NCBI RefSeq assembly: GCF_007830435.1
Contig: NZ_VLLC01000003.1
Coordinates: forward strand, 94,538 to 158,537
Source: Desulfobotulus alkaliphilus
GTDB lineage: Bacteria > Desulfobacterota > Desulfobacteria > Desulfobacterales > ASO4-4
DNA length: 64,000 bases
Direction of reading: 5' to 3'
The number at the start of each line of letters is the position of its first letter. Positions within the stretch are counted from its first letter, which is position 1. This document shows, piece by piece, positions 1 through 64,000 of this stretch. Position numbers and translations under genes: made by a program. Below the pieces are notes generated by a model. The model was not told the origin of the DNA. It was given only the letters and a program-made list of their open reading frames with translations, and searched no databases.

Positions 1-41
1 ACAGCATTGGCAGTTCGAAATAAATTGTGCTGAATAATTAC
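1..41. repeat. Family-1 foldback repeat, right end only (copy A)
   Basis: The first 41 bases match the terminal segment of the repeat copies near 42.8 kb and 53.6 kb: an ACAGCATTGG block, a run resembling TTCGAAATAAA, and the end GTGCTGAATAATTAC. The rest of the element lies outside the window. It ends 26 bp before the parA start codon, so it may contribute upstream sequence to that gene. Confidence 0.7.
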
Positions 42-67
42 TGACGCAGAATACAAGGAAGCATCCA

Positions 68-970
68 ATGGCAAGAATGATTGGCATCTACAACAACAAG
101 GGGGGCGTCGGCAAGACGACCCTGGCGCTCTTTCTTGCGGATTTTCTGTCGTCCGTCACCATAAAGGGGAAAAAATCAAGGGTGCTGGTGATTGATTTTG
201 ATCCCCAGGCGTCCTGCTGCAATGCCATACTTGGCCCGGAAAAGGTTGCTGGTCTCAGGGAGACGGGGAAAACCCTTCCCCACGCCCTGAAGGAAAGGGC
301 AGAAGGAAAAAATGGCCCTGATCTTCTGGGGTATATTTTTACAAGAAAGGAAAATCTCCGTTCAAAAACCAAAAAAACACGGCTTGGCAATCTGGATGTC
401 ATTGTATCCGAGGCCGAGCTGGCTCTGGCCTTTGAAGAATCCGCATCCATGGAACATGTCGCGGACATGGCTTCATGGATCAAAACATCCCTTTCGGAAC
501 ACTACGATTTCATCTTTATCGATCTGCCGGGGAGCCTCTCCAAAAGGAACGGTTTTTCTCTGATTGGTGCTTTTCTGGCGGATTATTTTCTTGTCCCCAT
601 AGAACCCAACAGAATGAACATCAATGCCATTCCCCTGACCCTTAAAATGCTCAACGACATCAGAGGATGGCGGGGAAACAAAAGGCCGTTCAGGCTTTTG
701 GGTTTTGTTCTGAACAAGGCGGACAGAAGAACCCGGCAGTACAAACTCCATAAGGATGCGCTTGTGCATTATGCAGACGTGGCATCATGCAAAATCTATG
801 ACAATATCCTGCCCCCCACCCCCAAGCTTTCCAATGCAACGGATGATTCCATTCAGTTCATTACCCTCTCCGACCGCTATGATACCTATTATGCCCATGT
901 GAAAAAACTGGTGCTGGAAGTCATTGACGATCTGGGTTTTTCGGTGAAGCCCAGACAGGAAAAATCCTGA
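68..970 (+). CDS. ParA-family (MinD/ParA) partition-type ATPase
   Basis: This 300-residue protein belongs to the ParA/MinD deviant Walker ATPases, which dimerise on ATP and position DNA or protein cargo. The deviant Walker A KGGVGKTT is at residues 11-18, the A' segment VIDFDPQ at 41-47, and the Walker B-like FIFIDLPG at 148-155. AAGGAA lies 8 bp before the ATG. No ParB gene follows within the window, so this is either an orphan ParA (cargo unknown) or it has a partner upstream. The C-terminal part beyond about residue 200 is less typical of chromosomal Soj, so a plasmid-type or cargo-positioning ParA is possible. Three parS-like sites lie about 1.8 kb downstream, which makes a role in origin segregation worth considering, but that link is inference. 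Confidence 0.88.
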   Translation: MARMIGIYNNKGGVGKTTLALFLADFLSSVTIKGKKSRVLVIDFDPQASCCNAILGPEKVAGLRETGKTLPHALKERAEGKNGPDLLGYIFTRKENLRSKTKKTRLGNLDVIVSEAELALAFEESASMEHVADMASWIKTSLSEHYDFIFIDLPGSLSKRNGFSLIGAFLADYFLVPIEPNRMNINAIPLTLKMLNDIRGWRGNKRPFRLLGFVLNKADRRTRQYKLHKDALVHYADVASCKIYDNILPPTPKLSNATDDSIQFITLSDRYDTYYAHVKKLVLEVIDDLGFSVKPRQEKS

Positions 971-1182
971 TTGTTTTGCCGTTAAAATACAAGTATGAAA
1001 CCTGCATTTATTTCCGTTGAATGCAGCCCGAGGTTCTCATGGATTTTGCCTGGAAAAAAACAGAACCTGTGCTTTATTTCCATGGCAGAACGGCTGTCTG
1101 ACTGAATGCATGAATTTTTCCCGACCAGTCAAAATGACCCTTTGTGGTATTATTCAGTACCACTGGAAGGAATGATCTTTTT

Positions 1183-2862
1183 ATGAAGAATGTTCACCAT
1201 GATTCCGGTAAAAAGGGAGCGCCTCCCCTCTCTGGTCTGAACATGAAGACCCTGGCTCTTTTTCTTGAGGATCTTGCGGACAGGGATGCCAGAATCCGTG
1301 AAAGGGTGGAAGCCCTTTATCTTTCTTCGGATGCATCGGCCTTGTCTGCCCATCTGAAAAAGCGACTGGACGGATTCTATGGTCTCCCTGAGACCCTCGG
1401 GTTCAGGGATCTCATGCCCCTGGCCCGGGATTTCAGGGCTTTTCTCTCTGATACGAAAATTCTGATGGCCCCGCTGGAAGCAGGTGTGGCCCTGGATCTT
1501 GTGGATCGTTTCCTTGATCTGGACAGCCTGCTGGAAGGTCTCGAAGAAAACGGCGGACCTCTTCAGCCGGTTTTTTCAGAAGCCTGTGACCTGTGGCTGG
1601 CCCTTGCTGCCCAAAGCGGGCTTGCCATGGACTGGGGCGAAAAAATTCTGAAACATTTTCTTAAAGACCGTTTTGGTGTCCGGGTCAATCTCATGCGCCA
1701 TGCGGACAGGCTTCTCGGTCCGGAGCAGCTCACCCGCCTTGCGGACCAGATGCTTAAAGATGCCGGAGAAAAAGCCATGGATGCAGGCGGAGAATGGCAG
1801 AGATACCGCCTTTCCATGGGCTTACGTTACCTTTCCCAGGCACTTAGAAATCCGGACCTGATGGCACAGAGCGTTACCCTTGTGCAGACAGACCCCAGCC
1901 CCCGCCAGATCGGAGATATCGTGCAGGCCTATCTGGACTATGAAGGGCCGGAAGCCGCCCTTTCATGGCTGGCTGGCGACTGGGGAGAAAGGGAACTGGA
2001 AAGACTGGATCTGCTGGATCAGGTGTATGCTGCCATGGATGACGCTGAAATGCTTTTTCAGATCCGCAGGGAGCGCTATGCAGCCCAGCCTTCGGCGGAT
2101 TATCTTCTCGCCCTGCTGGAAGTCTGTGATGCGGACGAGCGGGAAGGCTTTCTGGCCTCTGCACCGGAAACGGCCCGCTACACAAGCAGTCTTTATTCCG
2201 GGCTGAACCTTCTTCTTGCCATCGGTTCTGTAAGGGAAGCAGAAGCCCTGCTGGTGGAGCGGCTGGAAGCACTGACGGCCTATGATTATACGGCTGTCCT
2301 GCGCATACAGGAGAAGTTTGAATCCGCAGGCGCTGTGCTGGGTCGCATCCTGTGCTATCGCACCCTCATTGAGGGGATTCTGGATGAAGCCCGTTTCAGA
2401 GCCTATGGAAAGGCAGTGGCGTATTGCAGAATTCTGGAAGATCTGGAGGTGGCGGCCGTTTACCATGGGGGACTTCCGGGCCACTCGTCATATATGGATC
2501 TCCTGCGTCAGAGGTATGGAGACAAACAGGTTTTCTGGCAACGCCTGGATGGAAGGGATGAAAGCCCCGAAGCGGATGAGATTATCCCTGATGCCCATGA
2601 TTTTGACAATGAAGCGGACCTTTCAGGCCATGATGGGGTCGGGGATGGAATGGATTTTTCTAAACCCGGCACCGATCCTGTGGCCAAAAAAACGGAGGCT
2701 TCTTTCTGGGGTGCTGGCAAGTCTGTCCACGGAGATTTTGGGGAAAAGGTTTCACGTGAAACATATGGGAAAAATATCCGGAAAAAGGTTCCACGTGGAA
2801 CAACAGGGGGAGGAAAAGTACCAAAGGTTCCACGTGGAACATCCGGCGGCGTGCTGGGTTAG
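1183..2862 (+). CDS. DUF6880-like protein with a parS-bearing 3' end
   Basis: The product is 559 residues from the ATG at 1183, chosen because GGAAGG precedes it; an in-frame GTG at 1144 would add 13 residues. Most of the protein is helical and leucine/alanine-rich, like a repeat scaffold. Around residues 405-455 the sequence YGKAVAYCRILEDL, followed by H-x-x-Y-x-x-L-x-x-x-Y-x-x-K-x-x-F-W, resembles the C-terminal signature of DUF6880 proteins, whose function is unknown. After about residue 460 the tail becomes acidic, then basic and low in complexity. It contains K-V-S-R-E-T once and K-V-P-R-G-T twice at 13-residue steps; these peptides are simply the translation of three parS-type palindromes. 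The tail is therefore probably dispensable for protein function and shaped by the DNA sites. Confidence 0.6.
   Translation: MKNVHHDSGKKGAPPLSGLNMKTLALFLEDLADRDARIRERVEALYLSSDASALSAHLKKRLDGFYGLPETLGFRDLMPLARDFRAFLSDTKILMAPLEAGVALDLVDRFLDLDSLLEGLEENGGPLQPVFSEACDLWLALAAQSGLAMDWGEKILKHFLKDRFGVRVNLMRHADRLLGPEQLTRLADQMLKDAGEKAMDAGGEWQRYRLSMGLRYLSQALRNPDLMAQSVTLVQTDPSPRQIGDIVQAYLDYEGPEAALSWLAGDWGERELERLDLLDQVYAAMDDAEMLFQIRRERYAAQPSADYLLALLEVCDADEREGFLASAPETARYTSSLYSGLNLLLAIGSVREAEALLVERLEALTAYDYTAVLRIQEKFESAGAVLGRILCYRTLIEGILDEARFRAYGKAVAYCRILEDLEVAAVYHGGLPGHSSYMDLLRQRYGDKQVFWQRLDGRDESPEADEIIPDAHDFDNEADLSGHDGVGDGMDFSKPGTDPVAKKTEASFWGAGKSVHGDFGEKVSRETYGKNIRKKVPRGTTGGGKVPKVPRGTSGGVLG
2748..2763. promoter_or_regulatory. 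parS-type centromere site 1 (GGTTTCACGTGAAACA)
   Basis: This 16 bp site differs from the bacterial parS consensus TGTTTCACGTGAAACA only at the first base. Its inner 14 bp are a perfect palindrome. It lies inside the 3' end of the DUF6880-like gene. ParB-CTP clamps load at such sites to organise the origin region; that activity is known for the family and not shown here. Confidence 0.8.
2787..2802. promoter_or_regulatory. parS-type centromere site 2 (GGTTCCACGTGGAACA)
   Basis: This is a perfect inner palindrome with the CACGTG core, starting exactly 39 bp after site 1. The C/G variant at the flexible positions fits the parS form TGTTNCACGTGNAACA. Confidence 0.82.
2826..2841. promoter_or_regulatory. 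parS-type centromere site 3 (GGTTCCACGTGGAACA)
   Basis: This site is identical to site 2 and starts exactly 39 bp after it, ending 21 bp before the end of the gene. Three sites at fixed 39 bp spacing make chance occurrence very unlikely. Confidence 0.82.
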
Positions 2863-3007
2863 GTTTTTCCCACGCGGCATCCCATTCAAAGACTCAGCAT
2901 GAAGATATGGGATCTTTGGTTGAAGCCCCCTGTTTTGGGTGCTATAGGAAGACGGCATGTAAAAAAAGACCAGCAGCCTGAACGGTTGCTTTTAAGGAAA
3001 GGATACC

Positions 3008-3682
3008 ATGGATTTTTCACCATTTTTCAAACAGTATGAAGTGCTGGTTGCCTCTGCGGAAAAAGCGTTCAACCGCGTAAGGGAGATGCACCCCGAAGCC
3101 GTTCGCTGTACCACCCGCTGTGCAGACTGCTGCCATGCCCTTTTTGACCTCAGCCTTGTGGAAGCCATCTATATCAAACAACAGTTTGATGCCCGTTTTT
3201 CAGGGGCAGAAAAACACAGTATTATGGAGAGAGCAAACCGGGCAGACAGGAAAATTTACCGCATTAAAAAGGATGCTGCCAAGGCCCGCAATGAAGGGGT
3301 TTCTGAAGTTGAGCTTCTGGGTCGTATGTCCATGGAACGGGTACGCTGTCCCTTTCTCGGAGATGACGATATCTGCCAGCTTTATGATTACAGGCCCATC
3401 ACCTGCAGGCTTTATGGTATCCCCACCTCCAGTGACGGTATCAGTCACAGTTGCGGAAAATCCGGCTTTGAACAGGGCAAACCCTATCCCACGGTGAATA
3501 TGGATACCCTGCACGAAAAACTGTATCAGGTTTCCAGGGAAATGGTGGAAGCCATGGGTACACGCTACACCCGCATGGCGGAAATGCTGGTCCCCCTCTC
3601 CATGGCCCTTCTTACGGATTATAATGATGAATATCTGGGAATAACACCGGAAACTCCGGAAACAAAGGAGGAAACCCCCTGA
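3008..3682 (+). CDS. YkgJ-family cysteine-cluster protein
   Basis: This 224-residue protein has the CxxxCxxCC arrangement (C34, C38, C41, C42) followed by C114, C123, C133 and C149. The segment DICQLYDYRPITCRLYG is typical of the YkgJ / zinc- or iron-chelate domain (formerly UPF0153). Members are thought to bind a metal or Fe-S centre through these cysteines; the substrate is unknown. A charged helical insert fills residues 65-110 between the two cysteine groups. AAGGAAAGG precedes the ATG. The stop codon overlaps the next start (TGATG), indicating translational coupling. Confidence 0.85.
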   Translation: MDFSPFFKQYEVLVASAEKAFNRVREMHPEAVRCTTRCADCCHALFDLSLVEAIYIKQQFDARFSGAEKHSIMERANRADRKIYRIKKDAAKARNEGVSEVELLGRMSMERVRCPFLGDDDICQLYDYRPITCRLYGIPTSSDGISHSCGKSGFEQGKPYPTVNMDTLHEKLYQVSREMVEAMGTRYTRMAEMLVPLSMALLTDYNDEYLGITPETPETKEETP

Positions 3683-4068
3683 TGCAGGGTCCAAAACCAA
3701 AGGCCGAAGCCCCATTGTTTTCTCCCGAGGAAATCGCCACAAGAAAAAAAGCCATTTTCGATGCCATGGGAAAAAGGGGACAGCAGAAAATTCTGAAAGA
3801 CGGTTATGATGAATGGGATCCCTTTGCAGAGCCCAAGGAGCCCATTGATATCCGCACCGAGGGCACGCGCAGAACAACCCATGACCTGATCCATGAGTTT
3901 CTGAAAACAAAGCCCCACGAGAGTATTTCAACCTCCTTTGGCAAGGCTGCCTACGAAATGGCACTGGGCATCGTTAATAATGATGACCGTGTCCGGGGCC
4001 TGTATGAATTCTCCCTCTGGTACAGGGATCTTCTTATCCGCGAGGGGAAAAATCCGGACTCCCTGTGA
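3682..4068 (+). CDS. Conserved hypothetical protein coupled to YkgJ
   Basis: The 128-residue product is soluble, charged and has no signal peptide or membrane segment. I do not recognise a domain. Residues 1-60 are basic and proline-rich (PLFSPEEIATRKKAIFDAMG, then a DEWDPF segment), and the remainder looks helical, ending in LYEFSLWYRDLLIREGKNP. Its ATG overlaps the stop of the YkgJ-type gene by one base, so the two are probably made together and may act together. GC content and codon use match the neighbours. Confidence 0.7.
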   Translation: MQGPKPKAEAPLFSPEEIATRKKAIFDAMGKRGQQKILKDGYDEWDPFAEPKEPIDIRTEGTRRTTHDLIHEFLKTKPHESISTSFGKAAYEMALGIVNNDDRVRGLYEFSLWYRDLLIREGKNPDSL

Positions 4069-4119
4069 TCGGATAAAAAACAGGGAGAACCCTCCATTGG
4101 CGGCAAAGGATGCTTCTGT

Positions 4120-4956
4120 ATGAATCACATCAATTTAGCAGATCAGATGCTGCAGCGGATTCTGGATGCAGAAAAGGCATGGAGCCCTGCAGAGCTTTTG
4201 CGGCAGATGGCTGTGGAAACTGGTGCTTCCCGCCGCATGCTTCAGGATACCCTTGCCTCTCTGGTGGCAGCAGGAGACCTTGCCTATCTCGTCCGCCACG
4301 GTCAAACCTGTATCCAAAGGGGCTGGCACAAACCCCTTCCCGTTGGAAAGAAAACCCAGCTCCTTGCTCCGGGACTTTCATCCCTTCCCGGAAGGGAGTC
4401 TGTGATTCTGCTGCCGGGAGCCAGTTTTGGCGGGGGGGATCACCCCACAACAAGACTTTGTCTTGAAGCCATTGAGATCTGTGTCAAGGAGAATGGTACC
4501 ATGCTGGACGTGGGGACAGGAACGGGAGTCCTTGCGATTGCTGCGGTGCGGCACGGTGCGAAAAAAGCACTGGCCGTGGACAATGATCCCCTGGCCGTCC
4601 ATGAGGCAAAGGAGAATGTCCGCCTCAACGGGCTGGAAGATGCCGTACAGGTGGAAGAGGTCTGGCCGTTAGGATGCAGCTGGGATCTTGTGGCTGCCAA
4701 TCTGAGGCCCCCTACCCTCATGGAGCTTGCAGAGGCACTGTCAGGCAGTCTTTCTTCCGGAGGCTTCCTTGTGCTTTCCGGGATGAGAAAGGAAGAAATG
4801 CCACTTCTCATCCAAACCTATGGGCGTTTGCTGGAAACCGTCTGCAGCAAAGAAGAAAAGGGCTGGGGCAGCCTGATATTCATAAAAACACAGGATCGCC
4901 CCAGGTCGCCCTTTCCAAAGGGGCTTGATTTGCCTTCTGGCTGGTGCTGTGTCTGA
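4120..4956 (+). CDS. PrmA-like class I SAM methyltransferase with atypical N-terminus
   Basis: This is a 278-residue protein. Residues 95-250 match the catalytic part of ribosomal protein L11 methyltransferases: FGGGDHPTT (103-111), SAM motif I LDVGTGTG (129-136) and the acidic ribose-binding VDND (153-156). Where PrmA usually has an N-I-L-type motif IV it reads NLRPPTL (194-200). The first 70 residues look like a small helical or winged domain, not the normal PrmA substrate-recognition domain, so the substrate may differ from L11. It follows the YkgJ pair by 51 bp. Two hairpins downstream (4995-5020, 5036-5083) end the unit. Confidence 0.72.
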   Translation: MNHINLADQMLQRILDAEKAWSPAELLRQMAVETGASRRMLQDTLASLVAAGDLAYLVRHGQTCIQRGWHKPLPVGKKTQLLAPGLSSLPGRESVILLPGASFGGGDHPTTRLCLEAIEICVKENGTMLDVGTGTGVLAIAAVRHGAKKALAVDNDPLAVHEAKENVRLNGLEDAVQVEEVWPLGCSWDLVAANLRPPTLMELAEALSGSLSSGGFLVLSGMRKEEMPLLIQTYGRLLETVCSKEEKGWGSLIFIKTQDRPRSPFPKGLDLPSGWCCV

Positions 4957-4994
4957 TGCAGGCCATGGCCTCCGTCTTTGGGCTATCGCAAGAC

Positions 4995-5020
4995 AGGCTT
5001 GATTTTATAAAGCCTTTTTT
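4995..5020 (+). terminator. Rho-independent terminator after the PrmA-like gene
   Basis: AGGCTT and AAGCCT form a 6 bp stem around a 9-base AT-rich loop, followed directly by five further T residues. Confidence 0.6.
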
Positions 5021-5035
5021 GGGGGCAGTTGACAT

Positions 5036-5083
5036 AAAAAAATCCCTGCCACTTCCTTTTCAGGGTAAGGCAGGGATTTTTTT
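5036..5083. terminator. Bidirectional terminator between convergent genes
   Basis: AAAAATCCCTGCC pairs with GGCAGGGATTTTT. A-rich and T-rich flanks give a U-tract on either strand. It separates the PrmA-like gene (+) from the rubredoxin-membrane gene (-). Confidence 0.8.
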
Positions 5084-5162
5084 ATCATGGAAAGATGAAG
5101 AGCTTTTCAGCAGGCACTTCGTTTGTTCGCTGCATATCCGTCAAAGGGTCATGCGGTGGCCA

Positions 5163-5948
5163 TCAGCCCCGTTTGGCAAAAACCAGTTTACCACCCAGGT
5201 GTCCGGCAAGGCCCGCAGCTCCCAGGGCAATCAGGTGCAGGAGAATGAAGAAAAAACCACCCGCATCCGCACTGAAGCTTCTCCAGATCACAAGAACTGT
5301 AACACAGAAGGCCGTGATGGCAGCACAGAGAATCTTGGTTTTAAAAAGGGAGGTCATGGCAGATCTGTAACGATCCCGCCATTCCACAAAGCCCGTATAC
5401 AGAACCAGAGGCAGGGCCAGAAAAACCATGGTCATATTCAGATAGGCCGCAATCTTAAAGGTCTGGGCATTGAAAAGGCTTCCAACAAGCACAAAAAATA
5501 CGGCAATGGGAAGCACTCCATTGGGAATATGAACGGAAATGGGATGGGCATGGTGAACAAGGATCTGTTCATCCGCCCATTCCCTTGGATGGCTCTGGGG
5601 TGTGAATTTCTTTTTTTTCTCTCCCGAAAACGGGGGCGGATCATTCGGGTCTGCAGTATCTTCAGCAGCCTTGTCACCGGGCTCTTCCACGGGCTCAAAG
5701 GCGCTGCGGTCTGCACCGCATACCGGACAGGTTTCCGGTGGCCCTTCACCTTCATGGATATACCCGCAGACAACGCAGCGCCAGCGGGATGAAGCCCTTG
5801 CAGCTCCGGTTTCTTTTTCACCCGAAGACATTTCCCCGGCTTCCGCAGCTTCAAAAAGACTGCTGCCTGCCCCACAGGCAGGGCAGGATTCAGGGGGATA
5901 CGGATCTTTTTGCTTGTAACCACAAACGGTACATGTCCATTCCTGCAT
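5163..5948 (-). CDS. Tandem rubredoxin domains fused to a DUF2231-like membrane domain
   Basis: The 261-residue protein starts with two rubredoxin-type iron sites. The first has CxxCGY at C6/C9 and CPxCG at C22/C25. The second has C58/C61 and C74/C77. A charged linker (about 80-125) leads to HHAHPISVHIPNG (132-144) and four hydrophobic segments (about 144-160, 166-186, 204-222, 231-250), resembling the DUF2231 four-helix membrane domain with conserved histidines. The arrangement suggests a cytoplasmic electron-carrying head on a membrane, possibly haem-binding, anchor. The electron donor and acceptor are unknown. GGAGAG precedes the ATG, and a perfect 18 bp palindrome lies 67 bp upstream. Confidence 0.8.
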   Translation of the reverse strand: MQEWTCTVCGYKQKDPYPPESCPACGAGSSLFEAAEAGEMSSGEKETGAARASSRWRCVVCGYIHEGEGPPETCPVCGADRSAFEPVEEPGDKAAEDTADPNDPPPFSGEKKKKFTPQSHPREWADEQILVHHAHPISVHIPNGVLPIAVFFVLVGSLFNAQTFKIAAYLNMTMVFLALPLVLYTGFVEWRDRYRSAMTSLFKTKILCAAITAFCVTVLVIWRSFSADAGGFFFILLHLIALGAAGLAGHLGGKLVFAKRG

Positions 5949-6014
5949 ATTTTCTCTCCTTTCATTCTGTTAAAAAGGACGGTCTTCCGATGCCATGGAC
6001 GATACACCATCCAA

Positions 6015-6032
6015 AGGGCTTTGCAAAGCCCT
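6015..6032. promoter_or_regulatory. Perfect 18 bp palindrome, candidate operator
   Basis: AGGGCTTTGCAAAGCCCT is a perfect inverted repeat with no loop, in the upstream region of the rubredoxin-membrane gene. It could be an operator, possibly for the MarR-type regulator encoded just beyond, but no second copy was seen to support that. Confidence 0.4.
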
Positions 6033-6109
6033 GTGCTACATGATTCTGATGGATGTGAAGGTGGAAGGGGCAAGGGGGGAGACATGCGTGTTTTTCAGCA
6101 TAAAAAGAC

Positions 6110-6141
6110 TTTCTCCGGTTCCTTGAGAGATGCCGGAGAAA
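6110..6141 (-). terminator. Terminator after the marR-type gene
   Basis: TTTCTCCGG and CCGGAGAAA form a 9 bp stem. On the minus strand it is followed by GTCTTTTTATG, a short U-rich run. Confidence 0.55.
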
Positions 6142-6176
6142 AAAGGCAAGGGATACATTTTACTTTTTGGTAATTT

Positions 6177-6605
6177 TCAGCGGATAGCCCCGTGGGTGTC
6201 CTGAAGACGTTTTAAAAAACCACGGAATACTTCCTGCTCTTCGGGTGAAAAATCGGCCAGAAAAGCCTGATGGGCTTCTTCAAAGCGCCGGTCAAGATCC
6301 AAAGCCTTTGTCCTGCCAAGATCCGTCAGAAAGAGAAGAATGGCCCGGCGGTCTTCGGGGCTGCGTTTACGTGTGACAAGCTTCATGCCCACCAGCCTGT
6401 CTATGATGCCTGATACCGTGGCGCTGTCCAGCTGGGTCTGCTCGCCGAGCTGCCGGGAGGTCTGCCCTTCTTCGCGCCCCAGAAGAATGAGAAGCATGGC
6501 CTGTACCGTGGTCACTTCAAGGTCTGCGATATAGTTCCCCCAGAAGCGATAGCCAGCCTGACTGTTTTTTGCCAGGAGAAATACAATGCAATCCTTGAGT
6601 TCCAT
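6177..6605 (-). CDS. MarR-family transcriptional regulator
   Basis: This 142-residue protein starts at the ATG at 6605; the frame stays open further upstream, but that part overlaps the next gene and is not MarR-like. It has the MarR winged-helix plan: a helical dimerisation N-terminus, the helix-turn-helix TSRQLGEQTQLDSATVSGI and the wing RKRSPEDRRAILLFLT with the conserved D-R-R. MarR proteins usually repress nearby genes and respond to aromatic, acyl-CoA or oxidative signals. It lies directly downstream of an enoyl-CoA hydratase-type gene on the same strand, so an acyl-CoA or aromatic acid ligand is plausible but unproven. Confidence 0.85.
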   Translation of the reverse strand: MELKDCIVFLLAKNSQAGYRFWGNYIADLEVTTVQAMLLILLGREEGQTSRQLGEQTQLDSATVSGIIDRLVGMKLVTRKRSPEDRRAILLFLTDLGRTKALDLDRRFEEAHQAFLADFSPEEQEVFRGFLKRLQDTHGAIR

Positions 6606-6684
6606 CACCCGTCTTTCTGCAGTATGGATATAGGGTATCCGCAGCACCCTGGGGTGCAGCGGATACCGGGCTGAAGGATAAAAA

Positions 6685-7449
6685 TTATCCTTCCATGGTT
6701 GCCTGAACAAACTCCAGCGTGGCTTTTACATTGGGATCAAAGAAGCCGTGGAGGGAAGCCCGCCAGTCAAGCTCATCCAGCTTGGTGCGGATACGCTGGG
6801 CGCTGTCGTACTTGAGGGTTTCCTTTAATGTGATGAAGGCACGTCCGGGATTGTCAATCCAGGAGCAGATAATTTCCTTGGCTCTGGGAATCAGCTGATC
6901 CGCCTCCAGCACCTCATCCACAATTCCCCTTTCAAGGGCTTTTTCAGGACTGATCATCTCACCAAAATACATGACATCCCGGAATTTTTTGTCCGTATCC
7001 AGACCAAAGCGCATCACCTCAAGTTCAGCGATGGTCAGGGCAAGGCCCAGTTTGATTTCGCTCATGCCAAGCTTCACCTTGGGATGGCTGGTTACAAGGC
7101 GGTAATCCGATGCCATGGCCATAATCATGCCCATGGCTGCGGTGTGACCGTTCATGGCGGAGATGACGGGTTTTTTGCAGACAAAGAAATTCAGAAGAAA
7201 TTCTTCTTCAAATTCAAAGAAGTTTACCGCATCGGCATGATCTTTGAAGTTGATGAAGGTGGGCAGGTGGAATCCACTGGAAAAGAACTTGCCTTCTCCG
7301 GTGAGGATAATGCCCTTGATGCTGTCATCCGTATTGGCTTTATCCACGATCACAGCAATTTTTTCCATGGTTTCCCGGGTAATGGAATTGGTTTTTCCAT
7401 GGCTCAGGGTGACAATAATGATGCCGTCTTCCAGGCTTTCCTTAATCAT
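6685..7449 (-). CDS. Enoyl-CoA hydratase/isomerase family protein
   Basis: The product is 254 residues from the ATG at 7449, chosen for the AAGGAGG seven bases upstream; a longer reading to 7488 lacks such a site. It has crotonase-fold signatures: GEGKFFSSGFHL (51-62) for the first oxyanion-hole segment and NGHTAAMGMIMAMASDYRL (100-118) for the second. The usual A-x-G-G-G is here A-A-M-G-M. E131 in SEIKLGL lines up with one catalytic glutamate position. The C-terminal helix for trimer packing is present. The altered glycine segment means the substrate and reaction (hydratase, isomerase or hydrolase) cannot be assigned. It is probably co-transcribed with the MarR gene. Confidence 0.8.
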   Translation of the reverse strand: MIKESLEDGIIIVTLSHGKTNSITRETMEKIAVIVDKANTDDSIKGIILTGEGKFFSSGFHLPTFINFKDHADAVNFFEFEEEFLLNFFVCKKPVISAMNGHTAAMGMIMAMASDYRLVTSHPKVKLGMSEIKLGLALTIAELEVMRFGLDTDKKFRDVMYFGEMISPEKALERGIVDEVLEADQLIPRAKEIICSWIDNPGRAFITLKETLKYDSAQRIRTKLDELDWRASLHGFFDPNVKATLEFVQATMEG

Positions 7450-7715
7450 ACACGCCTCCTTCACAAGGATAAATACAGTTAGAATCAAACCACTCTCAGA
7501 AAGGCTTGCATACTAATCAAAGGGGGCTGGACTGTCAACAATCCGGAAACCACAGCCCTGCCCCCACCGGAGCCTTTCTGCCCTTTTCCCATGGAGATAC
7601 GAGGTCATTGGAACAGAGCCCTTGCCAAGGGACCTGTGATTTTATAAGGTAGAAAGCTGTTCAGGGATGGCCTGCGCTGCCTCCTGAAAACACCTTTTCA
7701 GCAGGATGTGCCACC

Positions 7716-8078
7716 ATGCTTTTTGGAAAGATCGCCGAAGAAAAAATTAAAGAAGCCCAGCAAAAGGGGGCCTTCAACAACCTTGAAGGGGCAGGCAGAC
7801 CCCTGCCGGAAGAAAACATGGCTATCCCGGAAGACCTGCGCATGGCCTACCGCATGCTGAAAACCGCGGATTGTCTGCCACCGGAACTGGAAATGCGCAA
7901 AGAAATCCACTCCACCGCAGAGTTGTTGACAGCAACGCCGGATCTTGCGGAAAAACAAAAAATTCTCACCCGCCTCAATGTTCTTATACGAAAAGCCAAC
8001 ATGAGCCAGCCGACACGTCCGGACAGGGAAATACCGGAGTATTATCTGCCCGCACTTGTGGAACGCATGGAAAAATAA
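7716..8078 (+). CDS. DUF1992 / DnaJ-homologue subfamily C28-type protein
   Basis: This 120-residue protein contains the DUF1992 hallmark: A-E-x-K-I-x-E-A-x-x-x-G-x-F-x-N-L-x-G-x-G-x-P-L near the N-terminus, followed by an LRMAYRMLK segment. The family is widespread, soluble and of unknown biochemical role; the eukaryotic homologue is DNAJC28. AGGAT precedes the ATG. The next gene begins 30 bp downstream on the same strand. Confidence 0.85.
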   Translation: MLFGKIAEEKIKEAQQKGAFNNLEGAGRPLPEENMAIPEDLRMAYRMLKTADCLPPELEMRKEIHSTAELLTATPDLAEKQKILTRLNVLIRKANMSQPTRPDREIPEYYLPALVERMEK

Positions 8079-8108
8079 CAGCTCAACTTAAAAAAGCAGA
8101 CGGAATCT

Positions 8109-8735
8109 ATGTTCTTCAGACGAAAGAAAAAGGAAGAAAAAGCAAAGGCAGCTCCCAGATCAAAAAGGCCTCCGAGGCCCAGGCGAGAACCTTTGCCCAC
8201 GGAAGGAATTGCCAGCAGTATTTTCATGGCTTACGGCATTGTTCTTCTCAATGTGATGCTTGTAGCCGTCATCGGCCTTCTTGTTCTTTTTTTCCGGGGC
8301 ATTGTCCATTACATGACCTGGATTTTCATTGCAGGCATCCTTGCGGTCTTTGGTACGGGTTACTATTTTCTCCGGCGCATGCAGGCAGAAAAAAGATCCC
8401 TTAAGGAGATGCTGGCCCTGCCGGAATTTTCCGGCAGAAATGTGGAAATCAGTCTGCTGGGTGGCTTTGCGGCCCTGCGCATGGGAGAAAAGGAAAAAAA
8501 TCCCAATGCCATGCTCCAGCTGGAATCCTCTGAGGGTATCAGAGTCCGGGAGCTGACCGAGCTTGGCCGCATGTATGAAAACGAGCTGATCAGCCGTGAA
8601 GAATATGAAATTGCCAAAAAAGAGATTTTCCGGCATACGGATCACAGGGCCCTGCCCGGATCCACAGGCGCAGATGTCAGAGAAGATTCTGATATTGTGG
8701 ATGTTTTTCCTTCAAAGCCGGAAAATGGAAGGTAA
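8109..8735 (+). CDS. Membrane protein with SHOCT-like C-terminal segment
   Basis: The 208-residue product begins with a very basic cytoplasmic tail (residues 1-30, rich in K/R/P). Two hydrophobic helices follow at about 40-62 and 68-88, separated by a short loop. The rest is cytoplasmic. Residues about 146-174 (LTELGRMYENELISREEYEI) match the short SHOCT-type helical hairpin, in which a group of helices ends in E-F/Y-x-x-x-K. SHOCT motifs are thought to mediate oligomerisation. No enzymatic motif is visible. It precedes ddl by 11 bp. Confidence 0.7.
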   Translation: MFFRRKKKEEKAKAAPRSKRPPRPRREPLPTEGIASSIFMAYGIVLLNVMLVAVIGLLVLFFRGIVHYMTWIFIAGILAVFGTGYYFLRRMQAEKRSLKEMLALPEFSGRNVEISLLGGFAALRMGEKEKNPNAMLQLESSEGIRVRELTELGRMYENELISREEYEIAKKEIFRHTDHRALPGSTGADVREDSDIVDVFPSKPENGR

Positions 8736-8746
8736 TTATCCGTATT

Positions 8747-9691
8747 ATGAAAAAGCTTAACCTTGCCCTTATTACCGGCGGCTCCTCCAACGAAAGGGAG
8801 GTTGCCCTTGCAGGGGCAGCAGCCGTGGAAGCCGTCCTTGATCCCGAAGTTTACAGCATCAACCGTTATGATGCGGCAACGGATATCGCCCGCATTGTTC
8901 AGGATAAGGAAAAAATCGACTTTGCCTTCCTTGTCGTACACGGTGAGAACGGTGAAGACGGCAGGCTGCAGGGCCTCCTTGATCTTCTCCACATCCCCTA
9001 TCAGGGGTCAGGTGTTCTCGGCAGCGCCATGGCCTGCAACAAGCCTGCGGCCAAACAGGCCTTTGTGTGCAGCGGCCTGACAACCCCCTCCTGGATGACC
9101 TTTGATGGTTTCAGCCCGGAAATTGAGGCGGAACTTATCCGGAAAATCGGGCTTCCCATGGTGATCAAGCCCGCCCATGGCGGCTCCAGTCTCGGCATGA
9201 GTATTGTCCACAATAAAGAGGATATCCAAAAAGCCTGTGAGCTCTGCCTTTCCTGCGGTTCTTCCGGCATTGCGGAACCCTGTATCCGGGGACGGGAGGT
9301 GACCTGTGCCGTATGGGGCAATGACCCCGTAGAAGCCCTGCCCGTCATAGAAATCCGTCCGGGCAGGGAGTTTCAGTTTTTTGACTACACAGCCAAGTAC
9401 ACCCCCGGCGCAACGGAAGAAATCTGCCCGGCCCCCATTTCAGAAGCCCTGACCCGCAAGGTGCAGGAGGCCGCCATCCTTGCCCACAAAAGCCTTTACT
9501 GTGAAGGCTACAGCCGTTCGGATTTCATTCTTGGGGATGAAGAGCTTTTTATTCTTGAAACCAATACCCTGCCCGGCATGACAAAAACCAGCCTGCTTCC
9601 TCTGGCTGCAAAAACAGCTGGCATTTCCTTTGCAAAATTGATTGACGAACTGATCCGCTTACGGTTAAAAAAAAGCCCGTTACAGCTTTAG
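8747..9691 (+). CDS. ddl: D-alanine--D-alanine ligase
   Basis: This 314-residue ATP-grasp enzyme joins two D-alanines with ATP for the peptidoglycan stem peptide. The first D-Ala site GGSSNERE is at 11-18. The glycine-rich HGGSSLGMSIV, the ATP-binding lysine segment MVIKP, EVTCAVWG and the metal-binding end DEELFILETNTLPGMT are all present. The length is normal for the family. A terminator (9723-9748) separates it from purDE. The upstream gene is only 11 bp away, suggesting an operon with the SHOCT-like and DUF1992 genes. Confidence 0.96.
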   Translation: MKKLNLALITGGSSNEREVALAGAAAVEAVLDPEVYSINRYDAATDIARIVQDKEKIDFAFLVVHGENGEDGRLQGLLDLLHIPYQGSGVLGSAMACNKPAAKQAFVCSGLTTPSWMTFDGFSPEIEAELIRKIGLPMVIKPAHGGSSLGMSIVHNKEDIQKACELCLSCGSSGIAEPCIRGREVTCAVWGNDPVEALPVIEIRPGREFQFFDYTAKYTPGATEEICPAPISEALTRKVQEAAILAHKSLYCEGYSRSDFILGDEELFILETNTLPGMTKTSLLPLAAKTAGISFAKLIDELIRLRLKKSPLQL

Positions 9692-9722
9692 GGAATCCAA
9701 ATAAAAACAGGCCAGCTCTCCG

Positions 9723-9748
9723 GCTCTGGTGAAAACCAGAGCTTTTTT
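9723..9748 (+). terminator. Terminator after ddl
   Basis: GCTCTGG and CCAGAGC form a 7 bp stem with a short TGAAAA loop, followed by TTTTTT. Confidence 0.85.
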
Positions 9749-9782
9749 ATACTAAAAAACAGATGCTACCCAAGGAGTCACC

Positions 9783-11549
9783 ATGAATATACTTGTCATT
9801 GGAAGCGGCGGAAGGGAACATGCCCTTGTCTGGAAAATCAGCCAGAGTTCCAGAGCAAAAAAAATCTTCTGTGCACCGGGTAATCCCGGTATAGCTGCCA
9901 TGGCCCAGTGCGTGGACATCCCGGCAGATGCCATTGAGGAACTTAAAACCTTTGCCCTCTCCAATGCCATCGACCTTACGGTTGTGGGCCCCGAAGTCCC
10001 CCTGGCCGCAGGCATTGTGGATCTCTTTGAGGCTTCCGGCCTTAGGGTTTTCGGCCCTTCGGCAAAGGCGGCGGAACTGGAAGCTTCCAAGGCCTTTGCC
10101 AAAGATATCATGGTCCGCTACGGCATTCCCACGGCAAAGGGACAGAGTTTTAAGGATGCAGATCAGGCACTGGCTTTTGCCCAAAGCCTCAAGGGTCAGG
10201 TTGTGGTCAAGGCCGACGGCCTTGCGGCGGGTAAAGGGGTTGTGGTCTGCTTTGCCATGGAGGAAGCGGAAAAAGCCATACAGAGCATGCTGGGAGACAA
10301 GGCCTTTGGTGAAGCCGGTGCCACCATCCTTGTGGAAGAAAGACTGGAGGGCGAGGAGGCTTCCATCATCGCCCTCACCGACGGAAAAACCATCCTCACC
10401 CTGCCCTCCTCCCAGGATCATAAAGCGGTTTATGACGGTGATAAAGGCCCCAATACCGGCGGTATGGGAGCCTACTCCCCTGCCCCTGTGGTGGATTTTT
10501 TCATGCAGAATAAAATCGCAAAGGAAGTGCTGGAACCCGCTGTCAGGGCCATGGCAGCCGAAGGCCGGCCCTTTAAAGGGGTACTCTATGCGGGAATGAT
10601 GATCCACAGGGATCAGATCCGGGTACTGGAGTTCAATGCCCGTTTCGGTGATCCTGAAACCCAGCCCCTGATGCTGCGCATACAGTCTGACATTGTGGAA
10701 TTAATGGAAGCCGTGGTGGAAGAACGTCTGCACACCTGTTCCCTGAAGGTGGACCCAAGGGCTGCCGTATGTGTTGTCATGGCAGCAGGCGGATATCCCG
10801 GCAGCTATGGAAAGGGCGAAAGCATTTCCGGCCTGAACGAGGCCGCCTCCCTTCCGGACACCATGGTTTTCCATGCGGGCACGACCACGGATAAGGATGC
10901 CATCGTATCGTCGGGCGGAAGGGTTCTTGGGGTCAGTGCCCTTGGGGACAGTGTGCAGCAGGCCACTGTCAATGCCTACAAAGCTGTCTCCTGCATTTCA
11001 TTCAATCATTGCCATTACAGAAAGGATATAGCCATGAAAGCCATTGAAAAACAGGACCGTGCGCCCAGAGTGGGTATTGTCATGGGCAGCGATTCTGACC
11101 TTCCCGTCATGATGGAAGTGGTCAGTGTACTCAAAAAATTTGATGTTCCCTATGAAATGACCATCGCTTCCGCCCACAGAACACCGGAAAAGGCCGCCCT
11201 TTTTGCCTCTTCCGCAAGGGGCAAGGGCATGGGTGTGATCATTGCCGGTGCGGGCCATGCCGCCCATCTGGCAGGTGCCATGGCCGCAGGCACCACCCTG
11301 CCCATCATCGGTGTACCCATTGATTCTTCCGCCCTTCAGGGGCTGGATGCCCTTCTCTCCACGGTTCAGATGCCCCCCGGAGTGCCTGTGGCCACGGTGG
11401 CCATCGGCAAACCCGGTGCCTACAATGCGGGCATTCTTGCCGTACAGATGCTGGCCATTGCCGATGCGGAGCTGGCCGCAAAACTGACGGAATACAAAAA
11501 GGAAATGGCAGACAAAGTAGAAGCAAAGGCAAAGGCCCTTGTTTCCTGA
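9783..11549 (+). CDS. purD-purE: PurD-PurE fusion (GAR synthetase + N5-CAIR mutase)
   Basis: One 588-residue frame contains two purine enzymes. Residues 1-417 are phosphoribosylamine-glycine ligase: MNILVIGSGGREHAL, the ATP-grasp core, DHKAVYDGDKGPNTGGMGAY and the natural end HYRKDIA. Residues 418-588 are a complete PurE: GIVMGSDSDLP, ASAHRTPEKA and AGAGHAAHLAGAMAAGTTLP. No stop codon separates them. AAAGGA (11021-11026) sits 7 bases before the purE ATG at 11034, so PurE may also be made separately by internal initiation. The two enzymes catalyse non-adjacent steps of IMP synthesis. Fusion or coupled dual synthesis are both possible; the frame itself is directly visible. Confidence 0.9.
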   Translation: MNILVIGSGGREHALVWKISQSSRAKKIFCAPGNPGIAAMAQCVDIPADAIEELKTFALSNAIDLTVVGPEVPLAAGIVDLFEASGLRVFGPSAKAAELEASKAFAKDIMVRYGIPTAKGQSFKDADQALAFAQSLKGQVVVKADGLAAGKGVVVCFAMEEAEKAIQSMLGDKAFGEAGATILVEERLEGEEASIIALTDGKTILTLPSSQDHKAVYDGDKGPNTGGMGAYSPAPVVDFFMQNKIAKEVLEPAVRAMAAEGRPFKGVLYAGMMIHRDQIRVLEFNARFGDPETQPLMLRIQSDIVELMEAVVEERLHTCSLKVDPRAAVCVVMAAGGYPGSYGKGESISGLNEAASLPDTMVFHAGTTTDKDAIVSSGGRVLGVSALGDSVQQATVNAYKAVSCISFNHCHYRKDIAMKAIEKQDRAPRVGIVMGSDSDLPVMMEVVSVLKKFDVPYEMTIASAHRTPEKAALFASSARGKGMGVIIAGAGHAAHLAGAMAAGTTLPIIGVPIDSSALQGLDALLSTVQMPPGVPVATVAIGKPGAYNAGILAVQMLAIADAELAAKLTEYKKEMADKVEAKAKALVS

Positions 11550-11580
11550 TACGCCATGGTCCCAGCACAGAATATTTTCC

Positions 11581-12210
11581 ATGGCTTCTTCTTCTGAGGA
11601 CGCAGAAGTGGTGGAAAGGGCCGGTCTCTGCATCCGCAAAGGAGGTCTGGTTATTTTCCCCACCTTCTGCCTCTACGGTATGGGTGTGGATGCCATGAAT
11701 CCGGAAGCCATTGAAAGGGTTTTTGCGGCCAAGGGCAGACCGGAAAGCAATCCTCTGCTCATACTGGTGAAAGACAGGGAAGCCGCCCTGAGCCATGTGC
11801 AAGCGGTTTCCGAAGAAGCCCGGCTGCTGATGGATGTCTTCTGGCCGGGTCGCCTCACCCTTGTTTTCAGGGCAAAGGATCATCTGCCGGAAAGTCTGAC
11901 AGCAGGCACGGGTAAAATTGGTATCCGCGTGCCGGAACATCCCGTGGCAGCGGCCCTTGTCCGGGCTGCAGGCGGTCCCATCACAGGAACCAGTGCCAAT
12001 CTGTCCGGCAGACCGGGCAGTTCATCCGTAAAAGATCTGGCTCCGGAACTGCTCTCACTTGCCGACTGTGTTCTGGATGCAGGTCTCCTTCATGGCGGTA
12101 AAGGTTCAACTGTGGTGGACACCACATTCTCCCCTCCCCGCATTTTGAGGGAAGGTGCGGTTTCTGCCGCAGCCATTCAGGAGGCCCTCTTGTGGAAAAC
12201 AGCAAAGTGA
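11581..12210 (+). CDS. Sua5/YciO/YrdC-type protein (threonylcarbamoyl-AMP synthase family)
   Basis: This 209-residue protein has the YrdC fold: GGLVIFPTFCLYGMGVDA, then KGRPESNPLLILVKD and the substrate-site segment GTGKIGIRVPEH. The family makes L-threonylcarbamoyl-AMP for the t6A37 tRNA modification. The usual P-T-D/E-T-V-Y-G-L reads P-T-F-C-L-Y-G-M, so the protein could be a YciO-like paralogue. The ATG at 11581 is the best methionine start, although its ribosome-binding site is weak; the frame is open upstream into the end of purE. It is probably co-transcribed with purD-purE. Confidence 0.85.
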   Translation: MASSSEDAEVVERAGLCIRKGGLVIFPTFCLYGMGVDAMNPEAIERVFAAKGRPESNPLLILVKDREAALSHVQAVSEEARLLMDVFWPGRLTLVFRAKDHLPESLTAGTGKIGIRVPEHPVAAALVRAAGGPITGTSANLSGRPGSSSVKDLAPELLSLADCVLDAGLLHGGKGSTVVDTTFSPPRILREGAVSAAAIQEALLWKTAK

Positions 12211-12239
12211 TTGACAAAAACAGGGCTTTGCACTAAAAA
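12211..12239 (+). promoter_or_regulatory. Promoter of tRNA-Leu
   Basis: A perfect -35 box TTGACA (12211-12216), a 17 bp spacer and the -10-like TAAAAA (12234-12239) lie 12 bp before the tRNA. Confidence 0.65.
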
Positions 12240-12251
12240 AGCAACGCAGAT

Positions 12252-12338
12252 GCCGGAGTGGTGGAATTGGTAGACGCAGCGGACTCAAAATCCGCCGGGC
12301 TTATGCCCTTGAGAGTTCGAGTCTCTCCTCCGGTACCA
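12252..12338 (+). tRNA. tRNA-Leu (anticodon CAA)
   Basis: An 87-base class II tRNA with acceptor stem GCCGGAG/CTCCGGT (the first pair is G-U). The anticodon stem GCGGA/TCCGC encloses the loop CTCAAAA, giving CAA. It has a long variable arm, the T-arm motif TTCGAGT and an encoded CCA end. It reads UUG codons. Confidence 0.96.
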
Positions 12339-12350
12339 TTTGAAATCCCT

Positions 12351-12393
12351 AAAGATCCTGAAGGCCAGAAACAGGCTTTCAGGATCTTTTTTT
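12351..12393 (+). terminator. Terminator of tRNA-Leu
   Basis: AAAGATCCTGAA pairs with TTCAGGATCTTT across a short loop and ends in a T-tract. The T-tract is also the flank of repeat copy B, which appears to have inserted into it. Confidence 0.85.
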
Positions 12394-12719
12394 GTAATTA
12401 TTCAGCACCTTTTTTTATGCATGATTATGCTCTAATTTCAAAGCATTGGTTCCAGCAAAAGACAATCGGGCTGTTTGTGAGTGACATTGCAATCGTTTCG
12501 GATCAGAGCTTTGCAGACCTGTGCGAAAGAAGCGGCAAACTGTCTGAGCCGCCACAAAGGCAGCGTGCTTAAGCCTGCTATGGTAATCAAAAAACTTATC
12601 CTGCCTGTGGCGGCGAGTTTTGCCGCTTCCGCACAGGGCAAGAAGCTCCCGAATAAGATTGCGTCACGAACAAATGGTCCGGTTGCCTATGCACCTGATT
12701 AATTGTGTTGAACAGTTAC
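12394..12719. repeat. Family-1 foldback repeat, copy B (326 bp)
   Basis: The left end GTAATTATTCAGCACC and the right end GTGTTGAACAGTTAC are imperfect inverted repeats. CTTTTTTT flanks the element on both sides, consistent with an 8 bp target duplication within the tRNA-Leu terminator T-run. The interior is a long hairpin: CCTGTGCG and GCGGCAAA pair with TTTGCCGC and CGCACAGG, and inside these GCCGCCAC pairs with GTGGCGGC. Short frames within it have no protein features. It contains the uninterrupted form of the site into which the family-2 element inserted in copy F. Confidence 0.85.
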
Positions 12720-12795
12720 CTTTTTTTATGGCTCTCAGATGGTACACTCGCAAAAAACTCTTTTTCAGAATTTGGGTATCAATAATATCAGCCTG

Positions 12796-13644
12796 TTATA
12801 ATCCTGCCAGCGCCTGCGGAATGGCCCGGACAATTTCTGCCACCTGGGTTGCGGGTGTGGGCCTTGTCAGCATGCCTGCATGACGGTTGGCAAGGGCTGC
12901 CATGTGGCAGGCCTTTTCCATGTCCATGCCGGAGGCAATGAGGGCGGAGGCCATTCCCGTGATGGTATCTCCCGTGCCGCCCATGGCTTCCATCACTTCG
13001 CAGCCGGGGCTGTCTATGCGCCAGTGAATTTTTTCTCCTGAGGCAAACATGTCAACAGATCCCTTCACCAGCAGGCGGGCGGCGGCATTGTCGTGGGCAT
13101 AGGCCCTTTCGATGAGTTCCGGTACGCTCTGATCCCGATGGAGAATAAAGCCTCTGGTGTAAAAGGGGTGGGGGGCCTTTTCATCGGCAAGGAAGGCCAG
13201 CTCGCCCACATCCGGAGTGAAAAGATCATAGGATGCGGCATAACCGCTCATTTTTGCCGCATACATGAATCCTGCATCCGCAATGCGCACAGGCGGCAGG
13301 GAAAGGGCGTCCAGAGCCATGAGGATGCGGTTGTGCCAGTCCACGTCGGGCTGGAGATAGTGAAAGGTGAGGGTGGTCTCTGCAAAGCTCCGGGCGTTCT
13401 CCACGATGTGCTGATAGACAAGGCGGCTGCCACTACCCCGGCCCGTATCTCCGGCCAGAATCACGTGGGGAGGCTGGTTTCCCGCAACTTCCGCCGTTTT
13501 GATGGCCGCAGCCACAAGGGCCGGTGTGCCCCTGAGAACGGGGATGAGGTGGCCTTCCACCTTCAGGCTGTCGCCCTCAAGGCAGGCCGGTCCTGTAACC
13601 AGTGGGAAATCCAGATCCGGTACGGTTCCTGCAATCACAAGCAT
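12796..13644 (-). CDS. NNRD-type (YjeF C-terminal-like) ribokinase-fold protein in the selenium operon
   Basis: This 282-residue protein has the ribokinase-like fold of ADP-dependent NAD(P)H-hydrate dehydratases. GGTGDTITGMASALIASGM near residue 225 matches the family GGTGD-T/S-L-T-G motif carrying the catalytic Asp. DLFTPDVGELAFLA stands where NNRD has its T-P-H-P-G-E-M segment, but with D in place of H. It has no YjeF N-terminal epimerase domain. It is the last gene of a minus-strand unit and overlaps the DUF3343 gene by 10 bp. The company of YedE, TusA and DUF3343 suggests a job in selenium or sulfur handling rather than NADHX repair; this is inference. Confidence 0.65.
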   Translation of the reverse strand: MLVIAGTVPDLDFPLVTGPACLEGDSLKVEGHLIPVLRGTPALVAAAIKTAEVAGNQPPHVILAGDTGRGSGSRLVYQHIVENARSFAETTLTFHYLQPDVDWHNRILMALDALSLPPVRIADAGFMYAAKMSGYAASYDLFTPDVGELAFLADEKAPHPFYTRGFILHRDQSVPELIERAYAHDNAAARLLVKGSVDMFASGEKIHWRIDSPGCEVMEAMGGTGDTITGMASALIASGMDMEKACHMAALANRHAGMLTRPTPATQVAEIVRAIPQALAGL

Positions 13645-14174
13645 TGGCGTTTGATCTCCTCATAGGCAAGCTGCAGGGCATATCCGCAGAGGGTATGCCC
13701 GATTTCCCTTGGCTGGGGGGCTTCTTCCAGAATTTTTCCCGTGAGCTGGTCTGCCAGAAAGGGAACATCGGGGCAACCCCCGCCGGAAATATTGACTATC
13801 ATGCGGCTTTTTTTCTCTATGGTGATTTTCATGTTGGCGGCCCGGACCATGAGGTATTCCCCGAAATCCTTGGTGTGGAAAAGATCCACCGGGGAAAGGA
13901 GGGGGCCGGTTACGGGCACCACATCCACGGGATGCACCTTGGCACTTTTCAGGGTTTCCAGAATACGCATCTGCTCCATGAGGGGAAACTCCACCACAAG
14001 GTCGCAGCCCCTCTGGATTTCCGGTGGTGGTCCCATGACTTTAATGGTCCAGCCTTCGGCCTTGAGCAGGTTTTCCGCCCGAATCACATCGGAGGTGTGG
14101 TCAAAGAGAAGCATGCCCCGGTCTGCCCGGGAGGCCTTTGCTTTTTTTCTGCCGAAGAGTTTTTTGAAAAACAT
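13635..14174 (-). CDS. DUF3343-type selenium/sulfur-metabolism protein
   Basis: The 179-residue product has a short basic N-terminus, then LLFDHTSDVIRAENLLKAEG and a GCDLVVEFPL segment, which match the small DUF3343 domain often fused to, or beside, TusA-like proteins in selenium operons. Residues 85-179 form an extra domain with NISGGGCPDVPFLADQL; the GGGCPD segment offers a candidate reactive cysteine. AAGGAAAG precedes the ATG. A hairpin between it and tusA may reduce read-through and set the relative amount. Function is known only by association. Confidence 0.7.
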   Translation of the reverse strand: MFFKKLFGRKKAKASRADRGMLLFDHTSDVIRAENLLKAEGWTIKVMGPPPEIQRGCDLVVEFPLMEQMRILETLKSAKVHPVDVVPVTGPLLSPVDLFHTKDFGEYLMVRAANMKITIEKKSRMIVNISGGGCPDVPFLADQLTGKILEEAPQPREIGHTLCGYALQLAYEEIKRQCL

Positions 14175-14217
14175 GGACTTTCCTTGAAGATGGCAGCAGG
14201 TGGGTAATTTTTAAAAA

Positions 14218-14245
14218 CACCCGCCGAAAGAATTTTCAGCGGGTG
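14218..14245 (-). terminator. Intra-operon terminator or attenuator between tusA and DUF3343
   Basis: CACCCGC and GCGGGTG form the stem; on the minus strand TGTTTTTAAAA follows. As the genes on both sides point the same way, partial termination is the likely effect. Confidence 0.6.
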
Positions 14246-14252
14246 GTCTTTT

Positions 14253-14474
14253 TCAGGATTTTTTTACCAGATGCAGGGTGTAATCTCCATCTTTTTCATC
14301 CACGGATGCCAGCTGCCATCCTTTGGATTCGGCGGCTCTGGCCACGTTTTCCCTGGCGGCTTCCGTATCCACCAGCACACTGAGTTTTCCCCCCTGCACC
14401 GAGGGCAGGGTTTTCAGGGTATCCAGTACGGGCTGGGGGCAGGAAAGGCCCCGTTCATCAAGAATTTCTGTCAT
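14253..14474 (-). CDS. TusA-family sulfur/selenium carrier protein
   Basis: This 73-residue protein has the TusA signature DERGLSCPQPVLDTLKTL, where Cys13 is the persulfide- or selenide-carrying residue, and a standard alpha-beta finish. AAAGGAG lies ahead of the ATG. In operons with YedE and DUF3343, TusA-like (YedF-type) proteins are assigned to selenium metabolism. It could equally carry sulfur; context favours selenium. Confidence 0.88.
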   Translation of the reverse strand: MTEILDERGLSCPQPVLDTLKTLPSVQGGKLSVLVDTEAARENVARAAESKGWQLASVDEKDGDYTLHLVKKS

Positions 14475-14543
14475 GGAAAATCTCCTTTATGGATCAGCCG
14501 GATACCGGCCGTGAAAGTTTTTTGGAAAAGCCTCTTTTTTTCT

Positions 14544-14604
14544 CCCCTCTCCCTCCCGGTGGTGGCTGAGGCTCGTAAAGCCAGAGGGGCCGGGAGTGAG
14601 GGGG
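14544..14604. other. GC-rich intergenic hairpin between yedE and tusA
   Basis: CTCCCGG pairs with CCGGGAG, and the stem is extended outward by several C-G pairs (arms 14544-14559 and 14590-14604). It has no clear U-tract next to it. It may be an RNA-stability or processing element between two operon genes. Confidence 0.45.
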
Positions 14605-14630
14605 AAGGCCCTGGAAGGGGCTTTTTTGCC

Positions 14631-15716
14631 TCAGGCCTGCTTCCGCATACCGAAGAACCCGATCCCAAGGCAGACCACAAGGCCGATGACAAGGCCCGTG
14701 ATGCCGTTGGCACCGATGCCCGCAGGGGAGCTGGCCATGGCAAAATTGTGGGCAAAGGCAGCCCCCACAATCATGCCCACCACAAAGATGGCCGCATCTC
14801 CGTCTCCCTCTCCGGAAAGAAAAAGCTGGCGGCCGGGGCAGCCCCCTGCAAGGACAAAGGCGAGGCCTGCCAGCACCATTCCCATGAAATTCCATATGCC
14901 CATGCTGTGGGCTACGGGCTGTCCTTCAAATCCCGGTTTGAACTGCCCGAAGGCAAGGTTGGCCAGAAAGGCCACAGCCACAAGGGCAATGAGACCGGAG
15001 AAGAGATGTATCTGTTTAAAGAGGATGAGATCCCGCAGGGCACCCATGGTGCAGAAACGGCTTCGCTGGGCAAGGCCACCCACAAGAAGGCCGATGGCAA
15101 GGGCGATGAAAAGGGGGGCATACATGGAGCCAGGGCCACTTAGGCTGTAAAAGAGTACGCCACTTTTTCCTTCTCCTGCAACCGGCGGATTCATAAAGGC
15201 CAGAACCAGAAGCCCTGCCATGATAAGGGGCATGGCCAAGCCCACAAACTTCGGTGCTTTTCTGGCAGGCCCCAGATTGTAGCCGCCCTTCAGGAAAAGG
15301 GTGCCGATGAAAACACCGCCCGCAAGCCCCAGAAGTCCGAAGATGGCGTTCCAGTCCCCACCGGCCAGCCGGAGCAGGGCCCGCCATGGGCAGCCGAGGA
15401 AGATCAGGGCGCCGATCATGGCAAAAAAGCCAAGGGCAAAGCGGATGACGGGTGCGGATCCCGTGCGGGGCCGGAAGTCTCTGGCCAGAAGGGCCGCCAC
15501 AAGGGAGCCCAGCACAAAGCCCATGATCTCAGGGCGCATGTACTGCACCACTTCCGCCCTGTGCAGACCTAAAGCCCCTGCGATGTCCCTTTCAAAGCAG
15601 GCCACACAGATACCCATGTTGGGCGGGTTTCCCATTTTCTGCAGCAGTGCCGCCAGAAGACCGATGAGGGCACCTACGCCAATGATGCCCCATCGGGTGG
15701 AAAAATAGTTTTTCAT
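14631..15716 (-). CDS. YedE-type selenium-metabolism membrane transporter
   Basis: This 361-residue polytopic membrane protein of the YeeE/YedE family has about nine to ten hydrophobic segments. Conserved cysteine motifs line the predicted pore: GICVACFERDIAGALG, LGCPWRALLRL, RSRFCTMGALRD and GGCPGRQLFLSGEGD. This set matches the selenium-metabolism YedE subgroup rather than thiosulfate-importing YeeE. It probably imports a selenium or sulfur oxyanion or a reduced species through cysteine relay. It is the first gene of the selenium unit, with an AGGAGA site before the ATG. Confidence 0.85.
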   Translation of the reverse strand: MKNYFSTRWGIIGVGALIGLLAALLQKMGNPPNMGICVACFERDIAGALGLHRAEVVQYMRPEIMGFVLGSLVAALLARDFRPRTGSAPVIRFALGFFAMIGALIFLGCPWRALLRLAGGDWNAIFGLLGLAGGVFIGTLFLKGGYNLGPARKAPKFVGLAMPLIMAGLLVLAFMNPPVAGEGKSGVLFYSLSGPGSMYAPLFIALAIGLLVGGLAQRSRFCTMGALRDLILFKQIHLFSGLIALVAVAFLANLAFGQFKPGFEGQPVAHSMGIWNFMGMVLAGLAFVLAGGCPGRQLFLSGEGDGDAAIFVVGMIVGAAFAHNFAMASSPAGIGANGITGLVIGLVVCLGIGFFGMRKQA

Positions 15717-16336
15717 CTCTCTTTCTTCTCCTATTATTCAGGTAATATGGATGATGTCACCGCAGGTCTTTGGAAAATAGCGGTGAAAACGTAAATTATG
15801 AGGCCAGTTTTCTGAACGTCTCCGTTCTCCGGAGTGTGGCCCCGTTTCCTGCTGGCCGGGGCCAAGATTTTTTGTATGAAAACCTGCATGGCTGATAGAT
15901 ATAGGCAATGAGGCCGGCGAGGATCAAATCGTTCCTTTCGATGGGCATTGGTTTTGGGATAGATTTTTTCTATTTTCGTGCAGGCGTGAAATTTTTGTAC
16001 AAAATTTGTATGGTGTTTGTTCTTTTTATGGTGGGGCTTTTGTTGTGCTTGAAGGAAGTGGCTGGGATGTTAAAAAAATAAAAGGCAGGGGGGCTGGTTT
16101 TTTTTTATTGTTTTTTATATCAATTGTTTATTTTTGGCGTTGCGTTTTTTTGGCTGGCTTGTCTGAAGTTTTTTCCGGGCGTGGCATTGAAAATGCTTTT
16201 GAAGGCGGGGTGTTTGTTCGGGAGTCCTGTGTGTGATCCTGAACAGAAGCACGGCAAGGGGAGAACCCCGATACCTCCGCAGGCCGCCAGAGGCGGATGA
16301 GCGGTACAACCCATGTTTTATAAGGAGTCTACAATC
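15717..16336. other. 620 bp intergenic region, strongly T/G-skewed
   Basis: From about 15950 to 16230 the plus strand is almost entirely T and G with long T runs, unlike anything else in the window. A possible 76-codon frame here (16006-16236) has no plausible protein character. The last 90 bp (16247-16336) are GC-rich and can form small hairpins (GGGG/CCCC at 16258-16269; CCGCC/GGCGG at 16284-16296) immediately before the ribosome-binding site of the next gene, so a structured 5' leader is possible. Confidence 0.5.
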
Positions 16337-16657
16337 ATGTTTTCCCTCACCTTTCGCAGTCCGGATTATGACATCAGTGCCATTCAGCCCGTATTTACAG
16401 GTCAGAACAAAGAACAGAAGACAGAGCTTCGCAAGTGGGCCGATGAAGTGGCTGCCTTTTCCGAGCGCATGGACAGCCTTTCGGCCAAGTCCAAAGTTCT
16501 CTCGGAGCTTTTTGCGGAAGCTTCTCTGCCTTCCCTTCCCAATGGCGGTATCCGGCAGTTGAAAAAGGAGCTTTTTGCCATCCATGATCTCATGAGCCAG
16601 GCCCTTGTGATTGCAGGACGCATTGAAAATGACCTGATCCAGCCCCGTCTCCACTGA
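16337..16657 (+). CDS. Small hypothetical protein
   Basis: This 106-residue protein starts at the ATG at 16337, chosen for the AAGGAG ten bases upstream. It begins with a short beta-like stretch (MFSLTFRSPDYDISAIQPVF) and is otherwise helical and charged, with heptad-like leucines around residues 45-95. It has no cysteines, signal peptide or membrane segment. I do not recognise a family. It is transcribed alone, with a clear terminator after it. Confidence 0.65.
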   Translation: MFSLTFRSPDYDISAIQPVFTGQNKEQKTELRKWADEVAAFSERMDSLSAKSKVLSELFAEASLPSLPNGGIRQLKKELFAIHDLMSQALVIAGRIENDLIQPRLH

Positions 16658-16682
16658 TCCTCACCTTATTTTAATAAAAAAG

Positions 16683-16719
16683 ACCGGTTATGTTCTTTTG
16701 AGAACCTAGCCGGTTTTTT
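16683..16719 (+). terminator. Terminator after the small hypothetical gene
   Basis: ACCGG/CCGGT forms the outer stem, GTTCT/AGAAC the inner stem, followed by a T6 run. Confidence 0.8.
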
Positions 16720-16800
16720 GTTTGGACCAAACCTACTGCCAGACTGTTTTTACTGTAAGTACAGGCTGTTCATTGTTTTTGAAAAAAAGGGGTTGGATTC

Positions 16801-17487
16801 TTACTCAGCGTCCATGGAGTCAGTAAATCTGCCAATACCATCTGCAATGGCAGCTGCCAGGGTATTCTGGTTATTGGGGTCTGCCAGCCAGAGGGCATCC
16901 CGGGGGGAACGAAGATTGCCGATTTCCAAAAGAACCGAGGGCATGGTCAGGGGTTTTAAGAGGAAAAGATCTGCTGTCTGAACCTTTATTCTTTGGGGAA
17001 GATTCCTTTTTTCCATGGCCCTTGCAAGGCTGTGGGCAAGTTTTGTGCTTTGCTCTGTATGGGGGATATGGCCCTCATCCCAGATACCGGAATCCCTGCT
17101 CTGGATGGTATGGGACGGGAGGTGAAAAATCCTTATGGTACCGGATATCTGCGGAGGAGAGCCTTCGGTGTGCAGGCTGATAAACAGGTCTGCTTTTCCC
17201 CTGTTGGCTGCGGATGTGCGCTGCACTGGATCCGGGTTGTGGTCGCCCTCCCGGGTGAGAAGAACCCTGCTGCTGTCCTTCAGATTCTCTGATATTTTTT
17301 TTGCCAGTAGAAAGCTGATATTTTTTTCCATGCTGCCGTCCGGTCCCTTAACGCCAGTGTCATTGCCGCCATGCCCGGGGTCCAGCATGACTATGGCTTT
17401 TCTCTCCTGAAAACCATTTGCCGGGCTAAGGTTGGCGAAGGTACAGGTCAGAATAAGGAATAAAAAAAAAGCATATTTGATTCGCAT
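16801..17487 (-). CDS. N-acetylmuramoyl-L-alanine amidase (Amidase_3)
   Basis: This 228-residue secreted protein starts at the ATG at 17487, which gives a clean signal peptide (MRIKYAFFLFLILTCTFANL, then SPANG). A GTG at 17538 would place 17 polar residues before it. Zinc ligands of the AmiA/B/C fold are visible: H39 in LDPGHGG, E54 and H106 in ISLHTE. The catalytic glutamate is E188 in LLEIGNL. The enzyme cuts the amide bond between N-acetylmuramic acid and the stem peptide. No AMIN or peptidoglycan-binding domain is attached. Confidence 0.88.
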   Translation of the reverse strand: MRIKYAFFLFLILTCTFANLSPANGFQERKAIVMLDPGHGGNDTGVKGPDGSMEKNISFLLAKKISENLKDSSRVLLTREGDHNPDPVQRTSAANRGKADLFISLHTEGSPPQISGTIRIFHLPSHTIQSRDSGIWDEGHIPHTEQSTKLAHSLARAMEKRNLPQRIKVQTADLFLLKPLTMPSVLLEIGNLRSPRDALWLADPNNQNTLAAAIADGIGRFTDSMDAE

Positions 17488-17531
17488 GTTTGTATGTCCG
17501 GCAGCTGCCTTGATCCGTCGTTGGTTTTTTC

Positions 17532-17560
17532 TTGACACATATAGGCGGCATGATTAAATT
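17532..17560 (+). promoter_or_regulatory. Sigma-70-type promoter upstream of tig
   Basis: A perfect -35 TTGACA (17532-17537), a 17 bp spacer, and the -10-like TAAATT (17555-17560). It is about 340 bp before tig and directly before the structured RNA candidate. It overlaps the amidase's 5' region on the other strand. Confidence 0.55.
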
Positions 17561-17566
17561 TGAAAG

Positions 17567-17760
17567 ATTGCTTCGTGTTTTGTTCTATGGAACTGATACG
17601 GGCAGAGTATCCTTAACTAAAGGAGATACTTTAAAGGAAAAGCCTGGATTCCGTCAAGCAACGAACGGATACCCTGTAGCCCCCGTTATAGATTAAAGGT
17701 GGCTGCTGTAAGGTAAAAGTCACTAGAAACAATAAATGATTTGGGTATTTTCTTTTTTTT
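17567..17760 (+). ncRNA. Candidate structured RNA or long 5' leader of tig
   Basis: A segment of about 190 bases after a good promoter forms a long stem. The left arm ATACGGGCAGAGTATCC (17596-17612) pairs with the right arm at 17667-17689 (GTATCC with GGATAC, CAG with CTG, ACGGG with CCCGT). The enclosed part carries TAAAG/CTTTA and four GGA triplets, some in predicted loops. It ends in an AT-rich stretch with a T8 run. I could not match it to a known RNA class; it may be a small RNA, or a leader controlling tig-clpP-clpX. Confidence 0.3.
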
Positions 17761-17895
17761 TATGTTAAAGGCATTCCCGGTACTTATGGGTCTGTCTGTC
17801 CAGGCAGGTTCTGATAATTTGAAAAGAATGTAAGTTTGGTTCGCTTACCATAGACCCCCATGGGCTTTTAGGGTTTTTACGAAGAAAGGATCATC

Positions 17896-19242
17896 ATGCA
17901 AGTTACGGTAGAAGATCTTAGCACGGTCAAAAAGGCCCTGCACATAGAGATCCCGGGTGAAGCAGTGGCAAAGGCAGTGGATGCCGCATATCAGGATCTG
18001 AAAAAAACCGTGAAGATCAAAGGTTTTCGTCCCGGAAAAACTCCCCGTTCCGTTCTGGAGCGCATTTATAAAAAGGATGTTCACGCAGATGTCTCCCAGA
18101 AGCTGATTCAGGATGCCTTTGTGGATGCAATCCGGAAGGAGAACCTGAACTTTATCGGAACACCGGACATGGATCTGCCGGATCTGGAGGCCTTTGATGA
18201 GAAGGGTCCCCTGAAGGTGGGAATTACCGTTGAGGTTCGTCCGGAGATCGGTGAAATTGATTTTAAGGGTATCCCCGTTAAAAAGACCCTGCATGTCTTT
18301 AGTGAAGATGACGTGGATGCGCAGATTCAGATGCTGCGCAGAAATCTTGCCAAAAAGGTTCCCATTGCAGAGGAAAGACCTGCACAGTCCGGAGATTTTA
18401 TTCTGATGGACTATGAAGGCCTTGTGGAAGGTCAGCCCTTTGACGGTACCCCCAGAACGGAAAACCATGCCTATCTGATTGGCCGCAACACCCTTTCCCC
18501 TGCCTTTGATGAAAATCTTGAGGGCATGAATATCGGGGAAACCAGAGCCTTTGACGTTGCCTATGATGATCAGTACGTGAATAAGGCCTTTGCTGGCAAG
18601 ACCATTTCCTTTACGGTGACCCTGAAGGCCATCCACGAGGAGATTCTTCCGGAACTGGACGGGGATTTTGCAAAAAATTTCGGAGACTTTGAAAGTGTTG
18701 AGGATATCCGGGAAAAAATCCGTGACAATCTTCAGCAGGGCTATGCCAAGCGCATTGAGCAGGAGATGAACGAGCAGATTTTTTCTGCCCTCATCGAAAA
18801 AACCAGTTTTGAGGTGCCCGATGTCATGGTAAACTATGAACTCGAAGGTATTCTGGAAGAGGCGGAACGAGCATTTTCCGCCAATGGGGTTACCTTTGAA
18901 CAACTGGGACAGACCAGAGAAATGCTGGCTGAAGAATATCGTGGGCTTGCAGAGAAGCAGGTACGCCGCCATCTGATTCTGGGAGCCATCATTCAGCAGG
19001 AAAAGCTGGGGCTGGATGGTGATGAGATGGTTGAAGGCTTTGAAGAACTGGCAAGAAATTTCAACCAGCCCGTAGACCTGATCAAGGGGTTCTATGAGAG
19101 TAACCCTGAAAAGCTTGAATTTTTCAAGCACACGATGCTTGAAAAAAAGGCGATTCAGCTTATTTTGGATAACAGTTTGATTGAGGAGGTCTCTCCGGAT
19201 GCCGCTGAAGATGCGGAAGGTACGGAAGACCAGACTGCCTGA
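17896..19242 (+). CDS. tig: Trigger factor (ribosome-associated chaperone)
   Basis: This 448-residue protein has the standard three-part plan. The N-terminal ribosome-binding domain contains the signature [13 protein letters not shown] (about 47-59). An FKBP-type prolyl isomerase domain follows (about 155-245, with [17 protein letters not shown]), then a long helical C-terminal chaperone domain. It is acidic at the very end. It heads tig-clpP-clpX, a common bacterial gene order that links nascent-chain folding with proteolysis. AAAGGA precedes the ATG. Confidence 0.97.
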
Positions 19243-19334
19243 AGCCTGATGCGTTGCCTGTGTGGGAGGATTTTTCCTTCCGGACCGTAAATGCAGATGT
19301 CGGGCCCAACAAGGAGAAAAAAGGGAGGTTCGTC

Positions 19335-19952
19335 GTGCCGCTGATTCCCATGGTTGTGGAACAAAGCAGCAGAGGCGAGAGAGCATACGATATTTATTCG
19401 CGGCTTCTCAAGGATCGTATTATTTTTCTTGGTTCCGCAGTAAATGACGAGATTGCCAATCTCATTGTGGCCCAGTTGCTGTTTCTGGAGTCCGAAGATC
19501 CTGAAAAGGAAATTAATTTTTACATCAACTCTCCCGGAGGCGTGGTAACGGCCGGTATGGCCATTTATGACACCATGCAGTACATCAAGCCGGATGTGGT
19601 GACCGTATGTATCGGTCAGGCCGCCAGCATGGGAGCCCTGCTCCTGGCTGCAGGAGCCGATGGCAAGCGTTATGCCCTGCCCCATTCCCGTATCATGATT
19701 CATCAACCCCTGGGCGGTGCCCAGGGCCAGGCATCGGATATTCAGATTCAGGCCCGGGAAATATTAAGGATTAAAGATACCCTGAATCATATCCTTGCAA
19801 GACATACCAAGCGGGATCTGGCATCCATAGAAACGGATACGGATCGGGATCACTTTATGAGTGGCGAGGAAGCAAAAGCCTACGGTATTGTCGATCATGT
19901 GGTGGCAAGCCGGGATGACCTTGCGGCCACTATTGAGAAAACGGAGGGCTAA
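19335..19952 (+). CDS. clpP: ATP-dependent Clp protease proteolytic subunit
   Basis: This 205-residue serine peptidase has the catalytic triad S98 ([14 protein letters not shown]), H123 ([10 protein letters not shown]) and D172. I place the start at the GTG at 19335, preceded by GGGAGG, because the protein then begins [20 protein letters not shown], the usual ClpP N-terminus; an in-frame ATG at 19254 would add 27 unrelated residues. ClpP forms a 14-mer that degrades proteins delivered by ClpX. Its stop codon abuts the clpX start (TAAATG). Confidence 0.96.
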
Positions 19953-21206
19953 ATGACGGATAACGGCGATACCGAAGACAAGCTTCACTGCTCGTTCTGC
20001 GGCAAGAGCCAGAAGGATGTCCGGAAGCTCATCGCAGGCCCTGCTGTCTATATCTGTGACGAATGTATCCAGCTTTGCAGTGAGATCATTGAGGAGGAAG
20101 GAGACAAGTCTCCGGAGGCCCCTGAGCATCTGCTGACGCCCAAGGAAGTGAAAAAGAAGCTGGATGATTACGTGATAGAGCAGGATGCGGCCAAAAAAAC
20201 CCTGGCGGTTGCGGTAAGAAATCATTACCGGAGGCTGGAATCTGCGGCCGGTCTGGATGTCCATGATGATGTGGAAATTCAGAAAAGTAACATCCTTCTC
20301 ATTGGTCCCACGGGCAGCGGCAAAACCCTTCTGGCCCAGACCCTTGCCCGTTTTCTGGATGTCCCCTTTACCATAGCGGACGCCACCACCCTTACGGAAG
20401 CCGGTTATGTGGGAGAAGATGTGGAAAATATCATCCTCTCCCTTTTGCAGAATGCCGACTATGATGTGGAGCGGGCCCAGCGGGGTATTGTCTATATTGA
20501 TGAAATTGACAAAATTGCATCCCGGGGCGACAATCCTTCCATCACCCGTGACGTGTCCGGGGAAGGGGTGCAGCAGGCTCTCCTTAAGATTATCGAGGGA
20601 ACCACAGCCAGTGTTCCGCCCAAGGGCGGACGCAAGCATCCGCAGCAGGATTTTGTGAAGGTGGATACCTCCAAGATTCTTTTTATCTGCGGTGGAACCT
20701 TTACGGGGCTGGACAAGATTGTGCAGCGCAGGATCGGTCAGAAGGCCATGGGTTTTGGGGCCAAGGTAACAAAGCCCGGTGATAAATCTGCCTCTGAGCT
20801 GCTTCACATGGCAGAGGCAGGGGATCTTGTGAAATTTGGTCTGATTCCGGAATTTCTTGGACGCCTACCTGTAATTGCCATCCTGGAGGAACTGAAGGAA
20901 GACGCTTTGGTAAAAATTCTGAAGGAGCCGAAAAATGCGCTGGTCAAGCAGTTCCAGAAGCTTTTTGCCTTTGAGGGTGTGAGCCTGCGCTTTACGGACG
21001 GTGCCCTGGAGGCCATAGCCAAAGAAGCGGTGCGAAGAAAATCCGGCGCAAGGGGCCTGAGGGCCATTCTTGAAAATATCATGCTGGATATCATGTACGA
21101 GATTCCATCTCTGGAAAACGTCAAGGAATGTGTAATCAGTGAAGAAGTGGTGCTGAACAAGGAAGAACCCATTCTTTTGTATGCGCAGTCCAGGCAGCAG
21201 GCATAG
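19953..21206 (+). CDS. clpX: ATP-dependent Clp protease ATP-binding subunit ClpX
   Basis: This 417-residue AAA+ unfoldase has an N-terminal zinc finger with C13/C16 and C35/C38, Walker [13 protein letters not shown], Walker [11 protein letters not shown] and the pore-loop GYVGEDVE. The IGF-type ClpP-binding loop appears as the segment around [11 protein letters not shown]. It recognises tagged substrates and feeds them to ClpP, encoded immediately upstream with no spacer. A strong terminator follows. Confidence 0.97.
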
Positions 21207-21222
21207 ATTCGATTCGTACCAG

Positions 21223-21279
21223 TAAAGGGTTTAGGGTCGCGGGGCTTTTTTTAAGACTGCGGCCTGAACCCTTTTTTTA
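21223..21279 (+). terminator. Terminator after clpX
   Basis: AAAGGGTT pairs with AACCCTTT as the outer stem, with further pairs inside (AGG/CCT, CGC/GCG). A run of seven Ts follows. It separates tig-clpP-clpX from lon. Confidence 0.75.
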
Positions 21280-21355
21280 ATATCTGTTTGCTCAAATTAT
21301 TTATATTCCGGGAAAGTTTATTTTTTTCGGATATATCCAATCCGAGGATAACACT

Positions 21356-23701
21356 ATGGCGGTATTGACGCTTCCCCTGATTCCCTTGCGGGATATGGTT
21401 CTTTTTCCCCACATGGTTGCGCCCCTTTTTGTCGGGCGTAAAAAATCCATCCGAGCCCTTTCTGCCGCCATGAATGGTGACCGGCGGGTTTTTCTTATCG
21501 CCCAGACCGAGGCCGATGTGGATGATCCGGAAGAAAAGGATCTTGCTGAAATAGGTTGTGTGGGCCGGGTGTTGCAGCTTCTTAAACTGCCCGACGGAAC
21601 GGTGAAAGCCCTTGTGGAAGGGGAGGGCCGGGCCCGTATGCTTGCCTGTGATGAAGACAGGGAGGATTACGGCCGTGCCGATGTGGAGCTTTTCACGGAA
21701 ACGGGTGTGCAGCCATCCGAGGCCCAGGCCCTTATGCGGGCGGTGATGGAAAGTTACCGGGAATATGCAAATCTGAACAGAAAAACCTCTTCAGAAACCC
21801 TGGATGCCATTGCGGCAATTCAGGATCCTGTCCATTTTACGGATGCGGTGTCTGCCCAGTTTTCTTTTAAGATTGTCGATAAGCAGCAGCTCCTTGAAAC
21901 GGAAGATCTTGCGGAAAGAATGCTGCTTCTGGTGAATCTGATCCGTACAGAAACGGAAATTTTCTCCATGGACCAGAAGATCCGCACCCGGGTGAAGCGG
22001 CAGATGGAAAAGAATCAGCGGCATTATTACCTGAATGAGCAGATCCGGGCCATACGCAAGGAAATGGGAGATGCCGAAGATACCCTTGAGGAAATAGAGG
22101 GGCTGGAAAGAAGGCTTGAGGAAAAACAGCCTCCGGAAGAAGCCATTGTCAGGGTCCGGTCGGAAATCCGCAAGCTGAAAATGATGCCCCCCATGTCGGC
22201 GGAAGCGACGGTGGTGCGCAATTATGTGGACTGGATTCTGTCTCTGCCATGGAATGAGATCTCTGAGCTTTCTTCGGATCTTGATGCGGCGGAAGATGTG
22301 CTGGATGAAGATCACTATGGTCTGGAAAAGCCCAAGGAGCGCATTCTGGAATATCTGGCCGTACAGACACTGGTGCAGAAGATCAAGGGACCCATCCTTT
22401 GTCTGGTAGGCCCTCCGGGTGTGGGCAAGACCTCTCTGGCCAGAAGTGTGGCCAGGGCCACAGGCCGTAAATATGTGCGTCTTTCTTTGGGGGGAGTCCG
22501 GGATGAGGCGGAAATACGGGGGCACAGGCGTACCTATATCGGTGCCATGCCGGGCAAGATTATTCAGAGCCTCAAAAAAGTGGGCACCAGAAATCCGGTT
22601 TTCTGTCTCGATGAGGTGGATAAGATGAGCATGGATTTCAGGGGAGACCCCTCGGCAGCCCTTCTGGAAGTGCTGGATCCGGAGCAGAATGCCACCTTCA
22701 GTGATCACTATCTGGATCTGGATTATGATCTTTCGGAAATTCTCTTTATCACCACGGCCAATACCCTGCACAATATTCCTTTGCCCCTGCAGGACCGTAT
22801 GGAGATCATACGTATTCCCGGCTACACGGAGATAGAAAAGTACAATATTGCCATGGAGCATCTGATTCCCAAGCAGATTGAGCAGCATGGTCTGGTCCTT
22901 TCCCAGATACATTTTACCAGAAATGCCCTTTATCATATCATCCGCTACCATACCCGGGAGGCGGGGGTAAGGAATCTGGAAAGGCAGCTGGCGGCTGTCT
23001 GCCGTAAGGTGGCAAGGGATCTGGTCCGGGAGCGGGGAAAAGCGCCTTTTTCCATTGATGTGGCTGCGGTGCGTAAATATCTGGGGGTGGATCAGTACCG
23101 TTTCGGCTCTGTGGAAAAGGAACATTTTGTGGGAACGGTTACCGGTCTGGCCTGGACCCAGGTGGGCGGAGAGCTTCTTACCATTGAGACGGTACTCATG
23201 CCGGGCAAGGGGGAGGTTACCGTAACGGGTAAGCTTGGGGATGTGATGAAGGAGTCCGCAAGAGCGGCGGTGAGCTATGTACGGTTTAAGAGTGAAGCCC
23301 TTGGCATTGACCCGGATTTCTACAAGGAAAAGGATCTGCATATTCATTTTCCCGAAGGCGCCATTCCCAAGGATGGTCCCAGTGCAGGCATTGCCATCTG
23401 CACGGCACTGGTTTCTTCCCTTACGGGTCGGCCAGTGGACAGAAACGTGGCCATGACCGGAGAAATCACTTTGCGGGGCAGGGCGCTGCCCATCGGAGGT
23501 TTGAGGGAGAAGGTGCTGGCCGCCCACAGGGGGGGGATTGACCGGGTTCTTTATCCTGCGGAGAATGAAAAGGATATCAAGGAGATACCTTCGTCCGTCC
23601 TGAAGAAGGTCCGTATGATAGCGGTCAGCCATATGGACGAGGTGCTGGAGCAGGCCCTTCTTCCGGCAGAGCAGCAGAAAAAAAGTAAGAAGAAAAAATA
23701 A
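21356..23701 (+). CDS. lon: Lon protease (endopeptidase La)
   Basis: This 781-residue protein contains the Lon N-terminal substrate domain (LPLIPLRDMVLFPHM at the start), a coiled-coil linker, the AAA+ domain with Walker A GPPGVGKTSLARS near residue 352, and the C-terminal protease with the Ser-Lys dyad S676 (DGPSAGIAI) and K719 (GGLREKVLAAHRGG). The very end is lysine-rich. Lon degrades misfolded and selected regulatory proteins. It has its own promoter region after the clpX terminator; the placement next to clpX is conserved in many bacteria. Confidence 0.97.
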   Translation: MAVLTLPLIPLRDMVLFPHMVAPLFVGRKKSIRALSAAMNGDRRVFLIAQTEADVDDPEEKDLAEIGCVGRVLQLLKLPDGTVKALVEGEGRARMLACDEDREDYGRADVELFTETGVQPSEAQALMRAVMESYREYANLNRKTSSETLDAIAAIQDPVHFTDAVSAQFSFKIVDKQQLLETEDLAERMLLLVNLIRTETEIFSMDQKIRTRVKRQMEKNQRHYYLNEQIRAIRKEMGDAEDTLEEIEGLERRLEEKQPPEEAIVRVRSEIRKLKMMPPMSAEATVVRNYVDWILSLPWNEISELSSDLDAAEDVLDEDHYGLEKPKERILEYLAVQTLVQKIKGPILCLVGPPGVGKTSLARSVARATGRKYVRLSLGGVRDEAEIRGHRRTYIGAMPGKIIQSLKKVGTRNPVFCLDEVDKMSMDFRGDPSAALLEVLDPEQNATFSDHYLDLDYDLSEILFITTANTLHNIPLPLQDRMEIIRIPGYTEIEKYNIAMEHLIPKQIEQHGLVLSQIHFTRNALYHIIRYHTREAGVRNLERQLAAVCRKVARDLVRERGKAPFSIDVAAVRKYLGVDQYRFGSVEKEHFVGTVTGLAWTQVGGELLTIETVLMPGKGEVTVTGKLGDVMKESARAAVSYVRFKSEALGIDPDFYKEKDLHIHFPEGAIPKDGPSAGIAICTALVSSLTGRPVDRNVAMTGEITLRGRALPIGGLREKVLAAHRGGIDRVLYPAENEKDIKEIPSSVLKKVRMIAVSHMDEVLEQALLPAEQQKKSKKKK

Positions 23702-23717
23702 AAACGTGTTTTTTTGC

Positions 23718-23746
23718 TTGACGGGAAAAACGCATGCTGGTAGATA
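23718..23746 (+). promoter_or_regulatory. Promoter of the tRNA-Val/tRNA-Asp unit
   Basis: TTGACG (23718-23723), a 17 bp spacer and TAGATA (23741-23746) stand 36 bp before tRNA-Val. Confidence 0.5.
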
Positions 23747-23782
23747 GATCTCGCTTTTGTGACGGAAAGATTGTCGCAAAAC

Positions 23783-23858
23783 GGGCGAATAGCTCAGCTG
23801 GGAGAGCAACGGCCTTACAAGCCGTAGGTCACAGGTTCGATCCCTGTTTCGCCCACCA
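23783..23858 (+). tRNA. tRNA-Val (anticodon TAC)
   Basis: Acceptor GGGCGAA/TTCGCCC, D-arm GCTC/GAGC, anticodon stem ACGGC/GCCGT with loop CTTACAA, T-arm ACAGG/CCTGT, and an encoded CCA end. Confidence 0.97.
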
Positions 23859-23864
23859 CCTCAA

Positions 23865-23941
<77 letters not shown>

Positions 23942-23951
23942 ACAAAAAAAT

Positions 23952-23988
23952 AAGGACTTACGGGTTGATCCTGTAGGTCCTTTTTTTT
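23952..23988 (+). terminator. Terminator of the tRNA pair
   Basis: AAGGACTTACGGG pairs with CCTGTAGGTCCTT with one mismatch, followed by eight Ts. Confidence 0.85.
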
Positions 23989-24052
23989 GTTGTTGGAATC
24001 ATTTTTTGATCCACAGGTTTATCCTTCTGGTCTGACCGAAAAGGAGCTTTTT

Positions 24053-25096
24053 TTGATTCCTGCCCAAAAACCTTTTATTATTCCCCTTTTCCTGCCCCAT
24101 GCCGGATGCCCCCACCATTGTATTTTCTGTAACCAGAAGACCCTGCACCCGGAAAGCGGGAAAAGGGATCTTTCCATGCTGCGCAGGGAAAGGGACCGCT
24201 GGCTGGCATTCCCAAGGGATTTTCAGCGGCCTGTGGAGCTGGCATTTTTTGGGGGAAACTTTCTGGGACTTCCGCCAGGGGAGCTTGAAGCCTGTATGGA
24301 GCTGGTACAGGAAGTTCCCGGAGCAGGCTTAAGGTTTTCCACCCGTCCCGATACGGTGAACAGGGCATCCCTTGAGCGGTTCAGGGCATCGGGTCTCCAT
24401 GTAACTGCGGAGCTGGGGATTCAGTCTCTGGATGAAAGGGTGCTGCGGCTTTCTGCCAGAGGGCATGGCGTGGATGCGGTTGTGGCGGCATTTAAGGCGC
24501 TGAAGCAGGCTGGAATACGTGTAGGCGCCCAGATGATGACAGGTCTTCCGGGGGCCTCTGCGTCTTCGGATCTGGAAACGGCGGCAGGGCTTGTCGCCCT
24601 TGGGCCGGATTTTGCCCGTGTGTCACCGGCACTGGTCCTGAAGGGGAGTGGGTTGGCAAAGCTTTATGCCAGAGGGCGGTTCAGGCCCCTTGAATTTTCA
24701 GAGGCCGTGGAACGGACAGCGGCCTATGTGAATATTCTGGAAAAAGGGGGGGTGCCTGTGGTGCGCATTGGTCTTCAGGCGGATACCCATCTGGAGGAGA
24801 GCCTTCTTGCCGGTCCCCATCACCCCTCGCTGGGGGAGTGGGTGCGGGGGCGGATACTGGGGGATGCTGTTCTGGAGGCCTTTGGCCGCATGGGAGGGAA
24901 AAGGGCCGGACAGCCTTTGCGGATTCGGGTTTCTTCGCACTTACGCAGCCGTATGCAGGGCATGGAAAGAAGCAATGTCTCACGTTTTGAGAAGGCTTTT
25001 TTTCCGGCTCCCTTTTCCATTGTCACGGAAAAAAATCAGGGGCCGGATTTCTGGATCATTGAATATGCAGGCGGTTTGTTTAAAGACCCTGCTTGA
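24053..25096 (+). CDS. Radical SAM protein (Elp3-like / oxygen-independent type)
   Basis: I place the start at the TTG at 24053 because AAGGAG lies six bases upstream; the frame is open to 23987 but that would enter the tRNA terminator. The 347-residue product has the 4Fe-4S motif C19-P-H-H-C23-I-F-C26, then FFGGNFLGLP and an ELGIQSLDERVL segment typical of Elp3/HemN-related radical SAM enzymes. It appears to lack a C-terminal acetyltransferase. The substrate is unknown. Its end overlaps the convergent PBP1A gene by 17 bp. Confidence 0.8.
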   Translation: MIPAQKPFIIPLFLPHAGCPHHCIFCNQKTLHPESGKRDLSMLRRERDRWLAFPRDFQRPVELAFFGGNFLGLPPGELEACMELVQEVPGAGLRFSTRPDTVNRASLERFRASGLHVTAELGIQSLDERVLRLSARGHGVDAVVAAFKALKQAGIRVGAQMMTGLPGASASSDLETAAGLVALGPDFARVSPALVLKGSGLAKLYARGRFRPLEFSEAVERTAAYVNILEKGGVPVVRIGLQADTHLEESLLAGPHHPSLGEWVRGRILGDAVLEAFGRMGGKRAGQPLRIRVSSHLRSRMQGMERSNVSRFEKAFFPAPFSIVTEKNQGPDFWIIEYAGGLFKDPA

Positions 25097-27470
25097 AAAA
25101 ATCCTTTTCATCCTCAATCTGTCCGGATCTGGGTGAAAAATCCACAGGCTCATGGCCTTTTTTAAAATACTCAAAGGTGGTGGACCTGGATTCTGCAGTG
25201 GGCAGAAGGCCTGTATCCGCATCGATATTGACGGTAACAATACCCGGAGGCGGTGGTGGAAAGGTTTTTGGTATCCGGTTTTCATGGACGGCCTCCATGA
25301 AGTCAACCCATATGGGGGCTGCGGCTCTGGATCCGGTTTCTCCCTCCCCAAGGTTTGCCTCTTCATCCATGCCCACCCAGACCCCTGTGATATAGGCAGG
25401 GGAGTAGCCCACAAACCAGGCATCCTGAAGGTTATTGGTGGAGCCGGTCTTAGCGGCAACGGGCCAGCCTTTCTGAATTATCGTCCGGGCCCGCCATCCC
25501 GTACCGTTGGTCACGGCGCTTTCCAGCAGACTGGTCATGAGGAAGGCCGTTTCATCGGAAATAACTTTTTCGCTGAACGGTCGGTTTTTCTCAAGAAGCT
25601 TACCGTCCCTGTCCCTGATTTCCGTAACAAAGATGGGATCTGAAAGCCTGCCCTCATTTGCAAAGACGGCGTAGGCATTCACCAGTTCAAGCAGGGAGTG
25701 GCCAGAAGACCCCAGGGCAATGGAAAGATCCCTGTTGATGGGTGAGGTAAGTCCCAGCTTCCGGACATAACTCAAAGTATAATCAATGCCGATATCCTGA
25801 AGGACTTTGACGGTAATGACGTTTCTGGATTTGTTGAGAGCTTCCCTGAGCATGGTGGGACCATAGAAGGTCTCCTGATAATTTCTTGGTTTCCAGGTAA
25901 AATCCCTTTCCTGATCCCTGAAAACAAAGGCCGTGTCTACAATGATGGATGCCGGGGTGTACCCTTTGTCCAGGGCTGCAGCATAGACAAAGGGTTTAAA
26001 TGCCGAGCCCACCTGCCTTCTGGACTGTATGGCCCGGTTAAACTGGCTGGCTCTGAAATCCCGACCACCCATGATGGCCCTGACTTTGCCATTGCCAGTT
26101 TCCATGCAGAGGAGGGCGGCCTGGGCCTTTGGGATCTGTTCCAGACGCAGCTCCCATAGACCGTTTTCCAGTTTTTTTACAAGGCGGACCAGAATTTCAT
26201 CCCCTGTTTTCAGGGCCTGACCGGGGCGTTGCAGGCGGACATTGTAATGGGCCACTTCAGGATTGGGTCTGCGGGCCCAGCGCATGGAGGACAAGGGAAT
26301 TTCCCCTGTGTGTTTTCCAAAACGTACCCGGGTTTTTCCGTTCTGGTTGTCCACATCCACCACGATACCGTGGGTCAGAGTGTCCGGACCGGGATTGTCA
26401 AGGGTTTCTCCGATGGCAGCCACTGCCGCTTCTATACCCGTGATTCCGACATGGCGCAGGGGGCCGCGGAAGCCCTGCCGTTTATCCAGATCATCAAGGC
26501 CTTTGTGAATGGCTTTTTCCGCATTTCTCTGAATGGAAAGATCCAGTGCCGTATGAATCTGAAGCCCGTCTTCGTAAAGGGCTTTTTCTCCGTACCGGTT
26601 CAGTACATACTGGCGGACATGTTCCGTATAATAGGGAGCCATTTCAATATAGATATTCTGGCGCGGATGGATTTCCAGTTTTTCATTTCTGGCTTTTTTT
26701 GCTTCTTCCTGTGATATGACTCCATCATGTACCATGCGGGAGAGGACATAGAGCTGGCGTTCCTTTGCCCGTTCCGGGTGGCGGAAGGGAGAATAACGGC
26801 TGGGGGCCTGGGGAAGGCCTGCCAGTATGCTGGCCTGGGCCAGGGAAAGATCCCTGGCTGAGGTACCGAAATAGTTCTGGGCCGCAGCTTCCACACCGTA
26901 GGCGCCGTGCCCCAGAAAAATCTGATTCATATAGAGGTGAAGGATGGCCTCTTTTTCCAGTGCCGTCTCAATCCTGTAGGCAAGAATGGCTTCCCGGATT
27001 TTTCTGGCATAGCTCCGTTCCGGAGTAAGGAAAAAGTTTTTTGCTACCTGCTGGGTAATGGTGCTGCCGCCCTGTGTAATGCTTTTATCCTGAGCCGCCT
27101 TAACCAGTGCCCGTGTAATGGCCAGAGGGTCAATGCCCCGGTGTTCAAAGAAGCGGGAATCTTCCGCAGACAGAAAGGCCTGTACAAGCTGTTCGGACAT
27201 CTCTTCAAGGGGAATGACAATACGCCTTTCCCTGAAAAACTCCGCAACAACGGTGCCGTCCTGGGCGTAGACCGTGGAAATGGCGGGAGGGCGATAGGAT
27301 TTAAGGCTGGCAACGGATGGCAGATCTTTGGAAAAGTATAAATAGGCAGCAGCAAGGGTGATTGATGCTCCGAGGATAAGAAAAAACAGGCTGAAAAAAA
27401 GCCATTTACCTGTTTTTCTGAGTAGGCGTCTGGGTGCCGGACGGTCTGCTTTGGGAGAAGGGGATGTCAT
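25080..27470 (-). CDS. Penicillin-binding protein 1A (bifunctional)
   Basis: The product is 796 residues from the ATG at 27470; upstream in-frame codons give an unlikely polar extension. It has one membrane helix (about 22-46), a GT51 glycosyltransferase domain (EDSRFFEHRGIDPLAI, GGSTITQQVAKN) and a transpeptidase domain with the active-site Ser in GSAFKPF and the KTGSTNN box. An OB-like insert lies between them. It polymerises and crosslinks peptidoglycan in the periplasm. The C-terminus is proline-rich (PKTFPPPPPG) and then acidic. Confidence 0.95.
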   Translation of the reverse strand: MTSPSPKADRPAPRRLLRKTGKWLFFSLFFLILGASITLAAAYLYFSKDLPSVASLKSYRPPAISTVYAQDGTVVAEFFRERRIVIPLEEMSEQLVQAFLSAEDSRFFEHRGIDPLAITRALVKAAQDKSITQGGSTITQQVAKNFFLTPERSYARKIREAILAYRIETALEKEAILHLYMNQIFLGHGAYGVEAAAQNYFGTSARDLSLAQASILAGLPQAPSRYSPFRHPERAKERQLYVLSRMVHDGVISQEEAKKARNEKLEIHPRQNIYIEMAPYYTEHVRQYVLNRYGEKALYEDGLQIHTALDLSIQRNAEKAIHKGLDDLDKRQGFRGPLRHVGITGIEAAVAAIGETLDNPGPDTLTHGIVVDVDNQNGKTRVRFGKHTGEIPLSSMRWARRPNPEVAHYNVRLQRPGQALKTGDEILVRLVKKLENGLWELRLEQIPKAQAALLCMETGNGKVRAIMGGRDFRASQFNRAIQSRRQVGSAFKPFVYAAALDKGYTPASIIVDTAFVFRDQERDFTWKPRNYQETFYGPTMLREALNKSRNVITVKVLQDIGIDYTLSYVRKLGLTSPINRDLSIALGSSGHSLLELVNAYAVFANEGRLSDPIFVTEIRDRDGKLLEKNRPFSEKVISDETAFLMTSLLESAVTNGTGWRARTIIQKGWPVAAKTGSTNNLQDAWFVGYSPAYITGVWVGMDEEANLGEGETGSRAAAPIWVDFMEAVHENRIPKTFPPPPPGIVTVNIDADTGLLPTAESRSTTFEYFKKGHEPVDFSPRSGQIEDEKDFFKQGL

Positions 27471-27688
27471 ATTTTGCTCTCTTAAATTGATGCCTGAAGA
27501 TTCCCTGTCTGGGTTTTGTATCTTCTGATGTCTGTTTTCGTAGCAGATTCGGCCTTCGGGGGCAAGATAAGCTTCCTGAATGACCGAGCTGTTTGACAGC
27601 TTTGGCAAAGGCAGCTTAGATAAAGCCTGAAAAAAAGGGAAGAAGTTCTTTTATTTTTGATATTATGCATGGGTCCGGGAGGAAAATT

Positions 27689-28063
27689 GTGATAGATTTT
27701 GAAAAATGCGGGGGACTTATCCCCGTCATTGCACAGGATGTAAACTCAGGGGAAGTGCTGATGCTGGCCTATATGAATGGGGAGGCCCTGCAGCAGACCC
27801 TTGAAACGGGAAAAGCGACTTATTACAGCCGCTCCAGAAAAGCCCTCTGGGTAAAGGGGGAAACTTCCGGTAATGAGCAGGAAGTGAAGGAGGTGCTTCT
27901 GGACTGTGACGGAGACACCCTGCTTTTGCGGGTGGTTCAAAGGGGCGGTGCTGCCTGTCATACGGGACATGCTTCCTGTTTCCACCGGCGGGTGGCAGGG
28001 GATGGCAGTCTGGAGACCGTGGGGGTTCCCCTTTTTGATCCCAAAGAAGTTTATGGAAAATAA
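27689..28063 (+). CDS. hisI: Phosphoribosyl-AMP cyclohydrolase
   Basis: This 124-residue enzyme opens the adenine ring of phosphoribosyl-AMP in histidine synthesis. [31 protein letters not shown], the metal-binding D-C-D-G-D-T and the zinc cysteines in [13 protein letters not shown] are all present. The GTG at 27689 has GGGAGG six bases upstream and gives the usual HisI start; an in-frame ATG at 27665 is possible. No HisE domain is fused, and no other his gene is in the window. Confidence 0.95.
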
Positions 28064-28098
28064 AGGTTAAGGGTAAGTGCTCAGACAATTTTTCTTTG

Positions 28099-28423
28099 GT
28101 AAATCGAATGCCTATAATCAGGTCTATAGACAACCGGACCATTTTGTTCGTGACGCAATCTTATTCGGGAGCTTCTTGCCCTGTGCGGAAGCGGCAAAAA
28201 CTCGCCGCCACAGGCAGGATAAGTTTTTTATTACCATGGCAGACTTCAGCACGCTGCCTTTGTGGCGGCTCAGACAGTTTGCCGCTTCTTTCGCACAGGC
28301 CTTCAAAGCTCTGATCCGAAACGATTGCAATGTCACTCACAAACAGCCCGATTGTCTTTTGCGGGAATCAAAATTTTGAAATTAATGAACAATTTTTTAA
28401 AATAAAATGTACTGAATAATTAC
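28099..28423. repeat. Family-1 foldback repeat, copy C (inverted relative to B)
   Basis: The interior is a near-identical reverse complement of copy B: CCTGTGCGGAAGCGGCAAA...GCCGCTTCTTTCGCACAGG and the inner GCCGCCAC/GTGGCGGC arms. The right end TGTACTGAATAATTAC is clear; the left end is degraded. It lies immediately upstream of engB, 14 bp from the start codon, so any engB transcript starting further upstream carries this hairpin. Confidence 0.8.
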
Positions 28424-28437
28424 GGTTAAGGATGGTT

Positions 28438-29037
28438 ATGCATATAAAATCCGCAGAATTTATTACCAGTGCTGTAAAGCCAGCCCAGTATCCGCCACCG
28501 GATTTACCGGAAGTCGCCTTTATCGGCCGGTCCAATGTGGGGAAATCATCCATGATCAACTGTCTGGTTCAGCGCAAAAGCCTTGTTAAAACCAGTCAGA
28601 CGCCGGGAAAAACGCAACTGGTGAATTTTTTTCTGGTAAACGGATGCATGCGTTTTGTGGATCTTCCCGGTTACGGGTATGCAAAGGTTCCCAAATCCGT
28701 ACAGCAGCAGTGGGGTCCCATGATTGAAACATACATTGATCAGCGGCCCAATCTTTGCGGACTTTTTCTGCTTCTGGATATCCGCAGGGATGTCAGGGAG
28801 GAAGAAGGCCATATTCTGCAGTGGCTGATGAAAAAGAAGCTTCCCGTGCGTCTGGTTCTGACCAAGGCGGACAAGTTCAGCCGGTCTGCAGCCCAGAATC
28901 GCCTTAAGATACTGCTGGAGCAGACAGGACTTGAGAAGAACGATCTGCTTCCCTTTTCATCCGTGACCCGTCAGGGCCGGGATGAGCTATGGAGTCTTGT
29001 TTCATCCATGACAGGTATTTATGAAACTCCGGTATAA
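28438..29037 (+). CDS. engB: Ribosome biogenesis GTPase EngB/YsxC
   Basis: This is a 199-residue TrmE-Era-EngA-type GTPase with G1 GRSNVGKSS, G3 DLPGYG, G4 TKAD and the EngB feature GYGYAKVPKSV. It acts in large ribosomal subunit assembly. Of two in-frame ATGs, the second (28438) has AAGGA five bases ahead. Its stop overlaps the region upstream of era (TAATGA), suggesting co-transcription with that second GTPase. Confidence 0.95.
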   Translation: MHIKSAEFITSAVKPAQYPPPDLPEVAFIGRSNVGKSSMINCLVQRKSLVKTSQTPGKTQLVNFFLVNGCMRFVDLPGYGYAKVPKSVQQQWGPMIETYIDQRPNLCGLFLLLDIRRDVREEEGHILQWLMKKKLPVRLVLTKADKFSRSAAQNRLKILLEQTGLEKNDLLPFSSVTRQGRDELWSLVSSMTGIYETPV

Positions 29038-29087
29038 TGAAAAAAAGGTCTTTTGTGCAGCATAAACAGTCAGCAGAGGAAGAATCC

Positions 29088-29984
29088 ATGTCAGAAAGCC
29101 CGTCTTTCCGTTCCGGTTTTGTGGCCATCATCGGTGCCCCCAATGCGGGAAAATCCACCCTGATGAATCGTCTCATTGGTGAAAAAATTGCCATTACATC
29201 GAAAAAACCCCAGACCACAAGGAACAGAATTCTGGGCATTGTTCACAGGCCCCTGTGTCAGCTTGCCTTTGTGGATACGCCGGGTGTGCATAAAGCGGGT
29301 AAAATACTGAACCAGCGGATTGTTGAAGCCGCCCTTGGCGCCATTCCCGATGCGGATGTGGTTTTATGGCTGATGGATGTGAGCCGTTCGTTTTCCGGGG
29401 AAAACGATATGATTCTCGATCATCTCAAGTCCTTTAAAAAACCCGTTATCCTTGGCTTGAACAAGATTGACCTTGTGGCAAGGCCTGAACTTCTTAAATG
29501 GATGGAGCACTGGAACAGCCGTTTTTCCTTCCGGGAGATTGTTCCTGTTTCAGCACTGGCAGGGGATCAGCTGGACATTCTTCTGGACGTCCTGGAAAAA
29601 TATCTGCCCGAAGGACCGCCGCTTTTTCCCGAAGACAGCCTGACGGATATGCCCATGCGCTTTATTGTGGCAGAGCTGATACGGGAAAAGGTATTGCGCC
29701 GTACGGGCGAAGAAATACCCTATTCCATTGCCGTCACCATTGAATCTTTTCAGGAGGGAGGCCCCGGAGAAAAGGCGGAGATCCATGCGGCCATCCATGT
29801 GGACAGGGATTCCCAGAAGGGGATTCTGATCGGTAAGGGAGGGAGCCGCTTAAAGCAGATAGGTATTGATGCCCGCAGGGATATAGAAGAGCTTGTGGGA
29901 AAACAGGTTTTTCTCAAGCTCTTTGTACGGGTGCAGAAAAACTGGACCCGGGATACCAGGGCCATGGAAAGGTTCGGGTATTGA
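29088..29984 (+). CDS. era: GTPase Era
   Basis: This 298-residue protein has a GTPase domain (G1 GAPNAGKST, G3 DTPGVH, G4 NKID) and a C-terminal KH domain with ILIGKGGSRLKQIG, which binds the 3' end of 16S rRNA during small subunit maturation. I chose the ATG at 29088 because GAGGAAG precedes it; the frame is open to 29037. engB-era-HNH are on one strand with short or overlapping spacers. Confidence 0.96.
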   Translation: MSESPSFRSGFVAIIGAPNAGKSTLMNRLIGEKIAITSKKPQTTRNRILGIVHRPLCQLAFVDTPGVHKAGKILNQRIVEAALGAIPDADVVLWLMDVSRSFSGENDMILDHLKSFKKPVILGLNKIDLVARPELLKWMEHWNSRFSFREIVPVSALAGDQLDILLDVLEKYLPEGPPLFPEDSLTDMPMRFIVAELIREKVLRRTGEEIPYSIAVTIESFQEGGPGEKAEIHAAIHVDRDSQKGILIGKGGSRLKQIGIDARRDIEELVGKQVFLKLFVRVQKNWTRDTRAMERFGY

Positions 29985-30019
29985 CCGGACTTCGGAAGGA
30001 TATCCCGAGGAGTATCAGG

Positions 30020-30328
30020 ATGATGGAATATCAGTGGTTTGAAGATGATGTTTTTATAAAAAAAGAAAGGCAGAAGGCCAGGGAGCTGCGTCAGACCCAG
30101 TGGTGGAAAAGGCAGTGCGCCAAAGGAAGCTGTTCTTACTGTGGCGGTTTCGTTGCTGCTGCTGAGCTTACCATGGACCATGTGGTACCCCTGGCAAGGG
30201 GGGGCAGGAGCACAAAGGGAAATGTGGTTACGGCATGCAAGGCCTGTAATACAAAGAAAAAGCAGATGATGCCCCTGGAATGGGAAGCATGGATTCTGCA
30301 GATGAAAGAAGGCAGGGAGAAGGACTGA
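30020..30328 (+). CDS. HNH endonuclease domain protein
   Basis: This 102-residue protein has the Cys4-type HNH motif: C-S-Y-C-G-G, then MDHVVPLARGG with the catalytic histidine, and N-V-V-T-A-C-K-A-C-N. The N-terminal half is basic and aromatic-rich. Stand-alone HNH proteins of this size are common and their substrates are usually unknown; a role in DNA repair or defence is possible. GAGGAG precedes the start. It follows era by 35 bp. Confidence 0.85.
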   Translation: MMEYQWFEDDVFIKKERQKARELRQTQWWKRQCAKGSCSYCGGFVAAAELTMDHVVPLARGGRSTKGNVVTACKACNTKKKQMMPLEWEAWILQMKEGREKD

Positions 30329-30361
30329 TGCCTTTTCTTTGAAAGTGGGGGGGTTGTTATC

Positions 30362-30590
30362 TGATGAGCATGGTCTTTCAGCCACAGGAACCTTCAGCCA
30401 GAAAAGTTGCACGGGAAGATTCTGCCCTTGCCTGTGGGCACCCGTAAGGGTGCCCCTGCAAAACAGGCCCGTAAAAACCATTCACAGGGGCAGGCCTTCA
30501 AGCCTGCCCCATTTAGGTATCCGCTGGCACCATGGTCTGGCAGTAATTTTGACCTGCACCTGCAGGCTGGGTCCGGGTGGTATCTTATCT
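30362..30590. repeat. Family-2 repeat, copy R1
   Basis: The left end TGATGAGCATGGTCTTTCAG matches copy R4, and the core has GGGCACCCGTAAGGGTGCCC and GGGGCAGGCCTTCAAGCCTG. TTATCTG occurs at both borders and may be the target duplication. The right border overlaps the stop codon of the convergent gene at 30585, so the insertion lies at the very end of that gene. Confidence 0.7.
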
Positions 30591-31193
30591 GCACAGCCTG
30601 TGTATGGTCTGGGCATGCCAGCGTCCACGGCCGGAGAAGGTGGGGTAATCATTGTCCGTCAGATAGGCCGCAATCTGCTCATAGGTCATGTTGTCTTTTC
30701 TGAGCTTTTCGATGAGCTTCAGAATGTATTTACGGCTGGTTTTTCTTACATCGTCTTCGGTGGTGTCAAGGAACTCCGGGTCTCTGACAGGATTCTCTCT
30801 GGCTGGTGTTCCATTGTTTTCTTCTGCTGGGGGGGGAGGCGCAGCAGAAGGAGAGGATATGTTATCCAGCAGCCTGTCCAGGCTGTCTGCAAGGCGTTCA
30901 AGGGCCTCTGCCTTGCGTTCTTCTGCCTCTGCCTTGCGATCCTCCATAAAGATACGATCCCGCTGGGTCTCTATGAGGCTTTCAAGGGAAGCCTGCAGGG
31001 CAAGGATGGTTTCTTCCCGGATGACGGGCGCTTGTCCCTGAGGCATGCGGGACGCCCTGCGGTCCTGGCCGGTTCTTCTTTCCGTATGGCCGGGAGTGTT
31101 CGGGTTGTTGTCATGGCTGCCCTTGGCTGGTTTGTTGAAGCGGCGTTCCTTTGCCGCAGACTGGTTCCTGAGGTTCTGCAGAAAATCATTCAT
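30585..31193 (-). CDS. Hypothetical protein with coiled coil and recombinase-like C-terminal helix-turn-helix
   Basis: This is a 202-residue protein. Residues 1-50 are polar and basic. Residues 60-112 are a strongly charged coiled coil (MEDRKAEAEERKAEALERLA). A proline-rich linker follows, and residues 150-202 (MTYEQIAAYLTDNDYP, then TFSGRGRWHAQTIHRLCR) resemble the helix-turn-helix found in the Recombinase domain of large serine integrases, where G-x-G-x-W-x-x-x-T-I/V recurs. No catalytic resolvase domain is present. It is probably an oligomeric DNA-binding protein; its role is unknown. ACAGGAT precedes the ATG. Confidence 0.6.
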   Translation of the reverse strand: MNDFLQNLRNQSAAKERRFNKPAKGSHDNNPNTPGHTERRTGQDRRASRMPQGQAPVIREETILALQASLESLIETQRDRIFMEDRKAEAEERKAEALERLADSLDRLLDNISSPSAAPPPPAEENNGTPARENPVRDPEFLDTTEDDVRKTSRKYILKLIEKLRKDNMTYEQIAAYLTDNDYPTFSGRGRWHAQTIHRLCR

Positions 31194-31508
31194 GGGGTAT
31201 CCTGTTATAAGCTCGCACGCAGGCGATGAGAAGTAGGCTCTCTACTGGAGCATGGGGCGTTTAAGAAATACAATAAAATCTGTAAGTATTTTTCCTTATG
31301 GGAGAAAAAAACAAATTTTCCTGTATTGATATATCAGATAATAAAAGATGTCAAATCTGCTTTGTTTAAATAAATAAGCTTCTTTTGTAAAAGATGGTGG
31401 TTTTTTTCCACTCCTGAACTATAAAATAATAATCGGACCAGAAACGCTTCTTACGTTCTGGTCCGATTGTTTTTTTGTCAGGTTATCTGTTTGAAAAACA
31501 ACTGGTTA
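31194..31508. other. AT-rich gap with a terminator
   Basis: This 315 bp gap lies between two minus-strand genes. Apart from the hairpin at 31431-31468 it shows AT-rich sequence with no convincing coding frame. Confidence 0.5.
31431..31468. terminator. Terminator after the FadL-type gene
   Basis: AATCGGACCAGAA and TTCTGGTCCGATT form a perfect 13 bp stem. A T7 tract lies on the plus-strand side, and ATTATTATTTT on the minus-strand side. Confidence 0.75.
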
Positions 31509-32876
31509 TCAGAATCGGTAGGTAAAGGTGATTCCGGCTCCCAAAAGATACCCTTCGGCCTTCGCGTGAACCCGTGTGGGTTCAGGGGAAACCTCTCCTG
31601 CAAAAACCTTGTTCAGATTGACCGACTCTCCGCCAACAATGCGAGTCTGCTCAATGGCTGTGTACTGGAAAACCGTATCAATGGTGAATCTATCAAAGTT
31701 GAAGCCAGCACCAAAGGAATAGGTCTTTTTGTCCGCATCCGGCCACATGGTGTCCAAGGTGTCATCGGGGATGGGGGTGGGGTCATAGAAATAGCCCGCT
31801 CGCAGGGTGACAAGGTCATTCATGATGTATTCACCACCAAAGCGGAGCTGCCTTGTGTTTTCCCAGTTACGAGGGGATGAAATTTCTTTTTTTCCTAGGG
31901 CTTCCAGATCAATACCAAGGCTGTTTTGAATGGTTGTGATGGGTTCTGTCTGGTTTTTGTTGATTGACCACTCAGTCCATACTAAGTCCATCTGTATGGA
32001 AAAACGTTCATGGGGGGTATAACGGATACCTGCATGAATCTGCTGAGGGTGGTTGTAGTCCAGGGTGGCTTTAGCGACTTTGATACCATTTACATAGGCA
32101 TCGCCTTCAAAGTCCACGTCTGTTTCACTTCTGTAGGTAAGTCCCAGGGTAATGGTTTCCACGGGCCTGTACATCATGCCAAGATTAAAGGAGTAGTTGA
32201 GTTCATCTTCAAGTTCTATCTTCAGATGTGCACCGTCCAGAGTGCGGAGCATGTCTGGTACTGGACCCTCGCTGGTTAGATTCTGAGCGCCAACGTAGTA
32301 TATCTTTTCTGCTGCGGATTTGGTTTGGCCAATGGATACACCAAAACCTAAAGACAGCTTGTCGTTGACTTTATAGGCAAGGCCGGGATTGATCACTTTA
32401 CGGAAGTAGTAGGAATGGAAGGAGCTGTATGCTGTGGGGTTGATCCTGGGGTCGCTGGGGAACTCCACCTCAAGGCCAAAGGGAGAATAAATGGCAACAC
32501 CCATGGCGAGCCTGTCCGAAAGAGGCATGGCAAAACCTACATGGGGGGCATAAAGATTTTCCGAGGTGTCGGAAAAACGCATAGCTTCATTTTTGCTTCT
32601 GGGAAAATCAGGGTTGCTGGACCCTTCTATGTAAAAATCCTTTAGCTTGATGGTCGGATCAATCATGTGAAGTCCGCCAGCTATCGTCGGTCTTTTTATC
32701 TGGGTAAGACCTGCGACATTATAATAGACTGCAAAGGGATCATCCGCATAGGCGCTGTAGGCGCCGCCCATGGAAGTTGCCTTGGCTCCTATGCCAAAGG
32801 TGTCAACGCAGCCGGCATAGGCCGTACCTGCACCCAGGGCTAAAGCTGTCGCCAGACAAAGAATCTGCTTTTTCAC
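31509..32876 (-). CDS. OmpP1/FadL/TodX-family outer membrane transporter
   Basis: The product is 455 residues from the GTG at 32876, which has AAGGAGG five bases upstream and yields a classic signal peptide (VKKQILCLATALALGAGTAYA). The mature N-terminus has the FadL hatch sequence GIGAKATSMGGAYSAYADDP, followed by YYNVAGLTQI. The remainder has alternating beta-strand pattern and ends in aromatic F, as outer membrane barrels do. FadL proteins take hydrophobic compounds such as long-chain fatty acids through the outer membrane. Confidence 0.9.
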   Translation of the reverse strand: MKKQILCLATALALGAGTAYAGCVDTFGIGAKATSMGGAYSAYADDPFAVYYNVAGLTQIKRPTIAGGLHMIDPTIKLKDFYIEGSSNPDFPRSKNEAMRFSDTSENLYAPHVGFAMPLSDRLAMGVAIYSPFGLEVEFPSDPRINPTAYSSFHSYYFRKVINPGLAYKVNDKLSLGFGVSIGQTKSAAEKIYYVGAQNLTSEGPVPDMLRTLDGAHLKIELEDELNYSFNLGMMYRPVETITLGLTYRSETDVDFEGDAYVNGIKVAKATLDYNHPQQIHAGIRYTPHERFSIQMDLVWTEWSINKNQTEPITTIQNSLGIDLEALGKKEISSPRNWENTRQLRFGGEYIMNDLVTLRAGYFYDPTPIPDDTLDTMWPDADKKTYSFGAGFNFDRFTIDTVFQYTAIEQTRIVGGESVNLNKVFAGEVSPEPTRVHAKAEGYLLGAGITFTYRF

Positions 32877-33127
32877 GTAGGCCTCCTTGATGATGGTTTT
32901 AAAACGATGGTTAGACAAGCAGTACATTAAAAATTTCGGATTTTAAAAATCACATCCGCCTGTTTTTTGATGGAGCCAATGTCGTGCATGGATTTCTTTT
33001 TTAAAACCCGTGTTGGTATGGGCTTATCCGGTTTTTTGCCTGAAATATGCATTGTGAAAAGCGAACGGTGTTTCAGATTTAGCGGAGACAAGTGGGGAAG
33101 TCAAGAAAAAAGGAAGCTGTCAGGATG

Positions 33128-33151
33128 AAAAGGGGGCATGCCCCCTTTTTT
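33128..33151 (-). terminator. Terminator after the FG-GAP-like gene
   Basis: AAAAGGGGGCATGCCCCCTT forms a tight hairpin with A and T tracts. It lies just downstream of the minus-strand gene ending at 33163. Confidence 0.65.
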
Positions 33152-33162
33152 CAGATCGTGGT

Positions 33163-34620
33163 TCAGTGGAAAAGGACACAGTTCACAAAGCGGGTTTCAG
33201 GGGAGAGGGAGAGATCTCCTCCGCCCTTTACAAGGGCCAGGATGATTCTGGCAGGCTCCCCGTCTCTGGCAGGAATATGAATAAAATCTGCAATGTATCC
33301 GTCAAGATCCGGTGTCCGGGCACTTACTTCCATTTCATAGCCATTCCATGAAAGCAGGTGAAGACTGCCCGTGCGGAAGATGCGCAGTCTTTGAAAAAGA
33401 CCGCCTGCGGCTTCCGCATTGTGAATGGCAAGAAGATCTTCACTGTCTCCGGTCGGGCTAAGAATCCGGGTACGGCCGGAAAAATAATAACGGCTTTTTT
33501 CATCATGGCGGCTCTGGGTCCGGCTAAAATCCATGGATACGGGAATCCCCCCATAGGACTTCCGGCTTTCCCACAGGGTTTCTTCTGTTCCGGAAACCAG
33601 AGACAGGGTTCCGTTTTCTGCAATGAAAAGGCGGTCTCCCGGCATATCTGTCCGGAAACGGACGGGGATGGCATCAAAGAGGTGGTTTTCGGGGTGGGAG
33701 CTTTCCCGCAGATCAATGCCTTTTTCCCCAAGAACTGCTTCCATCACGGGTCCGGAAAAGAGCCTGTCCCGGAAACCCCGCAGGCGGGTCAGTATGACAT
33801 CCCCTCCCTCGGCGTTGCGGCCCCGGGCAAAAAAACGGTTTTCCGGACCTGCGGCGACATGGATTGTATTCTTTTCCAGAACCAGCACCCTGGAGCGCAT
33901 TCTCTCATTGCCGGGATTCACGGCGGTCAGCCAGATTTCTGCCCGGCCGTTTCTTTTGGTATCCAGCACATGCATCTGCAGGATGTTTTCATGGTGGGGC
34001 AGGGAGAAGGAGGCGAGGGTGCTCTGCAGTGCAGCGTCCATGATGCGCACTTCCCGCCGGTCCGCAAAGACAATTTCCATTTCCCCGTTTCCTGTGAGGT
34101 CGCCCTTGTCCATGGCCACCACAGCTCCTTTATGGGGGCTGCTGATACCCAGAACCTCAAAGGAGGGTTTTGGGTCTGCTGCGGTCTGCGGTTCCGGAAT
34201 CTGGCTGGCGGACTTTACAGTGGGGGCAGGCCTTGTTGTCTTCTGTAAAAAAGCAAGCACCTGATCCCCAAAGGCCGTGACTTCGGGAAGGATCTCTGTC
34301 TCATCCTTTGTGCTGCGTCTTTGGGATAGGTGAACATTGTCTGTTTTTCTGCTGATCAGGGCAAAATCCGTGATCATTGTGCCGCCAAAGGCGGTGATGC
34401 GGGTTCGGATTTCAAATGAGGCCTCTTCCGTATTCCGGGTCAGCCACCCTTCAGCATCCAGTTGGGCATCCAGAAGGGACTGTACGCCGTCGGCCAGAAA
34501 GGACAGGTCTTCGGATGCGTGGACGACGGGGGGGAATATGACTACCTTTTCCTTTGCCTGCAGGGGCTGCAGACCTGCAAAGATAAAAAACAGAATGACA
34601 AAAAGAACGCGCCGTTGCAT
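33163..34620 (-). CDS. Secreted protein with FG-GAP/VCBS-like repeats
   Basis: The product is 485 residues from the ATG at 34620 (AAGGAG upstream). The signal peptide is MQRRVLFVILFFIFAGLQPL, then QA. Residues 25-140 resemble a small periplasmic domain seen in proteins that sum up 'FPP' type N-termini. From about 165 the sequence has FG-GAP/VCBS-type pieces such as DKGDLTGNGEMEIVFADRREV, whose D-x-x-G-x-G-x-x-E pattern suggests calcium sites in a beta-propeller. It is probably periplasmic or outer-membrane attached. The function is not assigned; related proteins occur in many Desulfobacterota. Confidence 0.65.
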   Translation of the reverse strand: MQRRVLFVILFFIFAGLQPLQAKEKVVIFPPVVHASEDLSFLADGVQSLLDAQLDAEGWLTRNTEEASFEIRTRITAFGGTMITDFALISRKTDNVHLSQRRSTKDETEILPEVTAFGDQVLAFLQKTTRPAPTVKSASQIPEPQTAADPKPSFEVLGISSPHKGAVVAMDKGDLTGNGEMEIVFADRREVRIMDAALQSTLASFSLPHHENILQMHVLDTKRNGRAEIWLTAVNPGNERMRSRVLVLEKNTIHVAAGPENRFFARGRNAEGGDVILTRLRGFRDRLFSGPVMEAVLGEKGIDLRESSHPENHLFDAIPVRFRTDMPGDRLFIAENGTLSLVSGTEETLWESRKSYGGIPVSMDFSRTQSRHDEKSRYYFSGRTRILSPTGDSEDLLAIHNAEAAGGLFQRLRIFRTGSLHLLSWNGYEMEVSARTPDLDGYIADFIHIPARDGEPARIILALVKGGGDLSLSPETRFVNCVLFH

Positions 34621-34912
34621 GGAAAGGCTCCTTAAGGGTTTGGACGGGATTGGCATGGGGTGACATGTTTTCGTGTACCTGAGAGCAGATTTGTGATTCA
34701 GCATTCAAGCTATAAGCAATTTTTTAATGGATGCAAAGGGAGGATGGTAAAAAAAGGTTAAAATATAATATGGGGAAATTTGCGGGTTGACTTTAGGGGT
34801 TTGCCTTGCTAAGCATAATCCTGAATTTTTCCTTTGGAAGGAGAAGGGTCAGGCCTCCAGAGGAACAGGCTGTATTTTTCTATTTTATAACTAAATAATC
34901 AGGAGAATGCCC

Positions 34913-36244
34913 ATGAAAAAGCTGTTTGTTTCCGCCGTTGCGGGTCTGGCCATGCTTGGTCTTGCCCTTCCGGCATCTGCCTTTGAAAGTGAGTTCGGTG
35001 GTTACTGGAGAACCAGAGCCTTTACTCAGGGAGATTTCGGGGCTGACGGATCCCAGGATCTTTCAAGGGTGGATACCCGTACCCAGTTGAATTACACGGC
35101 AAAGTTTTCCGACAACCTCAAGTTTGTAAACGTCTTCCAGATGAATGCTGTCTGGGGAGATGAAGCAAACCAAAACACTTATGGAAAAGTCGGTGCTAAG
35201 GGTAATAATGATGTTCAGGTAAGAAGATCTTATCTGGATGCTGGTTTTGGTGACTTTAATGTCAAAATTGGTGTCCAGCCTGCGACAGTTGCAAGAGGAT
35301 TCCTCTTTGACGATGAAATGGCCGGTGTCAATGTTACCTATGCTGGGAGTGGTTTTGACGTTCCAGTTATGTGGGTGAAAGCCGTTGAAGGTGGTCGCGG
35401 GAAAGACATGAACAAGCAGGATGTGGATATGCTCATCGTATCTCCCAACCTTGAAGTGGCTCCCAATATTAATATAAATCCTGTTTTAATGGGCCTGTAT
35501 TCAGACGATTCTCGGCTTGGATTTAATGAAGAAGGTGATTTTTTGCTTAGAGGTAGCAAGCACTATGATAATCCTGGAACAGAGTATTCTTCTGAAATAG
35601 CCCTGCTATATCTTGGTATGAATGCGGATATGGACTTTGGAGTGGGTTCTGCCTGGTTTACTGGTATTTATCAGTTTGGTAGTATGGACTTCTATAAATC
35701 AGGTTGGACAGGTGCTACTGAAAGCCATGATGTACGTGCTTTCCTTGTAGCCTTGGGTGGTGAAGTGAATATTGATCCCTTCAGTATCCATGGCCAAATG
35801 TTCTACGCTTCCGGGCAGGATGAGAAAGGTTGGAAAGACGGTGATGATATAAATGTTTTCGTGCAGCCCTATGGTCAGTCTTATTACTGGTCTGAAATTA
35901 TGGGTTTCGGAATCTTTGATAATCAAGCTTCTCACGGATCTCCTGCTGATCAGATTGGCAACATAATGGCTGTTAATTTGGGAGCATCTATGTCTCCTAT
36001 GGAAAGACTTACCGTTACGGCTGACATTTGGTACGCTGAGTTGGCAGAAGATGCTTATATGGGTACCGTTGATGGTGTTGAAAAATGGGAAAAAGAGCTG
36101 GGTACGGAACTGAACCTGAAAGCCACCTATAAACTGATGGATAACCTGACCCTGGACGTTGTGGGTGCCTATCTTTTTGCTGGCGATGCTACAGGCAAGG
36201 ATGACCCCTACCTTGTGGGTACCCGCCTTGCCCTTAGCTTCTAA
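34913..36244 (+). CDS. Outer membrane beta-barrel porin
   Basis: This 443-residue protein has a signal peptide (MKKLFVSAVAGLAMLGLALP, then ASA) and a barrel body starting FESEFGGYWRTRAF, ending in LALSF with the terminal phenylalanine required for outer membrane assembly. It resembles porins or alginate-type channels common in sulfate reducers. I chose the second ATG, placed correctly after AGGAG. The central part (about 35200-36020) is clearly richer in A+T than the two ends, suggesting mosaic descent or selection on surface loops. A terminator follows. Confidence 0.8.
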   Translation: MKKLFVSAVAGLAMLGLALPASAFESEFGGYWRTRAFTQGDFGADGSQDLSRVDTRTQLNYTAKFSDNLKFVNVFQMNAVWGDEANQNTYGKVGAKGNNDVQVRRSYLDAGFGDFNVKIGVQPATVARGFLFDDEMAGVNVTYAGSGFDVPVMWVKAVEGGRGKDMNKQDVDMLIVSPNLEVAPNININPVLMGLYSDDSRLGFNEEGDFLLRGSKHYDNPGTEYSSEIALLYLGMNADMDFGVGSAWFTGIYQFGSMDFYKSGWTGATESHDVRAFLVALGGEVNIDPFSIHGQMFYASGQDEKGWKDGDDINVFVQPYGQSYYWSEIMGFGIFDNQASHGSPADQIGNIMAVNLGASMSPMERLTVTADIWYAELAEDAYMGTVDGVEKWEKELGTELNLKATYKLMDNLTLDVVGAYLFAGDATGKDDPYLVGTRLALSF

Positions 36245-36289
36245 TCTGACTTTCTCTTCCTGAAAGAGGAATACAGAGTGTAAAATGAG

Positions 36290-36321
36290 CCCCGGGAGAC
36301 AAAGGTCTTCCGGGGTTTTTT
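36290..36321 (+). terminator. Terminator after the porin gene
   Basis: CCCCGGGAGAC pairs with GTCTTCCGGGG (one mismatch), followed by six Ts. Confidence 0.85.
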
Positions 36322-36350
36322 GGCTTTATGGGACCACGATAAGACTGGGG

Positions 36351-36465
36351 CAACGGGCAGTCCCATCAAAGGGCAGGGCGCAAGGCCTGCCCTTAACGTT
36401 TGGTTTTTACGGCCCTGTTTTGTAGGGGCACCCTTTACGGGTGCCCGCACCGGGACTGCCCGTTG
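36351..36465. repeat. Family-2 repeat, short copy R2 (115 bp)
   Basis: It is bounded by a perfect 14 bp inverted repeat, CAACGGGCAGTCCC (36351-36364) and GGGACTGCCCGTTG (36452-36465). Inside, reading on the minus strand, is the family core GGGCACCCGTAAAGGGTGCC with GGGCAGGCCTTGCG. Its terminal repeats differ from the longer copies, so it is either a distinct subtype or the core inside another palindrome. Confidence 0.7.
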
Positions 36466-36551
36466 ATGTGTCAATGATCCTCTCTGCAAATACAGCTTTC
36501 ATCTGCAAGACTTAAAAATACCATCACTTGTCTCTGGTGATTCTCCCATAA

Positions 36552-36588
36552 AAAAGGGTTCCGGAATGAAAAAAAATTCCGGAACCCA
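36552..36588 (-). terminator. Terminator after gatB
   Basis: GGGTTCCGGAAT and ATTCCGGAACCC form a perfect 12 bp stem; the minus-strand side continues with TTTTTTATG. Confidence 0.85.
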
Positions 36589-36615
36589 TATCTGTATGTT
36601 TTATGATAAGGCTTT

Positions 36616-38049
36616 TTATCCCAGCATACGCTGCAGCAGCTCCGTTACCACTTTCGGGTTGGCCTGACCCCTTGTGGCCTTCATGACCTTGCCCATGAAA
36701 AAGGACATGAGCTTGGTTTTGCCGCCTTTATAGGCTTCCACCTCTGCGGGGTTTTCTTCCAGCACCTTCTGCACAGCCGCTTCCAGCTCGGATGAGTCCG
36801 ACACCTGTGAAAGCCCCTTTTCCCTGATGATCACCTCTGCGGGCCTGCCGCTTTTCGCCATATCCTCAAAGACTTCCCTTGCAATTTTATCATTGATATC
36901 TCCCTTTTCCAGAAGCTGCAGCAGTTCTCCAAGGGCTTTAGCGGATACGGGAGTCTTTTCAATGGAAAGCCCCCTGGCATTGAGAAGTCCCAGCAGGTGC
37001 ACCGCTACCCAGCTGGTGCAGCGGCGGACATTGCTGCATTTTTCAAGGCAGGCTTCAAAGTAGTCCGCCAGTTCACGGGAAGCGGTGAGTGTGGCAGCAT
37101 CGTCGCCTTTCAGGCCAAGACTTTCCATAAAGCGGGCCTTGCGGATTTCCGGTAGTTCGGGAAGGTTTTTTTTGAGCTCTTCTATCCAGTCTTCATCCAG
37201 TACCAGAGGCACAAGATCCGGATCCGGGAAATAACGGTAGTCGTGGGCTTCTTCCTTGCTGCGCATGGAAAAACTCTGATTTTTCACACTGTCCCAGAGT
37301 CTGGTTTCCTGAATGATTTTACCGCCGCTGCGCAGAATGCTTTCCTGACGTTTGATTTCATAGTGAATGGCTTTTTCAATATAGCGGAAGGAGTTGAGGT
37401 TTTTCAGCTCCGTCCGGGTTCCCAGCTTTGTTTCTCCCTTTGGCCGGAGGGACACGTTGGCGTCACAGCGGAAGCTTCCCTCTTCCATGTTGCCGTCGCA
37501 GACATCCAGATAGCGGACAATGGCATGGAGCTGGCGCAGATAGGCCACGGCTTCGGCAGGGGAAGACATGTCCGGTTCACTGACCACCTCGATGAGGGGA
37601 GTGCCTGCCCGGTTCAGGTCCACAAGGCTTACCGGACGAAAGGGGTCGTGGCTGGATTTGCCCGCATCTTCTTCCATGTGAATGCGGGTGATGCCGATGC
37701 GTTTTTTTTCAGGTCTGCCTTCCACCTCAATGTCCAGCCAGCCGTGCTCGCCGATGGGCATGGCAAACTGGGAAATCTGGTAGGCCTTGGGAAGGTCCGG
37801 ATAAAAATAGTTTTTCCGGTCAAAACGGCTTTCTCTGTTCAGGGTGCAGTTGGTGGCCAGCACGGCTTTGGCGGCCATTTCAGCGGCTTTTTTGTTGAGT
37901 ACGGGAAGGCTGCCGGGAAGGGCCAGACACACGGGGCAGGTATGGGCATTGGGACCGGCACCGAAGGCTGTGGAGCAGCTGCAGAATATTTTACTTGCGG
38001 TCTTGAGCTGCACATGTACCTCAAGACCGATGACCGTTTCAAAATCCAT
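36616..38049 (-). CDS. gatB: Asp/Glu-tRNA(Asn/Gln) amidotransferase subunit B
   Basis: The product is 477 residues from the ATG at 38049 (GAGGAT upstream). It begins [20 protein letters not shown] and has the zinc-type cysteines in [20 protein letters not shown], the PKAYQISQF segment, and a C-terminal YqeY-like helical tail ending [11 protein letters not shown]. With GatA and GatC it converts misacylated Glu-tRNA(Gln) or Asp-tRNA(Asn). Neither partner gene is in the window. The length is normal. Confidence 0.96.
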
Positions 38050-38263
38050 GGAAATATCCTCATTTGGGGTAAGCTGTGTATATCCAGTCAGGAAAGAAAA
38101 ATTAGTATGCAGAAGCCTTTGTGTCAATCTTCTTGCGTGCTTCAGGCTGAGAAAGCCCTTCTTTTATCCTTTACATGCCGGGTAAAAAATCGGAAAAGAA
38201 CCCCTGTGGTGTAGATGTCCGCAAGGGTATTTCCGGCTGAATGCTTTCTTAAGGAGGATATTT

Positions 38264-38452
38264 GTGGCTTTTTTTCTCTGTGTCATTGGTATGGTCATGA
38301 TTGTGGAAGGCATTCCCTACTTCGCTTTTCCGGATAAGATGAAGGCCATGATGGCGGAGATTCTCAGGCTTCCTTCGGCAAGGCTGCGGCGTTTCGGCTT
38401 TGTTCTCATGATGGCAGGGCTGGCTCTGGTTTATCTTGGTCGGGGGGCTTAG
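38264..38452 (+). CDS. DUF2065 small membrane protein
   Basis: This 62-residue protein starts at a GTG with AAGGAGG ahead. Two hydrophobic segments (about 1-17 and 44-59) flank a conserved middle, MIVEGIPYFAFPDKMKAMM, that defines DUF2065 (YjeT-type). Its function is unknown; in other bacteria it neighbours hflC or purA. Here it stands between gatB and queA. Confidence 0.85.
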   Translation: MAFFLCVIGMVMIVEGIPYFAFPDKMKAMMAEILRLPSARLRRFGFVLMMAGLALVYLGRGA

Positions 38453-38501
38453 TGCTTATTAAATACGCAGAGGACCTGTTTTTTGTTTGAAAGGGTTTTT
38501 C

Positions 38502-39560
38502 ATGTTCAGCCTCTCGGATTATGGCTATGATCTGCCTGCGGAACTGATAGCGGACCGCCCGGTTCCGGAGCGGGATACTTCCCGTCTTCTGGTGCTGGAT
38601 CGCAGGAAGGGTGATGTGGCGCACCGCCATTTCAAAGATATAAAAAACATATTTCAGCCCGGAGATCTTCTTGTTGTCAATGATACCCGTGTGATACCGG
38701 CCCGTCTCCATGGCGTGAAAGCCACGGGTGGCAGGGTGGAAATTCTGCTGCTGGATTATGTGGGGGGCTGTCTTTGCCTTGAAAGGGAAGGGGTTTTTCA
38801 GTGCTCCTGTCTGGTGAAGGCATCCAAAAGACCGGCTGTGGGCAGTGAGCTTTTCATAGGGGACCGCATACGGGTCCGGGTGGAGTCCCTTGAAAGGGAT
38901 GGCTCGGCCATCCTTTCCTTTCATACGGAAGATCCCATGCCCCATGCCCTTTTGGATGCGGGCAGCCTGCCCCTGCCGCCCTATATTGAAAGAAAAGAGG
39001 AAAATCCTGACGATGCTATCCATTACCAGACCGTATATGCCAGCAGACAAGGGGCTGTGGCTGCGCCGACGGCAGGGCTGCACTTTACCGACGCCCTGCT
39101 TGGGGAGCTGCGGACAAAGGGTGTGGAGTTGCGGCATCTGACCCTGCATGTGGGGTATGGCACCTTTGCCCCGGTGCGGGTGGAGGATATACGCAGCCAC
39201 AGCATGCACAGCGAGCGTTTTGAGATCAGTGAAGAAACAGCGGAGGCCATTTACAGGGCAAAGGCCGAAAAAAGGCGTGTGATTGCCGTGGGCACCACCT
39301 GTGTGCGGACCCTGGAATATGCGGCCATTCAGGAGGGCGGGCTGAAGCCGGGGGCGGGTTTTTGTGATCTTTTTATTTATCCGGGCTTTGAGTTCCGGGT
39401 GGTGGATGCCATGCTCACCAATTTCCATCTGCCGGAAACAACGCTGATGATGCTGGTCTCCGCCTTCGGAGGCTATGATCATATCAGAAAGGCCTATCAG
39501 GAAGCCATCGCCGAAAGGTACCGTTTTTTCAGCTATGGGGATGCCATGCTGATGCTTTGA
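38502..39560 (+). CDS. queA: S-adenosylmethionine:tRNA ribosyltransferase-isomerase
   Basis: This 352-residue enzyme moves the ribosyl part of SAM onto preQ1 in tRNA to make epoxyqueuosine. It begins MFSLSDYGYDLPAELIADRP and contains GDLLVVNDTRVIPARL, APTAGLHFT and GTTCVRTLE, all QueA hallmarks. The ATG at 38502 follows GAAAGGG; the frame opens slightly earlier with a TTG at 38487. tgt lies downstream, separated by repeat R3, which may have split an ancestral queA-tgt unit. Confidence 0.96.
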   Translation: MFSLSDYGYDLPAELIADRPVPERDTSRLLVLDRRKGDVAHRHFKDIKNIFQPGDLLVVNDTRVIPARLHGVKATGGRVEILLLDYVGGCLCLEREGVFQCSCLVKASKRPAVGSELFIGDRIRVRVESLERDGSAILSFHTEDPMPHALLDAGSLPLPPYIERKEENPDDAIHYQTVYASRQGAVAAPTAGLHFTDALLGELRTKGVELRHLTLHVGYGTFAPVRVEDIRSHSMHSERFEISEETAEAIYRAKAEKRRVIAVGTTCVRTLEYAAIQEGGLKPGAGFCDLFIYPGFEFRVVDAMLTNFHLPETTLMMLVSAFGGYDHIRKAYQEAIAERYRFFSYGDAMLML

Positions 39561-39598
39561 TTCCTGTGGGGTTTGTAGCTGTTTTGCATATTTTTTTC

Positions 39599-39820
39599 TG
39601 GTTAACACTCTCTTTCAGCCATAGGAATTTTAAGCCATTGAAATTACATGACCAGATTTTACGATTGTTGGCGGGCACCCGTAAAGGGTGCCCCTACAAA
39701 ACAGGGGCCGTAAAAACCAAGCGTTAAGGGCAGGCCTTGCGCCTGCCCGTATTAAAGCCTGCACCATAGGCCTGGCAATAACCTGACCAGCAAGCTGTGG
39801 CTGAGTCAGGGTAGTAATCA
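39599..39820. repeat. Family-2 repeat, copy R3 (about 222 bp)
   Basis: It is nearly collinear with R4: TTTCAGCCAT near the left end, ATGACCAGATTTT, the core GGGCACCCGTAAAGGGTGCC, GGGCAGGCCTTGCGCCTGCC, and the right part AGCTGTGGCTGAGTCAGGG ending GTAGTAATCA. It lies between queA and tgt. Confidence 0.8.
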
Positions 39821-39902
39821 GAAATGAAAAGGGCAGGAAATAATGAGGTATGTCTGTAACCGTTTTTCCCTTTGAACCTGTTGAAAAGAAATTATAAATA
39901 CC

Positions 39903-41024
39903 ATGCTCACCTTTAAACTGGAAAACCGCTCTTCAGACTCTTCGGCCAGGGCCGGGAGTATCCATACGGCCCATGGAGAAATACAAACCCCCATTTTTAT
40001 GCCCGTGGGCACCCTTGGTACGGTCAAGGGCCTGACTCCCGAAGACCTTCTGGACTGCGGCAGCCAGATTATTCTGGGCAATACCTACCATCTCTACCTG
40101 AGGCCGGGGGCGGAGCTTCTTTCCCGTTTTGGCGGTCTGCATTCTTTCATGCACTGGGATAAGCCTCTCCTCACGGATTCCGGCGGATTTCAGGTTTTTT
40201 CCCTGGCGGCCCTTTCTAAAATCACGGATGAGGGGTATCGTTTTCAGTCCCACATCGATGGCTCCTCTCATCTTTTCACCCCGGAATCCGTGGTGGCCAT
40301 GCAGGATGTCATCGGCTCTGATATCATGATGTGTCTGGATCAGTGCATCCCCTATCCTGCCGACCGGATTCTGGCAGAAAAGGCCCTTGAGCGCACCACC
40401 CTCTGGGCCCGGCGCTGCAGAAAGACCTGGCAGGAGGAAACGGGATGCAGAAACAGCCTCTTCGGCATTGTGCAGGGGGGGATGTTCACGGATCTGAGAA
40501 AGCGCTCAGCGGAAGAACTTGTGGCCCTTGATTTTCCGGGATATGCCATTGGTGGCTTAAGTGTGGGGGAGCCTGCGGAGCTGATGTATGAAATGGGGGC
40601 TTTCACCCTGCCCCTGCTGCCGGAAAACAGGCCCCGTTATATCATGGGCGTTGGCACTCCTGAAAATCTTGTGGAACTGGTTTCCCATGGTGCGGATATG
40701 TTCGACTGCGTGATGCCCAGCCGCAATGCAAGAAACGGCAAGCTTTTTACCCGTTATGGTGATATCAATATTGCCAACAGCCGTTTCCGCATGGATGAAA
40801 AGCCTCTGGATGAGACCTGCACCTGCTACACCTGCCGTCATTATTCCAGGGCCTATCTCCGGCATCTTTATAAAAGCAGGGAGCTTCTGGCCTACCGCCT
40901 GAATACCCTGCACAATATTCATTATTATCTGGATCTGATGCGATGCATGCGTGCGGCCATTCTTGGGGACAGATTTGCCGCTTTCCGCAGAATTTTTACG
41001 GAAGAACGGGCCCGGGGCCTCTAA
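39903..41024 (+). CDS. tgt: tRNA-guanine transglycosylase
   Basis: This 373-residue TIM-barrel enzyme exchanges guanine-34 for preQ1 in tRNAs with GUN anticodons. LTDSGGFQVFSL carries the catalytic aspartate region, DVIGSDIMMCLDQC and GGLSVGEP are conserved, DCVMPSRNARNG carries the nucleophile region, and the zinc ligands are C-x-C-x-x-C (CTCYTCRHY) plus a later histidine. It acts before QueA in queuosine synthesis. The ribosome-binding site is weak, and repeat R3 lies 82 bp upstream. Confidence 0.96.
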   Translation: MLTFKLENRSSDSSARAGSIHTAHGEIQTPIFMPVGTLGTVKGLTPEDLLDCGSQIILGNTYHLYLRPGAELLSRFGGLHSFMHWDKPLLTDSGGFQVFSLAALSKITDEGYRFQSHIDGSSHLFTPESVVAMQDVIGSDIMMCLDQCIPYPADRILAEKALERTTLWARRCRKTWQEETGCRNSLFGIVQGGMFTDLRKRSAEELVALDFPGYAIGGLSVGEPAELMYEMGAFTLPLLPENRPRYIMGVGTPENLVELVSHGADMFDCVMPSRNARNGKLFTRYGDINIANSRFRMDEKPLDETCTCYTCRHYSRAYLRHLYKSRELLAYRLNTLHNIHYYLDLMRCMRAAILGDRFAAFRRIFTEERARGL

Positions 41025-41056
41025 ATGACTTTAACCCGATCACGAAAGGAAGGGAC

Positions 41057-42244
41057 ATGAGCATTACCGCAAAAATGGAAGGATTCATTGAAAAATCATC
41101 CTGGATCCGCAAGATGTTTGAGGAAGGGGCCCGCCTGAAGGGGCTTTATGGTGCGGAGAATGTTTTTGATTTCAGTCTGGGCAATCCCAATGTGCCACCG
41201 CCTGAGCTTTTTCAGAAAACCCTGATGGCCGTTGCTGCGGATAATCCTGAGATGATCCATGGCTATATGCCCAATCCGGGATACCCTGCTGTCCGTGCCA
41301 AGGTGGCGGCCCAGGTCAGTCTGGAACAGGGAATGGAGGTCAGCGGGGATGAAATTCTCATGACCTGCGGTGCTGCGGGTGGCTTGAATGTGATTTTTAA
41401 AAGTATTCTGGATACAGGGGATGAGGTGGTGGTGCCTTCTCCCTACTTTGTGGAATACAATTTCTACGCAGATAACCACGGCGGCAGCATCCGTGCGGTT
41501 AAAACAAAGCCGGATTTTTCCCTGGATCTTTCTGCCATTGAGGCTGCCATCTGTGAGCGGACCCGCGCCGTTCTGATCAACTCCCCCAACAACCCCACAG
41601 GTCAGGTGTATTCCCGGGAAAGCCTCGAAGCCCTTGGCCGGATGCTGGAGGAAAAGAGTGCGGCCCTTGGTCGGACCCTTTACCTGATTTCCGATGAGCC
41701 CTACAGAAAAATTATATATGACGGTGTGGAAGTACCGGGGCTTTTCACCTGTTACCGCAACACCATGGTAACCACTTCTTACTCCAAGGATCTTTCCCTT
41801 GCAGGAGAGCGCATCGGTTATGTGGCCCTCTGTCCTGCGGCGGATGCACGGGATGCCCTTCTCGGTGGCATGGCCCTTGCCAACCGGATTCTTGGCTTTG
41901 TCAATGCACCGGCCCTGATGCAGCGGGTGGTGGGTGAGCTGCAGGGCGTTACCGTGGATATCGGAGAATATGCAAGGAAGCGCAGCCTGCTCTGTGACGG
42001 CCTGAAGGATGCGGGATATGAGTTCACCGTTCCCGGTGGTGCCTTCTATCTTTTCCCGAAAAGCCCCATTGCCGATGACGTGGCCTTTGTCCGTCTGCTG
42101 CAGGAGGAGAAGGTGCTGGCCGTACCCGGTTCCGGTTTTGGCGGTCCCGGTCACATCCGTTTGAGCTATTGTGTTGCCGATGCCACCATCACAGGGGCCA
42201 TGCCCGGATTCAGAAGGGCCATGGAAAAGGCCAAGGATCTGTAA
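41057..42244 (+). CDS. Class I/II PLP-dependent aminotransferase
   Basis: The product is 395 residues from the ATG at 41057 (AAGGAAGGG upstream). It is a fold-type I aminotransferase: the NSPNNPTGQVYSRE loop, the YLISDEPYRKI aspartate and tyrosine that bind the cofactor, and SYSKDLSLAGERIGY, where the lysine forms the Schiff base. The substrate cannot be read; aspartate or aromatic aminotransferase-like activity is likely. The stop codon TAA lies inside the left end (GTAATTG) of a family-1 repeat, so the insertion appears to have supplied or displaced the natural end of the gene. Confidence 0.9.
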   Translation: MSITAKMEGFIEKSSWIRKMFEEGARLKGLYGAENVFDFSLGNPNVPPPELFQKTLMAVAADNPEMIHGYMPNPGYPAVRAKVAAQVSLEQGMEVSGDEILMTCGAAGGLNVIFKSILDTGDEVVVPSPYFVEYNFYADNHGGSIRAVKTKPDFSLDLSAIEAAICERTRAVLINSPNNPTGQVYSRESLEALGRMLEEKSAALGRTLYLISDEPYRKIIYDGVEVPGLFTCYRNTMVTTSYSKDLSLAGERIGYVALCPAADARDALLGGMALANRILGFVNAPALMQRVVGELQGVTVDIGEYARKRSLLCDGLKDAGYEFTVPGGAFYLFPKSPIADDVAFVRLLQEEKVLAVPGSGFGGPGHIRLSYCVADATITGAMPGFRRAMEKAKDL

Positions 42245-42600
42245 TTGTTCAGTACCGTTTATTTTGAAGAATTGTGTTTTAATTTCAGGGTCTTGATTTC
42301 AGCAAAAGACAATCTGATTACCACTGTCTTTCAGCCATACAAACCTTCACCATGGAAATTATATGACCAGATTTTCGCATGTTAGCGGGCACCCGTAAAG
42401 GGTGCCCCTACACAAAACAGGGTCGTAAAAACCATTCGTAGGGGCAGGCCTTGCGCCTGCCCGTGTTAAAGCCCGCACCATAGGCTTGGTAACAACCTGA
42501 CCAGCAAACTGTGGCTGAGTCAGGGTAGTAATCAGAAAAGACAATCGGGCTGTTTGTGAGTAGCTGGATTGTGTCACGAACAAATAGCCCGGTTGTTTTT
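42241..42600. repeat. Family-1 foldback repeat, copy F, interrupted and partly deleted
   Basis: The left part (42241-42314) begins GTAATTGTTCAGTACC and runs to CAGCAAAAGACAATC; the sequence resumes after R4 with AAAAGACAATCGGGCTG. The continuation joins GAGTAGCTGG directly to ATTGTGTCACGAACAAAT, so the foldback interior is missing. The right terminal repeat is not recognisable, and another family-2 fragment follows. Confidence 0.75.
42315..42535. repeat. Family-2 repeat, copy R4 (221 bp), inserted into copy F
   Basis: TGATTACCACTG at the left and GTAGTAATCAG at the right are imperfect inverted termini. AAAAGACAATC occurs directly on both sides (42304-42314 and 42536-42546), and copy B at 12.4 kb shows the same site once, uninterrupted. 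This is direct evidence that the family is, or was, mobile. The core has the GGGCACCCGT...GGGTGCCC hairpin. Confidence 0.85.
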
Positions 42601-42609
42601 ATGTCATGG

Positions 42610-42700
42610 GCGGGTGGTTTGATGCGGGCAGGCACAGGGGCCTGCCCCTACAAAACAGGGACTGCACAATTCATTTGCAGGTGCAGATTGTGTCTGCCTT
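42610..42700. repeat. Family-2 core fragment R5
   Basis: It contains GGGCAGGCACAGGGGCCTGC and CCCCTACAAAACAGGGACTG, then a small hairpin TGCACAATTC...GATTGTGTC. It is a diverged or truncated member in the repeat cluster between the aminotransferase and thiB. Confidence 0.5.
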
Positions 42701-42791
42701 ACCTGCTCCTTTATGGCGTTGAGGCCGGTCGTGCGTATGTCGTTAAGGACCTTAAGGACTTTAAGGTCATTAAGGAAAATGAGGGAAAAAG

Positions 42792-43136
42792 GTAACTGTT
42801 CAGCACAGTTTATTCTGAACTGCCAATGCTGTAATTACAGCAGCATCGTACTGTTGCAAGGCTCCGTGGCTATTTGCAAGTGACATTGCAATCGTTTCGG
42901 ATCAGAGCTTTGCAGGCCTGTGCGAAAGAAGCGCAAAACTGTCTGACCCGCCACAAAGGCAGCGTACTTAAGCCTGCCATGGTAATCAAAAAGCTTATCC
43001 TGCCTGTGGCGGGGAGTTTTTGCCGCTTCCGCACAGGGCAAGAAGCTCCCGAATAAGATTGCGTCACGGGCAAATAGCCGGGGCCTGTGCATCTGTCTTG
43101 CAGGTATGGTACTTGAAAACGGTGCTGAATAATTAC
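42792..43136. repeat. Family-1 foldback repeat, copy D (345 bp, most complete)
   Basis: It begins GTAACTGTTCAGCACAGTTT and ends GGTGCTGAATAATTAC. The left subterminal part includes AATGCTGTAATTACAGC, as in copies A and E. The interior shares about 205 bp with B and C (from GTGACATTGCAATCG to GATTGCGTCAC) and keeps the hairpin arms CCTGTGCG...CGCACAGG. A further degraded scrap (GATTGCAATGTCACCCAC, about 43190) follows before thiB. Confidence 0.85.
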
Positions 43137-43316
43137 ATTGTTTTTTCACAGCAGACTCTGGATTTATGGTTTGAGTGCCGGAAATTGAAATGATTGCAAT
43201 GTCACCCACAAACAGCACTGGGTGCCTTGTGTATGAACCGTCTGTAAGTAATCACGCTCCGTAATCAAAGAAATACAGTCCGTTTGACGGAATTTTTGGA
43301 TTTTTAGGAGTATATA

Positions 43317-44354
43317 ATGGTTTTATATAAAATAATATCTGTCCTTCTGCTGCTTTGTTCCATGGCTTTTCCTGCCATGGCCGCAGATCAGGTTCTGCGG
43401 GTGATGAGCCACGACAGCTTCAGCATGGATGCTGCCCATGTAAGGGCCTTTGAAGAGGCCCACGGCGTCAAGGTACGCTTTCTCAAGGCTTCGGGAACGG
43501 GGGCGGCCCTGAATCAGGCCATCCTGAGCCGGGGAAAACCCATGGCCGATGTTTTTTATGGTGTGGACAACACCTTCATGGGAAGAGCGCTGGAGGCGGA
43601 TATTTTTCTTCCCCATGCATCGCCCCTTCTGGAAAATGTGCCGGATCACCTGAAGCTGGATCCTTCCTTCAGACTGACACCCATGGCCCATGGGGATATC
43701 TGCATCAACTACGACAAGGCATGGTTTGCACAGAAGGGGCTTCAGCCTCCGGCCAGCCTGAAGGATCTGCTGAAGCCCGAATATAAGGGCCTGCTGGTGG
43801 TGCAGAATCCGGCCACATCCTCTCCGGGGCTGGGCTTTCTGCTGGCTACGGTGGATGCCTTTGGTGAAGATGGCTGGCTTGCCTTCTGGGAGGGTCTGCG
43901 GAAGAACGATGTCCGTGTGGTGGCTTCCTGGAAAGAAGCCTACTGGGGCCATTTTACGGCGGCATCCAAGGGAAAAAGGCCGCTGGTGGTGAGCTACGGA
44001 GCCAGTCCTGCGGCGGAGGTGCACTTTGCCGAAAACAAGCCCGAAAAAAGCCCCACCGCCGCCATAACAGCCAAAGGCACGGGATTCCGTCAGGTGGAGT
44101 TTGCGGGTATTCTCAGAGGAACAGCGCTGCCGGAGCTGGCGGCCCTGTGGCTGGACTGGATGCTGGATAAGCCGGTTCAGGAAGCCATTCCCCTTTCCAT
44201 GTTCATGTTCCCTGCCAATGAAAAGGCAGAGCTGCCGGAAGTTTTTCAGCGCCATGCCGTCAAGCTGGAGGGAACAGGGGGGCTTTCTTCAGAACGGATT
44301 CATGCCATGCGTGAAGTCTGGATGGATTCATGGACACGGGCGGTTCTGCGGTGA
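43317..44354 (+). CDS. thiB: Thiamine-type ABC transporter substrate-binding protein
   Basis: This 345-residue periplasmic protein has a signal peptide (MVLYKIISVLLLLCSMAF, cleavage after AMA) and a class II binding fold. RVMSHDSFSMD at the mature start, GKPMADVFYGVDN, and SLKDLLKPEYKGLLVVQNPA match TbpA/ThiB proteins, which bind thiamine and its phosphates. AGGAG precedes the ATG. It heads a three-gene operon with permease and ATPase. No THI-box (TPP) riboswitch is visible upstream; instead the region is filled with repeats. A different ligand, such as a metal chelate, remains possible. Confidence 0.82.
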   Translation: MVLYKIISVLLLLCSMAFPAMAADQVLRVMSHDSFSMDAAHVRAFEEAHGVKVRFLKASGTGAALNQAILSRGKPMADVFYGVDNTFMGRALEADIFLPHASPLLENVPDHLKLDPSFRLTPMAHGDICINYDKAWFAQKGLQPPASLKDLLKPEYKGLLVVQNPATSSPGLGFLLATVDAFGEDGWLAFWEGLRKNDVRVVASWKEAYWGHFTAASKGKRPLVVSYGASPAAEVHFAENKPEKSPTAAITAKGTGFRQVEFAGILRGTALPELAALWLDWMLDKPVQEAIPLSMFMFPANEKAELPEVFQRHAVKLEGTGGLSSERIHAMREVWMDSWTRAVLR

Positions 44355-46012
44355 GAAAGGCTGTTTTTTTTAAGGGCCTGCTTTTTCTCATCCCTGCTCT
44401 TTTTCTGGCGTATTTTTATTTTTATCCCCTGCTGCGTATGGCAGGTCTTGGTTTCTCCGGTATCTGGGCCGGAGATCCGGGGCTTGCCCGTTTTTTTGGC
44501 AGCAGGGATTTTGTTTCCGTTCTGGCCTTTACCTTCTGGCAGGCCCTTTTGTCCACTCTCCTTACCCTCGTCTTTGCCCTTCCCGGAGCATGGGTCTGGG
44601 CCCGCTTCCGTTTTCCGGGCAGGGGGATTTTTGCCCTTGTGGTGAGCCTGCCCTTTGTGCTGCCTGCGGTGGTGGTGGCTGCGGCCTTCCTTTCCCTTCT
44701 GGGACCATCGGGAATTCTTGCGGATCTATCCTCTTTTCTGTTCGGTCGCCCCCTTTATCTGGAAGATTCCCTGATACTGGTTCTTTTGGCCCATGGCTTT
44801 TTCAATTATGCCGTGGTGTTTCGTATTGTGGGCGGATTCTGGGCCAGAATTCCTGAGTCCGTCTGGGAGGCGGCCCGGATTCTTGGCGCAGGTTCCTTCC
44901 GTTCTTTTTTGCATGTAGCCCTGCCTCTTTTGGCACCGGCCCTCTTATCCGCCTCTCTGCTGGTGTTTCTTTTCTGTTTTTCCAGCTTCGGCATTATTCT
45001 GATGCTGGGCGGACCCGCCATGTCCACTCTGGAGACAGAGATTTACCGCAGGGCCATGCATCTCTTTCAGCTGCCCGTAGCCACCCTGCTGGCCTGTGTG
45101 CAGCTCATTTTGAATTTTGCCGTGATTTTTGTTCAGGGCCGCCTTGAAAAAAGATTCCAGACGGCACTCGCCTTTTCCGGAAAACCTGAAAACTCCCTTT
45201 CCCATGGAAAAAAAAGACTGCCTGTGCTGCTGGCCCTTGTGTCCGGCACTATCATGGCCCTGCCCTTAAGCGCCATGGTGCTGGCATCCCTGCGTGTGGG
45301 GGATAGCTGGTCCCTTGCCGCCTACACCCAGCTTTTCCGGGAATCCGGGGACGGGCTTTTCCTGATTTCTCCGGCTGCGGCCATGGGGCATTCCCTGATA
45401 TTTGCCCTTGCATCCATGTCCGTTGCCCTGCTTACGGGACTTTGTGCGGCGGCCTTTCTGTCCCGCTCCGATCTCCGGGGTAAAAACCTCATGGAAACCT
45501 TTTTCATGCTGCCCCTTGCTACCTCTGCCGTGCCTCTGGGGCTTGGGTTCATACTGGCCCTGCACTGGCCCATTGATCTTCGGGGAACGCCCCTTCTGAT
45601 TGTCATGGCCCACAGCCTTGTGGGCTTTCCCTTTGTGATGCGGGTGCTGCTGCCCGCCTTCCGCAGTGTTCCGAAAAATCTTATGGAAGCAGCCATGACG
45701 CTGGGGGCTTCTCCGGCCCGAACCTGGCGCCTGGTCCTTTTTCCTCTGGTGCTGCCCGCCGTGGGGGCTGCGGCCATTTTTGCCTTTACCATCAGCCTTG
45801 GAGAATTCGGAGCCAGCCTTTTTGCCGTGCGGCCGGAACTGGCCACCCTGCCCGTGAGCATTTATCGCTACCTTTCCCATCCCGGCGCATTGAATTACCC
45901 CAAGGCCATGGCCATGGGTGTCTGGCTGATGGTCATGACTGCGGGCAGTTTCTGGCTGCTTTCCCGTCTCATGGGGCTGATGAAGACCCGAAGTACACAG
46001 GATGAAAAATGA
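44330..46012 (+). CDS. thiP: ThiP-like ABC transporter permease (two fused permease units)
   Basis: This 560-residue inner membrane protein has twelve or so hydrophobic segments in two halves. Each half carries an EAA-type cytoplasmic loop for ATPase contact: ESVWEAARILGAGSFRSFLH in the first and KNLMEAAMTLGASPARTWRL in the second. This matches ThiP/SfuB-type permeases. The ATG at 44330 overlaps thiB by 25 bp; a GTG at 44351, overlapping the thiB stop as GTGA, is an equally good start. Confidence 0.88.
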   Translation: MDTGGSAVRKAVFFKGLLFLIPALFLAYFYFYPLLRMAGLGFSGIWAGDPGLARFFGSRDFVSVLAFTFWQALLSTLLTLVFALPGAWVWARFRFPGRGIFALVVSLPFVLPAVVVAAAFLSLLGPSGILADLSSFLFGRPLYLEDSLILVLLAHGFFNYAVVFRIVGGFWARIPESVWEAARILGAGSFRSFLHVALPLLAPALLSASLLVFLFCFSSFGIILMLGGPAMSTLETEIYRRAMHLFQLPVATLLACVQLILNFAVIFVQGRLEKRFQTALAFSGKPENSLSHGKKRLPVLLALVSGTIMALPLSAMVLASLRVGDSWSLAAYTQLFRESGDGLFLISPAAAMGHSLIFALASMSVALLTGLCAAAFLSRSDLRGKNLMETFFMLPLATSAVPLGLGFILALHWPIDLRGTPLLIVMAHSLVGFPFVMRVLLPAFRSVPKNLMEAAMTLGASPARTWRLVLFPLVLPAVGAAAIFAFTISLGEFGASLFAVRPELATLPVSIYRYLSHPGALNYPKAMAMGVWLMVMTAGSFWLLSRLMGLMKTRSTQDEK

Positions 46013-47091
46013 AATGCCTTCTTGAGGTGGAAAATATTGAAAAATGGCATGGCCTGCTGAAAACACTGGACGGCATTTCCCTCTGCCTTGGGGAAGGGGA
46101 AATTCTTACCCTTCTGGGGCCTTCCGGAGGCGGAAAAACCACCCTGCTGCGTATCCTTGCGGGCCTTGAAGCTCCGGACAGGGGGAGGGTCTGTCTGGAC
46201 GGCAGGGATCTGGCCCCTGTGGAACCCCACAGGCGGGGGGTGGGGCTGGTTTTTCAGGATGCGGCCCTCTTTCCCCATCTCAATGTGGAGGCCAATGTGG
46301 CCTTTGGTCTGCGCATGGCAGGGATGAAAAAAAGGGAAAGGCAGCACCGGGTCTTTGAAATGCTGGAACTGGTGGGGCTTTCCGGTTTGGAAAAAAGGCG
46401 GGTGGATGGCCTCTCCGGCGGAGAGCGGCAGCGGGTGGCCCTGGCCCGGAGTCTGGCTCCGTCTCCTAAGCTCTTGCTGCTGGATGAACCGTTGGGGGCA
46501 CTGGACCGCAATCTGCGGGAGCGTTTGGCAAGGGATCTGCGGACGATCTTAAAAAAGCAGCAGCTTACGGCCGTTTTTGTCACCCATGATCAGGAAGAGG
46601 CCTTTTCTCTGGGAGACCGCATTGCTGTTCTTCTGGATGGCCGTCTGGAGCGCATGGATACGCCGGAGGCCCTTTCCGCATATCCCGGAAGCCCTGCCGT
46701 GGCCCGTTTTCTGGGGGAACCCAATGTTTTTACCTTAAAGGATCTGCCCGCAGCTTTTCGGGGGCTTTTTGGGGATTCTTCCGAAGAAACGGCGGTTCTG
46801 ATACGGCCCGAGGGTATCGTCCTCCGGCCTCTGATTCCGGTGGATGGAGAGGCTGGCCCATTCCCTGTTTTGGCATCCGGGGAAAAAGATGCCGCTTTTC
46901 TGTCGGCCCATGTGAAAGAACGCCGGTTTTTTGGCGCATTTTTCCGGGTGGAGCTGGACTTTGGCGGGGGCTTTGTTCTCACCGCAAGGCTTCCCGTATC
47001 CATGGTGCCGCCGGATGAGGGAGCAAGGGTGGGGGTTGCTTTGAAAGAAGGCATGTTTTTTGCATTGAACGATGTTCAGAAGGATCGCTGA
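46009..47091 (+). CDS. ABC transporter ATPase with TOBE-like C-terminus (ThiQ/PotA-type)
   Basis: This 360-residue ATPase has Walker A GPSGGGKTT (37-45), the signature LSGGERQRVALARSL, Walker B LLLLDEPLGALD and the switch FVTHDQEE. Residues about 255-350 form a TOBE-like beta domain, which classical ThiQ lacks and which is usual in iron, spermidine and molybdate importers. It overlaps the permease by 4 bp (ATGA), confirming one operon. Confidence 0.9.
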   Translation: MKCLLEVENIEKWHGLLKTLDGISLCLGEGEILTLLGPSGGGKTTLLRILAGLEAPDRGRVCLDGRDLAPVEPHRRGVGLVFQDAALFPHLNVEANVAFGLRMAGMKKRERQHRVFEMLELVGLSGLEKRRVDGLSGGERQRVALARSLAPSPKLLLLDEPLGALDRNLRERLARDLRTILKKQQLTAVFVTHDQEEAFSLGDRIAVLLDGRLERMDTPEALSAYPGSPAVARFLGEPNVFTLKDLPAAFRGLFGDSSEETAVLIRPEGIVLRPLIPVDGEAGPFPVLASGEKDAAFLSAHVKERRFFGAFFRVELDFGGGFVLTARLPVSMVPPDEGARVGVALKEGMFFALNDVQKDR

Positions 47092-47153
47092 AGGAATGGT
47101 TCTTCAAGCTTTGGACCAAAGATGCCGAAAAAGGGTACAGGAACTTAAAAGGA

Positions 47154-47191
47154 CTGTCCGCAAATGGAGATTTTTCCAGCATGTCGGACAG
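47154..47191. promoter_or_regulatory. Hairpin upstream of the first mntP-type gene
   Basis: CTGTCCG and CGGACAG form the outer stem, TGGA/TCCA the inner one. It lies 31 bp before the start codon and has no T-tract after it, so a leader or operator role is more likely than termination. Confidence 0.35.
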
Positions 47192-47222
47192 ACCGGATAA
47201 TCCAGAAGAGGGGAGGTTCCCC

Positions 47223-47795
47223 ATGTGTCCCGTACAGATATTCCTCATATCAATGATCCTTTCACTGGATGCCTTTGTACTTTCTTTGGCTCAGGGCCTC
47301 AGGACAGAAGGTCTTTCATGGAAGCACTTGCTGCGTGTTGGCGTTTTTTTGGGTGTTTTTCAGGGGGGAATGCTGATTCTTGGCTGGATGGGGGGCCTTC
47401 TTGCCGGGATGTGGCTTTCGGGCTGGTATCCCTGGCTGGTTTTTGGCATACTCCTTTTCATCGGATGCAGCCGCATCCGCTGTGGTCTGCGGCGAAGGGG
47501 CAATCCTCCCCGCAGGGTGGTATGCTGCCGTATGTCCCTTTTGATGCTTGCCCTGATTCTGAGCCTTGACGCCTTTGCCGTGGGCCTTGGTCTGGGGCTG
47601 GGTTCAGCAGTCATACCTGTTTTGACGGGCTTTGTGATTCTTGCTACCATGGGCATGGTGGTTACGGGGATGTCTCTGGGATTGTTTATGGGTGATATTC
47701 CATGGATGCGGAATCTTTCCGAGTGCGCAGGCGGAGTGTTTATTCTGGCGCTGGCTTTCCGCTCCATGCCCGTTCTTCCTTTTTTTCTGATTTAA
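47223..47795 (+). CDS. MntP-like manganese exporter paralogue 1
   Basis: The product is 190 residues from the ATG at 47223, chosen for GGGGAGG upstream. It has six hydrophobic segments in two repeats, each with the signature aspartate: MILSLDAFVLSLAQG near the start and LILSLDAFAVGLGLG in the middle. This is the MntP (YebN) plan for Mn2+ efflux. The loop between the halves is basic (RCGLRRRGNPPRR) and includes C-C. No yybP-ykoY riboswitch was recognised upstream. Confidence 0.75.
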   Translation: MCPVQIFLISMILSLDAFVLSLAQGLRTEGLSWKHLLRVGVFLGVFQGGMLILGWMGGLLAGMWLSGWYPWLVFGILLFIGCSRIRCGLRRRGNPPRRVVCCRMSLLMLALILSLDAFAVGLGLGLGSAVIPVLTGFVILATMGMVVTGMSLGLFMGDIPWMRNLSECAGGVFILALAFRSMPVLPFFLI

Positions 47796-47839
47796 GCGCC
47801 ATTGCCATCAACGGGCCTAAGCCCTCAGAATGATAATTT

Positions 47840-48412
47840 ATGACACTTTTCCATCTCTTTGCCATATCCCTGGCCCTTGCTGTGGACGCCTTTGCCGTTG
47901 CCCTTGCTGTGGGTGTCCGGATGCAGCATCTGGGACTCAGGGATATTTTGCGCCTTGCCTGGCATTTTGGTTTTTTTCAGGCAGGCATGGCAGGCATCGG
48001 CTGGAGTTTCGGTATGGGCCTCAGGGACTGGATACAGCCCTGGGATCACTGGCTGGCCTTCGGCCTGCTCTGGCTGGTGGGCCTGAACATGGTACGCTGT
48101 GGAATTTTTGGAGAAGAAGATGTCAGGTATGTGGCTGATCCTACACGTGGCGTAACCCTGCTGATTTTATCGCTGGCCACCAGTATTGATGCCCTTGCCG
48201 TGGGTATTTCCCTTTCCGTTCTGGAAATTTCCGCCACATTTCCCCTGTTGGTCATCGGCAGTGTGGGATTTTTCATGACAGCTCTGGGCATGGTCTGGGG
48301 GTATCGCATGGCAAAAAGTTTTGGTATTGGTGCCTGGGCAGAGGTGCTGGGGGGGCTTGTGCTGATGGGCATTGGCGTGCGCATTGTCATGGAGCACACG
48401 ACAATTTTTTAG
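47840..48412 (+). CDS. MntP manganese efflux pump paralogue 2
   Basis: This 190-residue, six-helix protein has ALAVDAFAVALAVGVRMQ in the first repeat and LATSIDALAVGISLS in the second, a closer match to standard MntP than paralogue 1. A gap of 44 bp suggests the two form one transcript. They may be a heteromeric exporter, or separate pumps for related divalent ions. Confidence 0.85.
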   Translation: MTLFHLFAISLALAVDAFAVALAVGVRMQHLGLRDILRLAWHFGFFQAGMAGIGWSFGMGLRDWIQPWDHWLAFGLLWLVGLNMVRCGIFGEEDVRYVADPTRGVTLLILSLATSIDALAVGISLSVLEISATFPLLVIGSVGFFMTALGMVWGYRMAKSFGIGAWAEVLGGLVLMGIGVRIVMEHTTIF

Positions 48413-48426
48413 GGGCATGGGCTTGC

Positions 48427-48450
48427 GAGGCAGGCCGGAAAGCCTGCCTC
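48427..48450. terminator. Hairpin between convergent mntP and response-regulator genes
   Basis: GAGGCAGGC and GCCTGCCTC form a perfect 9 bp stem with a short CGGAAA loop. The following T-run is weak (ACCTTTTC). Confidence 0.5.
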
Positions 48451-48456
48451 ACCTTT

Positions 48457-49833
48457 TCAGTCCGTGGCCTGTCCGGAACTTTCTGGCATAAGTCCGTAAC
48501 TTTTTAGTTTTTTATGCAGGGTCTTGCGGGTGATGCCCAGCTGCCGTGCGGTTTCGCTCTTGTTGCCGTCCAGGGCATGCAGGGTTTTGATGATGGTGGC
48601 CTTTTCCACTTCTTCCAGGGGAAGAATGGCCTCCGGCTCTGCCATGGCAGGCAGAGGCTTTTCATCGGAAAAATCCGGCAGCATGAGACCGGCTTCCAGA
48701 TAGGCACCCGTAGAAAGAACAACGGCCCTCTCTATGCTGTTCATCAGCTCCCGGACATTGCCTGGCCAGCCATGGCGAAGCATGCGGTCCATGGCCTGGG
48801 GAGAGAATCCCTTGATGTCCTTTCTGTTTTTTTCGGAAAAATCCTTAAGAAAACGATCCGCCAGCAAGGGGATGTCCTCCCGTCTTTCCCGGAGGGCAGG
48901 CAGTTTAAGGGTCACCACATTGAGGCGGTAATAAAGGTCTTCCCTGAAGCTGCCCTCTTTCACCATCTCCTCTAAGGGGATGTTGGTTGCCGCCACCACC
49001 CGGACATCCAGCCGGATCACATCCTCTCCGCCTACCCGTGTCAACTCCCTTTCCTGAAGAACGCGTAAAAGCTTGGCCTGCATGCTCATGGGCATGGAGC
49101 TGATTTCATCCAGAAAAAGGGTGCCGCCGTGGGCCTGGACAAAGCGGCCTTCCTTTCTTTTGTCGGCACCGGTAAAGGAGCCCCGTTCGTGGCCGAAAAG
49201 TTCGGATTCCAGAAGGGTCTCCGTGATGGCCGCACAATTGATTTTAACAAAGGGCCCGTTTCTTCTGGGGCTGTTGTAATGGATGGCTCCGGCCACCAGT
49301 TCCTTTCCCGTACCGGATTCCCCCGTGACCAGCACCGTGGCTTCCGCAGGGGCTGCCTGGGTAAGGGTTTCCAGAAGCTGGCGCATGGCAGGACTTTTAC
49401 CCACAATGTTTCTGCGGTCAAAAAGTTCCCCGGCCTGGGCTTTCAGCCGGTAATTCTCATCCTTCAGGCGCACATGTTCCATGGCCCGGATCAGGGTGAT
49501 TTTGAGTTTTTCAAAATCCAAAGGCTTGGTGAGATAATCATAGGCCCCCTTTTTCAGGGCTTCCACAGCCGTATCCACGGAGGCATAGGCCGTCATGAGT
49601 ACAATGGGAATGGCGGGGTTGACCTTCTGTATGGCATCCAGAGCTTCAATGCCGGACATGCGCACCATGCGGATATCCATGAGAATGAGGTCATAGGCCC
49701 GTTTTTCCACAGCCGCCAGGGCCGTATCCCCGTCATCGGCCGTATGGGGTTCATAGGCCCAGCTTTTTACCATGGTTTCAAGCATGGTTCTGTGGGCAAG
49801 GTCATCATCCACGATGAGGATGGCAGGACGCAT
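48457..49833 (-). CDS. NtrC-family sigma-54 response regulator
   Basis: This 458-residue protein has a receiver domain with D10/D11, phosphoacceptor D53 and K103, then an AAA+ domain with Walker A GESGTGKE (171-178) and the sigma-54 contact loop, which here reads GSFTGA (218-223) instead of GAFTGA, and a C-terminal Fis-type helix-turn-helix (KSETARQLGITRKTLHKKL). It should activate sigma-54 promoters when phosphorylated by the kinase encoded just upstream, with which it overlaps by 29 bp. The target genes are not obvious in the window. Confidence 0.92.
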   Translation of the reverse strand: MRPAILIVDDDLAHRTMLETMVKSWAYEPHTADDGDTALAAVEKRAYDLILMDIRMVRMSGIEALDAIQKVNPAIPIVLMTAYASVDTAVEALKKGAYDYLTKPLDFEKLKITLIRAMEHVRLKDENYRLKAQAGELFDRRNIVGKSPAMRQLLETLTQAAPAEATVLVTGESGTGKELVAGAIHYNSPRRNGPFVKINCAAITETLLESELFGHERGSFTGADKRKEGRFVQAHGGTLFLDEISSMPMSMQAKLLRVLQERELTRVGGEDVIRLDVRVVAATNIPLEEMVKEGSFREDLYYRLNVVTLKLPALRERREDIPLLADRFLKDFSEKNRKDIKGFSPQAMDRMLRHGWPGNVRELMNSIERAVVLSTGAYLEAGLMLPDFSDEKPLPAMAEPEAILPLEEVEKATIIKTLHALDGNKSETARQLGITRKTLHKKLKSYGLMPESSGQATD

Positions 49834-51634
49834 CCTGAAGATCCTTTCCGGAAAAAATCAGCGTAAAGGTACTGCCCTGCCCGGGTATGGAAGAGACCAC
49901 GATTTTTCCGCAGTGGGCTTCCATGATGTTATGGGCAATGGCAAGGCCAAGGCCTGTACCCGAAGACCGGGTAGTAAAATAGGGGTCAAAAATATGGGGC
50001 AGGGCATGTTCATCTATGCCTATGCCCGTATCCCGTATTTCTATGCATACTTTTCCATCCAGAAGATAATCTGTGATGGTCAGGGTGCCCCCGGTGTCTT
50101 TCATGGCATCCATGGCGTTGAGAAAGAGGTTCAAGAATACCTGCCGGATGCGGTCTTCGTCAAGGGACATGAGAAGATCTTCTGAAATCCGGTTTTCCAT
50201 GGCCTGCCTTGCATCAGCGGCAAGGGAGCTGACCAGCTGCAGCGTGGCTTCGGCAAGGTCCCGGATACGGATACAGCGTTTTGAAAGGACAACGGGTTTT
50301 GAAAAGTCCAGCAATTGTCCCACCACCCGGTTCAGGCGGTCCACTTCCTGTATCATGATATCCGCAATCCCGCTTTCTTCCGGGCTGTTGCCCTGTCTCT
50401 GGCGGAAAAGGGTGGCAAAACCCTTGATGGAGCTTAAGGGATTGCGGATTTCATGGGCAACGCCTGCCGCCAGTTTGCCCACGGTGACCAGTCGCTGGTT
50501 TCGCAGTATTTCCTTTCTCAGGGCATCGATTTCCGAAAGATCCCGAAGTAAAAGCATAATGCCGCCGGGTTCTTCTTCCGTATCCGGAGAAATTCTCGAA
50601 AGGCCTGCTTCCAGATGCAGGGGTTTTTCCTTCAATGTGCAGGGAATTTCCCGGTAGAAACCTTCTCCGTCCAGAAGGGGGGAGCTGAGGTCAGCAGATG
50701 CGAGAAAATCAAAAAGGGGGGCAGGCAGTACTTTTTTTGCGGGCGTGCCCGGTCGGGGCGGATCAATGCAGAGCAGTTTTTCTGCGAAAGGGTTGAGGGT
50801 TTTCAGCATGAGTTTATCATCAAAGGCCATCAGACCCATGGGCATGTTTTCCACCAGATGGTTGGAAAAGGCCCTTACCCTGGACAAGGTGGTTCGGGTC
50901 AGCTGAAAACTCTGGAATAAAAGGATGAAAACAATGCCCGCAAAACCCACGAGCAGCATCATGCCGCTCATGAGCAGGGAGTGCCACATGTCCGAGCTTC
51001 TGGCCCTTTCCACATTGTGCATGTCCAGACCGATGAAAATCATAAGATTTTCCTGATTCAGACGGGAAAGGGAGGCCAGGGAGGGATCCATGCTGGCCAG
51101 CATGCGAAGGCGCTGCTGGATCAGGCTGTCTTCATCGGGACTGGGAAGAAAGGGGCGATAAACCTCAAAAACCGGGGGGTTGTCTCCGTTCTGAAGAATA
51201 CGCCAGTAAAGAATATTTCTTGTGCTGTCCGGATGTTCAATCCCTTCGCTCCGGATCTGGGGAGAGGGAGGCAGGAGGGCCTGCTGAATTTTCATGCCCA
51301 CCCTTTCGGGCTGGCTGTGGGCAATGATCGTACCGTTTTCCCGGATGACAAAAAGGTAACGGATGTCCGGCTGCCTTGCGGTTTCTTCCAGCAGATGCTG
51401 CAGTCGGAATCCCTGCCAGTGGGCTGTGGCCATGCCCGTGCGGGTGCCTGCTTCAAAGGCCCGTATCAGGGCGGCCCCCTTTTCCAGCAGCAGGCGGTAG
51501 GCACTTTCCTTCTGGCTTTGTATGGTATTGAAGGTGGCAAAGCCCACCAGGGGAAAGAGGACGAGGGAGGCTCCGGCAACCACCCAGGGAGGCAGGGAGG
51601 CCCAGAATCGTCCGGAAAGCATTTCCTTACTCAT
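49805..51634 (-). CDS. NtrB-type membrane sensor histidine kinase
   Basis: The product is 609 residues from the ATG at 51634. The order is: a first membrane helix (about 16-36), a periplasmic sensor of roughly 180 residues, a second helix, a PAS-like domain, a HisKA domain with H394 in GVAHEIRNPLSSIKG, and a HATPase domain with DTGIGIDEHALPHIFDPY and SGTGLGLAIAHNIMEAH. This resembles ZraS/AtoS kinases that pair with NtrC-type regulators. The ligand is unknown; the proximity of two MntP genes hints at metals, without proof. Confidence 0.9.
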   Translation of the reverse strand: MSKEMLSGRFWASLPPWVVAGASLVLFPLVGFATFNTIQSQKESAYRLLLEKGAALIRAFEAGTRTGMATAHWQGFRLQHLLEETARQPDIRYLFVIRENGTIIAHSQPERVGMKIQQALLPPSPQIRSEGIEHPDSTRNILYWRILQNGDNPPVFEVYRPFLPSPDEDSLIQQRLRMLASMDPSLASLSRLNQENLMIFIGLDMHNVERARSSDMWHSLLMSGMMLLVGFAGIVFILLFQSFQLTRTTLSRVRAFSNHLVENMPMGLMAFDDKLMLKTLNPFAEKLLCIDPPRPGTPAKKVLPAPLFDFLASADLSSPLLDGEGFYREIPCTLKEKPLHLEAGLSRISPDTEEEPGGIMLLLRDLSEIDALRKEILRNQRLVTVGKLAAGVAHEIRNPLSSIKGFATLFRQRQGNSPEESGIADIMIQEVDRLNRVVGQLLDFSKPVVLSKRCIRIRDLAEATLQLVSSLAADARQAMENRISEDLLMSLDEDRIRQVFLNLFLNAMDAMKDTGGTLTITDYLLDGKVCIEIRDTGIGIDEHALPHIFDPYFTTRSSGTGLGLAIAHNIMEAHCGKIVVSSIPGQGSTFTLIFSGKDLQDASCHPHRG

Positions 51635-51743
51635 AAATATTTCAATCCCGTCGGTCTTTGGTTTGCGTTCAGCAGCCTTTCTGTTGGCAGCAAAAATCAG
51701 ACCATGGTAAAATACAGGAAATACGGTGTTTTTATGGGTGTTT

Positions 51744-51802
51744 GGATACAAAATAACCACATCGTCCCCGGACCCAAGGACCTTTGTGGTTATTTTGTAT
51801 CC
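51744..51802. repeat. Perfect 17 bp inverted repeat with 25-base loop
   Basis: GGATACAAAATAACCAC (51744-51760) and GTGGTTATTTTGTATCC (51786-51802) are exact inverses. The loop contains GGACCCAAGGACC. No U-tract follows on either strand. It lies between the chemoreceptor gene and the kinase gene, both on the minus strand. Confidence 0.8.
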
Positions 51803-51823
51803 ATTATGGGCAGGGCATTCCCC

Positions 51824-53338
51824 TCAGGAAGCCACCAGTTTTTTAAGGGAAAGGGAGATCTCCGTCAGCTGGCCTGCTTTGGTATCCACATGCTGGCCGT
51901 TTTCGGCGAGTTTACGGCTGGTTTCACGGATATCCCGGATGTTTTCCGTAATGGCGGCGGCATTCCGGGCATTCTCACCGACCCTTGTGTTCACCTCTCC
52001 CACCCCTGCGGTGGCCTGACCGATGTGACCGGCAATTTCCTGCATGGTCACGGACTGCTCCTCAACGGCGGAGGCAATGGCAGAGACCCCCTCGTTGGCT
52101 TCATGGACCACGGTGGAAATTTCCCGGATATCGGTGATACTCACATGGGTGGCATTCTGAATTTGTTCAATCTGCCTGCGGATATCCAAAGTGGCATCGG
52201 CTGTCTGTCTGGCCAGATTTTTGATTTCATTGGCCACAACGGCAAAGCCCTTGCCCGCCTCACCGGCTCTGGCCGCCTCTATGGTGGCATTGAGGGCAAG
52301 GAGATTGGTCTGTTCGGAAATTTCCGTAATGACTTCAGTAATTTTTCCGATGGCTTCCGCACCCTGACCCAGTGCCCGGATTTTTTCCGTGGAAAGGGTG
52401 GCTTTTTTGACGGCTTCTTCCGTGACCTGACTGGCCCCCTGGGTATTTCTGGCAATTTCCTGAATGGTGCTGGTCATTTCTTCCACGGCAGAGGCAATGG
52501 AGTTGAGGTTGGCCGTGGCCTGATCCATGGCTGCGGCAACACTCTGGATATTCTCCCCCATGGCTTCCGTGGCAGAGGTAACATTTTCCGCCTTGGCAGA
52601 AAGGGCTTCGGTATCCTCTGCGGTTTCACCGGAGATATCCTTTAGTTCCATGGCGGCATGGCCCAGATTTTCGGCTTTTTCCTTCATGGATTCAAAGATT
52701 TTTTCCAGTTGTTTTCCCTGTTCTGCAATCTGTGTCTTGTCTTTGATGCCCGTCCAGTACCAGTTGTGGTTGGATCGGGTCACCATGAGGAGCATGGCGG
52801 AAAAAAAGAAGATGAAAACGGCAAAGGCAAGGGATACGGCATCCCCGTGGATCAGGCCCCACAGGATGCTGGGGGCAATGACCAGCACAACAAAAATAAG
52901 GGCCGAAGACAGTCTGGGGGACATGGATGAGGTGGCTCCGGAAGCCAGTCCGCAGAGGGAAAGCACCGCAAGGAGGGAGACCCATTCAATGCCGTAGTGC
53001 TGGAGGGAAATGAATCCCAGGAGACCCCACAGAAAGCCAACACTGTAATTGCCGAAAAGAAAAAGGCTGTGCCACAAAACCGGTGCGCTGTCATAGGAGT
53101 CCGCTGTTTTTCTGGATACAATGAAGCGAAGGGGGGTTATCAGTACAACCCCTGCGGTGAGCATCCAGAAAAAAGCAGGCAGATCCTGATTGATGGGGGT
53201 AAGAAAGTAGAAGAGAAGCAGGCCCATGGGATAGGCGGCAATGGAGGATCTGGATCTGGCAGCCAGTTCCAGATCCGCTTCCCGCCGGTGCGCTTCCTTA
53301 AAAGATCTGCTGATTTTTTCCGTACTTGCTGTATCTGT
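51824..53338 (-). CDS. Methyl-accepting chemotaxis protein with six-helix membrane sensor
   Basis: The product is 504 residues from the ATG at 53338 (AGGAGG upstream). Residues about 25-190 contain six hydrophobic segments and short loops, a MASE-like integral membrane sensor with no periplasmic ligand domain. No clear HAMP domain is visible. The cytoplasmic part has the signalling hairpin tip [35 protein letters not shown] in pieces, with methylation-type glutamate pairs around it. It sends signals to CheA. Its neighbour, the kinase gene, is transcribed in the same direction. Confidence 0.9.
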
Positions 53339-53429
53339 CATTTTTTTTGCCTCCTGATATGTCATTCATTGTTTGAATGCAGCCTTATGGCAAATTCATC
53401 ATATCAGGGCAAGGGTTTTATTGAACGGT

Positions 53430-53505
53430 TGGTTTACGGGCAGGGGCAAGGCCTGTCCTGGAGCCGGTGGCTGAGGCTTTCGAAGCCCAGGACGGGGCCG
53501 CACAC
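53430..53505. repeat. Diverged family-2-like fragment
   Basis: TTACGGGCAGGGGCAAGGCC and the pair GGCTTTCGAAGCC resemble the hairpins of family 2, but the diagnostic GGGCACCCGT core is missing. Confidence 0.35.
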
Positions 53506-53536
53506 AGACGCCAGATCTGCTCCTGTGATTTTTTTT

Positions 53537-53721
53537 GTACTTGTTCAGCATTATTTTCGAGCTACCATATCTGCCAGGCAGATGCACAGGCACCCAAGCT
53601 ATTTGCCAGTGACGCAAACGATTGCAACGTCACTTTCAAATAGCCAGGGTGCCTTGCAACACTTTGAATCTGCTGTAATTACAGCATTGGGATTTCAGAA
53701 TAAACGATGCTGAACAGTCAC
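53537..53721. repeat. Family-1 repeat, copy E (185 bp internal-deletion form)
   Basis: It starts GTACTTGTTCAGCATTATTT and ends ACGATGCTGAACAGTCAC. Both subterminal blocks of copy D are present (CAGATGCACAGGC and AATTACAGCATTGG), but the interior is reduced to GTGACGCAAACGATTGCAAC, i.e. the hairpin has been cut out. This shows which part is dispensable. Confidence 0.8.
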
Positions 53722-53751
53722 GTTCTTTTGTAGTCTCACAGGCCTATCCTT

Positions 53752-56700
53752 TTAATCCCTGTCTATATCCAGACGCAGCCCCGTATCTGCGGGGGGCTTT
53801 GCCTTTTTCTGCCATAAAGATCCCGTCATCAGGGCCTGCCATGCCCATGGCGCCCATGAAAGAACCCGTCCCGCCAGCCAGAGCGCCCAGGCAAACATCA
53901 GCAGACGCCAGAAAAAGAGGGGCATGGTGAACACACCTGCTGAGGGCAGAAGGCCCTCACTGCGGTCTGCGGTCCAGCGCAGCAGCCCTGTGTGGGAGCC
54001 GTTGCCTGCTATCTGCATGTCCGGGATACCCAGCAGACCGTTGCGGACCCCTTCCAGAAGCAGCAGGGCCATGGTGACAAGTAAAAGCCCCAGACCACAC
54101 TGCCAGAGGTTGTGCAGCACTCCCATGGGGGCGTTTTGTCTGCTGCGCCAGTCAAAGATGAAAAATCCAGCGCCCACAATCAGCACGGCAAAGGGGGAAA
54201 GGGAGACCAGTCCCAGACCCAGAAGCAGCCAGTCCCTTGTTCTGAGGGGGGATTTATCCGGCCTGAAGCTGAGAAGGGCCGTTGCCGTCAGCACCAGAAA
54301 AATCCAGCCCCAGATGCGGACGCCCGGTCCCAGAAGGGGACCATAGGTCCAGAGCAGCCACTGATTTTTATCCAGATGGATTTCCTGGGTAATATTGGCC
54401 GTGGGCATGGCCATGTCCATCTTTGGCATGGAAAGGATGCGGGGCCGCAGCAGGGGTTTTTTCTGCTCTTCCATTTCCCATACGAACTGAACCCTGTGGG
54501 TTCCCGGTGTCAGGGGAAGCAGGAGGTCTTCATTTTCTCCGGGAAGGGGCTGCAGTTCTCCGTTGATGCGGATTTCTTTGATTGTGGCCCCTTCCGGATT
54601 CTTTATGGGATGGAGAAAGGCCTTGCCGGAACGGATCGCTGCTTCCATGGTCAGCCGTCTGCGCTCCCTGCCGTCTTCAAGTTTCAGCAACACATTTTCT
54701 GCCGTGCGTGTGGGGCCGGGGGCAGGCTCCATGGCAGTGAGGGAAAGGGTCAGGCTTTCACCGGGAAGGGGTGTCCATACAAGGCCCCGGCCTGAGGGTC
54801 GGGGTGCCGCCGGGGTGCCGGACCATGAAAGGTGACGGTCCGTATCTCCGTGAATCTCCCACTGCTCTGAAAAAAGAAGGGTTTCTGCAGCAAAAAGCCG
54901 GATGCTGTCTTCTTCGGGAAGGCGGCTTTCCCAGGCAATGCGCTGCCTGTGGCCGGGGATGGGAATTTCCACATGCCCGTCCCTTACGGGAAAACCATCG
55001 CTGATGACGGTTTCATCGGGAATCAGGGGAATGCGCAGACTGCCGGACACAAGGCCCGGATAGGGTCGGCTGACCTCGGTTCTGACCTGCCAGTAGCGGT
55101 CCCGGCTGATGATCCTTTTTACCTGCACAAAGGCTTTCAGTTCCGGAGATGCGTCTTTGGGAATGTCTTCGGCCCTGCTGTGTGCAGGCGTGAAGGTGAG
55201 GCTGTCCCGTACCCTTCCTGCGGCATCCAGCCCCTCCGTGTTCCAGCCCGGCGCTTTAAGCACGAGGCTGTCCGGCGGCAGGGGAAAATTCAGGCGGAAG
55301 CGGTTTTCCGGCAGGCTTCCCTGAATGCGGAGGGTATGGATGCCTGCGTCCACGGGGATATGGTTTTTTCCCCGCCAGAGCAGAAGGGATTTTTTTTCTC
55401 CGTTGAGAAGGGTTTCAAAGGAAGGAAGGCTTTCATCGGTGGCCGGTATGGGAAAGGCCAGTTTTTTACCCGCATGGATTTCCATTTCAAGGGCAAAGCC
55501 GGGGTTTTCTGCCTCGGGATGGTCCAGCACAAGGCTTGCGGGGCCGCTTCTGGCGCAGTGGGGATCACAGAGGTGTTCCGTCTGCATTCTTTTTTTTAAG
55601 TCTTCCAGCATCCATTCCGGAGGAAATTCTGCCCTGACTCCCGTGGCGGGGAGGAAAAGGAGAAGAATAAGGAAGGCACCTGCGGTTTTGCCCAGAGGGG
55701 AAAGCCTGTAGGGAAAGCCCGCAGCCAGACGCCCCAGAACCAGCAGAACAAAGCCGACCCGGAGCAGGGCCGCAAGGGAGGCCGCAAGGGGCGGTATCAG
55801 ATAAAAGACAAGGCTGTGGGAAGATCCGGTAAGGCCCGTATGCACCGGGATGCTCCGCCACTGCCAGTCAGGAACGCCGGGGCCTGTCTGGGTGACGGCC
55901 GGGGCTTTGGCGGGGGCTTCCATGGCATGGAAGGGTTGGGCATCCTGTCTGCTCAATACCTGTCTTCTGGCCTCACCGGCTTCCATGGCTTCCATGGCCA
56001 CGCTGGGAAGGGCATCGGCGACCATGGCTTTTTCCTGCATCATGGTTTCGCTTCGCAGGGTCCTGAGGGCGGCTTTGTCGCCTGCCCTGTGGGAAGGGGC
56101 CCTGTCCAGCCTTTCAAGCTGGGGATAGATGGCCGTTCGGATCTGATCCGCAGCATAGGGGAGGGCCACAAGGCCTGCGGTAAGGAGCAGAAAAACATGG
56201 ATTCCCGACAGAATGACAAGGCCTGCAGCCGGTATGTTTTCACGCGTACTGGCATATTTTCCAAGGGCTGCCGTGGCCGCAAGACCGAACCAGAAGAAAA
56301 GGGGCAGGGGGAAGCTGTGGTGGAAAAGGGCGATGGCAAGGCCGAAACCAAGGCCCCATCCTGTGCCCCAGATGCGCAGGGCCACGCCGGAAAGCATGAC
56401 CAGAAAAAAGACATCCAGCAGGGTCCAGCGGGAAGTGAAGCTGTCGTCCATGGCGGTTTTTCCTCCCTGCATACCCGCCAGATGCCAGCCCGGAGGCAGA
56501 TGCAGGGTGATATCCGTCTGCTCATGGCGGTGCTGCCATCCCCCAGGAAGGGGGGTGCCGGAGAGTTTGCCGTCCATGCGGCTGAGTACCGTAAGGGAAA
56601 GGGGGCCCGGTGGCAGCTCTATACCCTGCAGGCTGTCCTTGACGGTGATCATGCGATCCTGTTCATTGAGGGCCATGCGGCCGGGCAGGAGGGGGCCCTT

Positions 56701-57867
56701 TGTATCCATACCCATATAACGGCGGGTGTTGAGGGTACCCGTAAGCTGATCCCGGACCGTGGCTCCTTTGCCGTCAAAGTCCAGCCAGATATCCCTTTTC
56801 ATCCGGAGCCTGTCTTCCGGGGGCTGCTGCAGCGTTTCCCGGATGACCAGTCCGGGGCTGGCATCGGGGGCCATGCGATAGGCGGCATGGCGTTTCCAGG
56901 CATCGGGCAGGGGGGTCTGTCTGGGATCTACGGACTGTCCGCCCGTAAACTCTGCGGCCCTCAGTTCAGGAGCAGGAATAAAAACCCAGAGTTCATCTTC
57001 CCTGCGACCTTCCAGACGGAATTCTGTATCTGATCCGGAGAGCAGATGCACAAGGCGGATGGTGAAATTGCCGGGCCGCAGATCCATCACAAGGCCCTCT
57101 TCCAGCCCCGGTTTCAGGGGCAGGGGACTTTCCACAAATACAAGGGAGGCCTTTTCCGGCATGGGAACGGCCAGTCTTTCCTGACGGGGGCTTCCCGAAA
57201 CAGCCAGTTGTATCCGGGTTTCCAGCTCCAGGGGATGGCCGTCCTGAAGTTTTCTGAAAATACGCATCTCCGTATGACCCTGTGCCCTCCCTTCTCCGGT
57301 GGCAGGCCGGGCTTTCAGCCAGAGCCTGCCACCCGTATCCCTTTGCAGCCCATGGATGGCTTTCTGATTTTTTTCTACCCGGATCAGGGAAATTTCAGGG
57401 GGAATGCTAAGGGTATCGGGAAGGGCTGACCATGCAAACTCACCTTTTATAATATGACTTCCCGGCTTAAGGTAGATAACGGGTCTGTTTTTTTCCAGAA
57501 GCACCGGTTCTTCCCTGCCATTGACCCGCACCCTGCGGGGCATGCGCGCTGCATCTCCGGGAAGGGGGACGGCACTTTCAAACAATACATCCCAGCCAAT
57601 GGTAAAATGGCCGCCCTTTTCTTCCAGTTCAAGGCTAAGGGGACCGGGCCAGATACAGAGGCTTTCCGCCGTATTATCCGCTGTCTGGGGGCAGATGTTT
57701 TTTCTGTCCTGCTCCTGCACCCATGGCACCCAGGGTTTCAGGGGCTCAGGGATGTTTTCCGGGCTGCGGGCCTGCACACCGGATAAGGGAAAAAAGACAA
57801 GCATGGAAAGGGCAAGGCAGAAAAGGAAGATGGGGAAAGGGCCTTTTTGGGACGGGCAGGTGTGCAT
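53752..57867 (-). CDS. Very large membrane protein of unknown function (1371 residues)
   Basis: It starts at an ATG with AAAAGGAG upstream and has a signal-like N-terminus (FLFCLALSMLVFFPLSGVQA). Residues 35-480 are beta-rich and probably periplasmic, with no cysteine-based motif. Several membrane helices follow (about 485-590). A polar region (620-690) and two helices lead to a second periplasmic block (about 770-1150) that begins AEFPPEWMLEDLKKRM and contains a C-D-P-H-C pair. The C-terminus (about 1160-1350) has another helix cluster. The two halves share the same plan, suggesting an old duplication. I do not recognise the family. It is flanked by repeats and has no operon partner, with GC content like the core genes. 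Confidence 0.7.
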   Translation of the reverse strand: MHTCPSQKGPFPIFLFCLALSMLVFFPLSGVQARSPENIPEPLKPWVPWVQEQDRKNICPQTADNTAESLCIWPGPLSLELEEKGGHFTIGWDVLFESAVPLPGDAARMPRRVRVNGREEPVLLEKNRPVIYLKPGSHIIKGEFAWSALPDTLSIPPEISLIRVEKNQKAIHGLQRDTGGRLWLKARPATGEGRAQGHTEMRIFRKLQDGHPLELETRIQLAVSGSPRQERLAVPMPEKASLVFVESPLPLKPGLEEGLVMDLRPGNFTIRLVHLLSGSDTEFRLEGRREDELWVFIPAPELRAAEFTGGQSVDPRQTPLPDAWKRHAAYRMAPDASPGLVIRETLQQPPEDRLRMKRDIWLDFDGKGATVRDQLTGTLNTRRYMGMDTKGPLLPGRMALNEQDRMITVKDSLQGIELPPGPLSLTVLSRMDGKLSGTPLPGGWQHRHEQTDITLHLPPGWHLAGMQGGKTAMDDSFTSRWTLLDVFFLVMLSGVALRIWGTGWGLGFGLAIALFHHSFPLPLFFWFGLAATAALGKYASTRENIPAAGLVILSGIHVFLLLTAGLVALPYAADQIRTAIYPQLERLDRAPSHRAGDKAALRTLRSETMMQEKAMVADALPSVAMEAMEAGEARRQVLSRQDAQPFHAMEAPAKAPAVTQTGPGVPDWQWRSIPVHTGLTGSSHSLVFYLIPPLAASLAALLRVGFVLLVLGRLAAGFPYRLSPLGKTAGAFLILLLFLPATGVRAEFPPEWMLEDLKKRMQTEHLCDPHCARSGPASLVLDHPEAENPGFALEMEIHAGKKLAFPIPATDESLPSFETLLNGEKKSLLLWRGKNHIPVDAGIHTLRIQGSLPENRFRLNFPLPPDSLVLKAPGWNTEGLDAAGRVRDSLTFTPAHSRAEDIPKDASPELKAFVQVKRIISRDRYWQVRTEVSRPYPGLVSGSLRIPLIPDETVISDGFPVRDGHVEIPIPGHRQRIAWESRLPEEDSIRLFAAETLLFSEQWEIHGDTDRHLSWSGTPAAPRPSGRGLVWTPLPGESLTLSLTAMEPAPGPTRTAENVLLKLEDGRERRRLTMEAAIRSGKAFLHPIKNPEGATIKEIRINGELQPLPGENEDLLLPLTPGTHRVQFVWEMEEQKKPLLRPRILSMPKMDMAMPTANITQEIHLDKNQWLLWTYGPLLGPGVRIWGWIFLVLTATALLSFRPDKSPLRTRDWLLLGLGLVSLSPFAVLIVGAGFFIFDWRSRQNAPMGVLHNLWQCGLGLLLVTMALLLLEGVRNGLLGIPDMQIAGNGSHTGLLRWTADRSEGLLPSAGVFTMPLFFWRLLMFAWALWLAGRVLSWAPWAWQALMTGSLWQKKAKPPADTGLRLDIDRD

Positions 57868-57984
57868 GGTTTTCTCCTTTTGGGGAATCCGTGGTATGCT
57901 GTAATCCTTCAGAATCCGGAAGAGGGAATCCTCCTAAGCAAATTTGAGAATTTGAGTTATAAGGTGGAAATTTAAAAAAGAATC

Positions 57985-58040
57985 TACAGGGCCGAAAAAC
58001 CATTCACAGGGGCAGACCTTCAAGCCTGCCTGTATTAAAA
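57985..58040. repeat. Family-2 fragment
   Basis: It resembles the part of R1 reading AACCATTCACAGGGGCAG, then CTTCAAGCCTGCC. It stops a few bases before the first PilB-remnant copy. Confidence 0.5.
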
Positions 58041-58050
58041 TATCCAATCG

Positions 58051-58540
58051 TACCCCCATATCCTCTGTCCTGCCATATAAAAATGCAGGTCCTGCCCTGT
58101 AGCCCATGCATCCAAAGGCATTTTTGTCACAGACCCCAGGGTATAGGAGAAGTCCGTTCCCGCTGAAAAAAACCTTCTGCCCTGAAAGGGAAGAACTGGC
58201 AGAAGCTTCCACCGGGACGAGACTCTGGATCTTTAGGAAATATTCTTTTACCTTGGCAGGGGAAGTGCAAAATGCAGACATAGGGGCTACGGCGGCAGGC
58301 TTGCCATCCATGAAGTGTTTGTGATGACGGAAGCTGTGCGTGCCCTCATTGCAAAGGGGGCGTCCATCCTTGAAATCAATGAAATGGCAAGGCAGGCGGG
58401 TTTTCAGTCCATGCGGTACGATGGCATGAAAAAGGTACTGGCCGGTCTCACAAGCCTTGACGAACTGGAACGGGTCACCATGGGAGATGTGTAGCATGAA
58501 AACGGATTTTGCCCCGCCTGAAAGGGCCTCTGAGAAAAGG
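58051..58540 (+). pseudogene. PilB/GspE ATPase C-terminal remnant with kinase start, copy 1
   Basis: The plus strand encodes the end of a type IV pilus or type II secretion ATPase: CRHRGYGGRLAIHEVFVM, then TEAVRALIAKGASILEINEM, finishing at TAG 58492-58494. Upstream the frame is broken: an in-frame TAG precedes EIFFYLGRG, and the earlier CPEREELA segment is in another frame. One base after the stop, ATG 58496 begins the same 13 codons as the intact kinase at 60873, then diverges and stops at 58570. It is collinear with 60428-60917 (fixed offset 2377), about 95% identical by eye. Confidence 0.8.
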
Positions 58541-58746
58541 GGACTGCTTTTTCAGCATAAAGATCTTTGAAATTACAGACAAATATGGATAGGCACAAAT
58601 TTTTTTAATCACAGAATACACGGAAATAGTATTGAAAAAGGATGCGTTAGCAAGATACTCTCCGGCTCTTGCCCTATGTTGCTTTCTTTTTGAACTACCT
58701 GGAATTTATGGTCCGTTTGCTGTTATACATTCAGCCATCCTCATTC

Positions 58747-59901
58747 TTACCCCTCCCTGTCCAGTTCTTTCTCAATTTCCTCAATGGAAGGGAGGCTTGG
58801 CTTAAGATCTTCCGGTAAAGACTCCGTTATCTGCTGTTCCCACCCGGCAACGCCTATGGGTTTTGTATTGCCCGCAAGGGCGTATTTGACAACGGTATGA
58901 TTTTTATCTTTGACAAGCAGCAGGCCAATGGTCGGTTTATCGTCCGGATGCCGAAGCATGTCATCGACGATATTCATATACATGGTGAGTTGGCTGACAT
59001 GGCCCGGACAGAACTTTCCGGCCTTCAGCTCCACCACCACAAAACATCGGAGCTTTAGATGATAAAAAAGCAGATCAATATAAAAATCATCTCCGCCGAC
59101 TTCCATGGGAACCTGCCGCCCGACAAAGGCAAAACCCTGCCCAAGCTCCAGAAGAAATTTTTCCAGATGCTCGATAAGCTTATTTTCCAGCTCCGCTTCT
59201 TTTCGGATTGCAGCCGTACCAAGAAAATCAAAGAGATATGGATCTTTGAAAATCTGCTTGGCCATATCGGAATCATCCGGTGGTAAGGTGGCTTCAAAAT
59301 TATTGGCACTCTGCCCGATTCTTTGATGCAGCTTTGTTTCTATCTGAAAAGACAAAACATCACGGCTCCAGCCATTCTTCTGATTTTGTTCAACATACCA
59401 AATGCGTAATTTCATATCTTTCACTTTGTACAAAAGAAGCTGGTTGTTACGCCATGGTATTTGTGCAGCGCTGCGCTGCACTATTTCTCTATCGGGCCAA
59501 CATTCAGCAAACTTACGCATATCTTTAAGATTTCTTACGGAAAAACCATTCATCTCCGGAAATGCCTCCCGTAAATCAACAGAAAGGCGATCAATGATTC
59601 TTGCTCCCCAGCCTGACTGCTCCTGCTTTTCCAGAATATCACGACCAATATCCCAGTACATGAGAATCTGGGCAACATTGGCAGACAAAACCGCTTTCAG
59701 CCGTTCCGTTTTTACCCGGTGCTTAACCTGCTTTAAAAAATTCGCATAATCACCGGGTAACTCCATCGGGGCAGCAGGAACCGGCAAAATCACTTCTGTA
59801 TTCTTACCCTTATCCCGCCTTTTTCTCTCACTGTCTTCATTGTGTTCCGTTGCTTTACCCAGTTTAGGCCCGCTGGTATCCATGTGAGGTTTTTTCTTCA
59901 T
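58747..59901 (-). CDS. DUF1016/YhcG-type PD-(D/E)XK nuclease-fold protein
   Basis: This 384-residue protein has a polar N-terminus (1-45), the DUF1016 N-terminal helical domain with LMYWDIGRDILEKQEQSGWG and FSVRNLKDMRKFAECWP, and a C-terminal PD-(D/E)XK fold: D276 in DFYIDLLFYH and E291/K293 in VVVELKAG form the catalytic set. YhcG proteins are often next to restriction systems or in defence islands and are presumed DNA nucleases; their partner is unclear. AAGGAG precedes the ATG. It sits alone between two copies of a PilB-kinase junction. Confidence 0.9.
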   Translation of the reverse strand: MKKKPHMDTSGPKLGKATEHNEDSERKRRDKGKNTEVILPVPAAPMELPGDYANFLKQVKHRVKTERLKAVLSANVAQILMYWDIGRDILEKQEQSGWGARIIDRLSVDLREAFPEMNGFSVRNLKDMRKFAECWPDREIVQRSAAQIPWRNNQLLLYKVKDMKLRIWYVEQNQKNGWSRDVLSFQIETKLHQRIGQSANNFEATLPPDDSDMAKQIFKDPYLFDFLGTAAIRKEAELENKLIEHLEKFLLELGQGFAFVGRQVPMEVGGDDFYIDLLFYHLKLRCFVVVELKAGKFCPGHVSQLTMYMNIVDDMLRHPDDKPTIGLLLVKDKNHTVVKYALAGNTKPIGVAGWEQQITESLPEDLKPSLPSIEEIEKELDREG

Positions 59902-59944
59902 TTTACAGGCTCCTTACATCAAGGATAAGGATATATAGGTATCG

Positions 59945-60375
59945 GGAAAGGCACGAAAGTTGATTATTCATGGTTGTCTCCTCTCCTCTGTTTTGGACTG
60001 CCGAGGAATCCTCATGGCTTGCTTCCCATTCGGCATGAGCTTCTTCCGCAGAAATCCGAGACAGTGTCTCGGAAATTGGCAGAGACTAAAGATTGAACAG
60101 GTATCGCCTGTTGAATCTCAATATAACCGCCGTAAAACTTCCGCATTAATTCCAAATTATCGACGGAAAATCCTTTGCCCAGCTTGTGAGTCAACCTCTC
60201 TGATAAATTTTGAGCAAATTTTTCCCATATGCCGCTCGATCAGAGCCGCTCTGCTGATATTCCAAAATATATCGGCCAAACAGCCAGTTCCGCAGCCACA
60301 TTTCCCAACGATTTGTTATCAAGAATTCCCGGAGACGGTTTCATTTTTTGTTCTTCCCTTCACTGGCAACCGCAT
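59945..60375 (-). pseudogene. Frameshifted N-terminal remnant of a second DUF1016 protein
   Basis: Read on the minus strand, three frames together give the DUF1016 N-terminal domain. NWLFGRYILEYQQSGSDRAA and YGKNLLKI come from one frame, LSERLTHKLGKGFSVDNLEL and MRKFYGGYIEIQ from a second, and ISETLSRISAEEAHAEWEA from a third. No nuclease domain follows; the intact DUF1016 gene starts directly after. The remnant is a different subfamily from the intact copy, so it is a paralogue and not a duplicate. Confidence 0.75.
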
Positions 60376-60427
60376 CATGCACGGAAGCCATAATAAATGA
60401 CCTTCTTTCTTTGCAGTTTTTTAAGAA

Positions 60428-60871
60428 TACCCCCATATCCTCTGTCCTGCCATATAAAAATGCAGGTCCTGCCCTGTAGCCCATGCATCCAAAGGCATTT
60501 TTGTCACAGGCCCCAGGGTATAGGAAAAGGCCGTTCCCGCTGAAAAAAACCTTCTGCCCTGAAAGGGAAGAACTGGCAGGAACTTCCACCGGAACGAGAC
60601 TCAGGATCTTTCGGAAATATTCTTTTACCTTGGCAGGGGATGTGCAAAATGCAGACATAGGGGCCAGGGCGGCAGGCTTGCCATCCATGGGGGTTTTGTG
60701 ATGACAGAACCTGTACTTGCCCTCATTGCAAAGGGGGCGTCCATCCTTGAAATCAATGAAATGGCAAGGCAGGCGGGTTTTCAGCCCATGCGGTACGATG
60801 GCATGAAAAAGGTGCTGGCCGGTCTCACAAGCCTTGACGAACTGGAACGGGTCACCATGGGAGATGTGTAG
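60428..60871 (+). pseudogene. PilB/GspE ATPase C-terminal remnant, copy 2
   Basis: The C-terminal frame reads DLSEIFFYLGRGCAKCRH, then GQGGRLAIHGGFVM and KGASILEINEMARQAGF, and stops at TAG 60869-60871. It keeps GRGC-x-x-C, which copy 1 has lost, but has lost the EVF segment that copy 1 keeps, so both have decayed independently. The CPEREELA part upstream is out of frame in both copies. Its stop codon lies one base before the intact kinase start. Confidence 0.8.
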
Positions 60872-60872
60872 C

Positions 60873-62015
60873 ATGAAAACGGATTTTGCCCCGCCTGAAA
60901 GGGCTTCCGAGGAAAGGGTAAGGCAACAGACCCTTAGCCTGTTCGAGCATCCTTATATTGAAAAGCTGTATGACGGTATTTCAGAAGGACTTTTGATTCT
61001 GAACCCGGAACGGCAGATCGTCTATGCCAACGGGAGTTTTCTTAAGGCCTTGGGAGTGGATTTCAAAGCGATAAAAGGACTGCGCTCCGGTGAGGCCCTG
61101 CGCTGTATCCATGCCTTCAAAACCGAAGGAGGCTGCGGCACCACGGAGTTCTGCCGGGAGTGCGGAGGGGCTCAGGCCATTCTTTCTTCCCAGAAGGGTT
61201 CGCCCGATCTCAAGGAATGCCGGATTCTCCAGAAGGACTCCGGAGATGCCCTGGATCTTCAGGTAAAAACCTCGCAGCTGCAGGTGGACGGGGTGGAGTA
61301 TACGGTCTTTGCCGTAAAGGACATAAGCTCAGACAAACGCAGGCGGATTCTGGAAAAAATATTTTTCCATGACATCATGAACACGGCCGTGGGGGTACGG
61401 GGGCTTTCCGAGCTGCTTTCCATATCATCTCCGGAAACTCTGGATGAGTTCAGAAACATGATCTACAGCGGTGCGGCCAAGCTTGTGGATGAAATCCGCT
61501 CCCAGCGGGATCTTGCCAATGCGGAAAACAATGAGCTTCAGGTACAGCCTGTAAAAATCCATTCCCTTGATTTTCTGAAAGAGGTTTTCAGCCTCTACCA
61601 AAACCATGAGGTTGGAAAGGATAAAATACTGCATCTGGATACGGATTCAGAGGATCTGCCTTTGGAAAGTGACAGGGCCCTTCTTTTCCGGGTTCTGGGT
61701 AACATGACCAAAAATGCCCTTGAAGCCTCACAACCCGGTGATACCGTCACCCTCGGCTGCCGGAGGGAAGGGGACAGAATCCGTTTTTTTGTTCACAATC
61801 CCGCCTTCATGCCAAGGAAGATCCAGCTTCAGGTTTTCCAGCGTTCCTTTTCCACCAAGGGCGCAGGCAGGGGCCTTGGTACTTACAGCATCAAGCTTCT
61901 TACGGAACGTTATCTGAAAGGTGAGGTTTTTTTCACCTCATCGGAAAAAGAAGGAACCTGTTTCTACGGGGTTTATCCCCTTTCAGAAAATGCAGAAACA
62001 ACAAAAAAGGCATAG
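60873..62015 (+). CDS. PAS sensor histidine kinase with four-cysteine cluster
   Basis: The product is 380 residues from the ATG at 60873. An N-terminal PAS domain (about 30-145, GLLILNPERQIVYANGSFLK) contains C78, C88, C94 and C97 in the arrangement C-x9-C-G-x4-C-x-x-C-G, suited to a metal or Fe-S site. A HisKA-like segment with H166 (FFHDIMNTAVGVRG) and a HATPase domain (MTKNALEA, STKGAGRGLGTYSIKLL) follow. It has no membrane helix, so it senses a cytoplasmic signal such as redox state. It was once downstream of a pilB/gspE gene, now a remnant. No response regulator is adjacent. Confidence 0.88.
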   Translation: MKTDFAPPERASEERVRQQTLSLFEHPYIEKLYDGISEGLLILNPERQIVYANGSFLKALGVDFKAIKGLRSGEALRCIHAFKTEGGCGTTEFCRECGGAQAILSSQKGSPDLKECRILQKDSGDALDLQVKTSQLQVDGVEYTVFAVKDISSDKRRRILEKIFFHDIMNTAVGVRGLSELLSISSPETLDEFRNMIYSGAAKLVDEIRSQRDLANAENNELQVQPVKIHSLDFLKEVFSLYQNHEVGKDKILHLDTDSEDLPLESDRALLFRVLGNMTKNALEASQPGDTVTLGCRREGDRIRFFVHNPAFMPRKIQLQVFQRSFSTKGAGRGLGTYSIKLLTERYLKGEVFFTSSEKEGTCFYGVYPLSENAETTKKA

Positions 62016-62071
62016 CCCTTTGTCTGGCTGATGGTCATGGGAACTCATAGGCCTTAACGGGATCAGCAGCT

Positions 62072-63052
62072 TCAGGATCTCCAAAGGATCAGCCCCACAA
62101 GGCAGATGATGATAATCATCCACACAAGCAGTCCGATCTGCCCTGCGGTTTTTGCGGAGTCCTTTCTCCATGAATGCATGGGAGAGACCCCCTGAGCAAT
62201 GAGGGTCAGGATGGCTGAGAGATTAACTCCGCTGATATTGACAAAACAAAGGAGAAAGGCAGCGCCTGCCAGCTCCCATGCCCCTGTCCCGAGAAACATG
62301 CCACATACCACAAGGGGCGGCATCAGGGCTACGGCAACCATAACACCCGTCAGTGCCGCAGGTGCGCCTGCTGTAAAGGCAAGGGTTCCTGCACACCCTG
62401 AAGCAAGGGAAAGCAGAATATCACCAAGCCCCACTTCCGTACGTGCGGCAATGGCGGGAATATCCTTGTCCACCCCCAGAAAAAAACCGATGGATGCGGC
62501 AAGGATCAGGGTCAGCCCGAGACCCAGAGCATTGGCGCTAAGGGCGGTTTTTGCAAGATTGCGGCTGCCCAGCACAAAGGAAAGGGCCAGACCGATATTG
62601 GGTGTCAGCAGAGGGGCGATAACCATAGCACCGATGACTATGGCCGTATCTCCCCTGCGCAGGCCGATGGCTGCCACAATGGCGGAAAGAATAACGGTAA
62701 GAATAAAAAGTCTTGAAATTTCTGTTCCGGAGGCAATATCTGAATAAAGTTCTTCCCGGCTGATTCTTCCAATGGCCTTTTTTTTATGTTCTTCACTTTC
62801 TTCATAGTAGGGGAGGGTCGCTTCCACGGGAAGAAAAACGGCCCTGAATCCGGTCTGGTTACCAAAGTGCTTGCGAAGAAGGTCTGAAACCGACTCCGTA
62901 TGGTTCTGGGGAAGCAGAAGACGTACGAGAAATCCCCCACCTTCAAGGGGTTCTTCCCAGCGGTCAATGATTTGTTGCTCTTCCCTGAAAACGGCATCCA
63001 GAAATTCCCGGGTGGTATCCGGAATCTTTGCCTGAAGCAGACGCAGTGCCAT
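62072..63052 (-). CDS. DUF389 (TIGR00341-type) membrane protein
   Basis: This 326-residue protein has an N-terminal soluble region of about 105 residues and then seven hydrophobic segments. RRGDTAIVIGAMVIAPLLTP and TGVMVAVALMPPLVVCG are the conserved DUF389 signatures. The transported substrate is unknown for the family. AAGGAGAG precedes the ATG. It diverges from the channel gene at 63338; a 285 bp intergenic region lies between them, AT-rich, with no assigned element. Confidence 0.88.
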   Translation of the reverse strand: MALRLLQAKIPDTTREFLDAVFREEQQIIDRWEEPLEGGGFLVRLLLPQNHTESVSDLLRKHFGNQTGFRAVFLPVEATLPYYEESEEHKKKAIGRISREELYSDIASGTEISRLFILTVILSAIVAAIGLRRGDTAIVIGAMVIAPLLTPNIGLALSFVLGSRNLAKTALSANALGLGLTLILAASIGFFLGVDKDIPAIAARTEVGLGDILLSLASGCAGTLAFTAGAPAALTGVMVAVALMPPLVVCGMFLGTGAWELAGAAFLLCFVNISGVNLSAILTLIAQGVSPMHSWRKDSAKTAGQIGLLVWMIIIICLVGLILWRS

Positions 63053-63337
63053 AGGGCTCTCCTTGAAAAGGTACGTTCCTGTAAAAATTATGACGGAAAT
63101 ATCTCAATGTTTATGATTTTTTTTAAGCTGTTTTTCTGGCAATGAAAAGAATAAAGCAGTTCTCTTTTAAAAATATCTGTTTGCCTGTTTTTCTGATGCT
63201 GTCGTTCCGGCGGAACCGGGGAGGGGAGGCCAGAAAAGGATCTGTTGATTTTGCAGGTCGGATACGGGTATCCTTTTTGGTATTTTGAAATCATGTGGGT
63301 TTATTCCTTTACCGTCACCCTAAAAGGAGATGCATAG

Positions 63338-64000
63338 GTGAAATCATTCAATCCCTTTCAGGGGCTGCGCTATTTTCTGGAAAGACTTTTTGTCCGGGGA
63401 ACCTTTTACCAGTTTCTGGTGATGGCTTTTGTGATTGGCATGGTCTCCCTTGTCGGAGGCCTTCTGGTTTACGGATCAGGAGATCCGGATGCAGGCCTGC
63501 CCGGAGAAATCTGGTGGGCCTTTCTCAGGTTGTCCGATCCCGGCTATCTGGGAGACGATGAAGGCCTCTGGCGCAGAAGCGTTTCCACGGTGCTGACGGT
63601 GGGTGGCTATGTGCTTTTTCTTGGTGCGCTGGTTGCCATTCTGACCCAGTGGCTGGGTCGGCACATGCGATCCCTGGAAAAGGGCCTGACACCGGTCCGG
63701 CTGCGCCATCATATTGTGATTCTCGGATGGACGGACCGCACCCTGCCCCTTCTTCGGGAGCTGTGGCTGGCAGAGGGCCGGGTAAAACGCTTTCTTTCAC
63801 GCATGGGCGGACCGGGACGCCTGCGTATCGTTGTGCTGGCAGAGGATCTTCAGCCGGAACTTGCCGAAGAACTGCGCACAGACCCGGTTTGCAGAAAAAA
63901 TCTCAATTCCATTATTCTGCGTTCCGGCTCGGCTTTGAACAATGAACACCTGAACCGCGCCGCCTGTCTGCATGCCGCAGCCCTTCTTGTGCCTGCCCGA
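63338..64000 (+). CDS. CASTOR/POLLUX (DMI1)-like ion channel, partial at window end
   Basis: The frame starts at a GTG with AAGGAGA seven bases upstream and stays open for 221 codons to the window edge. Residues 20-50 form a first membrane helix (FYQFLVMAFVIGMVSLVGGL), a pore-loop-like segment SDPGYLGDDEG follows near residue 70, and a second helix lies at about 85-105. From about 125 (HIVILGWTDRTLPLLREL) begins an RCK/TrkA-N type Rossmann domain. This is the plan of DMI1-like channels, which conduct cations or calcium in plants and are uncharacterised in bacteria. Confidence 0.75.
   Translation, partial: MKSFNPFQGLRYFLERLFVRGTFYQFLVMAFVIGMVSLVGGLLVYGSGDPDAGLPGEIWWAFLRLSDPGYLGDDEGLWRRSVSTVLTVGGYVLFLGALVAILTQWLGRHMRSLEKGLTPVRLRHHIVILGWTDRTLPLLRELWLAEGRVKRFLSRMGGPGRLRIVVLAEDLQPELAEELRTDPVCRKNLNSIILRSGSALNNEHLNRAACLHAAALLVPAR

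What the first reader, a model, noticed from the sequence alone, without database searches (positions are those of the whole stretch)
58051..60917. DUF1016 island bracketed by duplicated PilB-kinase junctions
Two collinear ~490 bp repeats (fixed offset 2377 bp) enclose an intact DUF1016 gene and a broken one. The repeats are the end of a PilB/GspE gene plus the first 13 codons of the kinase. This is what remains if the defence-type segment entered through a duplication or recombination at that junction. The copies have each lost different conserved residues, so the event is not recent. Direct repeats also allow the island to be lost by recombination, restoring a single junction.
Basis: partly seen in the sequence, partly recalled or inferred. 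Interest (0 to 1): 0.65.

Follow-up and report, generated by a model that had tools for sequence, protein, structure and literature searches.

The report
Nuclease gene between duplicated gene ends
A predicted DNA-cutting gene of the DUF1016 family sits between two copies of a broken gene junction, and in related bacteria genes of this family are bracketed by repeated stretches, some of them ends of neighbouring genes, more often than other genes, which hints at how it enters chromosomes.

Summary
Two direct repeats (58051-58540, 60428-60917; 467 of 491 positions identical, no gaps) enclose an intact DUF1016/YhcG nuclease gene and a broken DUF1016_N fragment. Each repeat holds a pilB that was already dead (Walker-A scrap, tail, shared frameshift) plus 15 kinase codons, so the duplication came after pilB died. 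Congener G002 keeps intact pilB-kinase, with a DUF1016 ruin and a second pilB-tail scrap upstream. The nuclease DNA is 95% identical to a copy at another locus in congener G001, whose other aligned genes are at 70-86%: it has moved. Left of copy A is a rearrangement breakpoint beside a dispersed repeat.
Beyond the window, 15 of 112 DUF1016 genes are bracketed by direct repeats within 1.5 kb, against 3 of 118 control genes; solo ones 13 of 49, restriction-linked 2 of 63 (split made afterwards). Some repeats are host-gene tails, with pN/pS 0.04-0.33 between copies in five. Plasmid and viral samples: 0 of 36. Best reading: insertion with long target duplication, known for restriction genes, here with DUF1016. 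Tandem duplication remains a live rival.

The parts
58051..58540 (+). Repeat copy A: dead pilB remnant plus first 15 codons of the kinase gene, truncated
60428..60917 (+). Repeat copy B: same, running on into the intact kinase gene
58747..59901 (-). Intact DUF1016/YhcG gene (384 aa; PF17761 + PF06250; PADLOC PDC-S02)
60012..60299 (-). Broken DUF1016_N fragment; 93% DNA identity to G001 C19:942-1228
60474..60524 (+). Walker-A scrap of pilB inside copy B (equivalent in A by the offset: 58097-58147)
60578..60868 (+). pilB tail in copy B (equivalent in A: 58201-58491)
60873..62015 (+). Histidine kinase gene (PAS, HATPase); 84% identical protein in G002
57986..58045 (+). Copy of a dispersed repeat of about 60 bp, ending 5 bp left of copy A
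58541..58746 (+). Spacer between copy A and DUF1016; no homologue among the loci held from other genomes
60300..60427 (+). Spacer between the DUF1016_N fragment and copy B; homology with G001 stops at 60299

Best explanation
The stretch 58541-60427 is a horizontally moving DUF1016 nuclease cassette in which no transposase or integrase was recognised. [quoted passage not shown] Shown: the repeats, the prior death of pilB, similar later drift of both copies, high identity of the cassette to a copy at a different locus in a congener, and enrichment of bracketing direct repeats around DUF1016 genes in the genomes sampled. Inferred: that cassette entry and junction duplication were one event, and that the nuclease or its selection causes it. 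Most likely route: incoming DNA carrying DUF1016 next to a stretch homologous to the recipient junction is joined at one side by homology and at the other by illegitimate joining, so that the homologous stretch is kept twice. The nuclease may help by cutting, or only by being selected as a defence gene.
For: Geometry and unique pair. Shared pilB lesions. Mobility: 871 bp at 95% and 289 bp at 93% to G001 C19, while the 1371-aa gene, channel and DUF389 align to G001 at 70-74%, the neighbouring gene upstream at 76% and another region of the genome at 85-86%. Family pattern: 15 of 112 DUF1016 genes (14 of 103 loci) against 3 of 118 control ORFs within 1.5 kb, inverted 0 of 112 and 1 of 118; 20 of 112 against 4 of 134 within 4 kb, gene-end type 10 of 112 against 1 of 134; both copies within 300 bp of the gene in 9 of 112; solo 13 of 49, RM-linked 2 of 63, or 13 of 52 and 2 of 60 when only HsdM and HsdS count, a split made after seeing the data; DUF4143 control 0 of 23 against DUF1016 4 of 27 in the same geometry, two of the four being loci already counted. 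Gene-tail cases: L132, L137, L155, L174, L181, L186. pN/pS between whole and displaced tail 0.04, 0.11, 0.14, 0.29, 0.33 in the 5 of 7 cases that could be scored. A congener of the L174 genome has one such tail and no DUF1016 match.
Against: DUF1016 on plasmids 0 of 19 and on viral contigs 0 of 17 showed no bracket; E. coli K-12 yhcG has no long bracket. In the window the copies are one dead sequence drifted apart (pN/pS 0.59), unlike the best of the other cases. The silent excess is clear only in L174 (16 of 18 differences silent) and L137 (16.5 of 22); L132 (5 of 11) and L186 (9 of 20) are weak and L155 has 5 differences. In G002 the DUF1016 ruin lies beside a pilB-tail scrap but not between two tails. 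No empty site with the single dead junction was found. In 6 of the 15 cases the repeat occurs more than twice in its locus. The loci are mostly from the top of two listings in draft genomes, not a random sample.
Confidence: 0.45

Rival explanations
1. Tandem duplication with loss. A 2377-bp unit (DUF1016, fragment, dead pilB tail, kinase start) was duplicated in tandem; the left unit was later cut back to its right end, copy A, by the rearrangement that joined the block to the 1371-aa gene.
For: The spacing equals one unit; left of A is a rearrangement breakpoint next to a dispersed repeat: window up to 57891 is collinear with G002 C1 and the kinase side with G002 C5. G002 has another neighbour there and G001 a 69% match to it next to its own 1371-aa gene. 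DUF1016 beside a pilB tail is also found in G002.
Against: Needs two events; no remnant of a second DUF1016 lies left of A: 57892-58050 matched nothing but the dispersed repeat, in the own genome and among the held loci. It does not account for the enrichment elsewhere.
Confidence: 0.3
2. Passive clutter. DUF1016 genes sit in variable, repeat-rich regions, and any accessory gene there would show such brackets; the nuclease has no role.
For: The window's genome is rich in dispersed repeats; in 6 of 15 cases the repeat occurs more than twice in its locus; RM-linked DUF1016 shows no excess over controls, 2 of 63; plasmid and viral DUF1016 0 of 36.
Against: Controls came from the same loci (3 of 118; two of the three in one array of L282) and another patchy single gene gave 0 of 23. 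Copies sit within 300 bp of both gene ends in 9 of 112.
Confidence: 0.22
3. Assembly artefact: a repeat joined wrongly in a draft genome of 95 contigs.
For: Draft assembly; repeats are where assemblers fail (general knowledge).
Against: The copies differ at 24 sites and lie about 50 kb from the nearer end of a 205-kb contig.
Confidence: 0.03

Closest known systems
Insertion with long target duplication (Nobusato et al. 2000, restriction-modification genes of Helicobacter pylori)
   Same: A nuclease-type gene bracketed by long, variable direct repeats of host sequence and linked to rearrangement (passages of PMC1643837, PMC3031569 and PMC3874152; the 2000 paper itself was not read).
   Different: Here the gene is DUF1016, alone, not a restriction-modification pair; a clean empty site was not found for the window; in some other loci the two tails look like diverged alleles.
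YhcG/DUF1016 family (COG4804, PF06250 with PF17761); PADLOC candidate PDC-S02
   Same: Both domains at full profile length; invariant D276, L292 and K293 of the ELK motif across the aligned relatives. DUF1016 on mobile elements is known: a rickettsial conjugative element, with Enterococcus and C. difficile elements cited (PMC4316617 passages).
   Different: No paper in the library holds both DUF1016 and 'direct repeat' (0 papers); most of the papers listed were not opened. PMC1189080 (passages) reports no conserved neighbourhood and one link to type I restriction, whereas 61 of 119 loci here have an Hsd homologue within 2.5 kb, 57 counting only HsdM and HsdS.
Composite transposon or integrative element with att repeats
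   Same: Direct repeats at both ends.
   Different: The repeats are host gene parts; no transposase or integrase domain was found in DUF1016 or in five further ORFs between the repeats.

Membership tests
DUF1016/YhcG | DUF1016_N followed by YhcG_C nuclease domain above Pfam cut-offs | tested here: met
   141.1 bits (cut-off 32.8) and 205.7 bits (cut-off 32.5)
DUF1016/YhcG | PD-(D/E)XK fold with active-site residues | tested here: inconclusive
   Invariant D276, L292, K293; model of low confidence, mean pLDDT 62.3; best Foldseek match the repair endonuclease 2vld at E 2.0e-3, none at E 0.001 or better
PADLOC PDC-S02 defence candidate | Match to the PDC-S02 models | tested here: met
   best E 2e-143
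PADLOC PDC-S02 defence candidate | Protects against phage | not testable with these tools
   no assay
Insertion with long target duplication | Long direct repeats of host sequence at both ends | tested here: met
Insertion with long target duplication | Relative with a single copy of the target and no insert | tested here: inconclusive
   G002 has one intact junction but also a DUF1016 ruin and an extra pilB-tail scrap upstream; for another locus (L174) a congener fits
Insertion with long target duplication | Insert is a restriction-modification gene | tested here: not met
   DUF1016 only; no restriction or methyltransferase domain among the eleven window ORFs scanned with Pfam
Composite transposon / IS | Transposase in the element and terminal inverted repeats | tested here: not met
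   No transposase domain; inverted repeats listed are short (20-28 nt) and none brackets the cassette

The most novel reading that the evidence does not exclude
Solo DUF1016 genes are single-gene mobile elements of a homing kind: the nuclease promotes its own insertion behind host genes, arriving with the donor's version of the neighbouring gene end, so that the recipient keeps a working gene with one tail and a displaced second tail. The window would be an old, decayed instance.
Probability: 0.15. Interest if true: 0.75.

Novelty: new variant of a known kind. Interest (0 to 1): 0.5.

Why it matters
How single defence-type genes enter chromosomes without a transposase is poorly known. A gene family that repeatedly shows duplicated host gene ends makes the question testable: one can look for matched empty sites, and test whether the nuclease activity is needed for insertion. 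It would also tie a widespread nuclease of unknown role to the mobility described for restriction genes.

Tried and rejected
Composite transposon and integrase element: rejected, no such domains found. E. coli yhcG as a source of empty sites: in 6 of the 40 rows listed the match begins only behind the gene, the left neighbour differs between strains, and K-12 has no long bracket, so uninformative. Mosaic origin of B from the G002 tail scrap and pilB: left part 6 to 3, right part 1 to 8 of informative sites (dividing line at 58241 chosen by me; three sites past the end of the scrap's homology left out); too few. Solved structures of the family: none by sequence at E 0.01. Structure model: weak. 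Viral and plasmid replicate: negative. The figure printed for 'L132 Y start' is in a wrong frame and is not used; L181 (gaps) and L288 (no open frame) could not be scored.
Full report
What is there. The search of the window's genome, a draft of 4.0 Mb in 95 contigs, found only these two copies and one 22-bp match. Between them lie an intact DUF1016 gene on the minus strand (58747-59901) and a broken DUF1016_N fragment (about 60012-60299). Five further ORFs between the repeats have no Pfam match. Copy B runs on into an intact histidine kinase gene (60873-62015); copy A stops after 45 bases of it.

What the repeats are made of. In congener G002 the kinase gene is preceded by an intact pilB of 568 aa, and that by a response regulator gene. 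Against it, both window copies show the same damage: a Walker-A scrap (60474-60524 in B; score reached by 0 of 300 shuffles), loss of most of the ATPase core, and a shared one-base deletion ahead of the tail. The first 46 bp of the repeat show no pilB homology. pilB was therefore dead before it was duplicated. Polarised by G002, B carries 13 and A 9 of the 24 changes; one site fits neither and one has no outgroup (site list, sites within the repeat). In the tail the copies differ at 6 silent and 12 replacement positions, pN/pS 0.59, close to what unconstrained drift gives.

The cassette has moved. Window 59054-59924 is 95% and 60012-60299 93% identical to G001 C19:77-1228. There it lies beside genes that I read as isocitrate dehydrogenase and thiamine biosynthesis (ORFs, not searched), and its left end is lost near the contig's end. 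Other genes of the window's genome align to G001 at 70-74% (1371-aa gene, channel, DUF389), 76% (gene upstream of these) and, elsewhere, 85-86%. In G002 a DUF1016 ruin (86-89% to the window) abuts a degenerate pilB-tail scrap upstream of the intact response regulator-pilB-kinase set. DUF1016 next to a pilB tail is thus older than the split of the two species, or arose twice. Which tail became which is unclear; a mosaic test was only suggestive.

The surroundings are rearranged. Window sequence up to 57891 is collinear with G002 contig C1 and the kinase side with C5. G002 has another neighbour next to the 1371-aa gene, and G001 a 69% match to that neighbour next to its own copy. Just before copy A lies a copy of a dispersed repeat of about 60 bp, with 39 other matches listed in this genome.

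Is this a pattern of the family? I took 120 further DUF1016 loci, 60 places each from the listings (mostly from the top), and asked whether left and right flanks share a direct repeat of at least 60 bp at E 1e-5. Of 121 loci with the window, 119 had a DUF1016 ORF. Within 1.5 kb, 15 of 112 testable DUF1016 genes (14 of 103 loci) had one, against 3 of 118 ORFs of 250-500 aa elsewhere in the same loci (Fisher P 0.0025; two of the three controls lie in one repeat array); inverted repeats 0 of 112 and 1 of 118. Within 4 kb: 20 of 112 against 4 of 134, but control flanks were shorter (median of the two flanks together 6.4 against 8.0 kb); gene-end type 10 of 112 against 1 of 134 by a mechanical rule. 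An earlier, cruder pass, with the window, gave 13 of 56 against 2 of 77. Another patchy single gene, DUF4143, gave 0 of 23 against 4 of 27 for DUF1016 in equal geometry; two of those four are loci already counted. In 9 of 112 both copies lie within 300 bp of the gene. In 9 of the 15 cases the repeat occurs exactly twice in its locus; in L167, L253, L262, L274 (one gene), L279 and L288 more often.

Two lifestyles. 61 of 119 loci have an HsdM, HsdS or HsdR homologue within 2.5 kb, 57 counting only HsdM and HsdS. Bracketing repeats belong mainly to the others: 13 of 49 solo genes against 2 of 63 RM-linked ones (P 0.0004), solo against controls P 9e-6, and 11 of 47 when the window and a second ORF of L274 are dropped; 13 of 52 against 2 of 60 by the narrower rule. 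This split was made after seeing the data. Against the pattern: 0 of 19 tested plasmid loci (of 20 fetched, several of them RM-linked by annotation) and 0 of 17 tested viral loci (of 27 found), and no long bracket at E. coli K-12 yhcG.

What the repeats are elsewhere. L132: tail of a gene and first codons of a DnaQ-like gene, the very type seen in the window. L137: tail of a WYL-type regulator. L155: atpA tail and atpG start, with an hsdM piece, DUF1016 and hsdS between. L174 and L181: ABC-transporter tails. L186: hsdM tail (gene names are my reading of the translations). L137 and L181 have broken DUF1016 ORFs and L155 a wider bracket, so these three are outside the 15. In the six the DUF1016 gene runs in the same direction as the whole gene and downstream of it; in the window it runs against pilB. 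Of seven coding cases tried, five could be scored: pN/pS between whole and displaced tail 0.04 (L174), 0.11 (L137), 0.14 (L155), 0.29 (L132), 0.33 (L186). A displaced copy that diverged after duplication should approach neutrality; at least in L174 (16 of 18 differences silent) and L137 (16.5 of 22) one tail probably came from another lineage with the gene. The rest are weak: L132 5 of 11, L186 9 of 20, L155 3 of 5 silent. Local alignment also favours conserved stretches. The congener of L174's genome has a single such tail in the loci read and no DUF1016 match, equally distant from both tails (84.0 and 84.6%).

Reading. The window fits insertion with long target duplication, described for restriction-modification genes and said to go with rearrangements (passages in PMC1643837, PMC3031569, PMC3874152). 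DUF1016 belongs to the PD-(D/E)XK nucleases and is placed near DUF91 (PMC1189080 passages), which agrees with weak NucS matches (that DUF91 is NucS is recalled). The searched library holds no paper with both DUF1016 and 'direct repeat'. Whether the enzyme makes the insertion happen, or is just selected, is open. For the window itself a tandem duplication cut back by the rearrangement explains the geometry about as well.

Noticed in passing
window 57986-58045; 53530-53730; L081 8446-8760 and 13277-13600: Dispersed repeats: a family of about 60 bp (39 other matches listed in the own genome) and longer ones of about 310 bp with dozens of matches in G000 and G002 (part also in the window). Not identified.
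   Followed up: partly
window 62072-63052: A DUF389 gene lies between kinase and channel gene in the window's genome but not in G002, where about 110 bp separate them.
   Followed up: no
window 53752-57867: A 1371-aa ORF with no match in Pfam or NCBIfam, with homologues in both other congeners held.
   Followed up: no
L241 8129-8233 and 8969-8995: E. coli K-12 yhcG carries 27-nt palindrome-like repeats in its 5' part and one copy just behind its stop codon; possibly a binding or cutting site of its own.
   Followed up: no
L371 4633-6029; L155 4429-6287: An hsdM amino-terminal piece directly before a DUF1016 gene, in a Deinococcus plasmid (annotated) and, by my reading, in L155.
   Followed up: no
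L274 5978-11477: Three DUF1016 ORFs in a row with copies of one spacer sequence between and beside them.
   Followed up: no
L288 5106-8470; L132 10470-10997: A DnaQ-like exonuclease gene or its pieces recur next to DUF1016 in two genomes of one genus (g24).
   Followed up: partly
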